36,978 nucleotides of DNA. Source: an uncultured Spirochaetia bacterium (GTDB lineage: Bacteria; Spirochaetota; Spirochaetia; JABEVK01). Shown here in pieces: positions 1 through 36,978 of the stretch; the stretch's first letter is position 1, and every line of letters starts with the position of its first letter. Both the position numbers and the translations under genes were made by a program. The notes under the pieces were generated by a model. The model ran no database searches, was not told the origin of the DNA, and worked only from the letters and a program-made list of their open reading frames with translations. The stretch lies in NCBI GenBank assembly GCA_937960645.1, contig CALGPJ010000022.1, positions 1 to 36,978 of the forward strand, written 5' to 3'.

Positions 1-1206
1 GAGTTTTCCAACTACGACTACTTGATGGGCGCGGATGTCGACTTTGACCATCCCGAGGTCACGACCGAATACCGCAACTGGGCCAAGTGGTTCATGCAGA
101 CCGGACCCCTGGACGGTCTTCGCATCGATGCCGTGAAACACATCAAGTTCACCTGGTTCAACGGCTGGCTGGACTGGTTGAGAGGCCCCAGCGGCGTCAA
201 TAAAAACTTCTTTGCCGTGGGCGAATACGTGGCCCGGACCACTGGGGAGCTGAACAACTTTATCAGCAAGACCGGCGGGCGCATGAGCGTGTTCGACTTC
301 CCGCTCCATTACAAGTTCGAATCGGCCTCCAGAAGCGGCGGTAGCTTCGATATGCGCTACATCCTGACCGATACCATCACCGCCAACAACCCCATCCTTT
401 CCGTCCCCTTCGTGGAAAACCACGACACCCAGCCCCTTCAGGCCCTGGCCAGCCCGGTCATGGACTGGTTCAAACCCATCGCCTACACCGTCATCCTGAC
501 CCGCCAGCAGGGCTACCCCATGATTTTCTGGGCGGATGAGTTCGGTGCCACTTACACCGACAAAGGGCAGACCGCCAGCATCGCCGCTGTCCCCCGACTG
601 CGATTCATATCGATGGCTCGCAAGTACTACGCGTACGGCACCCAGCGCGACTACTTCGATCACTGGGACATCGTCGGCTGGACTCGGGCCGGCAGTTCCA
701 CCATGCCTAACAGCGGATTGGCGGCCATCGTTAGCGACGGCCCCGGCGGCTCCAAATGGATGGAAGTCGGCACCCAATTCGCGGGACGGGTTTTCTACGA
801 TTATCTGGGCAATCGCACCGACACCGTCACCATCAACAGCTCCGGCTGGGGAGAGTTCAAAGTCAACGGCGGCAGTGCCTCGATCTGGGTACCCCAAAAT
901 AACCAGACTGCCAGTGTCACCTTTACCGCCACCGGCGTCAGTCTTTCCAGCGGTCAACAGGTCTACGTGGTGGGTAATGTTCCTGCCCTGGGTTCCTGGA
1001 ACCCGGCCAACGCCAAGCTCCTGGGCACCTACGTCTCCTCGGGCACCTACCGCGGAGTCCACGCCATGCCGCGCTACACGGTCATCGAGTACAAGCTCAT
1101 CAAGAAGAACAGCAGCGGCCAGGTCATCTGGGAAAGCGGCGTCAACCGCGAGTACTTTGTTCCTAACAGCACCTCGGGATCCACGACCTCCGCCTGGCGC
1201 AACTGA
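1..1206 (+). CDS. Liquefying-type alpha-amylase (GH13_5-like) with C-terminal CBM20, 5' end cut off by window
   Basis: Endo-acting alpha-amylase that cuts internal alpha-1,4 bonds of starch, presumably outside the cytoplasm. The frame is already open at base 1, so the N-terminus, any signal peptide and conserved region I are missing. The remainder follows Bacillus liquefying amylases closely: YDYLMGADVDFDHPEV, then region II DGLRIDAVKH (nucleophile Asp codon 127-129), region III VGEY (acid/base Glu codon 223-225) and region IV ENHDTQP (Asp codon 424-426). Domain C ends near base 897. From about 903 to the TGA at 1204-1206 the sequence is a starch-binding domain of CBM20 type, with QVYVVGNVPALGSWNPANA. 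A terminator follows directly. Subfamily assignment is by recall of the Bacillus licheniformis enzyme; family membership is secure. Confidence 0.95.
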   Translation, partial: EFSNYDYLMGADVDFDHPEVTTEYRNWAKWFMQTGPLDGLRIDAVKHIKFTWFNGWLDWLRGPSGVNKNFFAVGEYVARTTGELNNFISKTGGRMSVFDFPLHYKFESASRSGGSFDMRYILTDTITANNPILSVPFVENHDTQPLQALASPVMDWFKPIAYTVILTRQQGYPMIFWADEFGATYTDKGQTASIAAVPRLRFISMARKYYAYGTQRDYFDHWDIVGWTRAGSSTMPNSGLAAIVSDGPGGSKWMEVGTQFAGRVFYDYLGNRTDTVTINSSGWGEFKVNGGSASIWVPQNNQTASVTFTATGVSLSSGQQVYVVGNVPALGSWNPANAKLLGTYVSSGTYRGVHAMPRYTVIEYKLIKKNSSGQVIWESGVNREYFVPNSTSGSTTSAWRN

Positions 1207-1229
1207 TTTTTTCGGTTAGCTCTCTTGAA

Positions 1230-1258
1230 CCCTGTCCGATTTCGGACAGGGTTTTTTT
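1230..1258 (+). terminator. Rho-independent terminator after the alpha-amylase
   Basis: Stem CCCTGTCC (1230-1237) pairs perfectly with GGACAGGG (1244-1251) around a six-base loop and is followed by seven T residues (1252-1258). It lies 24 bases after the amylase stop. The remaining ~200 bases up to the convergent gene at 1464 hold nothing I recognise; the only open frame there is a weak TTG-start frame with no ribosome binding site. Confidence 0.93.
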
Positions 1259-1463
1259 ATGCAATGATGGTGGCGTCTTGTTCCTGTTGACGCTGCTCAG
1301 CTTTCCCGCGAAAGTACAGCTTTCCTTTGGTTTCGAAATGATCTGGCTGACCGACTTTGCCACGGTCCGGCGCTACGAGGAAGGGTCGCTGGAATGGGGA
1401 CTGGACGAGGTAAGGGAAGCCCAAAGCCTTTACCGCTCTGCCCAGAACTGGGCCCGGGGGGTC

Positions 1464-3047
1464 TTATCGAACCCCGGCCACTAAGAGCATGGTGGTAGGC
1501 GGCCAGGGCTCTGCAACCGAGCCATCCTCGGATTTCCAGAGGCGCACCTTGTTCATCCAGCGGTTTTCCAGAATCCAGGGATTGGTCCACACCCTGCTTT
1601 CGGGCTGAACCTTAAACCCTGCTTTCTCGAGGTGTTGGAGCCATTCGGTGAAGCTCCAAAAGCAAAAAGTCTCGTGCATTTCACTGCGCCAATTATCCGT
1701 GTAGTCCTTGTGCAGGAGAAACTCGGCCACGACTCGGCGGCGTGCCATCACGAGAATCCGCGGCGTGTGTTGCAGGACCCTGTACTCTTCTCGGGGCTCC
1801 CCAGGCCGCCAATCCTGAATGAATTGCCGCCACAGTCCCAGAAGCGAGAGCTTCTGTAACAAAGAATCGGCGGTGCTGTTGTCCGGGGGAAGATCGTCGT
1901 AGGGTTCGTCCCTCCCCTGGTTGTTCAGCAATTCGAGAACGATCAACTCTTCGCCCTGCTGGGGTCCAATGACATCCCGGTTGATCCATACCCCGAGTGG
2001 GTCAAGCTCCTTCTTTCGGTTTTCGATGAACGCTAAAAGGTCGTTCCTTCCCCCATAGCTCTCGATTTCGTGGGTCAAACTGCCGGTGTGGATGGTGTTC
2101 ATCCTTTCCGCTTGAAAAACTAAACCCGTCACGGCGTTGCGCTGAGCGAACCAAACGTTGGGATTGGTGAATTCACCGTTGATTTTTCGTTGCTGACAGA
2201 TCTCATAGAGGGGACGCGCGATCTCGATCCCGTAAAAGTCTGATTCGGAGAATCGCGGGTCCTCGTTGGCCAGTTTGATCCAGCTGCCCACCGCACAGCC
2301 TATGTCGCCGATGAGTCCGGGGCGAACGTGCGGCCCGGTTTCCTGCCATTTGAGCACAGCGATTTCATCCATTTGCCGAACATAGGCTCCGTAATCCCGA
2401 CTCTCGGTCAGGTCTCCATCCGATCCCACAATAGGATCGGAAAAAAGGAGCCGAATCCTGTCGCCCACCCTGTATTGCTTCCACAGTTTGTAACACGCGG
2501 GATGAAGCTTCATCAGAAGCTCGGCATCTTTATCCCAGCCCGGTTGGGCCGCTTTTTCGATCAAGCTCCACGGCTGGACCTCGCGGTAGGTGCCGGACTC
2601 GACATCCGCCCAGGTTGCCGCCTCGGCCCCCCAAATAAAAAATCCCAGCGACTGATATTGGCGCATGACCGGAGTGCTGCCCACGGCGATGGTGTTCTCC
2701 GGTGTGAGGCTCAAACCAAGCTCATGCCGGATGGTTTTCAAAACGAAGGAGGCAAAATCGGGACGCAGCCCGACATCCGGGATGCCAATCACCCAGACCG
2801 GCAGCTCCAGCTCTCCTGCAAAGTCCTGGATGGCCATGGCCCTCAGGACAAAGGGCAAGGGATTGCGCTTGGTGCCCCCGTGGTTCGCACTCGTTACCGC
2901 AAACACCGCCCCATCCACCGGGCAATCAGGAAGGGGCCTTCCGTCCAAATCAAAACTGCCGTTCATGCCCGAATGGGTGAACCGGTACAGGTATTGATAT
3001 TGATACCAGGTCAAGGCATGATGCCTGCCGGGGATGAGAAGGTACAT
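1464..3047 (-). CDS. NMN adenylyltransferase-like domain fused to a SAM-dependent methyltransferase domain
   Basis: About 527 residues with two recognisable parts; the overall function is unknown. The N-terminal ~150 residues keep the layout of archaeal-type NMN adenylyltransferases: a first strand with GRHHALT where the family has GRFQPFHLGH, a VTSANHGGTKRNPL segment matching the GSAQ-SHT-NPF region, IPDV, and a segment TIAVGSTPVMRQYQSLGF resembling the N-P-x-V-x-x-L-F-x-x-x-G-Y region. The catalytic HxGH motif is not intact. Near residues 245-256 lies a class I methyltransferase glycine motif, IGDIGCAVGSW, followed by GIEIARPL. The start is uncertain: ATG at 3047 puts the first strand at the N-terminus as in the family, and a TTG at 3065 is possible; neither has a good ribosome binding site. 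It is transcribed divergently from the stress protein gene. Confidence 0.7.
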   Translation of the reverse strand: MYLLIPGRHHALTWYQYQYLYRFTHSGMNGSFDLDGRPLPDCPVDGAVFAVTSANHGGTKRNPLPFVLRAMAIQDFAGELELPVWVIGIPDVGLRPDFASFVLKTIRHELGLSLTPENTIAVGSTPVMRQYQSLGFFIWGAEAATWADVESGTYREVQPWSLIEKAAQPGWDKDAELLMKLHPACYKLWKQYRVGDRIRLLFSDPIVGSDGDLTESRDYGAYVRQMDEIAVLKWQETGPHVRPGLIGDIGCAVGSWIKLANEDPRFSESDFYGIEIARPLYEICQQRKINGEFTNPNVWFAQRNAVTGLVFQAERMNTIHTGSLTHEIESYGGRNDLLAFIENRKKELDPLGVWINRDVIGPQQGEELIVLELLNNQGRDEPYDDLPPDNSTADSLLQKLSLLGLWRQFIQDWRPGEPREEYRVLQHTPRILVMARRRVVAEFLLHKDYTDNWRSEMHETFCFWSFTEWLQHLEKAGFKVQPESRVWTNPWILENRWMNKVRLWKSEDGSVAEPWPPTTMLLVAGVR

Positions 3048-3072
3048 GCCTTCATGGTAGTACAAAATCGTG

Positions 3073-3091
3073 TATAATCAAGGTTAACCTT
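3073..3091 (+). promoter_or_regulatory. TATAAT -10 box and 12-bp perfect palindrome between divergent genes
   Basis: A consensus TATAAT lies at 3073-3078 on the plus strand, 41 bases before the stress protein ATG, without a convincing -35. Directly after it, covering the expected start of transcription, is the perfect palindrome AAGGTTAACCTT (3080-3091). A palindrome at this place could be an operator for the stress protein/arsenite exporter pair or for both divergent genes. The -10 is seen directly; the operator role is inference. Confidence 0.45.
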
Positions 3092-3118
3092 AAAATAGGT
3101 TTGACAAGGAGGCAGCGA

Positions 3119-4021
3119 ATGTTATCCAGGGTGATTTTGGCCGTCGACTTGACGCCAGCCTCGGAAGAGGTGGTGCGTTATGCCAGGCATCTCAAAGCCA
3201 TCGGCACCCAACAGGTGCTCCTGGCCCTATGTATTTCAACGTTCGATGGGTCTTCCTTGTCCTACGGTTACTCCGATGGACAAATCGACCAGATCCTTCA
3301 AGACTATCGGGACATCTTGTCCCAACAAGGTTACGAGGTAAAAACCGAGGTGGTTTACGGGTCGGCCCACAAAGAAATCAACAACCTGGCCTTCCAGCAG
3401 GGGTATTCCGCCGTCGTCATCGGTTCCCACGACCACACGCTCTCTCAGGACATCCTGCTGGGGAACGTGGCCACAGAAATGATCCATTTTTCCCAACGTC
3501 CTATCCTGGTGTTTCGATTGGCCATCGAAAAATCAGAAAATCAGGCCAGGGCAAGGGTTGCCGATTCTGAGCGTTCCCTCCATCAGCACGTGCTCTACGC
3601 CACCGATTTTTCCAAAAACGCAGACGAGGCCTTTCTTTATGTGGAAAAATTGGCTGAGGCAGGAAGTGCCCGAATCACTCTGGCCCACATTCAGGACAAG
3701 GTCAAGCTCAGCCGTATCACCTCCGAGGAGCTGGAAGAGTTCAACCAGATCGATCAGTCTCGGCTCGATGTACTGAAAGAGAGGCTGCTGACACGGTATC
3801 CTGGCGTGGTCGTGGATATCAGAATCTCTTTTGGTAAACCGGGACAGGAAATTGTGAACCTTGCCCGAGAACTTCAGCCCAGTCTGGTAGTGATGGGGTC
3901 CAAGGGGAAGGGCTACATCGAAGAACTCTTCATGGGGAGCGTGTGTCACTACGTGGCCCGCATGTCCCACACGCATACGCTGCTGGTACCCTTGCCCCGG
4001 CAAACCCAGACTCGATCATGA
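3119..4021 (+). CDS. Universal stress protein with two tandem UspA domains
   Basis: Cytoplasmic protein of about 300 residues made of two UspA folds, roughly residues 1-140 and 155-298. Each begins with the typical first strand (VILAVDLTP; HVLYATDFS) and ends with the nucleotide-binding segment. The second domain has a full G-x2-G-x9-G-S ATP-binding signature (MGSKGKGYIEELFMGS); the first is looser (IGSHDHTLSQDILLGN), so the second is the better candidate for ATP binding. The start at ATG 3119 is chosen because AAGGAGG (3106-3112) sits six bases before it; a TTG at 3101 lies upstream of that site. The arsenite exporter gene follows 76 bases later on the same strand. The specific stress signal cannot be read from sequence. 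Confidence 0.93.
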   Translation: MLSRVILAVDLTPASEEVVRYARHLKAIGTQQVLLALCISTFDGSSLSYGYSDGQIDQILQDYRDILSQQGYEVKTEVVYGSAHKEINNLAFQQGYSAVVIGSHDHTLSQDILLGNVATEMIHFSQRPILVFRLAIEKSENQARARVADSERSLHQHVLYATDFSKNADEAFLYVEKLAEAGSARITLAHIQDKVKLSRITSEELEEFNQIDQSRLDVLKERLLTRYPGVVVDIRISFGKPGQEIVNLARELQPSLVVMGSKGKGYIEELFMGSVCHYVARMSHTHTLLVPLPRQTQTRS

Positions 4022-4097
4022 AATTTTTTGAGCGTTTATTCCAACTTGACGCAATGCCCGCATTAGTCCAATAGTAATTTCGGAGGTTACGGCGACC

Positions 4098-5150
4098 ATG
4101 AGCAAACATTCCCCAGGCATAGGTTTTTTTGAAAAGTATCTGACGGTCTGGGTCGTACTGTGTATGATTCTTGGCATCGTACTCGGCACCTTCCTCCCCG
4201 TTATCCCCGAAGTTCTGCGCAACCTCGAGTATGCACGGGTGTCTCTGCCCATCGCCGTTTTGATCTGGCTGATGATCTACCCCATGATGATGAAGGTGGA
4301 TTTTACCAGCATCAAGAATGTCGGGAAAAATCCCAAAGGGCTATACGTTACCTGGATCACGAATTGGCTCATCAAGCCGTTCAGCATGTACGCCATCGCC
4401 TGGTTTTTTCTATTCGTGGTTTTCCAAAACCTGATCCCCGATTCCCTGGCCAAAGATTATCTCGCGGGGGCTATTTTGCTGGGAGCGGCTCCGTGTACGG
4501 CCATGGTTTTCGTGTGGAGCTACCTTACCAACGGTAACCCGGCGTATACGGTGGTGCAGGTTGCCACCAACGACCTCATCATCCTTGTGGCCTTCACACC
4601 CATTGTGGCCTTCTTGCTCGGAGTTGGCGGGGTGAGCATCCCCTGGGACACCCTCATCCTTTCCGTGGTTCTCTTCGTGGTGATTCCCCTGAGTGCGGGT
4701 GTGCTCACGCGCATCTTTGTGGTGCGGCACAAAGGTGAGGAGTTTTTTCAGAAGCAGTTTCTTCCCAGGTTCAACAACATCACCATCCTCGGTCTGCTTC
4801 TCACCCTGGTCATCATTTTCTCGTTTCAGGGTCGGGTCATCCTGGAGAATCCACTCCACATTGTCCTGATCGCCGTCCCCCTCGTGATCCAGACTTTCTT
4901 TATCTTTTTCATCGCCTACCTCGGCAGCAGATTGCTGCGCTTATCGCACGACGTCGCCGCGCCCGCCGGCATGATCGGCGCCTCGAATTTTTTCGAGCTT
5001 TCGGTCGCCGTCGCCATTTCCCTGTTTGGGGCACAATCTCCCGTGGTGTTGGCCACAGTTGTCGGCGTGCTGGTGGAGGTTCCCGTCATGCTCAGTCTCG
5101 TCAAGATCGCCAACGACACCCGGGGTTGGTTTCCTGCCAGGTCTGCTTAG
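4098..5150 (+). CDS. acr3: ACR3-family arsenite efflux permease
   Basis: Inner-membrane carrier of 350 residues with about ten membrane segments, of the bile acid/arsenite/riboflavin transporter superfamily, expected to export arsenite. Family marks are APCTAMVFVWS with the conserved Cys in the fourth segment, the following GNPAYTVVQVATNDL, NNITILGLLLTLVIIFSFQG, and GASNFFELSVAVAI with the conserved Glu. GGAGG at 4082-4086 lies about a dozen bases before the ATG, slightly far. It follows the universal stress protein gene and overlaps the convergent polyprenyl synthase gene by four bases at their stops. No arsR, arsC or arsA lies nearby, so control may differ from a standard ars operon. Antimonite transport or another related oxyanion is possible. 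Confidence 0.92.
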   Translation: MSKHSPGIGFFEKYLTVWVVLCMILGIVLGTFLPVIPEVLRNLEYARVSLPIAVLIWLMIYPMMMKVDFTSIKNVGKNPKGLYVTWITNWLIKPFSMYAIAWFFLFVVFQNLIPDSLAKDYLAGAILLGAAPCTAMVFVWSYLTNGNPAYTVVQVATNDLIILVAFTPIVAFLLGVGGVSIPWDTLILSVVLFVVIPLSAGVLTRIFVVRHKGEEFFQKQFLPRFNNITILGLLLTLVIIFSFQGRVILENPLHIVLIAVPLVIQTFFIFFIAYLGSRLLRLSHDVAAPAGMIGASNFFELSVAVAISLFGAQSPVVLATVVGVLVEVPVMLSLVKIANDTRGWFPARSA

Positions 5151-6322
5151 GCAGTTGAGTTCTCGGGTTGAATTCGCAACGATTCTTCGACCTGGTCAAT
5201 CAGGGCGCTGAGGTCCGAGGCCACCCTGCCATAGCCACCGCGCTCGTGTGCAGCATTCAGGTGACGCCGCGCTCGGCTCAAGTAGGTTAGCGCCAGCTCG
5301 CACGCCGATCGGAAGCCGCCCATATGTTCCAGTTGTTCGACGATGATATCCAAAACACCGTCCGACCCCGAGGTGTATTCTTCTATCAGACGAGCCAGTT
5401 CATACCGTCGGACCTCGTCCGCATGGCGTACTGCCTCGATGACCGGCAGGGTGATCTGGCCTTCGCGCAGATCTTGGCCGCGAGGTTTACCGCTGCGTCG
5501 AGGATCCACCAGGAAATCGCCGATGTCGTCCGCGATCTGAAAGGCCATCCCGAGCGCATAACCCGAGCGCCCCAGCTCCTCCAACACCACCTGTTTCGCC
5601 CCAGCCTCACGGGCCCCACTGACCATGGCCAGGCCAAAAAGGAGGGCGGTTTTACCGCCAAGGATGCGCAGGCAGTCCCTGCGATTTGGCCTCTGGATCG
5701 CTGCCCATAGATTTTTTCTCAGCCCCAACTGCAGAAACTCGGCCCTCGCCATCAGCCGCACCAGGCCCGATAGAAGCCTCGCGGTCTCCCGAGAGGCCGC
5801 TTCGTTGACCAGGGAAAAGCACAGGGTGAGGAGCAGATCGCCGAGAAGGACAGCACCCGAATTGCCCAGTCGGGATCGGGCGGAAGGAAGCCCACGCCGG
5901 TACTCGGCACCATCGACCACGTCATCGTGGGTCAATGTCGCCAGATGGAGGATTTCCAGGGCAACAGCCAGCAGGTAGAAACGATTTTCCAGGGCCCCTT
6001 CGAAGGACCGCCGGGTAACCCAGGACTCCAAATCCGCGGCCCCATTTCGCAGGATCCTTGCCGGGGTATTGCCCAGGCGTTCGCTCAATCGCTGCAGTTC
6101 CAGGGAGGCACCGCGAAAATCGGCTTCAGGAACCGCCGTCTCCCCGAGTACAAACCGCGAAACCCCCAGCACCAGCCGCGGTCTCAGGAGTTTACCCGGT
6201 TTATTTGCCAGGTCCCGAAGAGCGGCGGCGGCTTCGGGTGTTCGCCGAGCCTCGTCCTCTAAAACGAAGCTCAGAACCTGTCGGGTCCACTCGAGATCGA
6301 CCTGAAGCCCTGATCCACTCAT
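5147..6322 (-). CDS. Long-chain polyprenyl diphosphate synthase
   Basis: Trans-isoprenyl diphosphate synthase of 391 residues; from its neighbours it probably makes the side chain that MenA attaches to menaquinone. It carries the substrate-binding KPGKLLRPR (about residues 41-49), the first aspartate-rich motif DDVVD (133-137) and the second DDIGD (265-269), plus GGKTALLF. The spacing between GKxxRP and the first Asp motif is about 90 residues rather than the usual ~40, so about 50 extra residues (roughly 60-110) are inserted. The ATG at 6322 is preferred over an adjoining TTG at 6325. There is no clear ribosome binding site, and the NADH dehydrogenase gene ends about 32 bases upstream, so it is likely the last gene of the operon. 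Product chain length cannot be read safely. Confidence 0.92.
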   Translation of the reverse strand: MSGSGLQVDLEWTRQVLSFVLEDEARRTPEAAAALRDLANKPGKLLRPRLVLGVSRFVLGETAVPEADFRGASLELQRLSERLGNTPARILRNGAADLESWVTRRSFEGALENRFYLLAVALEILHLATLTHDDVVDGAEYRRGLPSARSRLGNSGAVLLGDLLLTLCFSLVNEAASRETARLLSGLVRLMARAEFLQLGLRKNLWAAIQRPNRRDCLRILGGKTALLFGLAMVSGAREAGAKQVVLEELGRSGYALGMAFQIADDIGDFLVDPRRSGKPRGQDLREGQITLPVIEAVRHADEVRRYELARLIEEYTSGSDGVLDIIVEQLEHMGGFRSACELALTYLSRARRHLNAAHERGGYGRVASDLSALIDQVEESLRIQPENSTA

Positions 6323-6354
6323 CAAATCGTGATGATCCGACTGATCTTGGGGGT

Positions 6355-8424
6355 CTATCGCTTCTTCCCTGGCAAGCGTGGCTCACCGGCATACAGGTGG
6401 GTCCGCTGGGCCAGGCGCATCGAGGCCCATTGGTCCTTGATCCAGGGGACGAACCAGTGGTCCAGGCCGAACGATTGACCGGCTCCACCCAGCATGACTA
6501 CAGCCAGGAACACCAGACTCAGCTGAGCCCAGGTGAACATGCCCGAAAGGATGAAGACCGCGCACATCACCAGACTGGCCGCGGCTGCCGGAAAGGTCAT
6601 CAGGCCGCCCATCAACGCCAGCCCGATCGCGATTTCCGCCAACACGATCAGAGTTTGGAACACGGGATACGGAATGTGGGCCGCCATGTTGTCCATGAAG
6701 ATGGTCCGGAAGAGGCTGACCGGCCACGAGTCCCAGGCCAGAATCGGCTTGTCCAGGTCCAGGATTTTCCCGAGGGACTGGGACGTATTCGCGGCCGCTT
6801 CGGGCCAGGCCGCGGAGGCTGCCACAACCGTGTCCGCCGCCTGCGGTGCGGCTGGTGCACCCCATTCGGTGGCCTGGGCAGCGGCGTCAGCCAGGGGTTG
6901 GACGCTCGCCGCCGCAACGGCCGCTTCTCCGGCCTGTTTCACGCCGCGGGAAAACAGAAAACCGGTGCGAGACCGGTCGAACCTCAGCCACCCCTCCCCG
7001 ATCTTGTTCCAGCCCTCGATCAGCCACACGAACCCTAACCAAAGCCGCGCCGGCAGCACCAGAAAGGCAGGAACCTTTGCGGAAAGATGTCCCCTCAGGA
7101 GACTGCGCCGATGTTTCACGTCCACAAACTCGTCCTGGACGTACGTCCAGACCGCATTGAAGCCGGCCAACCCCCAAAGATAGTGCACGTTCACCAGGTG
7201 CTTGAGAAGCATGGCGAAAAATCCGGTGAGGTTTTTCCCAACCACCGTCGCGACTGCGTATCGGCTTCCGATGGAGACCATAAAACCGTGAAATTTTGGG
7301 GTATAGGCTTTTTTCTTTTTGCCGCGGCACTCGGCCAGGATGTTGTGTGCCACAGTCTCGGCGCTCTGGAGGGCGTTTTCCACGATCTGCGGCACCACCC
7401 GTTCCTGGTGCAGGTACCATATTACGTCCCCGCAGAGGTACACATTGGCATAGTCCACCGACTGCATGAACTCGTTGACCAGAATGCGGCCGCGCTGTCC
7501 CACGATCTCTTTTTCATCTTCTTCGAAGTAACACGCCGCCATGCCGTGGATGCCCTCCGGGGTGGCAATGGAACATTGGTCGTTCGACACCTTCCCCTTG
7601 GTCAGACTGATTTTGGCCGTGAACTCCGAGGCCTGTACCCCGCAGGTCCACACCAGGGTGCTGCCTTCGATCCGGCTAAGGTCGTTCAGGATGTACGCCC
7701 CCTCTTCCGCCTTGACGATGGGCGAATTGACCAGGATGGTGACCCCCTTTTTTTTCAGGAAACGCTCGGCGGCACGCCTCGGCCTGTCCGCGATGATGGG
7801 CAGGATACGGTCCTGCGCCTCCACGACGATCAGACGGACCTCGTCCCGGTCGATGTGGTACTGGCGGCAGAGCACGTCCGCTCTTTCAATCAGCTCCCCG
7901 ACCAGCTCGATACCGGTGAACCCCGCGCCCGCCACCACGAAGGTCAACAGCCTTTGCCGGCTGGCCGGATCGGACTCCCGGGCGGCCTCCCGGAACATCA
8001 GCTCCACGTGATCCCGTATCCGGATGGCATCTTCCAGGGACCAGAGGGTAAAGCTGTGCTGTTGAACCCCCTCGATGCCGAAAAACTCCGGCCGGCCGCC
8101 GGTGCTCAGCACGAGATAATCATAAGGGAGCTCCTGACGTTTGGTTTTTACCTTTCGGGATTCGAAATCCACCCCCGTCACCTCGTCGACGACGAGGTAA
8201 ACCCGGCTTGCGGCGAAGATGCGCTGGAAACTGATTTTGACCGCTTCGGGATCGGTGCGGCTGCCAGCGATTTCGTGGAGTTCGGTCATCAAGGTATGAT
8301 AGGGATTGCGGTCCACCAGGGTGATTTTCAACTTGTCCCCTCGAGCCGATCGTTTTTCCAGGATTTTGGCGGTCTCGATGCCAGCGTATCCACCACCAAC
8401 AATCACCACGTGTTTTTCCGACAT
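6355..8424 (-). CDS. ndh: Type II NADH:quinone oxidoreductase fused to a DoxX-like membrane domain
   Basis: About 689 residues. The first ~445 form a flavoprotein NADH dehydrogenase: FAD-binding GGGYAG (residues 10-15), NADH-binding GAGFTG (about 166-171), and the second FAD segment YLCGDV (about 329-334). It would pass electrons from NADH to the quinone pool without pumping protons. Residues about 450-655 form a second, membrane-embedded unit opening with FLVLPARLWLGFVWLIEGWN, as in the DoxX/DoxD family. An alanine-rich segment (about 499-550) interrupts it before three further hydrophobic helices. Ordinary NDH-2 enzymes have about 400-430 residues, so the fusion is real extra material. AAGGAG five bases before ATG 8424 fixes the start. 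MenA ends 12 bases upstream. Confidence 0.92.
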   Translation of the reverse strand: MSEKHVVIVGGGYAGIETAKILEKRSARGDKLKITLVDRNPYHTLMTELHEIAGSRTDPEAVKISFQRIFAASRVYLVVDEVTGVDFESRKVKTKRQELPYDYLVLSTGGRPEFFGIEGVQQHSFTLWSLEDAIRIRDHVELMFREAARESDPASRQRLLTFVVAGAGFTGIELVGELIERADVLCRQYHIDRDEVRLIVVEAQDRILPIIADRPRRAAERFLKKKGVTILVNSPIVKAEEGAYILNDLSRIEGSTLVWTCGVQASEFTAKISLTKGKVSNDQCSIATPEGIHGMAACYFEEDEKEIVGQRGRILVNEFMQSVDYANVYLCGDVIWYLHQERVVPQIVENALQSAETVAHNILAECRGKKKKAYTPKFHGFMVSIGSRYAVATVVGKNLTGFFAMLLKHLVNVHYLWGLAGFNAVWTYVQDEFVDVKHRRSLLRGHLSAKVPAFLVLPARLWLGFVWLIEGWNKIGEGWLRFDRSRTGFLFSRGVKQAGEAAVAAASVQPLADAAAQATEWGAPAAPQAADTVVAASAAWPEAAANTSQSLGKILDLDKPILAWDSWPVSLFRTIFMDNMAAHIPYPVFQTLIVLAEIAIGLALMGGLMTFPAAAASLVMCAVFILSGMFTWAQLSLVFLAVVMLGGAGQSFGLDHWFVPWIKDQWASMRLAQRTHLYAGEPRLPGKKR

Positions 8425-8436
8425 GTTCACTCCTTT

Positions 8437-9381
8437 TTAGACTACCCAACCCAACAAAAGAATCACGATTTGGGCCACCCCCAATAAGAAAAGATTGTAA
8501 ACCGAAAATCGAAAGGTCGTGGCCTTGTCCGGCCTTTGAAAAAACTTCCAACTCAGAGCCGCCACGAAGGGCAACGCCAAAAACAACCAGGCCGCCTGGG
8601 GTTTGAAAAAGCCCCCGATTAGCCCTAACGCCTGCCCGGCGAAGGCCAAAGGGACATTCCCCAGGTACATCCACCGAGCAAGCTCCTTCCCAGTGAGAAC
8701 GGGAAGGGTTCGACGCCCGTTTTGCCGATCCTCCTCGAGATCGCAGATGTTGTTGGCCAGCATCACGTTGGCAATGCTCACGGCAAGCGGCCAGGATGCC
8801 AGAAGCAGGGGCAGGAGGTCTACCCAGCGAAGGTGAAGGGCTAGCCACTCTGAATCGGCCCGCAACACGAAAAAGTGGCCCGGGGTAATCTGAACCAGGG
8901 AAGCCAAAATCGGGATCACCAGCCCCATCACGAAACCCGAAACGAGCTCTCCGAAAGGCGTATGCGAGATCGGCAGGGGGCCCCAGCTGTAGGCCATTCC
9001 GGCAACGAAACAGCCCACCCCCAACACCAAAATCCAATAATCGGTGCGACTTACCAGGTAAAAACCCGTCAGAGCCGCAACCGTTACGAGAATCCCGAAA
9101 ACCCAGGCCACCTCGCGCTCGTTCAGGTTGTAAGCGGCCAGGGCATTGTGACGGGAAAAATTGTACCCTTCACGAACCCGGGCCCGTCGATAATCCATCC
9201 AGTTGTTGAGCAGGGTTGTCGCCATGTCGATGGCCAGGAGGGAAACGAGCATGACCCAAAAGTTCAGGGCATCCCCTCGCCCGGCCAACCTCGAACCGTA
9301 AAAAGTTCCCAAAAGAAAGGGTAGGACACTGGCCGCCTTGGTCGGAAGTTCGACAAGATTCAAAAAGGCACGCAATGTCAT
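8437..9381 (-). CDS. menA: MenA-like 1,4-dihydroxy-2-naphthoate prenyltransferase (UbiA family)
   Basis: Integral-membrane prenyltransferase of 314 residues with about eight or nine hydrophobic helices, expected to join a polyprenyl chain to dihydroxynaphthoate in menaquinone synthesis. The first polar motif is NNWMDYRRA (residues 59-67) and the second ANNICDLEEDRQNGRRTL (209-226), both typical of MenA members of the UbiA family; ELPTKAASVLPFLLG near the N-terminus also fits. It sits between a lipoprotein gene and ndh, with the polyprenyl synthase as the third gene, which supports a quinone role. No ribosome binding site is visible before ATG 9381. Other UbiA substrates cannot be excluded, since no other men gene is in the window. 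Confidence 0.88.
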   Translation of the reverse strand: MTLRAFLNLVELPTKAASVLPFLLGTFYGSRLAGRGDALNFWVMLVSLLAIDMATTLLNNWMDYRRARVREGYNFSRHNALAAYNLNEREVAWVFGILVTVAALTGFYLVSRTDYWILVLGVGCFVAGMAYSWGPLPISHTPFGELVSGFVMGLVIPILASLVQITPGHFFVLRADSEWLALHLRWVDLLPLLLASWPLAVSIANVMLANNICDLEEDRQNGRRTLPVLTGKELARWMYLGNVPLAFAGQALGLIGGFFKPQAAWLFLALPFVAALSWKFFQRPDKATTFRFSVYNLFLLGVAQIVILLLGWVV

Positions 9382-9436
9382 GTCGGCACTCGAGGCAATT
9401 TTTGTTGGGGCTCCATCGGCAGAGTTTCCATGCTGT

Positions 9437-10399
9437 TCAAAAATCCTTCATGACCCGTTGCACCAGTCTCACGGCTTCCGATCCACTCACCCGAGTATCC
9501 GGTTGAAAGTTTCGGCCGTCGGGCAGGGGAAGGATGTCGCGCTCCACGCAGAACAGCACTGCATCGAAATAGGGGGCCTCGAGGCTGACGTCGGGAATGG
9601 GGCTCGCGGGGTTGGGCCGCGATCGGATGCGGCGGCTTTGTCGGTTACGCAGATCGGGGTTGTTCCGCTTTTCCGCGACATAGTGGAGAACCCACTCGGC
9701 CAAACGGGCCCGGGTCAGGGGCTCCTGGGTTTCGAAGCGCAGGGCGGTGGCGTTGGGCGTCTCTTCCCGAACGGCCAGGTAAAACTGGTTCAGGGTCGGC
9801 AAGGCGATCGTGGCAAGGCGGTTCAAGTCCGAGCCGGTCACGTTCGTATGCCGCAGGTTCCAGCTGGTGTCTCGGGTAAGGCGCCCCTTTTGCCTCCAAA
9901 TTTCCGGCAAACCTGCCAGAGCCTGGTCATAGGCCGCCACCGCCTCGGCATGGCGGTTCGCTTTTGCCAGGAGCAGACCGAGCTCCCATTGAAGACGGGG
10001 ATGGCTGTTGGCCGGTGGCGGGGCACCTTGCAAGATGGAAAGCGCGTTGGCAGCATCGAGCCAGGAAGAGACGATGAGGGTCTGCGGATGCTGATTGCCC
10101 ACGGCCAGCAGGAAACGGTGCTGTTCGGCCAGCTGCTGCCGATCTTGCTGGAGTTTGGCTAAATCGGCAAGGAGGAAATGCGTCCTCAGTCTTTGGTCAC
10201 GGTTCAAAAGGGCAGAAGAGGCAATTGACCTCGCCTGGGCCTGAAGCGTCTGCAACCGGCTGGGGTCCGGCTCCCATCGTTCCTGATCCAGGCGTGCTTC
10301 CAGGCCGAGCAGCTGATCGTCGATGCGATCGCTCGACACCTCGGTAGGGGCCGAAACGCAGGCTGCCAAAAGGGTCAGGAGTGCCAAAGCTTTTTTCAT
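9437..10399 (-). CDS. Lipoprotein with helical repeat region and C-terminal SLH domain
   Basis: A 320-residue envelope protein. The N-terminus MKKALALLTLLAAC is a lipoprotein signal with the lipidated Cys at residue 14. Residues about 30-170 are helix-rich with TPR-like features (LGLLLAKANRHAEAVAAYDQ). The C-terminal end, about 260-318, reads as an S-layer homology domain: IPDVS, then EAPYFDAVLFCVERDILPL, a Gly-Asn-Phe-x-Pro-Asp turn, and VSGSEAVRLVQRVMK. GGAGG lies just before ATG 10399 and overlaps the stop of the preceding gene, so the two are probably translated together. SLH domains bind cell-wall polymers, suggesting a tether between membrane and wall. No specific function is known to me. 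Confidence 0.72.
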   Translation of the reverse strand: MKKALALLTLLAACVSAPTEVSSDRIDDQLLGLEARLDQERWEPDPSRLQTLQAQARSIASSALLNRDQRLRTHFLLADLAKLQQDRQQLAEQHRFLLAVGNQHPQTLIVSSWLDAANALSILQGAPPPANSHPRLQWELGLLLAKANRHAEAVAAYDQALAGLPEIWRQKGRLTRDTSWNLRHTNVTGSDLNRLATIALPTLNQFYLAVREETPNATALRFETQEPLTRARLAEWVLHYVAEKRNNPDLRNRQSRRIRSRPNPASPIPDVSLEAPYFDAVLFCVERDILPLPDGRNFQPDTRVSGSEAVRLVQRVMKDF

Positions 10400-10408
10400 C
10401 TCATCCTC

Positions 10409-13036
10409 CTACGGACGCGGGAAGGCCCACGCGTAGATTTGCTGATCCAAACCGACCGTAATTAAATCGAGCCGTCTGTCGCCGTTCAAATCGAAGTAGG
10501 CGGGTTCCGAGTAACCCTGAAGTCCCTGGGGCGCGAGGTGGCGAAGGTTCTGGTCAAGTACCCAGATTCGATTCCCAAAACCGTACACGACAATTTCATT
10601 TAGGCCGTCCCCGTCCAAGTCTCCCTGTGCCAGTTTGGCTTCCCCGGAGACCTCAAGGCGCGACTCGCGGATCAGTCCTCCCTCGGCAGATACCAGGGTC
10701 AGAATGCCTTCCCTGGATAAAATGGCCAGAACTTCGTCGTTACCCCGTCCCTTAAGCACCAGAGGCGGTGCCTGGTAGGCCCCACTGAACCAGGCAATCT
10801 GACCGCGGCTCTCGGCCCCCGGTCCCCACGCAAAAATGCGGCCTTCGGTGGTTAAAAAATAGAGATGGTTTTGCCCCTGATAACGCACCCACACCGGGCT
10901 GGCCACTCCCAGCCCCTCGGTGGCGAGGGGGCTGCCCGGCATTTCTTTTCCCTGACTGTCGAAGAGGTAAATGTCGCCATCGAACCGTCTGGGATAGATC
11001 GCTACCCGGCCATCACGTACGGCAGGGGGATAACTGACTGGGTCTTCGAATTGCACCGCCCACGACGCTACATTGCCTCTTGAGGAAAGCAAGACGGCTC
11101 GATGGGACCTTTCAGTCACGATCAACACGTCGTTACCCAGCATGACGGGTTCCGTCTGCGGCCCCTCCTCGAGGGCGACAGGGAAACCGTCGATAGCGCC
11201 GCCATCCAGGGTCCAGGCCGAAACCTGGGCGTTTCTCTGAAACCCGTAAAGGCGGCTGGTCGTGCGGTTGGTGGTCAAGGGCAAAAAGTATTTCGCCTGG
11301 GGCAAGGGGAGGGTGCGGACACTTTCCTCCAGGATCCCGTCGAGAACGATGCGATTTTCGTCTGCCACGTAGGCAAAAAAGCGCCGTGCGCCATCCGGGC
11401 TTAGCACGTGGAGCCGGGACGAAAGTTGTCCCTGGAGGGGGCGCGGGAAACCGGGAAGCAGGACCGTGGCATTGTCTCGATCGCGGTGGGACCGGATGGT
11501 GATATCCAGGTTTCGGTCCTGGAGGGTAATGCTCGCGATGCCCTTTTGGTAAAGCCGCAACACCCGGGAAAGCAAACTCTGATCGCGCATGAAGAACGGG
11601 ATGCCATGTCGTATATTGTAATAGAGCAGGAGCCTGGATTTGCGGTCCGTTTCCTGGACAAGGTCTGCTAACCCGGGGTTTTTTTCGAGGGTATTCCCTT
11701 CCAGAATGGCGTTGATACTCCGGACAATGTTGCCCGAATCCTGAGACAAATAAAAATAGCCCTCGTGCACAGTGTAGTAAGGGAGCTCGAGCTCCACCTT
11801 GAAGAGCCGCAGCAGAATTTCGAAGACGGGTGGCAACCGGAGCTGGTTGAGCGGGATCTGATCCACCAAAAACCGGGAGGACTGACTCAGAAAAAGACTT
11901 CCCTCGAGCGCGCTCATGGCCCTTTCAAAATCGGTCTGATTTTTGACTTTTACGAGAATCACGGGGTCATCCGACCCAGGGAGGAGAAAAAGTCCCAATT
12001 CTCCCGTGGTCCATTTGAAAAGAAGGTCCTCCAGCGAAATTCCCAAAAGAAGATTTGTTGCCTCCCGGGCCCTCTGGAAATCCTGTGCGAGAGAGGGCTC
12101 CTGAACCAAAAGCAAATCGACCAATTCCTGCAGACCGGCCACATTCACCAGGGACCAGGTGGTCGCCGTCCCCGGAACGCGGCTGAATTGACCGGAGTTC
12201 TCGATTGGATATTCGATGACCGCCCGAGCCTGTGGGACCGTACCTTGAAGAGCGGTGGCTAGATGGACCTTCAGGTTTTGGTTCGTCAGGTCAAAGGTCA
12301 GGAGGGATTCCTCGGGAAGGTCGAAGTTTTTGAGGATTCTCGAAACATCCGGATTTTGCTGGGTAACGAGCTGAATCAAGGCTGGAGTATCCGCCAACAA
12401 CCGGAGGCCGGACGAGCTTTGCCGAAACATTGTCGACGCTCGGGATCGAGCTGTGCTCGAGGAAGGAGTTTGATTCCCCGCCTTGAGCACATCCATCAGA
12501 AGCTTTTCCGAATCCGAGATCAGGACGATGTTGGTGCGCAGGGCCAGAAAGAAGTGGGAATCACCTGCCGAGTAACGGAAATAGAGCGCGCCACCCGATT
12601 GAACGGCACTCAGGTTTTCGATGGGCACGAAGCCCCCCAACCAATTGATCGGCTGAATGAGCAGGCTTCGCCACCCCAGGTCGAAACCCAAGAGAAAGCC
12701 TTGCCGAGTCAGGGCAAAGTCGAAGGGAACCTCGGCAATGTGCCGAAGGAGGGGATTGGTAGCGAGTTCCGCACTCCGGAGATCCCGTACAAGGGCACGA
12801 AGCTCACCGAGATTTTGATAGGCAAACACAATGTCCGCTGCCTCGAGATTGAGCCATTCGGTAGCCAGCTTGCCCAAACTGGGAATGCGCAATTTTAGGA
12901 GTGTTTTTTCGGGAACATACCGTTCGGCATTCTGCAGCTGAACGGCCCAGCTAATCACATATACTGCGAGGGTGGTCAGGACGACGAGGCCGATGACAAA
13001 AATTCCTCTGATGAAATATTTTACAACTTTTCTCAC
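10409..13036 (-). CDS. Large membrane-anchored protein with C-terminal propeller-like VCBS/FG-GAP repeats
   Basis: About 875 residues with one N-terminal membrane helix (GIFVIGLVVLTTLAVYVISW); the rest should lie outside the cytoplasm. Residues ~35-550 resemble the poorly known DUF3352-type extracellular region; this is a weak recollection. The C-terminal ~300 residues are beta-rich repeats with two Asp-rich calcium-type motifs, GDLDGDGLNEIVVYG and DLNGDRRLDLITVG, as in VCBS/FG-GAP propellers. The start is GTG 13036: it overlaps the ABC ATPase stop as GTGA, and an AGGAAGGA site sits just upstream. An ATG at 13081 would force a longer overlap. The SLH lipoprotein gene follows nine bases after its stop. 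Function unknown; a role in envelope assembly is a guess. Confidence 0.75.
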   Translation of the reverse strand: MRKVVKYFIRGIFVIGLVVLTTLAVYVISWAVQLQNAERYVPEKTLLKLRIPSLGKLATEWLNLEAADIVFAYQNLGELRALVRDLRSAELATNPLLRHIAEVPFDFALTRQGFLLGFDLGWRSLLIQPINWLGGFVPIENLSAVQSGGALYFRYSAGDSHFFLALRTNIVLISDSEKLLMDVLKAGNQTPSSSTARSRASTMFRQSSSGLRLLADTPALIQLVTQQNPDVSRILKNFDLPEESLLTFDLTNQNLKVHLATALQGTVPQARAVIEYPIENSGQFSRVPGTATTWSLVNVAGLQELVDLLLVQEPSLAQDFQRAREATNLLLGISLEDLLFKWTTGELGLFLLPGSDDPVILVKVKNQTDFERAMSALEGSLFLSQSSRFLVDQIPLNQLRLPPVFEILLRLFKVELELPYYTVHEGYFYLSQDSGNIVRSINAILEGNTLEKNPGLADLVQETDRKSRLLLYYNIRHGIPFFMRDQSLLSRVLRLYQKGIASITLQDRNLDITIRSHRDRDNATVLLPGFPRPLQGQLSSRLHVLSPDGARRFFAYVADENRIVLDGILEESVRTLPLPQAKYFLPLTTNRTTSRLYGFQRNAQVSAWTLDGGAIDGFPVALEEGPQTEPVMLGNDVLIVTERSHRAVLLSSRGNVASWAVQFEDPVSYPPAVRDGRVAIYPRRFDGDIYLFDSQGKEMPGSPLATEGLGVASPVWVRYQGQNHLYFLTTEGRIFAWGPGAESRGQIAWFSGAYQAPPLVLKGRGNDEVLAILSREGILTLVSAEGGLIRESRLEVSGEAKLAQGDLDGDGLNEIVVYGFGNRIWVLDQNLRHLAPQGLQGYSEPAYFDLNGDRRLDLITVGLDQQIYAWAFPRP

Positions 13037-14406
13037 TGCGTCCTTCCTGTTGTGTTCACTATAACATGATTTCCCACCCATTCAAGGAAAAACCGTACCC
13101 AGGCGGGAACATGGCGGGGATCATGGGTGACGAGCAACACCGCGGTCCCGAGGTTCAAATATCTTTCGGCATAACGCAAAAGAACCTCCCATGCACCCAG
13201 GGACAGGTGCTGGTCGGGCTCGTCCAGGATCAGAAGGTCGGGCTGGACGAGGCAGGCGCGGGCAGCAAGACCCGCCACACGCTGTGCCGGACTTAAAAGA
13301 TGGAAGGGCCTATCCCAGAGATCTGCCAAACCGAATTCCTGAGCCAGCCGGGACGCCTCTTCCCTCGCCGGCGGGCGGTGTGTGTCCAGCCCCATGGTAT
13401 TGGTCCAACCCGATAGGATGACCTCGGCGGTCAGGCCCCAAAACCTTTCGTCAAAGGATTCCAGCTGCCGCATCGAAACTACCCGGGTCCTTCGGCGAAT
13501 CTCCTCCAGATCAAGATCCTGCCCCCTTCGCTTCCCGAATAGTCGCAGGTCGTTGGTGAAGGCCTGAGCATCTTCGCCAAGGAGTACCGAGATCAAGGTC
13601 GATTTCCCGCAACCGTTGGGCCCCCTGAGTTGCCAGGCCTCACCGGGGCGCACCGTCCACTCGAGGCCTTGAACCAGAACACGGTGACCTTGTCGGAGGT
13701 TGCCGTTCCTCCACTCGATGAGGGGAGCTCCCGATCGTTTGATCTGCCCGTCCTTCTGAACCTCTAACGAATCGCTTCGCCTGCCGGCCAGCCAAAACAC
13801 CCCCGTCACCGGTAAATCGATGGTTTGCATGGGGCGCAGGGTCAAGACTACCGTCCGTTTTGTCGTTTTCCAATCTGCCAGAATTTCCTGGAAAAGGACT
13901 CGGGATTCCCGATCCAAACCATCGAGAGGGCAGTCCAGGACCAAAACGTCCTCGGCTAGAGAAAAGGCTAAGGCCAGCCAGATCTTTCGTGTCTCCCCTG
14001 TGGATAAAAAGCGCAAACCGGTATCCTCGAGAGAGGCGAGCTGGAAGCTTTCCCAAAATCCCACCTTGCCGCCCTGGTTGACGTACCATTCCCAGGCTGT
14101 CGTTCCGGGATCCTCGGGATCTAAATCGTCACCGGTAAACCGCCGTCGTTCGCCGATACGTAATTGGACCTGCTCTTCCCAGGACGCACAGAGCAACCTA
14201 CCGATATTGCATTTGGCTGAGCCGTCGAGGACGCTGAGCCTTCCTGCGAAAAAGGCAACAAGACTGGATTTACCGGAGGCAGGACCACCCGTCACGATCC
14301 AAAATTCACCGGTATAAACGGACCAGGTCAGCTGCGTCAGCCGCGGACCGCGCGCATCTCCGAGGACGGCCGCCTGGAAAGACACCACGAGGTCACCGAG
14401 TTCCAT
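13033..14406 (-). CDS. ABC ATPase with two nucleotide-binding domains, first one degenerate (ModF-like layout)
   Basis: A 457-residue soluble protein with two ABC ATPase domains in one chain. Domain 1 has Walker A GGPASGKSS (40-48) and signature LSTGE (134-138), but Walker B reads VLVLDCP (154-160), with Cys in place of the catalytic Glu, and the switch His is Arg (VLTLR). Domain 2 has Walker A GPNGCGKST (262-270), a modified signature LSPAQ (371-375), an intact LLILDEP (391-397) and switch His in VTHDP. One site is therefore probably catalytic. The layout resembles E. coli ModF, whose role is poorly known. ATG 14406 is chosen because it starts just after the flippase-like gene's stop; longer frames would overlap that gene. 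Its partner may be one of the neighbouring membrane proteins. Confidence 0.85.
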   Translation of the reverse strand: MELGDLVVSFQAAVLGDARGPRLTQLTWSVYTGEFWIVTGGPASGKSSLVAFFAGRLSVLDGSAKCNIGRLLCASWEEQVQLRIGERRRFTGDDLDPEDPGTTAWEWYVNQGGKVGFWESFQLASLEDTGLRFLSTGETRKIWLALAFSLAEDVLVLDCPLDGLDRESRVLFQEILADWKTTKRTVVLTLRPMQTIDLPVTGVFWLAGRRSDSLEVQKDGQIKRSGAPLIEWRNGNLRQGHRVLVQGLEWTVRPGEAWQLRGPNGCGKSTLISVLLGEDAQAFTNDLRLFGKRRGQDLDLEEIRRRTRVVSMRQLESFDERFWGLTAEVILSGWTNTMGLDTHRPPAREEASRLAQEFGLADLWDRPFHLLSPAQRVAGLAARACLVQPDLLILDEPDQHLSLGAWEVLLRYAERYLNLGTAVLLVTHDPRHVPAWVRFFLEWVGNHVIVNTTGRTQ

Positions 14407-14411
14407 CGTGT

Positions 14412-15422
14412 TCAGGTCCTGCCCAACAAAAATCCACGCGTGTCCCGGGAAGAGAGGAGCATCAGCAGGCCAAGGGGCAAATGCAAATAGTAGGCACCAA
14501 TCCGCCACAGCAAAACGGCGCTCCACACACCGGAATAATCGCGCGAAAGGGTGCCGAAGGCCAGACTATAGACCCCTTCGATCCCCCCGGAAGCACCCGG
14601 GGTGGGAATGTAAAAAACCAGAAGATTGAGTATCACGTAGGCCAGGAACACGGTCGGAAAGTCAAGGCGTTGTCCCAGGAGGCAAAGCGTCAGCCAGAGA
14701 CTCAGAGCCTGCAGGGTGGTGTTGACAATACCGAGTGCCGTATCGGCCAGCATGAGAGCGATGTGGTGATTCCATGAGGTCGTGATGCTTTTCTGAACGT
14801 TGTTCAAATACTCCACCGCCTTGTTTCCCCAGGCCTCCAGACGCGGAAAGCGCCGGAAAAAATGAAAAACTCCCGAAAAAATGGTGGGCCGAATCAACCC
14901 AACGCTCACCAACACAGCCAGTCCCAAACTCAGGCTCAAGCCCCCGACCAGAACCCCTAGCCCCGATCCTGCCTGCATCCTCTCCAGCAGGCCGAAGGTA
15001 AAACCGAAGCTTCCGACAATCACAAGAACACTGAATACCAGGTGCTCAACATAACGGTTGATGTAGATGTTGCTGGCCAGGCTGGGCTGAACATTGTGGG
15101 ACTTGAGGTGAAGGATTTGAAAGGGCTGGCCGCCGGCCGCCATCGGAGTGATGGAGGAATAAAAATACCCCATCACGCTATTGCGAAACATCACGCCAAA
15201 GGGCAGTCTGATCTTGAAAGTACGAAGAATGAGAACCAGCCGCAACGTTTCGATCAGGTACATGCCCGCAAAATAGGCCGCAAAGCCAATTCCGGCGATA
15301 AGGACCGAGGGGCGGCCGATCTCGCGGACGATGTCCCCGTTTCCCCAAAAAAGTCCCAGGATTGTGTTGACGGTCAGGCCGATGACGATGACGAGCAGCA
15401 ACTGAAAAATAAGTTTTTTCAT
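14412..15422 (-). CDS. Lysylphosphatidylglycerol synthase/flippase-like membrane protein (UPF0104, MprF TM domain family)
   Basis: A 336-residue integral membrane protein with about eight hydrophobic helices. Family marks are SSITPMAAGGQPFQI (about residues 90-104) and PTPGASGGIEGVY in the C-terminal half, both typical of the membrane domain of MprF and of stand-alone members. MprF translocates aminoacylated phospholipids; stand-alone members are mostly unassigned and may flip lipids or lipid-linked sugars. No synthase domain is attached here. Its ATG overlaps the thyX stop as ATGA, so translation is probably coupled. The ABC ATPase gene begins five bases after its stop, which could mean a joint lipid-handling job, but nothing in the sequence proves that. 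Confidence 0.88.
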   Translation of the reverse strand: MKKLIFQLLLVIVIGLTVNTILGLFWGNGDIVREIGRPSVLIAGIGFAAYFAGMYLIETLRLVLILRTFKIRLPFGVMFRNSVMGYFYSSITPMAAGGQPFQILHLKSHNVQPSLASNIYINRYVEHLVFSVLVIVGSFGFTFGLLERMQAGSGLGVLVGGLSLSLGLAVLVSVGLIRPTIFSGVFHFFRRFPRLEAWGNKAVEYLNNVQKSITTSWNHHIALMLADTALGIVNTTLQALSLWLTLCLLGQRLDFPTVFLAYVILNLLVFYIPTPGASGGIEGVYSLAFGTLSRDYSGVWSAVLLWRIGAYYLHLPLGLLMLLSSRDTRGFLLGRT

Positions 15423-16255
15423 AAACTTTCGGACAATTTTTCCCGAAGACGCTCTCTTGCCTTTTCATCGGAAAGTTCGATTTGATCGAACATCGCCCGC
15501 AAATGCGGTTGGATGGCCTTCCATTCCGAACGGCTGAGGCGAACGCCACCCTGCCAGTGCTCCTCGAAGGACTCACAGCTCATCGGAGCTACCCGGCGCG
15601 TCAGATCGAGGATGACACGGGCGTACTCCCGAATCTCCCATTGGGCATGGGGATGGAGCCGCAGTTTGATGAACCGCAAAAGGTTATGCAGGTCCATGGT
15701 CCAGTACCACTCGGTGTATAAGTTGAGGGGCAGCACCATGCGGCAGAGTTCCCGCGCCAGCCCGGAATCGATCAGTTTTTGATACGATTCGTAACTTTTT
15801 TGTTGGACCTCGCGCAGCTCGTTCAAAAACGCTTGTGCCAGGTCCGCACCCGCCGGCTCTCCCCTGCCCTGTTTGTTTCTTTTGTTCTGAAGACAGACTT
15901 GTTCGGGCTGGGGCTCGTAAAACTCTTCTTTCAGAATTGAATACCGACCGCTGATCTCGTTGACCTTGGCAGTTCGATGGCGAATCCACTGCCGGGCAAC
16001 AAAAAGGGGCATCTTGCAATGAAAGGTCAACGAGACCATTTCAAAGGGACTGGTGTGCTCGTTGCGCAGAAGATAATCGATGAGTCCCTTATCTTCCCGG
16101 ATCGTCTTGGTACCCTCGCCGTAACTGACCCTGGCTGCCTGGACGATTCGGGAATCTCCGCCCAGGTAATCGACGAGCCGGACAAAACCCTTGTCCAATA
16201 CGGGGAATGTTCGATCCAAGACTTCTTCAGCTTCCGGTACGATGGTTCTCGCCAT
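15419..16255 (-). CDS. thyX: Flavin-dependent thymidylate synthase ThyX
   Basis: Converts dUMP to dTMP with methylenetetrahydrofolate and FAD. The 278-residue protein carries the ThyX signature RHR-x7-S (residues 92-102, RHRTAKVNEIS, continuing GRY), the HTSPFEMV segment (about 67-74) and the C-terminal region LPLNLYTEWYWTMDLHNLL that contacts flavin and nucleotide. ATG 16255 has an excellent AGGAGG site (complement of 16261-16266). It is the first gene of the long minus-strand operon and overlaps the next gene by ATGA. ThyX, unlike ThyA, does not need a separate dihydrofolate reductase to recycle folate. No thyA is in the window. Length and motifs are standard. Confidence 0.97.
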   Translation of the reverse strand: MARTIVPEAEEVLDRTFPVLDKGFVRLVDYLGGDSRIVQAARVSYGEGTKTIREDKGLIDYLLRNEHTSPFEMVSLTFHCKMPLFVARQWIRHRTAKVNEISGRYSILKEEFYEPQPEQVCLQNKRNKQGRGEPAGADLAQAFLNELREVQQKSYESYQKLIDSGLARELCRMVLPLNLYTEWYWTMDLHNLLRFIKLRLHPHAQWEIREYARVILDLTRRVAPMSCESFEEHWQGGVRLSRSEWKAIQPHLRAMFDQIELSDEKARERLREKLSESL

Positions 16256-16272
16256 CGGTTCCTCCTAAAAAG

Positions 16273-16301
16273 GTGACGTCATCGCCTGGGTATGTTATAA
16301 T
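16273..16301 (+). promoter_or_regulatory. Promoter of the PAS kinase pair, apparently leaderless
   Basis: A perfect -10 TATAAT (16296-16301) is preceded after exactly 17 bases by GTGACG (16273-16278), four of six matches to TTGACA. Transcription should begin about seven bases after the -10, which is the GTG start codon at 16308 itself. No Shine-Dalgarno sequence lies before that codon, so the mRNA is predicted to be leaderless or nearly so. Confidence 0.6.
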
Positions 16302-16307
16302 CGCACA

Positions 16308-17372
16308 GTGAACCTCGATCAGGATAATTCAGCCCACCTCGATTTTCAAGAGTTGATGCTGGCGGTGGACGAGTCCCTGCCTGTTGGCCTATATCTCATG
16401 GACTGCGACGGGGTATTTCTCTACGGAAACGAGAGACTTCAAAAAATTCTGGAATGGCCCACCCCGCTTCTGGGCGTATCACTCGCCGAGTTTTTCCCCC
16501 CGGAACGTCGATATTCCATATTAAAGAACCATCAAAAATATTTTGGAACACCGGGCATTCTCGTGCACCAAACCGTTTACTTGACTACGGCCAAAGGACG
16601 TCAGATTACCGCCGATATCCAGGCAACCACTTACACCCTGGAAGACAACTTCAACGTGGTAGTGGGCACCCTCAATGACATTACCGAAGACGAGCATTTA
16701 CGGCTCAAGAAAGACGCCACGGAACGGGTCGTGCTCCACGATCTCAAAAACCCGCTCAGCGGGTTTTTAGGTCTTGCCCAGCTGTTGAAGCGGGAATTCC
16801 GGGACAATTCAGAAGTCACCATGTTTTCCGACGAACTTCAACTGCGGGGAATGCGCCTGCTGCGCCTTTTGGAAACCCAGTTAGCCCTGGGACGAATCGA
16901 ATCGGAGCAGTTCCGACTTATCCGGGAACCAATAGACATACCTGGTATGCTTGACGAGGCGCTGGAAGATTGGGTTCCGGAAGATCTCAGAGCCGGGAAA
17001 CACTTTCAAACTGTATTTGATGATCATCTCTCGGAAAGTGATTTTAACAGCCATACAACCTTGCTCCGAGTCGTCATCGGTCAGATTCTGCGCTTTGGAT
17101 TCGAGCAGTGTCCCACAGGAGGAAAGATCGAAGCGAGATTCTCTTTTACATCCACAGGCGATTTGGTTTTCAAGATGTCGTTCCCCCTTCCGAACGTCGA
17201 GTTTTCACACCTCGATAGAGTTCTATGGGATGACTTGCTTCAAATGAGCCTTTGGCTCGTCAGTAAGGCCATTACCCAGCTGGGGATCCAGCTTGATCCC
17301 TTAACCCTCCACGATTCTTTTGTCCTGACGGTTCACGTGCCTACCGGATTTTTGGAGGATTCAGCTTGGTGA
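16308..17372 (+). CDS. PAS-domain histidine kinase-like protein with intact H-box but degenerate ATPase domain
   Basis: A 354-residue cytoplasmic protein with no membrane helix. Residues ~16-128 are a PAS domain (LPVGLYLMDCDGVFLYGNER through GTLNDITEDE). A dimerisation/phosphoacceptor helix follows, with a canonical H-box HDLKNPL (144-150, His144). The C-terminal region, where the ATP-binding domain should be, has lost the N-box Asn residues (251-268 reads TLLRVVIGQILRFGFEQC) and shows no DxGxG or GxGLG motif, so it probably cannot bind ATP. It starts at GTG 16308 without a ribosome binding site. Its TGA overlaps the start of the next kinase gene as GTGA. Phosphorylation may be done in trans by that partner. 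Confidence 0.85.
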   Translation: MNLDQDNSAHLDFQELMLAVDESLPVGLYLMDCDGVFLYGNERLQKILEWPTPLLGVSLAEFFPPERRYSILKNHQKYFGTPGILVHQTVYLTTAKGRQITADIQATTYTLEDNFNVVVGTLNDITEDEHLRLKKDATERVVLHDLKNPLSGFLGLAQLLKREFRDNSEVTMFSDELQLRGMRLLRLLETQLALGRIESEQFRLIREPIDIPGMLDEALEDWVPEDLRAGKHFQTVFDDHLSESDFNSHTTLLRVVIGQILRFGFEQCPTGGKIEARFSFTSTGDLVFKMSFPLPNVEFSHLDRVLWDDLLQMSLWLVSKAITQLGIQLDPLTLHDSFVLTVHVPTGFLEDSAW

Positions 17373-18436
17373 GCAATATTTTGATCCTCAACGAGGATCT
17401 CATCAAAATCATTCTCCAGGCCACACCCGTGGGACTTTGTGTGACCGACCGCAACGGTGTTTTCGTCACCGTCAACAAGGCTTATGCGGATTTGTACGGG
17501 TACTCGTCCGAGGAAATGATCGGCAAATCGTTTTTGATGGTCGTCAGGGAGCAGGATCGGGAACACTTGCAAAAATTGCACGATGAATTCATTGCCGGTA
17601 AACAGGAACTCGACGCCGAATGGACCGTCCAGGGAAAGGGCGGGAGAATCATTCAAATCAGGGCCACGGCCCGGTTGTTCCAGAACCGTGCAGGCCACAG
17701 TTTCAAAGTCACCATGGTACAGGATATTACACAGAGGAAAATGCTCGAGCGTCGTAAAAACATCGCGGAAAGCATCCTTTTCAAGGAAATCGCCCAGAGC
17801 CTGGAATTGCTCAAGTCACGAGTCCATACCACCGATTGGTCCCCTTTCAAAAAAAGCGAAGTCAAAATTGATTATGAGAAAGAGTTCAAGGAAATCCTGG
17901 ACATCCTTGAAGTCAAGCTGACCTATCTCAAAGATTTCTCCGAAATCATGAGCGGGAATTTCATCACTCGAAAAATTGAATTCGATCTCGAAAGTGTCTT
18001 CAGAAAATTGGAACTTCAGTTTCGGCAACTCGCTCAAACCAATGATGTCGATCTTGTTTTTACTCAAAAAGACAGCACCGTAAAAACATCGGTTGCCTAC
18101 CGCCTCACCAGCGACCCCTTCATCCTGCGCAACATCCTGGAAAATCTGATCAAGAACGCCATCGAGGCCTCCCCTCCCGGCGCCAGGGTTGAAAGTATCG
18201 CTCGTAAAACGCTGAACTCTTTTCTTATCGAAGTGATCAACGAAGGGGAAATTCCGGAAGCGGCCAAAAGCAGGTTTTTTCAACCGTACAACACCACCAA
18301 AAGTTTTGGTACAGGCCTCGGCGTCTACAGTGCAAAATTGATGTCCGAAGTTCTGGGGGGAAACCTCAAGATGAATTCGATTTCCGGGAAGACCGTGCTC
18401 TCACTGCACCTCCCGATAAATATTCTCCTCGCTTAA
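17369..18436 (+). CDS. PAS-domain histidine kinase-like protein with intact ATPase domain but no H-box
   Basis: A 355-residue cytoplasmic protein. Residues ~10-120 are a PAS domain (TPVGLCVTDRNGVFVTVNKA through VTMVQDITQRK). The next helices (~125-200) take the place of a dimerisation domain but hold no H-x-x-x-N-P motif; the only His nearby is in SRVHTTDW. The C-terminal HATPase domain is well kept: N-box NILENLIKNAIEA (255-267), a G1-like NEGEIP, FQPYNTTKSFGTGLGV (about 304-319), and a final strand VLSLHLP. GTG 17369 is the start, overlapping the previous stop as GTGA, with GGAGG about ten bases upstream. The 3' end overlaps the convergent GGDEF gene by 36 bases. Confidence 0.87.
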   Translation: MSNILILNEDLIKIILQATPVGLCVTDRNGVFVTVNKAYADLYGYSSEEMIGKSFLMVVREQDREHLQKLHDEFIAGKQELDAEWTVQGKGGRIIQIRATARLFQNRAGHSFKVTMVQDITQRKMLERRKNIAESILFKEIAQSLELLKSRVHTTDWSPFKKSEVKIDYEKEFKEILDILEVKLTYLKDFSEIMSGNFITRKIEFDLESVFRKLELQFRQLAQTNDVDLVFTQKDSTVKTSVAYRLTSDPFILRNILENLIKNAIEASPPGARVESIARKTLNSFLIEVINEGEIPEAAKSRFFQPYNTTKSFGTGLGVYSAKLMSEVLGGNLKMNSISGKTVLSLHLPINILLA

Positions 18437-19573
18437 GTCAGCGGGTATTTTTTCGGTATCGAGGCTGTCGTGGTAAAGGGTGCACCGATTCCGCCCCCTT
18501 TCTTTGGAAGCGTAGAGAGCCTTGTCGGCCCGTTGAATCAGGGTTGCGGAATCGGGGACATTTTGGGTGCTGTTACAGGTTGCCAACCCGATACTGACCG
18601 TCACTTTCAATTGTTTATTTTCGTATTCGACCACAGTTTCACGGATACGGTAAAGGATACGTTTGGCGATGAGCCAGGCATAGTTTTGTGTACATTGCGC
18701 CAGGATGACCACGAATTCCTCTCCACCGAATCTGGCCGCGATGTCTTCGAAGCGGATACAGCTTTTGATCGTTTGAGCCACCTTCTCCAGGACAAGATCG
18801 CCTGCCAGGTGACCGTGTGTATCGTTAAATCTTTTGAAATGGTCCACGTCGAGCATCAAAACACTGAACTTGGATTGATAACGCTTCGTACGGGACAATT
18901 CCTCATCGAGACGTTGAATGAAATAGCTATGATTAAAAAGCCGTGTTTTGACATCCATGATGGCCTGCTGATAATGCAGGGCGTTTTGAAATGCAATGGA
19001 TCCGAAATTGATCAGCCTCTCGATGAAACGGAATTCTTTCTCGGTATACGACTGGTCGATAACTTTTTTTCCGACAATGACGAATCCCAGGGGCCGTCCG
19101 TAACTGAGAATGGGAATGATCCGCTGAGGAGAAAAAACCAAAAACGGATCGGTCAAATGCGGGCGATCGATCATGTAAACGAAGACATCGAAGTCCACGG
19201 ATTGCGGGGTCAAGGTAAAAAAGTGCCGATAAGGCTCGAAACTGGGCAGACTAAAACTCGATTCGACCCGTTTCATGTTTTGATAAACTTGAACCTTGGG
19301 TGCCTGGCTAGCGAAATCTTCCACGTAAATAAAGACCAAATACTTGGGAGCAATTTTTTCCAGCAGCTTTTGCGTCATGTACTCGATGATCTGATCCGTG
19401 GATTGTTTGGAAGCGAGATTTCCGGCATGTTCCAGGATGGACTCGAGATCGCGAATCTCGCCCGTGAGCTTGTCGATATGCTCCAGGATGCCCATCTCCT
19501 TGAGCGCCTCGTAATTTTGCAAAATGGTCGAACTACTTTCCAATTCTTCAAGAAAACTGATTTTTGCCACCAC
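18401..19573 (-). CDS. GAF-like plus GGDEF diguanylate cyclase
   Basis: Makes the second messenger c-di-GMP from two GTP. The 390-residue soluble protein has an N-terminal helical segment, a GAF-like sensory region (~45-200) and a C-terminal GGDEF domain (~205-370). The active-site motif is GGEEF (283-287), with the metal-binding Asp in VLMLDVDHFKRFND. An RxxD product-inhibition site, RFED (274-277), lies exactly five residues before the motif, so feedback inhibition is expected. The end of the domain shows VSIGLA and ADKALYASKERGRN. Two GTG codons open the frame at 19573 without a ribosome binding site, so the exact start is uncertain. It converges on the PAS kinase pair and lies next to a repeat cluster. 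Confidence 0.93.
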   Translation of the reverse strand: MVAKISFLEELESSSTILQNYEALKEMGILEHIDKLTGEIRDLESILEHAGNLASKQSTDQIIEYMTQKLLEKIAPKYLVFIYVEDFASQAPKVQVYQNMKRVESSFSLPSFEPYRHFFTLTPQSVDFDVFVYMIDRPHLTDPFLVFSPQRIIPILSYGRPLGFVIVGKKVIDQSYTEKEFRFIERLINFGSIAFQNALHYQQAIMDVKTRLFNHSYFIQRLDEELSRTKRYQSKFSVLMLDVDHFKRFNDTHGHLAGDLVLEKVAQTIKSCIRFEDIAARFGGEEFVVILAQCTQNYAWLIAKRILYRIRETVVEYENKQLKVTVSIGLATCNSTQNVPDSATLIQRADKALYASKERGRNRCTLYHDSLDTEKIPADLSEENIYREVQ

Positions 19574-19618
19574 ACTAATTTATTATTATTTTCAAACTTT
19601 TTCCAGAGACGGTGACTC

Positions 19619-19659
19619 CCCTCTGTCATTCCGAGCGAAGCGAGGAATCATGTTACCAA
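19619..19659. repeat. Short dispersed repeat, copy 1 of a direct pair
   Basis: Begins CCCTCTGTCATTCCGAGCGA and continues through AGCGAGGAATC at 19649; the 31-base core is identical to the one at 19829-19859, with further similarity (ACCAATA) after it. It contains TGTCATTCCGA, the inverse of the TCGGAATGACA core of the tandem array between the copies. Its GAGGAATC (19642-19649) is inverse to GATTCCTC at 19676-19683. I recall very similar short palindromic repeats scattered in many unrelated bacteria; they are often mis-annotated as small proteins. Confidence 0.85.
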
Positions 19660-19671
19660 TAGCCCCTAATA

Positions 19672-19720
19672 ATAGGATTCCTCACCTGCGATTGTTAGTT
19701 TATAGGATTCCTCACCTGCG
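19672..19720. repeat. 19-bp direct repeat pair within the repeat cluster
   Basis: The sequence ATAGGATTCCTCACCTGCG occurs at 19672-19690 and again at 19702-19720, a period of 30 bases. Its GATTCCTC part is the inverse of the GAGGAATC ends of the flanking repeats, so the region can fold in several ways. Confidence 0.85.
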
Positions 19721-19722
19721 TT

Positions 19723-19829
19723 GCAGGTTCGGAATGACATGGGAATGCTGCGCAGGTTCGGAATGACATGGAAATGCTGCGCAGGTTCGGAATGACATGG
19801 AAATGCTGCGCAGGTTCGGAATGGCATGC
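19723..19829. repeat. Tandem array of a 29-bp unit (three full copies and one partial)
   Basis: Units start GCAGGTTCGGAATGACATGG and end in AATGCTGC at 19723-19751, 19752-19780 and 19781-19809, with a partial fourth from 19810. The units differ by single bases only (GGGAAT versus GGAAAT in the first). The TCGGAATGACA core is inverse to the flanking long repeats. Near identity points to recent expansion by slippage or unequal crossing-over. Confidence 0.92.
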
Positions 19830-19870
19830 CCTCTGTCATTCCGAGCGAAGCGAGGAATCGTTTGACCAAT
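19829..19870. repeat. Short dispersed repeat, copy 2 of a direct pair
   Basis: The 31-base core (19829-19859) is identical to 19619-19649, followed by GTTTGACCAATA where copy 1 has ATGTTACCAATA. The tail provides the TTGACC used as the -35 box of the next gene. Together with copy 1 and the array between them, it makes up most of the 323-base stretch without a gene between the GGDEF and FliG-like genes. Confidence 0.85.
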
Positions 19871-19890
19871 AAGAAAACCACCGTTAAAAT
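19862..19890 (+). promoter_or_regulatory. Promoter of the FliG-like gene built partly from a repeat, apparently leaderless
   Basis: A -35 TTGACC (19862-19867, five of six matches) and a -10 TAAAAT (19885-19890, five of six) are separated by exactly 17 bases. The expected transcription start coincides with the GTG start codon at 19897, and there is no ribosome binding site before it. The -35 lies in the tail of repeat copy 2; the first copy has TTACC there instead. Confidence 0.6.
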
Positions 19891-19896
19891 AAAATA

Positions 19897-21012
19897 GTGA
19901 ATGCCAGCGACAGAGCAGAGGCCGCTTACAGGAAGCAGGCAAAGGGACCCTCAGATAAGAGTGACGATAAGATAGAACCGCAGGTTTTCGAAGCCCACAC
20001 TGCTGCCGATAAAACGGCTCCGGATCGGCCAAGTGTCAAAAAAATCGCCAAATTTCTCCTTACGATAGGGGAGCAGGAAGCGGCCAAGGTTATCCACCAT
20101 CTGCCCCGGGACGCAGCCGACGAAATCCTGCGAACCATGAAGGACATACCCGCCGTTCACCCCCTGGAAGCCGAAGCCTTGCTGAAGGAGTTCGGCTTTT
20201 CCGCGCAGAAAAAGAGCAACATCTCCGGTGGGAAAAAAATAGCCCGGGAAATGCTCGAAAAGGCGTTTGGTGAGGAAAAAGCACAACATCTGTTGAAAAA
20301 AGCCTTGCCCGAAACACGCCGAAAATCCTTCGAATTTCTAAAAAACCTGGAATCACATCAGTTGAAACTCCTGCTCGGTGGGGAATCTCTCCTCGTACTC
20401 TCCCTGGTGTTACCCCATATCGATAAAAAATCGGCTGCCGAGTATCTGGCCACCCTTCCCCAGGAAGATCGTCTCGTCCTCATTAAAAGAATGGCTCGGG
20501 AAAGCCGGGTGAGCCAGGAGGTAGTGCAGCGCGTCGAATCGGCCCTTCAGGAAAAAATCAAATCGCTCTCGAACCTGGAGGGCGTCCCCGTGGATGGAAG
20601 GGCGCAATTGGGTGAAATTCTGAAAAACCTGAGCCCCCAGGATGCCGAAAGCCTGCTTTCCGAACTGGAAGATACCGACCCCGAATTGGCGCAGAGCCTT
20701 CGGAATCGACTGTTTACCCACGAGAGGATTCTTCGAATCCTGGATGTGGACTTTGAAGTGTTTTTGCGCACTATTGAAGATGAGGATCTGGCCCTGGTCA
20801 TCCAGGCATTACCGGAGGAATCCGTCAACAAGATTTTGTCCAATGTCAGCGAGCGTCGCCGGCAGTGGATTCGAGATGAGATTGATATGAGAGGACCCGC
20901 AGCCAGGATCGAGGCGGCTGCAGCCCTTCGAGAGTTTCTTTCCAAAGTTCGCAAGGCTCTGGCCGACGGGGATTTGAGGTACAAAGAGGACAATCCCGAT
21001 GAATACGTATAG
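19897..21012 (+). CDS. Divergent FliG-family flagellar switch protein paralogue
   Basis: A 371-residue cytoplasmic protein with the three-part helical layout of FliG: N-terminal domain (~45-125), middle domain (~140-225) and C-terminal domain (~235-360). The C-terminal part matches best: LFTHERILRILDVDFEVFLR, NKILSNVSERRRQWIRDEI and MRGPAARIEAAAALREFLSK. In canonical FliG this domain contacts the stator through charged residues in FEDI and LDDR segments; here these read HERI and LDVD, so the charges are partly changed. The middle-domain EHPQ motif, which contacts FliM, reads GGES. This points to a paralogue rather than the main switch protein; spirochaetes are known to carry two FliG proteins. 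It starts at GTG 19897 without a ribosome binding site and overlaps the TM2 gene by 14 bases. Confidence 0.82.
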   Translation: MNASDRAEAAYRKQAKGPSDKSDDKIEPQVFEAHTAADKTAPDRPSVKKIAKFLLTIGEQEAAKVIHHLPRDAADEILRTMKDIPAVHPLEAEALLKEFGFSAQKKSNISGGKKIAREMLEKAFGEEKAQHLLKKALPETRRKSFEFLKNLESHQLKLLLGGESLLVLSLVLPHIDKKSAAEYLATLPQEDRLVLIKRMARESRVSQEVVQRVESALQEKIKSLSNLEGVPVDGRAQLGEILKNLSPQDAESLLSELEDTDPELAQSLRNRLFTHERILRILDVDFEVFLRTIEDEDLALVIQALPEESVNKILSNVSERRRQWIRDEIDMRGPAARIEAAAALREFLSKVRKALADGDLRYKEDNPDEYV

Positions 21013-21463
21013 CGTTTTTATCGCCTATCTGTTGTGGTTTTTGGGTGGCTGGGGTGTTTTGGGCCTCCACAGATTCTATTTGGGAAAATTCGGAACGGGC
21101 TTTCTGTGGCTATTCACTCTTGGCCTGTTCGGTCTTGGCTCCACATACGATCTTTTCACTCTTTGGTATCAGGTCGAGCAAAAAAACAGGATGCTCGAGC
21201 TCCTGCGAAATGCCAGCCAGAAACCCAGAGTCACCCTGATCCAAGCCATTCTCATGGAAGCGAAAAAAAATCGCGGAAGGGTTACCCCGAACATGATCCT
21301 CGAAAACTATTCTTTCAAATACGACGAAATTCAAAAAGAACTCGATAACATGGTCAGCCGTAAATTGGCAGCTCTTAAGATGACCCGACATAACCGCACC
21401 CTGGTTTACTACTTCCCGGAGTACGATCCTGACGAGCTTTCGGACCTTGAAGATATTACCTAA
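20999..21463 (+). CDS. TM2-domain membrane protein with C-terminal winged-helix-like region
   Basis: A 154-residue protein. Residues ~5-57 form a TM2 domain: two membrane helices around GVLGLHRFYLGKFGTGFLWL, followed by DLFTLW. Residues ~70-145 look like a winged helix: helix TLIQAILMEAKKNRGRVTP, a second helix with YDEIQKELDNMVSRKLAAL, and a beta wing ending in TLVYYFPEYD. AGAGGA nine bases upstream of the ATG serves as ribosome binding site inside the end of the FliG-like gene, so the two are co-transcribed. Function unknown; a membrane-attached regulator is one reading. The winged-helix call comes from pattern only. Confidence 0.8.
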   Translation: MNTYSVFIAYLLWFLGGWGVLGLHRFYLGKFGTGFLWLFTLGLFGLGSTYDLFTLWYQVEQKNRMLELLRNASQKPRVTLIQAILMEAKKNRGRVTPNMILENYSFKYDEIQKELDNMVSRKLAALKMTRHNRTLVYYFPEYDPDELSDLEDIT

Positions 21464-21483
21464 AATTTCTAGAATGCAAAATC

Positions 21484-23292
21484 ATGAAAGCGAGCGAACT
21501 CCGGCAAAAGTTTCTTGAGTTTTTCAAACAAAAAGGTCACGCAGAAATCAGCGGCAAGAGCCTCATTCCCGAAAACGATCCCACTGTTCTTTTCAACACC
21601 GCGGGGATGCAGCCTTTGGTTCCCTACCTCCTCGGCGAAAAGCACCCCCTGGGGACCCGGCTTGCCGACGTTCAAAAGTGCGTCCGTACCGGCGACATCG
21701 ACAGCGTCGGAGATCACAGCCATCTCACCTTTTTTGAAATGCTGGGCAATTGGAGCCTGGGAGACTACTTCAAAGAAGAGGCCATCACCTGGTCCTACGA
21801 GTTTCTGACCAGTCCCGAATGGCTGGGAATCCCCAGGGAAAAGCTCTGGGTCACGGTGTTCGCCGGCGAGGAGGGCATCCCGCGCGACGAAGAGAGCGCG
21901 GCAATCTGGAAACGCCTGGGTATCCCCGATAACCGAATCAGCTACCTGGACCGGGAGCACAACTGGTGGGGGCCCGCCGGCTCGACCGGTCCCTGCGGCC
22001 CTGACACCGAGATGTTCTACGATACCGGCCGCCCCTGCCCCAGGGGCGATGACTGCGAAGGGCCAACCTGCAAATGTGGCCGTTGGTTGGAGATTTGGAA
22101 CGATGTGTTCATGCAATACAACAAGCAGGCCGACGGTTCCTACGTTCCCCTGGCAAAGAAAAACGTGGACACAGGAATGGGCGTCGAACGGACCATCACA
22201 GTTTTGCAAGGCAAAGACAGCGTCTACGATACCGAGCTCTTTCAGCCCATCCTGAAAACTCTCTCGGATCTAGTGGGTGTTCCCTACGGCCAGGATCCCG
22301 CCAGGGACTCCAGCATGCGAATCATCGCCGACCATGTCAAAACGGCGTGTTTCATCATCGGGGATGACCTCGGCGTATCCCCAAGCAATGTCGGCCAGGG
22401 CTACGTCCTGCGCCGTCTGATCCGCCGCGCCGTCCGCCATGGCCGCAAGCTGGGATTGCACGGACCCTTCCTCAAAATCCCGGCCGCTGCCGTGCTGGAA
22501 ATCTACACCGACGTTTATCCTGAGGTGGTTCAACGCCGCCAAAAGATCCAGGAAGAACTCACCCACGAAGAGGAGCGCTTCCTCAAAACCCTCGAACATG
22601 GGGAGAAGGAGTTCGAGAAGATGTTGCCCGGACTCCTGAAAAATCCTAGGAAAGAATTGAGCGGACGGCTGGCGTTCAAACTCTACGATACCTACGGCTT
22701 CCCCATCGAAATCACCGAGGAGCTGGCGATGGAGCACGGCATGACGGTGGACCGCGCCGGCTTCGACGAGGCCTTTGCTAAACATCAGGAAGTTTCCAAG
22801 GCCGGGGCCGATAAAACCTTCAAAGGCGGCCTGGCCGATCACAGCGAGATGACCACCCGCCTGCACACCGCCACCCACCTGCTGCACAAGGCGCTGCAAA
22901 TCGTGTTGGGCGAACACGCCCGCCAGCGTGGCAGCAACATCACCCCGGAGCGCCTGCGTTTCGACTTCAGCCACCCCCAGAAAATGAGCGACGACGAAAT
23001 CCAGCGCGTCGAAGACATCGTCAACGAACAGATCCGGCGCGGCCTGGAAGTCAGCCAATCCGTGTTGCCCCTGGAAGAAGCCAAAAAACTCGGGGCCATG
23101 GCCCTTTTTGGCGACAAGTACGAGGACGTGGTCAAGGTTTACCGCATCGGCGACTTTTCCCTGGAGGTCTGCGGCGGTCCGCACGTGAACAACACCCGAG
23201 AACTCGGCAAATTCAAAATCCAAAAGGAGGAGGCCAGTTCTGCAGGCGTTCGGCGGATACGCGCCGTCCTGCTCGACGAAAACCAGGGGTAA
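21484..23292 (+). CDS. alaS: Alanyl-tRNA synthetase, short form lacking the C-Ala domain
   Basis: Charges tRNA-Ala with alanine. The 602-residue protein has the class II catalytic core (FFEMLGNWSLGDYFK about residues 83-97; GAGMG-like GMGVERT at 231-237), a Cys-rich loop at ~185-199, the tRNA-recognition helices, and the editing domain with zinc ligands HTATH (461-465) and CGGPH (563-567). It stops soon after the editing domain; E. coli AlaRS continues to 876 residues with a C-terminal C-Ala domain. Short AlaRS of about 600 residues is known in Borrelia and Treponema, so this is lineage-typical, not a truncation. No frame disruption is seen at the 3' end. It begins 20 bases after the TM2 gene with no clear ribosome binding site. 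Confidence 0.97.
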   Translation: MKASELRQKFLEFFKQKGHAEISGKSLIPENDPTVLFNTAGMQPLVPYLLGEKHPLGTRLADVQKCVRTGDIDSVGDHSHLTFFEMLGNWSLGDYFKEEAITWSYEFLTSPEWLGIPREKLWVTVFAGEEGIPRDEESAAIWKRLGIPDNRISYLDREHNWWGPAGSTGPCGPDTEMFYDTGRPCPRGDDCEGPTCKCGRWLEIWNDVFMQYNKQADGSYVPLAKKNVDTGMGVERTITVLQGKDSVYDTELFQPILKTLSDLVGVPYGQDPARDSSMRIIADHVKTACFIIGDDLGVSPSNVGQGYVLRRLIRRAVRHGRKLGLHGPFLKIPAAAVLEIYTDVYPEVVQRRQKIQEELTHEEERFLKTLEHGEKEFEKMLPGLLKNPRKELSGRLAFKLYDTYGFPIEITEELAMEHGMTVDRAGFDEAFAKHQEVSKAGADKTFKGGLADHSEMTTRLHTATHLLHKALQIVLGEHARQRGSNITPERLRFDFSHPQKMSDDEIQRVEDIVNEQIRRGLEVSQSVLPLEEAKKLGAMALFGDKYEDVVKVYRIGDFSLEVCGGPHVNNTRELGKFKIQKEEASSAGVRRIRAVLLDENQG

Positions 23293-23333
23293 ATCCAGCG
23301 ATTTTGTGTTACAATCCTAATACAGGAGGTCAC

Positions 23334-25169
23334 ATGAAAAAGCTTTCCGGTTTCCTGCTGGGGCTCCTTCTCTTGGCCAACTCGTGCGCTACCAAGCCGC
23401 GAGAACCCGAGGTCGTCGATCCCCATGCCCCCTGGAATTCCGCCGAGACAAACGCCTACCCGCCCGCATCCCACAAGTTCCTGATCTACCAGCTTTTTGT
23501 TCGAACATTCGCCAACCCCGGCGGAGACAATGTCCCCAATGGGACCCGTCAGCAAAACGGCGTCGGCACCTTCAACGGCATCACGGCGCAGGCCCTGCAG
23601 CAACTCAAAGACCTGGGCGTCACCCACGTCTGGTACACCGGAGTTATCCGCCACGCCACCATGGACGATTTTACCGCTTTTGGAATCCCCCAGGACGATT
23701 CCGACGTGGTGAAGGGCCGGGCTGGCAGTCCCTACGCCATCACCGACTATTACGATGTCAATCCGGCCCTGGCCGATAACCCCCGCCAGCGAATGGCCGA
23801 GTTCGAAGCCCTGGTTCGACGCACCAAGGAATTGGGACTCAAGGTCATGATCGACTTTGTCCCCAACCACGTGGCCCGCGGATACCGTAGCATCGCCAAA
23901 CCGGCCGGCGTGCGCGACCTCGGTCAGGACGACGACAAAACCGTGGCCTTCGCGCCGAACAACAACTTCTATTATATTCCCGGTTCCAGCTTCGAGGTAC
24001 CCACGCGGTACAATCCTCTGGGGCCCGACATCGTCGCCCCGCTGGAGGACGGCAAGTTCGAGGAAACACCCGCCAAGGTGACGGGTAACGACGTCAACCG
24101 GCCCCGCCCCTCTGTCAACGACTGGTTCGAAACGGTGAAGCTCAACTACGGCGTCGACATGTTCAGCGGCGGAGCGCGCACGACCCACTTCGATCCACCC
24201 CCCTCGACCTGGATCAAGATGCGGGACATTCTCCTGTTTTGGGTGGGAAAGGGGGTGGACGGATTTCGGGTGGACATGGCCGAAATGGTGCCGGCCGAAT
24301 TCTGGTCCTGGGTCGTGCCGCAAATCCGGGCACGCAATCCCTCGGTCCTTTTCCTGGCCGAAATCTACAATCCCTCCGCCTACGAGCGCTATCACCAGGC
24401 GGGCTTCGACCTCCTGTACGATAAGGTCGGTCTTTACGACAAGGTCAAGGCCGTCATTCGCCAGGTGTCTCTACCCTCACGGATCAGCGATTGGTGGCAG
24501 GATTTGCCGGTCAGTCCCCACATCATGCTCAAGTTCCTGGAAAACCACGACGAGGTCCGTTTGGCCTCCCGCTTTTTTGCCGGGACTCCCACCGATGGGC
24601 TTCCCGGAATGGTGGTCACCGCCTTTATCAGCCCGGGCCCGGTGATGCTCTACGCCGGCCAGGAGGTCGGGGAGCCCGGTCTGGGAACCGAAGGGTTTGG
24701 CGGCGATGACGGGCGGACTTCGATTTTCGATTATTGGCACATGCCGGAATTCGTGAAATGGGTTAACCGGGGCCGCTTCGACGGGGCCCTTCTCAGCGAG
24801 GAACAGCGACGTTTGCGGGCAACGTATCAGCGGCTTCTCAAGCTCGCTCAGGAACTGGAGGCCATTCGGGGCGGCGCCTTTTACGACCTGGACTGGTATA
24901 ACAGGCCCCGCAGCACCTACCCGCGCTGGACCTACAGCTTTCTCCGATTTACACCCAAACAGAGGATTTTGGTGGTCACCAACTTCGACAAGGAACCTTC
25001 ACGGGCAACCGTGGCCTTCCCGGAGGGTGCCTGGGTCCGGCTGGGGCTGAATCCCGCTTCCCGATTCAACGCTAAAGATCTTCTCAGCGGTGAATCCTTT
25101 GTCCTGGAGAATGGCCAAATCACCCTCGATTTGGATGCACGGGGTTACCGGATCCTGGAGCTTCCATAG
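23334..25169 (+). CDS. Lipoprotein alpha-amylase family glycosidase (GH13)
   Basis: A 611-residue GH13 enzyme anchored outside the cytoplasm: the signal MKKLSGFLLGLLLLANSC places a lipidated Cys at residue 18. All four GH13 regions are present: DFVPNH (174-179), GFRVDMAE with nucleophile Asp314, LAEIYN with acid/base Glu343, and ENHDE with Asp406. A beta-rich C domain ends at LDARGYRILELP. ATG 23334 is chosen because AGGAGGT (23324-23330) directly precedes it and the signal peptide begins there. It should act on alpha-1,4 glucans or maltodextrins; exact substrate and subfamily cannot be read. It lies 41 bases after alaS, possibly with its own weak -10 (TACAAT, 23310-23315). Confidence 0.93.
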   Translation: MKKLSGFLLGLLLLANSCATKPREPEVVDPHAPWNSAETNAYPPASHKFLIYQLFVRTFANPGGDNVPNGTRQQNGVGTFNGITAQALQQLKDLGVTHVWYTGVIRHATMDDFTAFGIPQDDSDVVKGRAGSPYAITDYYDVNPALADNPRQRMAEFEALVRRTKELGLKVMIDFVPNHVARGYRSIAKPAGVRDLGQDDDKTVAFAPNNNFYYIPGSSFEVPTRYNPLGPDIVAPLEDGKFEETPAKVTGNDVNRPRPSVNDWFETVKLNYGVDMFSGGARTTHFDPPPSTWIKMRDILLFWVGKGVDGFRVDMAEMVPAEFWSWVVPQIRARNPSVLFLAEIYNPSAYERYHQAGFDLLYDKVGLYDKVKAVIRQVSLPSRISDWWQDLPVSPHIMLKFLENHDEVRLASRFFAGTPTDGLPGMVVTAFISPGPVMLYAGQEVGEPGLGTEGFGGDDGRTSIFDYWHMPEFVKWVNRGRFDGALLSEEQRRLRATYQRLLKLAQELEAIRGGAFYDLDWYNRPRSTYPRWTYSFLRFTPKQRILVVTNFDKEPSRATVAFPEGAWVRLGLNPASRFNAKDLLSGESFVLENGQITLDLDARGYRILELP

Positions 25170-25187
25170 GTCCATTTCGTATTCGTC

Positions 25188-25215
25188 AAAAAGCCGGGTT
25201 TCCCCGGCTTTTTTT
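25188..25215. terminator. Bidirectional terminator between two convergent GH13 genes
   Basis: AAAAAGCCGGG (25188-25198) pairs with CCCGGC (25203-25208) followed by a T run to 25215. The A tract on the left and T tract on the right let the same hairpin end transcription in both directions. It lies between the stops of the two amylase-family genes. Confidence 0.9.
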
Positions 25216-26929
25216 ACATTTTGATGATAGCGACCGAACGAGGCGGCAACACCTCGATGGGACGCCAGAAGTCGAACCCGCCGGTTGCATTGATCTGCGG
25301 GGCTTGGACAGTTCCCGGCAACTTGGTACCGAAGACCAGCTGCGGCTGAACGCCAGTTTTGAACGGTCCGCTCCACAAGGTCAAACCATAGAGCCGGGAG
25401 GGAACGGCTCCCAGGTTCAGGACTACCAGGTAGGCACCGGAGGGATCCCAGCGAAGGTAGCTGTACACCATGGGACTGTTCGTATCCACCGGTACGAAGC
25501 GCCCCGTGCGCAGGGCAGACGCCGAGGCTCGCAACCGAATCAGATTGCGATACCAGCTCAACAGGCTTTCCGGGTCGTTGGTCTGGGAGGCCACCGTGTT
25601 TTCGACGCCGGGCTGATTGAAGCCCCTACCCCAGGGACGCCCGGTGGTAAAGCCCAGACCCGGAGCGGGACCATCGCCCCACTGCATCGGTCGTCTCCAG
25701 TTCTCATCGGTCGCGGCCTTGACTCCCTGCTGGCCGATCTCCTCCCCATAGTAAATGTACGGCGTTCCCGGCATGGTTAGCAGCAAGGCGGCGGCCTGTT
25801 TCGCCTTTTGGAAGTCGGCACCAACCTGACTCATGATTCGGTCCATATCGTGATTGGACAAGAAAAAGGCCGCCGTCCCGAGGGGCAGGTATTGCATCAC
25901 GTTGTAAAGCGCGAATTCCAGCTCTTCCTTGTTTTCCATCTTCAGGGAGCCGACGATGGCGGACTGAGTGTCGAAGCTGAATACCTGGTCCACCGAATTG
26001 GGCACGTAAGCCGAGGTGATCTCGGTGCCGCTCCAAACCTCGCCCACCATATAGGCTTCCCGATTGAGTCCTTTCAAGAAGGTTTGAAAAGTTTTTAGGT
26101 AATCCACATTTGCCGTACTGTCGGCCAATCGGTTGCCATCCTCGATCAGGTAGCGAACGGCGTCCAGGCGGAAGCCTGCCACACCCACATCGCGGATCCA
26201 GAACCGCATGATGTCCTGAAACATTTTGGTGACGTTGGGATTTCGGTGATTCCAGTCCGGCATCAGGAAATTGAAGACCCCGTAATAAAAATTGTTGTTG
26301 GCCTCGCCGAGGGGGTGCCATACCCGGGACTGACCCCAGGGGCCCCGAGTGTGCAGGATGCGATCCGACCAGATGAACCAATCCCGTTTGGGGCTTGTCG
26401 GTCCCGAAGACGACTCCAGAAAATACGGATGGCGATTGGACGCGTGGTTAATGACCAGGTCCAGGATGATCCGGATGCCACGCTTCTTGCCCTCCGCGAT
26501 CAGAGTCTTGAGATCATCCAGGGTACCGTATTCCGGGTTTACCCCGAAATAATCCAGGACATCGTAGCCATGATTGTTGGGGCTGGGGTGGATGGGCATG
26601 AGCCAGAGCGCGTTCACACCGAGGTCGGTGGTGGTGGCCGGGTTTCCATCATTCAGATAATCCAGCCGGTTGATCAGCCCTTTGAGATCGCCCTTGCCGT
26701 CTCCATCCGAGTCCTGGAAAGAGCGAACGAAGATCAGATAGAAAACCGAATCGTTGTACCAGTTTCCCGGAGCACGGTGGTTCATGTCGAAGGCCGGAAC
26801 GTTCTCGGGGCGGTCGAGCGGTTCTTCGATGACCTCCTCGGGTTCCTGGGACACAGGGCCGGGTGAAGACGTTCCGGCACAGCCAAAGAACAAAAGAAGG
26901 ACGCTGGTAAACAGAAATATCGATTTCAT
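25214..26929 (-). CDS. Lipoprotein alpha-amylase/alpha-glucosidase family enzyme (GH13_36-like)
   Basis: A 571-residue GH13 enzyme with lipoprotein signal MKSIFLFTSVLLLFFGC, lipidated Cys at 17, then a Pro/Glu-rich linker. A calcium-type loop DSDGDGKGDLKGL (about 74-86) and LNDGNPATTTDLGVNALWL precede the catalytic regions: DLVINH (157-162), GFRLDAVR with nucleophile Asp256, VGEVW with acid/base Glu297, and SNHDMD with Asp361. The early loop and LNDGNP segment recall GH13_36 or SusG-like amylases. ATG 26929 has AAGGAG five bases upstream and is preferred to GTG 26935. It faces the other lipoprotein amylase across a shared terminator and probably shares its substrate. Exact specificity (amylase, neopullulanase, glucosidase) is open. 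Confidence 0.93.
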   Translation of the reverse strand: MKSIFLFTSVLLLFFGCAGTSSPGPVSQEPEEVIEEPLDRPENVPAFDMNHRAPGNWYNDSVFYLIFVRSFQDSDGDGKGDLKGLINRLDYLNDGNPATTTDLGVNALWLMPIHPSPNNHGYDVLDYFGVNPEYGTLDDLKTLIAEGKKRGIRIILDLVINHASNRHPYFLESSSGPTSPKRDWFIWSDRILHTRGPWGQSRVWHPLGEANNNFYYGVFNFLMPDWNHRNPNVTKMFQDIMRFWIRDVGVAGFRLDAVRYLIEDGNRLADSTANVDYLKTFQTFLKGLNREAYMVGEVWSGTEITSAYVPNSVDQVFSFDTQSAIVGSLKMENKEELEFALYNVMQYLPLGTAAFFLSNHDMDRIMSQVGADFQKAKQAAALLLTMPGTPYIYYGEEIGQQGVKAATDENWRRPMQWGDGPAPGLGFTTGRPWGRGFNQPGVENTVASQTNDPESLLSWYRNLIRLRASASALRTGRFVPVDTNSPMVYSYLRWDPSGAYLVVLNLGAVPSRLYGLTLWSGPFKTGVQPQLVFGTKLPGTVQAPQINATGGFDFWRPIEVLPPRSVAIIKM

Positions 26930-26981
26930 AAGCACTCCTTGGGGATATTATGACACAAATATTCCCAGGAGAGTAGGTCCC

Positions 26982-27284
26982 CTAGCTGAAAGTTTCTTCG
27001 ACCAGGGCCTTTCCCGCTTCCAGAGTTTTGTCGTCGGGACATCCAAAGATGACGGTCTTGGGCACCTCGCTGCCAAATAGAAAATCGGCGACGACGGAAA
27101 ATGCCGTGCGTAACACCTCAGGGTCGGTAGGGGCATCCAGTGCAGCAGTCTGCCAACCAGCGCTCTTGGCCTGATTGAGGCCGGCCTTCAGGGAGTCCTC
27201 GAGAGAGCCAACGTTGAAAGAGATGACACCGTTTGCGCCAAGACTGGAAGCGGTTCCCTTGCTGACGTCGATGCGATTTGCCAT
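26982..27284 (-). CDS. Small conserved-looking protein, macro-domain-like C-terminal half (weak)
   Basis: A 100-residue soluble protein with a strong AGGAGGT site before ATG 27284, so it is very probably translated. I do not recognise it with confidence. The pattern of a helix (LEDSLKAGLNQAKSAGW), a strand (TAALDAP), a helix (LRTAFSVVADFLFG), a strand (KTVIFGCP) and a final helix (TLEAGKALVEETF) resembles the C-terminal half of macro domains, which bind ADP-ribose, but the glycine-rich binding loop is absent. It lies 56 bases downstream of the thioredoxin gene on the same strand and may share its transcript. No signal peptide or membrane segment. Confidence 0.7.
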   Translation of the reverse strand: MANRIDVSKGTASSLGANGVISFNVGSLEDSLKAGLNQAKSAGWQTAALDAPTDPEVLRTAFSVVADFLFGSEVPKTVIFGCPDDKTLEAGKALVEETFS

Positions 27285-27340
27285 GATCGGACCTCCTAGG
27301 CTATTGTATTCAAAAAACGAGTGTATTGCAATTTATGGAA

Positions 27341-27670
27341 TCAAACGGAAGATAATTTTTTGATTTCACTGCGGATGATGTCCGCCAGCTGTTTTGCGGG
27401 AAGAACTCCGGAATGCCGCCAGAGCGCCTCTCCTTTATAAAGGAGTAAAAGCGTGGGCACCGCCTGGACGTTGAAATAAGCGGCCAGTCGACTTTTTTGA
27501 TCGACGTCCACCTTGACCACCATGATTTGCCCCTTCAACATTTTTGCGATTTCGTTGAGGGCAGGCGCCAGGACCTTGCACGGACCACACCAATGCGCGT
27601 AAAAATCTACCAAAACGGGAACGGAAGAGCGCTCGACCAATTCCAACAGGGATGACGGCAATTCGCTCAT
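27341..27670 (-). CDS. trxA: Thioredoxin
   Basis: Small cytoplasmic dithiol-disulfide oxidoreductase of 109 residues, normal length for the family. The active site is WCGPC in VLVDFYAHWCGPCKVLAP (about residues 19-36), followed by KVDVDQ and the cis-proline segment VPTLLLLYKG. The ATG at 27670 has no visible ribosome binding site; the response regulator gene ends 48 bases upstream on the same strand. It could reduce general targets or serve the neighbouring genes. Thioredoxin itself is certain; which paralogue it is cannot be told here. Confidence 0.94.
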   Translation of the reverse strand: MSELPSSLLELVERSSVPVLVDFYAHWCGPCKVLAPALNEIAKMLKGQIMVVKVDVDQKSRLAAYFNVQAVPTLLLLYKGEALWRHSGVLPAKQLADIIRSEIKKLSSV

Positions 27671-27718
27671 GATGAAATTTACAAAAAAATCAACCGATCG
27701 AAAAGTCCGGTCTCGGTG

Positions 27719-28105
27719 TCAACTGGGATGCGATTCTTTATATTTCGCCATCAGGTCTTCGGCAAGCTCCCGAACGCTGGGTAGGGGTTTGAGCAGGACA
27801 TCGTTCGGGGTTAAGCCGCATTCCCGCAATTCAGGGGTCAGCTCGAAATGGTTCGCCCCCGTATGCAGCAGGATTCTCGCGTCGGGCCGCAGCGCATGGG
27901 CCCGAACAATCAATTCTGCCCCGTTCATGTCGGGCAGGCGAATATCAGTAATGATAAAGTCGAAGCGTTCCTTTTCCAGATACTGCAGAGCTCGGGCCGC
28001 ATTGCTGGCTCCGACCGACTCAAAACCACAATCGTCGAAAATATAGACCATGTTCTGCACGATGATGGGTTCATCGTCCACAATCAGAACGGTGGGGCCA
28101 CTCAT
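27719..28105 (-). CDS. Single-domain (CheY-like) response regulator
   Basis: A 128-residue receiver domain with no output domain. It shows the acidic pair in VLIVDDEP, the phosphoacceptor Asp in FIITDIRLPDMNG, the switch Thr in LLHTG and the conserved Lys in LLKPLP. ATG 28105 overlaps the stop of the carbonic-anhydrase-like gene as ATGA, with GGGAG just upstream, so the two are translationally coupled. Without a DNA-binding or enzyme domain it must act by binding a partner, as CheY does on FliM, or as a phosphorelay intermediate. The kinase pair at 16308-18436 has no adjacent receiver and could be a donor, but that is a guess. Confidence 0.92.
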   Translation of the reverse strand: MSGPTVLIVDDEPIIVQNMVYIFDDCGFESVGASNAARALQYLEKERFDFIITDIRLPDMNGAELIVRAHALRPDARILLHTGANHFELTPELRECGLTPNDVLLKPLPSVRELAEDLMAKYKESHPS

Positions 28106-28620
28106 GGAATCTCCCTGGCTGTCCGTGCCAACGCGGCAAGTTGCAAATAATCCCGAGCGTTTTGGCGAATTTTCTCGATCTCCTCCGCACTTAGGGTTCG
28201 AACCACCTTGGCGGGTGCCCCCATGATCAGCGATCTGGCGGGAAACCTTTTTCCCTGGGGGATCAGGCTGCCGGCTGCAACCAGGCACTCGTCCTCGATC
28301 ACGCACCCCCCTAGAAGGATGGCTCCCATCCCGATAAGACTCCCATCCCCCACCGTGGCGCTGTGCAAAATCGCCCGATGCCCTATCGTCACCTGATTTC
28401 CAATCTGGCAGGGCTGGCCATGATCCGTGTGGCACACACTCAAATCCTGAATGTTCGAATTCTCACCCACCACGATCATCTCCAGATCCCCTCGAAGAAC
28501 TGCCCCGTACCAGACACTTACCCCGACCCCCAGCACGACCTTGCCACTGACCACCGCACTGGGAGCCACCCAGGCACTCGGGTGGATTTCGGGTTTGTGG
28601 TCGGCCAGCGAATAGATCAT
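28102..28620 (-). CDS. Gamma-carbonic-anhydrase-like hexapeptide-repeat protein (YrdA family)
   Basis: A 172-residue left-handed beta-helix protein, expected to be trimeric. Family marks are VWYGAVLRGD (about residues 36-45), NIQDLSVCHTDHG with metal-ligand His, IGHRAILHSATVGDGSLIGM with further His residues, and the closing VAAGSLIPQGKRFPARSLIMGAPAKV segment (about 115-140). Members bind zinc or iron; some hydrate CO2, many have no proven activity. ATG 28620 has GGAG six bases upstream. It is the first gene of a minus-strand run with the response regulator and thioredoxin, and is divergent from prfC. Confidence 0.9.
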   Translation of the reverse strand: MIYSLADHKPEIHPSAWVAPSAVVSGKVVLGVGVSVWYGAVLRGDLEMIVVGENSNIQDLSVCHTDHGQPCQIGNQVTIGHRAILHSATVGDGSLIGMGAILLGGCVIEDECLVAAGSLIPQGKRFPARSLIMGAPAKVVRTLSAEEIEKIRQNARDYLQLAALARTAREIP

Positions 28621-28661
28621 TTATGCTCCATAAAAAGGTCCAATAACCTAAATTAGTTTAG

Positions 28662-28685
28662 TCTGGACAGAGCCATTTGTCCAGA
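28662..28685. repeat. Perfect 8-bp inverted repeat between the divergent prfC and hexapeptide-protein genes
   Basis: TCTGGACA (28662-28669) and TGTCCAGA (28678-28685) flank an eight-base spacer in the 78-base divergent region, 13 bases before the prfC ATG. There is no T run, so it is not a terminator. It could be an operator or a hairpin in the prfC leader, where no ribosome binding site is visible. Confidence 0.6.
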
Positions 28686-28698
28686 GTATTCTGACCTC

Positions 28699-30300
28699 AT
28701 GCCCGAGACGACCGAACCAACTCGCCTGACCTTCGCCATCATCAGTCACCCCGACGCTGGCAAAACCACGATCACCGAAAAGATCCTGCTTTTTGGCGGT
28801 GCCATCCACACCGCCGGCGCGGTAAAAAGCGGCAAGAACCTGCGCTCGACGGTCAGCGACTTCATGGCCATGGAAAAGGAACGCGGCATCAGTATTTCGA
28901 CCTCGGTGATGGGCTTTAATTACCGCGGAAGGCGTTTCAACCTCCTCGACACCCCGGGCCACGCCGACTTCTCGGAGGACACCTACCGGACACTGACGGC
29001 GGTGGACAGCGCCCTCATGGTGATCGATTCGGTCAAAGGTGTCGAGGAGCGCACGCGACAGCTGTGCGAAATCGCCCGTATGCGCGCTACCCCCATCATG
29101 ACCTTCATGAACAAGCTGGACCGCGAGGGCAAGGATCCGGTGGAGCTCCTGGACGAAACCGAGCGCGAATTGGACCTCAAGGTCAGCCCCCTCAGCTGGC
29201 CCATCGGCCAGGGCAGCGAGTTCAAGGGAGTGTACAGCCTCCGCACGGGACGCATCGTGCTGTTCAAACCCCATCAGACTCAGGACTTTCCCGAACTGGT
29301 CATCGAGGACATCGGCGACCCCAAACTCGACCAGGCCGTCGGGGAGCACCTGGCCCGAAAGCTGCGGGAGGAGATGGAACTCGTTCGCGGGGTCCATCCC
29401 GAGTTTCGCGTGGAGGACTATCTGAGCGGCCGCGTCACCCCCGTGTTTTTCGGGTCGGCCCTAAACAATTTCGGGGTGCAGGAGCTTATCGACGCCCTCG
29501 CCGAAATGGCCCCCGCCCCCCTGCCCAAGCCCACGGTCGAAGGCGGCCTCATCGATCCGGACTTCAAGGAAATGAGTGGTTTCGTGTTCAAGATCCACGC
29601 CAACCTGGATCCGCGGCATCGGGACCGAGTCGCCTATTTCCGAATCTGTTCCGGTAAATTCGAGCGCAACGAAATGTACTATCACACGGGCACGGGCAAG
29701 AGCTTTCGGAGTTCCAACCCCACCGCCTTTATGGCCCAGAACCGCGACATCATCGACGTCGCCTACCCCGGGGACATCATCGGATTCCACGACACGGGCA
29801 CGCTGAAGATCGGCGACACCCTGACCCAGGGTGCAAAGTTCCGCTTCAAGGGAATCCCTCGATTCGCGCCGCAGATTTTCCGGATCATCCTCAACACCGA
29901 CCCGCTCAAAAGCAAGCAGTTTCAGAAAGGTCTGGAACAGCTGGCCGAAGAAGGGGTGGTGCAGCTCTTTATCCGGCCACAGACCAACCAGCGCATCCTC
30001 GGGGTGGTGGGGCAACTTCAACTCGAGGTGGTTCAGTACCGTCTGGAGCACGAATATGGCGCCAGCTGCAAGTACGAACCCGTGGACTTCACGACGGCAT
30101 GCTGGATTACCTGCCCCGATGCCAAAAAACTGGACACCTTCCTGCAGCGGTTTTCCTCGCGCATCGTCTTCGACAAGGACGAGCGTCCGGTCTTCCTGGC
30201 CGAAAACCGTTGGGTCCTGGACCGCACCCTCAAGGACTTTCCCGAGATCAAGGGCTACGCGACCAGCGATTTGGAAGACCCGCGAAACTCATTAAGATAA
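28699..30300 (+). CDS. prfC: Peptide chain release factor 3
   Basis: Translational GTPase that removes RF1/RF2 from the ribosome after termination. At 533 residues it matches E. coli RF3 (529). G1 is SHPDAGKTT (about 16-24), the switch region has MEKERGISI, G3 is DTPGH, and G4 is NKLD. RF3-specific features include TFMNKLDREGKDPVELLDE, PIGQGSEFKGVY and the C-terminal QLQLEVVQYRLEHEY. The ATG at 28699 has no visible ribosome binding site and lies 13 bases after an inverted repeat. The gene is intact and stands alone between divergent and convergent neighbours. Confidence 0.97.
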   Translation: MPETTEPTRLTFAIISHPDAGKTTITEKILLFGGAIHTAGAVKSGKNLRSTVSDFMAMEKERGISISTSVMGFNYRGRRFNLLDTPGHADFSEDTYRTLTAVDSALMVIDSVKGVEERTRQLCEIARMRATPIMTFMNKLDREGKDPVELLDETERELDLKVSPLSWPIGQGSEFKGVYSLRTGRIVLFKPHQTQDFPELVIEDIGDPKLDQAVGEHLARKLREEMELVRGVHPEFRVEDYLSGRVTPVFFGSALNNFGVQELIDALAEMAPAPLPKPTVEGGLIDPDFKEMSGFVFKIHANLDPRHRDRVAYFRICSGKFERNEMYYHTGTGKSFRSSNPTAFMAQNRDIIDVAYPGDIIGFHDTGTLKIGDTLTQGAKFRFKGIPRFAPQIFRIILNTDPLKSKQFQKGLEQLAEEGVVQLFIRPQTNQRILGVVGQLQLEVVQYRLEHEYGASCKYEPVDFTTACWITCPDAKKLDTFLQRFSSRIVFDKDERPVFLAENRWVLDRTLKDFPEIKGYATSDLEDPRNSLR

Positions 30301-30314
30301 ATCATTAAGATAAA
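30289..30314. repeat. 13-bp tandem duplication spanning the prfC stop codon
   Basis: TCATTAAGATAAA occurs at 30289-30301 and again directly after at 30302-30314. The prfC stop TAA (30298-30300) lies in the first copy. The rest of the 91-base gap to the convergent transporter gene shows no terminator with a T run. Confidence 0.8.
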
Positions 30315-30391
30315 ATCGTCATGGATCCCGCCTTCCACGACCCCGTGGCTTGCACATCGGAACCGGGAAAAAACTTCGTCGCATCAGGTTT

Positions 30392-31204
30392 CTAGCCGAG
30401 GGCGACGTCCAAAATGATCATCACCGTAAAACCCGCGAGCGTCCCCAGGGTCGCGATATCCGAAAAGCCCCCGGTTTGGCTTTCCGGAATGAGCTCCTCG
30501 ATCACCACGAAAATCATGGCCCCGGCGGCAAAGGCAAGTGCGTACGGCAGCAAGACAGCCACACTTACCACTGCCCAGGCCCCCAGGACCGCGGCCACGG
30601 GTTCGACCAAAGCGGAAGCCTGACCAAAAGCGAACGCCTTCCATTTCGATATTCCCTCCCGCCGCAGCGGCAACGACACGGCTGCCCCCTCGGGGAAGTT
30701 CTGCAAACCGATACCGATGGCCAGGGCCAGGGCCCCGGCATAGGACGCCCCTGGAAAACCGGCAGCCAGGGCGCCGAAGGCCACCCCCACCGCCAGTCCT
30801 TCCGGAATGTTGTGGAGGGTGATGGCCAGCACCAGGAGTACCGAGCGCTTCCAGGATGTTTGAAGTCCCTCGGTTTGGCTCAGGGGGAGGTCCGGATGCA
30901 GGTGGGGCAAGATCCGATCCAGGACAAACAAAAACAGACCACCGGCCAAAAAACCGATGGCAACCACCAACCACGCAGGCAAGCCCTCCGTAGCCTCGGC
31001 CATGTCGATGGCTGGTGCTAAAAGACTCCAAAAACTTGCGGCTATCATTACCCCGGCCGCAAACCCCAGCATGGCATCGAGCAGCTTTCGATTTAACTCT
31101 TTGACAAAAAACACCAGGGCGGCACCCAGGGCAGTCACCCCCCAGGTGAACAATCCGGCAAGCAAGGCTTGTACGACAGGATGCTGTATTTGGAACCATT
31201 CCAT
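30392..31204 (-). CDS. ZIP-family metal transporter (ZupT/GufA-like)
   Basis: A 270-residue inner-membrane carrier with about eight helices, expected to import divalent metals such as zinc or iron. The metal-site helices are intact: [19 protein letters not shown] (fourth) and [17 protein letters not shown] (fifth). A His-containing loop LPHLHPD precedes them. AGGAC lies about seven bases before ATG 31204. The potassium channel gene ends 72 bases upstream on the same strand, so co-transcription is possible. Direction of transport and metal preference cannot be told from sequence. Confidence 0.93.
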
Positions 31205-31276
31205 AATTTAGTCCTATCTAATTTATTCCTCGAAGTCAAGTCGGTCCTTCTGTATGGCCGCTTCATCCGGGGATCG

Positions 31277-32080
31277 TTAATCCTGTTCGGGCGACTTTTC
31301 GATTTCAGCCCCGCAATGTGGGCACCGATTTTTTGATTTAGACCGAGCAGCTTCCTGGATGAGGCCGGAGCTGACAATGGCCGTGGGCAGCGCGAAGATC
31401 ATCACACCCAAAAGGATGATCAGGCCACCCAGCACCTTTCCCAAAGGGGTCACCGGAAAAATATCGCCATAGCCGACGGTGGTGATAGAGACCAGGGCCC
31501 ACCAAAAAGAGCTCAACATATTGCTGAACACCTCGGGCTGTGTTTCGTGCTCGACGAAATACATCAAGGCGCCTGAGCAAAACAAGGTGATGAGCACCAG
31601 AACCAGGACAGAAACCAGCAGCTCCTTCTCCCGGGACACCACCTTACCGATGATGCTCAAGGCGCGGGTGTACCTGTTCAGCTGAATGATCTTGAAAAGC
31701 CGAAGGATACGGACAATCCTGAGGAACCGGAGATCGATTGCCCAAAAGGGCAGATAAGCTGGCAGAATGGCCATAAGATCCAGGAGGGCGATAGGAGAAA
31801 ACACATAACGCAGCAGTGGGTTCTTTGGATACCGCAGGGGGCTGACCCAAAAACGAAGCAGATATTCCACGGTAAATACCGCCAAAGCGAAAGGATCGAA
31901 CCAAAAAAACCAGGTTCGCCACAAAGGGTAAAAGTCTTTGAAACTAGCGATGACGGTCTCCACCACACTGAGGAGAATGATCGAGATCAACAACAGGTCC
32001 ACGATGCGAGAGGCCAGGCTTTTCCGAGTCGGGTTTTCCAGGAGATTGTAGATTCGATGCCTCAGGTCTAAGGTTTTCAC
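31277..32080 (-). CDS. Voltage-gated-type potassium channel with C-terminal zinc-ribbon motif
   Basis: A 267-residue membrane protein with six helices. The voltage-sensor helix S4 has regularly spaced arginines, RFLRIVRILRLFK (about residues 118-130). The pore holds the potassium selectivity filter TTVGYGD, followed by a last helix LGGLIILLGVMIFALPTAIV. The short cytoplasmic tail carries CPHCGAEIE, half of a zinc ribbon, which could bind metal between subunits of a tetramer. The frame opens at GTG 32080 with only a poor ribosome binding site directly adjacent, so the start is uncertain. It is divergent from the pullulanase gene. Confidence 0.92.
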   Translation of the reverse strand: MKTLDLRHRIYNLLENPTRKSLASRIVDLLLISIILLSVVETVIASFKDFYPLWRTWFFWFDPFALAVFTVEYLLRFWVSPLRYPKNPLLRYVFSPIALLDLMAILPAYLPFWAIDLRFLRIVRILRLFKIIQLNRYTRALSIIGKVVSREKELLVSVLVLVLITLFCSGALMYFVEHETQPEVFSNMLSSFWWALVSITTVGYGDIFPVTPLGKVLGGLIILLGVMIFALPTAIVSSGLIQEAARSKSKNRCPHCGAEIEKSPEQD

Positions 32081-32191
32081 CTTTTTATTTACGGAAAAAT
32101 TGCCACTGGATTGAAATTTCCCCCTTTACAAACCGAAGAGAATGTGGCAGGATGGATATGTGGAAACGTTTCTATGGAGGAGTGACAAGTT

Positions 32192-35100
32192 ATGAAAAAG
32201 TCGTTTTTGATCGGGCTCGCGCTTTTCAGCCTGGTTTTCTCATGCACCAACCCCACCACCGATAGCCCCAACGGAGGCAATGATTCGGCCAGGTACCGGG
32301 TGGATGTTACCGTCGACACCGGCGGATTGACCCTCGACGTGTCGGTACAGGCCCGATCCGGTGGTACCATCGTCGAGGCCAACTATCTGGGTTCGAAATT
32401 TGTCCTGAACGATCTTTCCAGCGGCGAGTGGCAGATCCAGGCCTACGGTAGACTCTTTGGTCAGAATCCGGTTTTCTACTTTGCCGAGGAAACGCTGAGC
32501 GTCAACGGTGATTTGGGCATCAACCTCGCACTGCATCCATTCAAGGTGCTCACCCCTTATTCCAACAAAGAAAACAATTCCGTGGTGGCCCCGGGCGAGT
32601 CGATTACCCTCTATACCAGCACACCGGGCGCACAGATTTTTTATACCACGAATGGAAGCGTTCCCACAAACACTCCCAGCAGTACCAACTTTCTCTACGA
32701 CGCCAACTCTCCGATCACCCTAACGGAAAATACCACCCTGCGCGTTCGTGCGTTCAAGGCCGGACTCGAACCCAGCGAGGTCCGGGTGCTCAGTCTCCTC
32801 GTGGACAACAACCAGTCGACACCGCCCGCGATCAGCCCCTCCGCCGGAGCCTATCAGGATTCCGTATCCGTCTCCCTGAGTGCCGCCGCTGGCGCCACCA
32901 TCCGCTACACCACCGACGGATCGGATCCCGATGCCAACGCCCCCGTGTACACGGCCCCCTTCACCCTGACCGCGAACACCACGGTAAAAGCCCGTGCCTG
33001 GGAATCCGGCAAATCCCCCAGTCCGGTCACGAGTGCACTTTACACCCTCTCCCAAAACCCCGTCCCGGCTGAATCACCCAACTTCAGCCATGCCGGCGGC
33101 AACTACTCCCAGGCATTTTCGCTGACCCTGAGTGCTCCGGCGGGCTCCAGCATCCGCTATACCACGGATGGAAGCACCCCCGATGGCAATTCGCCGGTGT
33201 ATTCCTCCCCCATCGCTATCGCGGCAGGCACGACGACGGTCAGGGCCCTGGCGCAGGCTCCCGGCAAAACCGATTCTCCCGTAGTCAGCCACACCTACGT
33301 CGTCACCATCGGGCTGCCCCCTACCCAGCCGCCGACACCGAGCCCCCTGGGCGGTACCTACCCACAGGGAACCCAGATCTCCCTCAGCGCGGAACCCGGG
33401 GCCGTGATTTATTACAGCCTCGACGGCAGCGAGGTCAGCGAATCCAGCCCAACCTACTCCGGCCCGATCAGCCTTCCCGTCGGGGTCACGACCGTCAAGG
33501 CCCGCGCCCAATCGAGCGGTAAGGCCCTGTCGTCCCAAATCCAGGAAACCTATACCCTCGAAGCCACTCCCCAGGAGTACAAACTCTATTTTCATTATAC
33601 CGGCGCCGGAACCCCTCAGGCCTACGTGTGGTATGGCAATCCTGTGGTTCAGCCCTTCGGCACCTGGGCCAACACACAGCCTATGAGCTCTTCGGGTTCG
33701 GGCTGGTGGGTGGCCGACCTGGGCGCCAAGGGTGTGGCAACGAATCAGACCGTGGGGGTGATTTTCAAAATTGGGGACACCAAGCTCAGTGGGAACGCTG
33801 ACCTGTCTCGGACAGGAACCGGTTGGTGCCGAATGGAAAGCGGCCTGCCGGTATGGTACGACTTCAATCCGGACCAACCCGCCAAACCCAGCATCACGCT
33901 TTCCCCCAACGGGGGCTTTATCCAATCGACCCTGACGGTCAACGTGACCATCTCTGAAAACAATTCGCCGGTCACCTCGAAAACCTATTCCATCAACGGC
34001 AGTCAGCAAAACCTGACGGGTAACACCATCACCCTGGATGCAAGCGGTTTGAGCGAGGGACAGACCCTCACCCTCATCGTGAGCGCCACCAACGGCGTTG
34101 GCACCACCACCACGCCTCCGGCCGTGTTCACCAAGTCCAACGTGGTCAATCCCCCGGACACCCTGGGCGCCCTGTACTCGCCAACCGGCACCACTTTCCG
34201 AATCTGGAGCCCGGACCGCACCGACGTCAAACTCTACCTGGGCGGAACCAACGGATCGGGGGGACAGCTCTACACCCTGGCCAAACGGTCCAACTTCTCC
34301 GGCTACACCGATGTCTACGAAATTTCGATTCCCGGTGATCATCGCCACAAAGAGTACCAATTTCGGATCAACGGTGTTGGCGTCCGCGATCCTTACGGCG
34401 CCATGGTCAAGCCGGGAACAAACTGGAACATCGTGATGGATTTGAACAGGGCCTCCACCCTTCCTCAGAACAACAGCGTCAGCCGGCCGCCGCTGGCGCA
34501 CCGCGTGGACAGCGTGGTTTACGAGGTTCACGTGCGCGACTTCACCATCCACGAAAGCTCCGGAATGGACGCCGCCAAAAAGGGGAAGTTCCTTGGTATG
34601 GTCCAAACGGGAACACGCCTGCCGGGCAATCCGAGCATCAAGACCGGGCTGGACCACCTGGTCGAACTGGGCGTCACCCACGTCCAAATCCTGCCCTTCT
34701 ATGATTTCTCCACCCCGATGTACAATTGGGGCTACGATCCGGTGAATTACAATGTCCCCGAAGAACAGTACGCGATGGATCCCAACGACTACGACCGCCG
34801 GGTCCAGGAAGTCCGAGAAATGATCAAGGCCTTCCACGCCGCAGGTATTCGAGTCGTGATGGATGTGGTTTACAACCACACCTTCTCCAAAGAAATGTTC
34901 GAAAACATCACCGGCAAATACTACCACCCGGCCCCGACCGATCTTTCGGGATGCGGCAATTCCATCGATACCAGCCATGCCATGGTTCGCCGATTCATTC
35001 GAGATAGCCTGGAGTTCTGGGTGCGGGAATACGGTATAGACGGTTTCCGTTTCGACCTGATCGGGGTCTTCCATTACGACGCCGTTCGGGAATGGGGCGA

Positions 35101-36154
35101 ATACCTGAACCAGCAGTATCCCGATCGCAATCTTCTCCTCTACGGGGAGCCGTGGAACGGTTATGCTGCAGACCCCATCGAGCCCCAACGCGTCCGTCTC
35201 GGAACCGTTCCGAGTTTGGCAAACGCCCACGTCGGCGTCTTTAACCCCGCTTATCGAGAGTCGATCAAGGGCAACAACGACGGCACTTCCAGGGGGTACA
35301 TGTTCAACAACGGGATTGGCCAATGGTGGGGCTCCATGGCGGTAGGAATGCGTGGCTCGCTCAAGGCAGTCAATAACACCAATAACCTGCCCAACCTCTG
35401 GGACTCGATGTACGCCGTCAACCCCGAACAGGTGGTGAACTACATCAGCGCCCACGACAACTTCGGGCTCTGGGATAAGGTGTTTCTAAGTCTGAGTAGC
35501 AACGTCACGCAGAACTCGAGCCACCAGGTCCTGAGCCTGACACCGCCAGCCAACCTCGACTACGCTAAACGGGTTGCCCGCTTCGGCATGGGCATGGTGG
35601 TCACCAGCCAGGGCATTCCCTTCCTCCATGCCGGCGATGAGTTTTTACGCACCAAGACCAACAACGAAGACATGAATAGCGCTGGCTCCTGGAATTATGG
35701 CCAGCACGGGGGGACACACAACACATACAATGCCCCCGACAGCTTCAACGCGATCCGCTGGACTCGAAAAGCCAGCGAATCCGCAACTTTCAACTTCATT
35801 AAGGACCTGGTGGCCCTGCGCCGCTCACGTGTGGGCCTGCGTCTGCAGACATGGGACCAGATCAAAAACCGGATGGAGACTCGATTGAATGCCGGTGCGA
35901 ACGCATCGGGAGCCTCGGGTGTTCATCTGGTCCACGACGCAAATCTACCCGGGAACGTCTTTGTTTCTTACATCGACGAGGACAACAACACGGCCAATGG
36001 CTGGGAGGTGATTGTGGTTTTCAATTCGGGTAGCAATTGGACTCTCACTCCCCCTTCAGGAACCTGGCGCAAGATCTTCGGACCCAGCGGGACGGTAAAC
36101 GAATCGAACTTGATCTGCGAGGGTACTGCGGTCACGGTGTTTGTTCGACAATAA
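32192..36154 (+). CDS. Lipoprotein type I pullulanase with four CHB_HEX_C-like repeats and starch-binding modules
   Basis: A 1320-residue debranching enzyme that should cut alpha-1,6 bonds of pullulan, amylopectin and branched dextrins at the cell surface. MKKSFLIGLALFSLVFSC gives a lipidated Cys18. Residues ~130-457 hold four repeats resembling the chitobiase C-terminal module, each with an IRYTTDGS-like turn (about 149, 237, 321, 406). Residues ~462-560 look like a CBM25/26-type starch-binding module, ~565-650 are Ig-like, and ~657-750 are CBM48 (SPTGTTFRIWSPD). The GH13 domain has the type I pullulanase signature YNWGYDP (844-850), DVVYNH (891-896), nucleophile Asp955, acid/base Glu986 and Asp1089 in SAHDN. 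GGAGGAG lies about ten bases before the ATG. Long hydrophilic repeats probably lift the catalytic domain off the membrane. Confidence 0.95.
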   Translation: MKKSFLIGLALFSLVFSCTNPTTDSPNGGNDSARYRVDVTVDTGGLTLDVSVQARSGGTIVEANYLGSKFVLNDLSSGEWQIQAYGRLFGQNPVFYFAEETLSVNGDLGINLALHPFKVLTPYSNKENNSVVAPGESITLYTSTPGAQIFYTTNGSVPTNTPSSTNFLYDANSPITLTENTTLRVRAFKAGLEPSEVRVLSLLVDNNQSTPPAISPSAGAYQDSVSVSLSAAAGATIRYTTDGSDPDANAPVYTAPFTLTANTTVKARAWESGKSPSPVTSALYTLSQNPVPAESPNFSHAGGNYSQAFSLTLSAPAGSSIRYTTDGSTPDGNSPVYSSPIAIAAGTTTVRALAQAPGKTDSPVVSHTYVVTIGLPPTQPPTPSPLGGTYPQGTQISLSAEPGAVIYYSLDGSEVSESSPTYSGPISLPVGVTTVKARAQSSGKALSSQIQETYTLEATPQEYKLYFHYTGAGTPQAYVWYGNPVVQPFGTWANTQPMSSSGSGWWVADLGAKGVATNQTVGVIFKIGDTKLSGNADLSRTGTGWCRMESGLPVWYDFNPDQPAKPSITLSPNGGFIQSTLTVNVTISENNSPVTSKTYSINGSQQNLTGNTITLDASGLSEGQTLTLIVSATNGVGTTTTPPAVFTKSNVVNPPDTLGALYSPTGTTFRIWSPDRTDVKLYLGGTNGSGGQLYTLAKRSNFSGYTDVYEISIPGDHRHKEYQFRINGVGVRDPYGAMVKPGTNWNIVMDLNRASTLPQNNSVSRPPLAHRVDSVVYEVHVRDFTIHESSGMDAAKKGKFLGMVQTGTRLPGNPSIKTGLDHLVELGVTHVQILPFYDFSTPMYNWGYDPVNYNVPEEQYAMDPNDYDRRVQEVREMIKAFHAAGIRVVMDVVYNHTFSKEMFENITGKYYHPAPTDLSGCGNSIDTSHAMVRRFIRDSLEFWVREYGIDGFRFDLIGVFHYDAVREWGEYLNQQYPDRNLLLYGEPWNGYAADPIEPQRVRLGTVPSLANAHVGVFNPAYRESIKGNNDGTSRGYMFNNGIGQWWGSMAVGMRGSLKAVNNTNNLPNLWDSMYAVNPEQVVNYISAHDNFGLWDKVFLSLSSNVTQNSSHQVLSLTPPANLDYAKRVARFGMGMVVTSQGIPFLHAGDEFLRTKTNNEDMNSAGSWNYGQHGGTHNTYNAPDSFNAIRWTRKASESATFNFIKDLVALRRSRVGLRLQTWDQIKNRMETRLNAGANASGASGVHLVHDANLPGNVFVSYIDEDNNTANGWEVIVVFNSGSNWTLTPPSGTWRKIFGPSGTVNESNLICEGTAVTVFVRQ

Positions 36155-36161
36155 CTCGACC

Positions 36162-36200
36162 ATCCCCTGTCGGCGCCTCGTAGCGGCAGGGGATAAAATT
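36162..36200 (+). terminator. Hairpin after the pullulanase gene, possible terminator
   Basis: ATCCCCTG (36162-36169) pairs perfectly with CAGGGGAT (36187-36194), with further CG/CG pairing inside, eight bases after the stop. What follows is AAAATTTAA rather than a clean T run, so it is a weaker terminator candidate than the other two in the window. Confidence 0.55.
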
Positions 36201-36214
36201 TAAGGTGCCGCCCG

Positions 36215-36243
36215 TTGTGTTGATCCGAACGAGGTTCTATAAT
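36215..36243 (+). promoter_or_regulatory. Promoter of the Cache-domain sensor gene
   Basis: A perfect TATAAT (36238-36243) follows TTGTGT (36215-36220) after exactly 17 bases. The expected start of transcription is near 36250, inside or just before the GGGAGG ribosome binding site, giving a leader of about nine bases. Confidence 0.6.
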
Positions 36244-36258
36244 CGGGGGGGAGGCACC

Positions 36259-36978
36259 GTGAATCCTACATCAAAAACTCAAAGAAGTATCAAAAAACGG
36301 ATCCTCGTGACGACCATCTTTCTCATTATCGTGTCTATTGGGACCATTGGTGTCGTTTCGGAGTACGTGCTTGTCAAAAACAGCCAAGATTTGGCGGATG
36401 CCCTCCTCCCCAACATTGCCGGGGCTGCGGCACAGTCGATCAACAAAAACCTGAAAGCCATTCGCAATACCCTCGAAACAGCCGCAGCCCTGATCGATCT
36501 CCAGGCGAGTACCTGGGACAAACAACGTGAATTCCTCAACACCTTGAAAAAAAATTATGGCTTTGATCGGGTTGCCCTCATCGACCTGAACGGGAACGCC
36601 CAATTTTCCGACTATTCCACCATCGATGTCAGTGACCGGGATTACTTCCTGGGCGCGCGAAATGGTCAATTTACTATTTCAAAGGCTTTTCGTAACCGAA
36701 TTAACCAGCTAGCTACTTTGGCCTTTGCCGCGCCCATCTTGAATCGGGAAGAAGTCAGTGCCGTTCTCATGGCCGGCATCAACCTGGACTGGTTCAGCAA
36801 GGACATCAAGGCCCTTGACTTTGGGCAGACGGGCTTCGTGTTCGTGGTGGATAGGGAGGGCGGCATCCTGGCCCATCCAGATCAGGCCCAGGCCCTGAAA
36901 CTCCGCAACCCCATCGAGGAGGCCAAAAGCGATCCTGCCCAGGAAAGCTATGCCCGGTTAATCCGGCGCATGATTTCC
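36259..36978 (+). CDS. Membrane sensor with extracellular dCache domain (chemoreceptor or kinase), 3' end cut off by window
   Basis: The first 240 codons of a larger protein; the frame stays open to the last base. GTG 36259 has GGGAGG five bases upstream. A short basic N-terminus (RSIKKR) leads into one membrane helix, residues ~15-35 (ILVTTIFLIIVSIGTIGVVS). The rest is an extracytoplasmic Cache domain: FDRVALIDLNGNAQFSDYST, then the typical DVSDRDYFLGARNG, ISKAF, FAAPILN, VLMAGINLDWFS and TGFVFVVDREGGILAHP. Such domains bind small ligands in methyl-accepting chemotaxis proteins, histidine kinases and GGDEF proteins. The output domain is outside the window, so the class cannot be decided; a chemoreceptor fits the motility genes nearby. 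Confidence 0.88.
   Translation, partial: MNPTSKTQRSIKKRILVTTIFLIIVSIGTIGVVSEYVLVKNSQDLADALLPNIAGAAAQSINKNLKAIRNTLETAAALIDLQASTWDKQREFLNTLKKNYGFDRVALIDLNGNAQFSDYSTIDVSDRDYFLGARNGQFTISKAFRNRINQLATLAFAAPILNREEVSAVLMAGINLDWFSKDIKALDFGQTGFVFVVDREGGILAHPDQAQALKLRNPIEEAKSDPAQESYARLIRRMIS

Follow-up and report, generated by a model that had tools for sequence, protein, structure and literature searches.

Histidine kinases whose parts are divided between two proteins have been described or proposed in several bacteria. The established split kinase is CheA3/CheA4 of Rhodobacter sphaeroides (PMC3591291). Amin and colleagues found that 3.66% of the HisKA proteins in SMART are without HATPase, and they use an HE/DxxN/T phosphatase motif for split bifunctional kinases (PMC3591291). 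In group A Streptococcus, two-hybrid data support a heterodimer of FasB and FasC; the kinase domain of FasB is proposed to phosphorylate H246 of FasC, itself a proposed pseudokinase (PMC12675982). In Corynebacterium glutamicum ChrS carries a laboratory-evolved frameshift, and ChrA is cross-phosphorylated by HrrS (PMC9491836). A literature search by name for heterodimeric histidine kinase returned no paper. The first-pass annotation of the locus described here presented its split arrangement as a departure from kinases with both parts in one chain, and that novelty falls away since split kinases have already been described (PMC3591291) or proposed (PMC12675982).

The window, meaning the whole stretch of DNA that was analyzed, is positions 1 to 36,978 (36,978 nucleotides) of the forward strand of contig CALGPJ010000022.1 from an uncultured Spirochaetia bacterium (GCA_937960645.1, JABEVK01; its own genome is G000 in our set). 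It contains two overlapping genes, P1 and P2, whose features are collected in the table. Re-reading the sequence showed that the earlier coordinates, the GTGA overlap and the numbering of His144 were all correct; a TTG at 17366, upstream of GTG17369, is a possible alternative start of P2. No membrane segment is evident by eye in either protein. The pair lies between thyX, which is divergent, and a GGDEF gene in convergent orientation, so that no response regulator gene adjoins it, which counts against a split kinase. The genome has 39 places with a receiver domain. The nearest receiver is a stand-alone gene on the minus strand (27719-28126, PF00072 68 bits) about 9.3 kb away, a possible partner with no evident linkage to P1-P2. 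Elsewhere in the window a FliG-like protein (19897-21012; FliG_N, M and C domains and a weaker MgtE_N match) is encoded next to a TM2-domain gene and outside any flagellar cluster of the window.

Features of the P1-P2 locus, in window coordinates
Feature	Position	Strand	Evidence or detail
Promoter-like GTGACG-17-TATAAT, extended -10 TG	16273..16301	+	10/12 matches; about 1.7 such sites per region expected by chance
P1: PAS, DHp with acceptor His, degenerate CA domain; 354 aa	16308..17372	+	GTG16308..TGA17372
P1 PAS domain, residues 17-125	16356..16682	+	PF00989 22.6 bits, exactly at cut-off; TIGR00229 (NCBIfam) 29.0 bits, over cut-off
P1 His144 codon, H-box HDLKNPL	16737..16739	+	Sequence, DHp profile
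P1 degenerate CA region, residues 214-348: N-box Asn replaced by Phe263, lid/G1 deletion, no GxGxG	16947..17351	+	
P2 ribosome-binding site GGAGGA, 9 nt before GTG17369	17354..17359	+	Sequence
GTGA overlap of P1 stop and P2 start (ATGA in G001)	17369..17372	+	Sequence
P2: PAS, DHp without acceptor His, intact CA domain; 355 aa	17369..18436	+	GTG start
P2 PAS domain, residues 15-124	17411..17740	+	Pfam PF00989 60.7 bits
P2 Lys139 codon at acceptor-His position (Gln in G001)	17783..17785	+	Alignment
P2 CA domain, N-box LENLIKNAIEAS, G2 box GTGLG	18008..18415	+	Pfam HATPase_c 48.8 bits; nearest solved structure ThkA 3a0r/3a0t

A same-genus genome, G001 (public contig DYOB01000168.1), has the locus in the same order, thyX-P1-P2-GGDEF, with a 4-nt overlap between P1 and P2. 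In both species the 3' end of P2 runs into the convergent GGDEF gene, by 36 nt in the window (18401-18436) and by 42 nt in G001 (L032:1238-1279). The public metagenome assembly that holds DYOB01000168.1 (L038) is labelled Borreliella garinii, yet it spans 3.4 Mb and has 41 HATPase_c places; the label looks wrong.

The first-pass annotation had given P1 a textbook H-box and an ATP-binding domain stripped of its N-box and G boxes, and P2 a good ATPase domain with no H-box. We found this reciprocal pattern by Pfam, by genome-wide scans and with independent profiles. P1 matched HisKA at 35.2 bits (cut-off 26.9) with no HATPase_c match even at E 10, and P2 matched HATPase_c at 48.8 bits (cut-off 26.4) with no HisKA match at E up to 10. 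When the window genome was scanned with PF02518, 36 places were returned at E<=0.001, P2 among them and P1 not; PF00512 matched P1 and not P2. Neither protein of the window therefore combines HisKA and HATPase_c in one chain, as orthodox kinases, including P1 of G001 and the class relatives, do. CheA domains (HPt P1, P3 dimerisation, CheW-like P5) were absent as well, Pfam showing only PAS, HisKA and HATPase_c.

For the independent profiles, DHp and CA alignments were built from 16 intact kinases belonging to other genera within the class, with P1 and P2 left out. The DHp profile gave 40.1 bits for P1 of G001, 39.3 for P1 of the window, 17.2 for P2 of G001 and 3.4 for P2 of the window; the CA profile gave 97.1 and 88.8 bits for P2 of G001 and of the window, 37.3 for P1 of G001 and -0.9 for P1 of the window. 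The losses are therefore graded as well as reciprocal. Judged by sequence, P2 has lost the acceptor domain and kept the ATPase, and P1 is the opposite, fully so only in the window's species. The window thus pairs an acceptor chain that appears to be without a functional CA domain with a CA chain without an acceptor His, the two components of a split kinase.

The degenerate CA region of P1 was examined further. In the profile alignment, which is uncertain in that degenerate stretch, the G1/lid and G2 positions show a deletion and no GxGxG. Single-chain structure models were made from four-sequence alignments (mean pLDDT 70 and 68). In the P1 model, of moderate confidence, the order of strands and helices of the CA domain is kept and the lid is unstructured, with low confidence. 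This region looks like a retained pseudo-CA domain. Its codon usage is coding-like (0.127 per codon in frame versus -0.28 and -0.54 out of frame). A sequencing frameshift in P1 is unlikely, given that codon usage and an in-frame alignment of the CA region with its homologue up to the last strand.

In P2 the missing element is the acceptor itself: the His column holds H in 16/16 relatives and in both P1 proteins, K in P2 of the window and Q in P2 of G001. The only His common to the two P2 proteins lies in the PAS domain. P2 of the window has a His153 near the H-box, and the predicted P1 CA domain keeps its alpha/beta sandwich; both would suit a pair of ordinary divergent homodimers, P1 with a cryptic ATP site or P2 using another His. 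We regard this as very improbable, because P1 is without the N-box Asn, the lid and GxGxG and falls below zero with the family CA profile, and because His153 lacks an H-box context and has no conserved counterpart in G001.

Comparison with G001 suggests an order for the two losses. P1 of G001 is complete by Pfam (HisKA 30.0, HATPase_c 44.9 bits), and P2 of G001 has HATPase_c at 49.0 bits and no HisKA, with Gln at the His position. From these sequences the His loss of P2 is old and common to both species, and the ATPase loss of P1, which G001 does not share, appears to be recent. The first-pass annotation had proposed conservation of the pair and of both losses in relatives as a check: the pairing and the P2 His loss are kept in G001, and the P1 ATPase loss is not. 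Reciprocal loss is thus not a conserved state among the orthologues, and an obligate state would be at most specific to the window's species. That both losses are seen in one species only counts against a split kinase.

P2-like kinases occur in 22 of the 395 class genomes (G000 and G001 counted), and the 16 relatives used above are those with a usable DHp-CA region besides these two. All 16 are single kinases with an intact His and N-box. A profile search of genome contigs with the P2 alignment found the G001 record as the only full relative, and among 395 class and 393 phylum genomes no P1 orthologue was found beyond G000 and G001, just distant kinases. In a genome of another genus of the same family (G002) the orthologues of thyX and the GGDEF gene lie apart and the P1-P2 pair is absent. 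Another genome of the family (G003, contig C62) encodes a stand-alone 231-aa kinase core without PAS (L036:1433-2128) with Asn at the His position (VLQNELKSPV) and an intact CA domain; it groups with P1 in the tree (95/94, long branches). Its presence indicates that His loss recurs in this group.

Since P1 is complete in G001, P2 there need not be a catalyst. P2 could instead be a His-less regulatory pseudokinase, similar to DivL or RetS, that binds to and tunes P1 or a different kinase, with His144 phosphorylated by some other kinase. The kinase regions of DivL and RetS are among the nearest folds, and the 36 HATPase_c places in the genome offer other possible donors. The fold matches say only "PAS histidine kinase", given the moderate confidence of the models and the low multi-domain TM-scores. 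We consider a regulatory pseudokinase unlikely: in both species P2 keeps the N-box and GTGLG and scores high for CA, and once P1 had lost its own ATPase, phosphate would come more simply from a catalytic partner encoded next to it. An ATPase kept over a long divergence in a chain without its own His (CA 97 bits in G001) suggests that P2 has a partner.

In G001, we found that P1 aligns with P2 over its full length (23% over 353 residues, E 6e-25) with the acceptor His against Gln, which makes them homologues of one architecture. They probably arose by tandem duplication. In the tree P1 and P2 do not come out as sisters, although that relation is not rejected (AU p 0.385, long branches); its lack of support in the tree weighs against the split kinase.

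Between the window and G001, P1 is 32% and P2 39% identical, so that the pair diverges faster than its neighbors thyX (70%) and the GGDEF gene (59%). By domain, identity is 29% (PAS), 46% (DHp) and 27% (CA) in P1, and 45%, 31% and 43% in P2. Among other histidine kinase pairs of the two genomes DHp exceeds CA in 7 of 8, the eighth (38 versus 40%) being a doubtful orthologue pair. The log odds are 0.23-0.99 for the six better-aligned pairs, 0.83 for P1 and -0.54 for P2 (26/84 versus 59/136). P2 thus inverts the usual pattern of constraint, with CA above DHp in the aligned sequences; P1 lies within the range of the other pairs, so the test supports P2 alone.

The faster divergence of the pair could also mean relaxed constraint, a further point against a split kinase. 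At its extreme the locus would be decaying, with P1 losing function and the reciprocal pattern arising by chance in a pair that evolves fast under weak constraint. Low congener identity next to that of the neighbors, long branches and the absence of the P1-P2 pair from most relatives are all compatible with decay. Against this, both reading frames are intact with coding-like codon usage, the P1 CA region included, the helix around His144 is kept between the species (60% identical), the P2 CA motifs are perfect, and the gene overlap and the spacing from -10 to start are preserved in both species. We therefore think decay improbable.

The preserved spacing also bears on expression. The -10 of the promoter-like sequence ends 6 nt before the P1 GTG, and the same TATAAT-N6-GTG spacing is found at P1 of G001 (L032:3395-3382). 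Such promoter matches are not above chance in number, and the shared spacing is therefore the main evidence. This suggests that the P1 message is probably leaderless, beginning at the GTG start. Equal synthesis of the two proteins had been read from the GTGA overlap and is not supported: P1 seems to be leaderless, and a strong ribosome-binding site of its own precedes P2. Coupling is possible through the overlap, but this does not mean that P1 and P2 are made in equal amounts.

Each chain has lost a different half of a sensor enzyme, and the pair therefore probably works only together. We infer that, more likely than not, P1 and P2 are cytoplasmic PAS sensor kinases that have become the two halves of one split histidine kinase: ATP would be bound by P2, which would phosphorylate P1 in trans at His144. 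The homology of the chains makes a heterodimer joined by the DHp helices likely, and a P1:P2 DHp heterodimer would be the simplest arrangement; alternatively, phosphorylation could occur between homodimers, as in CheA4/CheA3, or within a mixed oligomer. The phosphoryl group would then pass from P1 to a response regulator encoded elsewhere. The HDLKN of P1 also fits the HE/DxxN/T motif (PMC3591291), and P1 may likewise dephosphorylate that regulator. With a PAS input on each chain, the output would respond to two signals and vary with the P1:P2 ratio. We suggest tentatively, at slightly less than an even chance, a stepwise route in which P2 lost its His first, genus-wide, and P1 its ATP site later, in the window's species, leading to mutual dependence and two sensory inputs. 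Of the first-pass interpretation, we find support for the complementary defects, for the pairing of the genes and, in both species, for P2 as a catalytic chain that has no His; equal synthesis is not supported, and the reciprocal loss is not conserved.

If the split kinase is real, the two species form a natural before/after pair for the second loss, and the path from a homodimeric sensor kinase to an obligate heteromer becomes testable. It could then be asked whether splitting yields switch-like responses of the kind modelled for CheA3/CheA4. Functional two-gene kinases would also be escaping annotation that relies on HisKA plus HATPase_c.

The closest known systems each share part of this arrangement. 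As in CheA3/CheA4, acceptor and ATPase would lie on two mutually dependent proteins, and the acceptor protein may also be a phosphatase, as the HDLKN motif of P1 suggests. In contrast, CheA3 and CheA4 are chemotaxis proteins without whole domains, whereas P1 and P2 are PAS-HisKA-HATPase kinases with losses inside retained domains and overlapping genes. FasB and FasC are likewise encoded by two neighboring sensor-kinase genes. However, each has six transmembrane helices, their operon includes a response regulator, and both keep a His and an ATPase-like domain; P1-P2 has no adjacent regulator, and both of its losses are visible in sequence. In ChrS/HrrS, too, a kinase that lacks CA function forms a heterodimer with an intact paralogue, but that case is laboratory-evolved and P1/P2 would be a natural, stepwise loss. 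The orthodox PAS-HisKA-HATPase kinases of the class (G032, G145, G130 and others) have the same domain order and family and are the nearest relatives of P2, yet each is encoded by a single gene in which neither the His nor the ATPase motif has been lost. The apparent novelty of P1-P2 is that an ordinary PAS kinase was split, probably through duplication followed by reciprocal losses in steps, and that a sister species preserves the one-loss stage.
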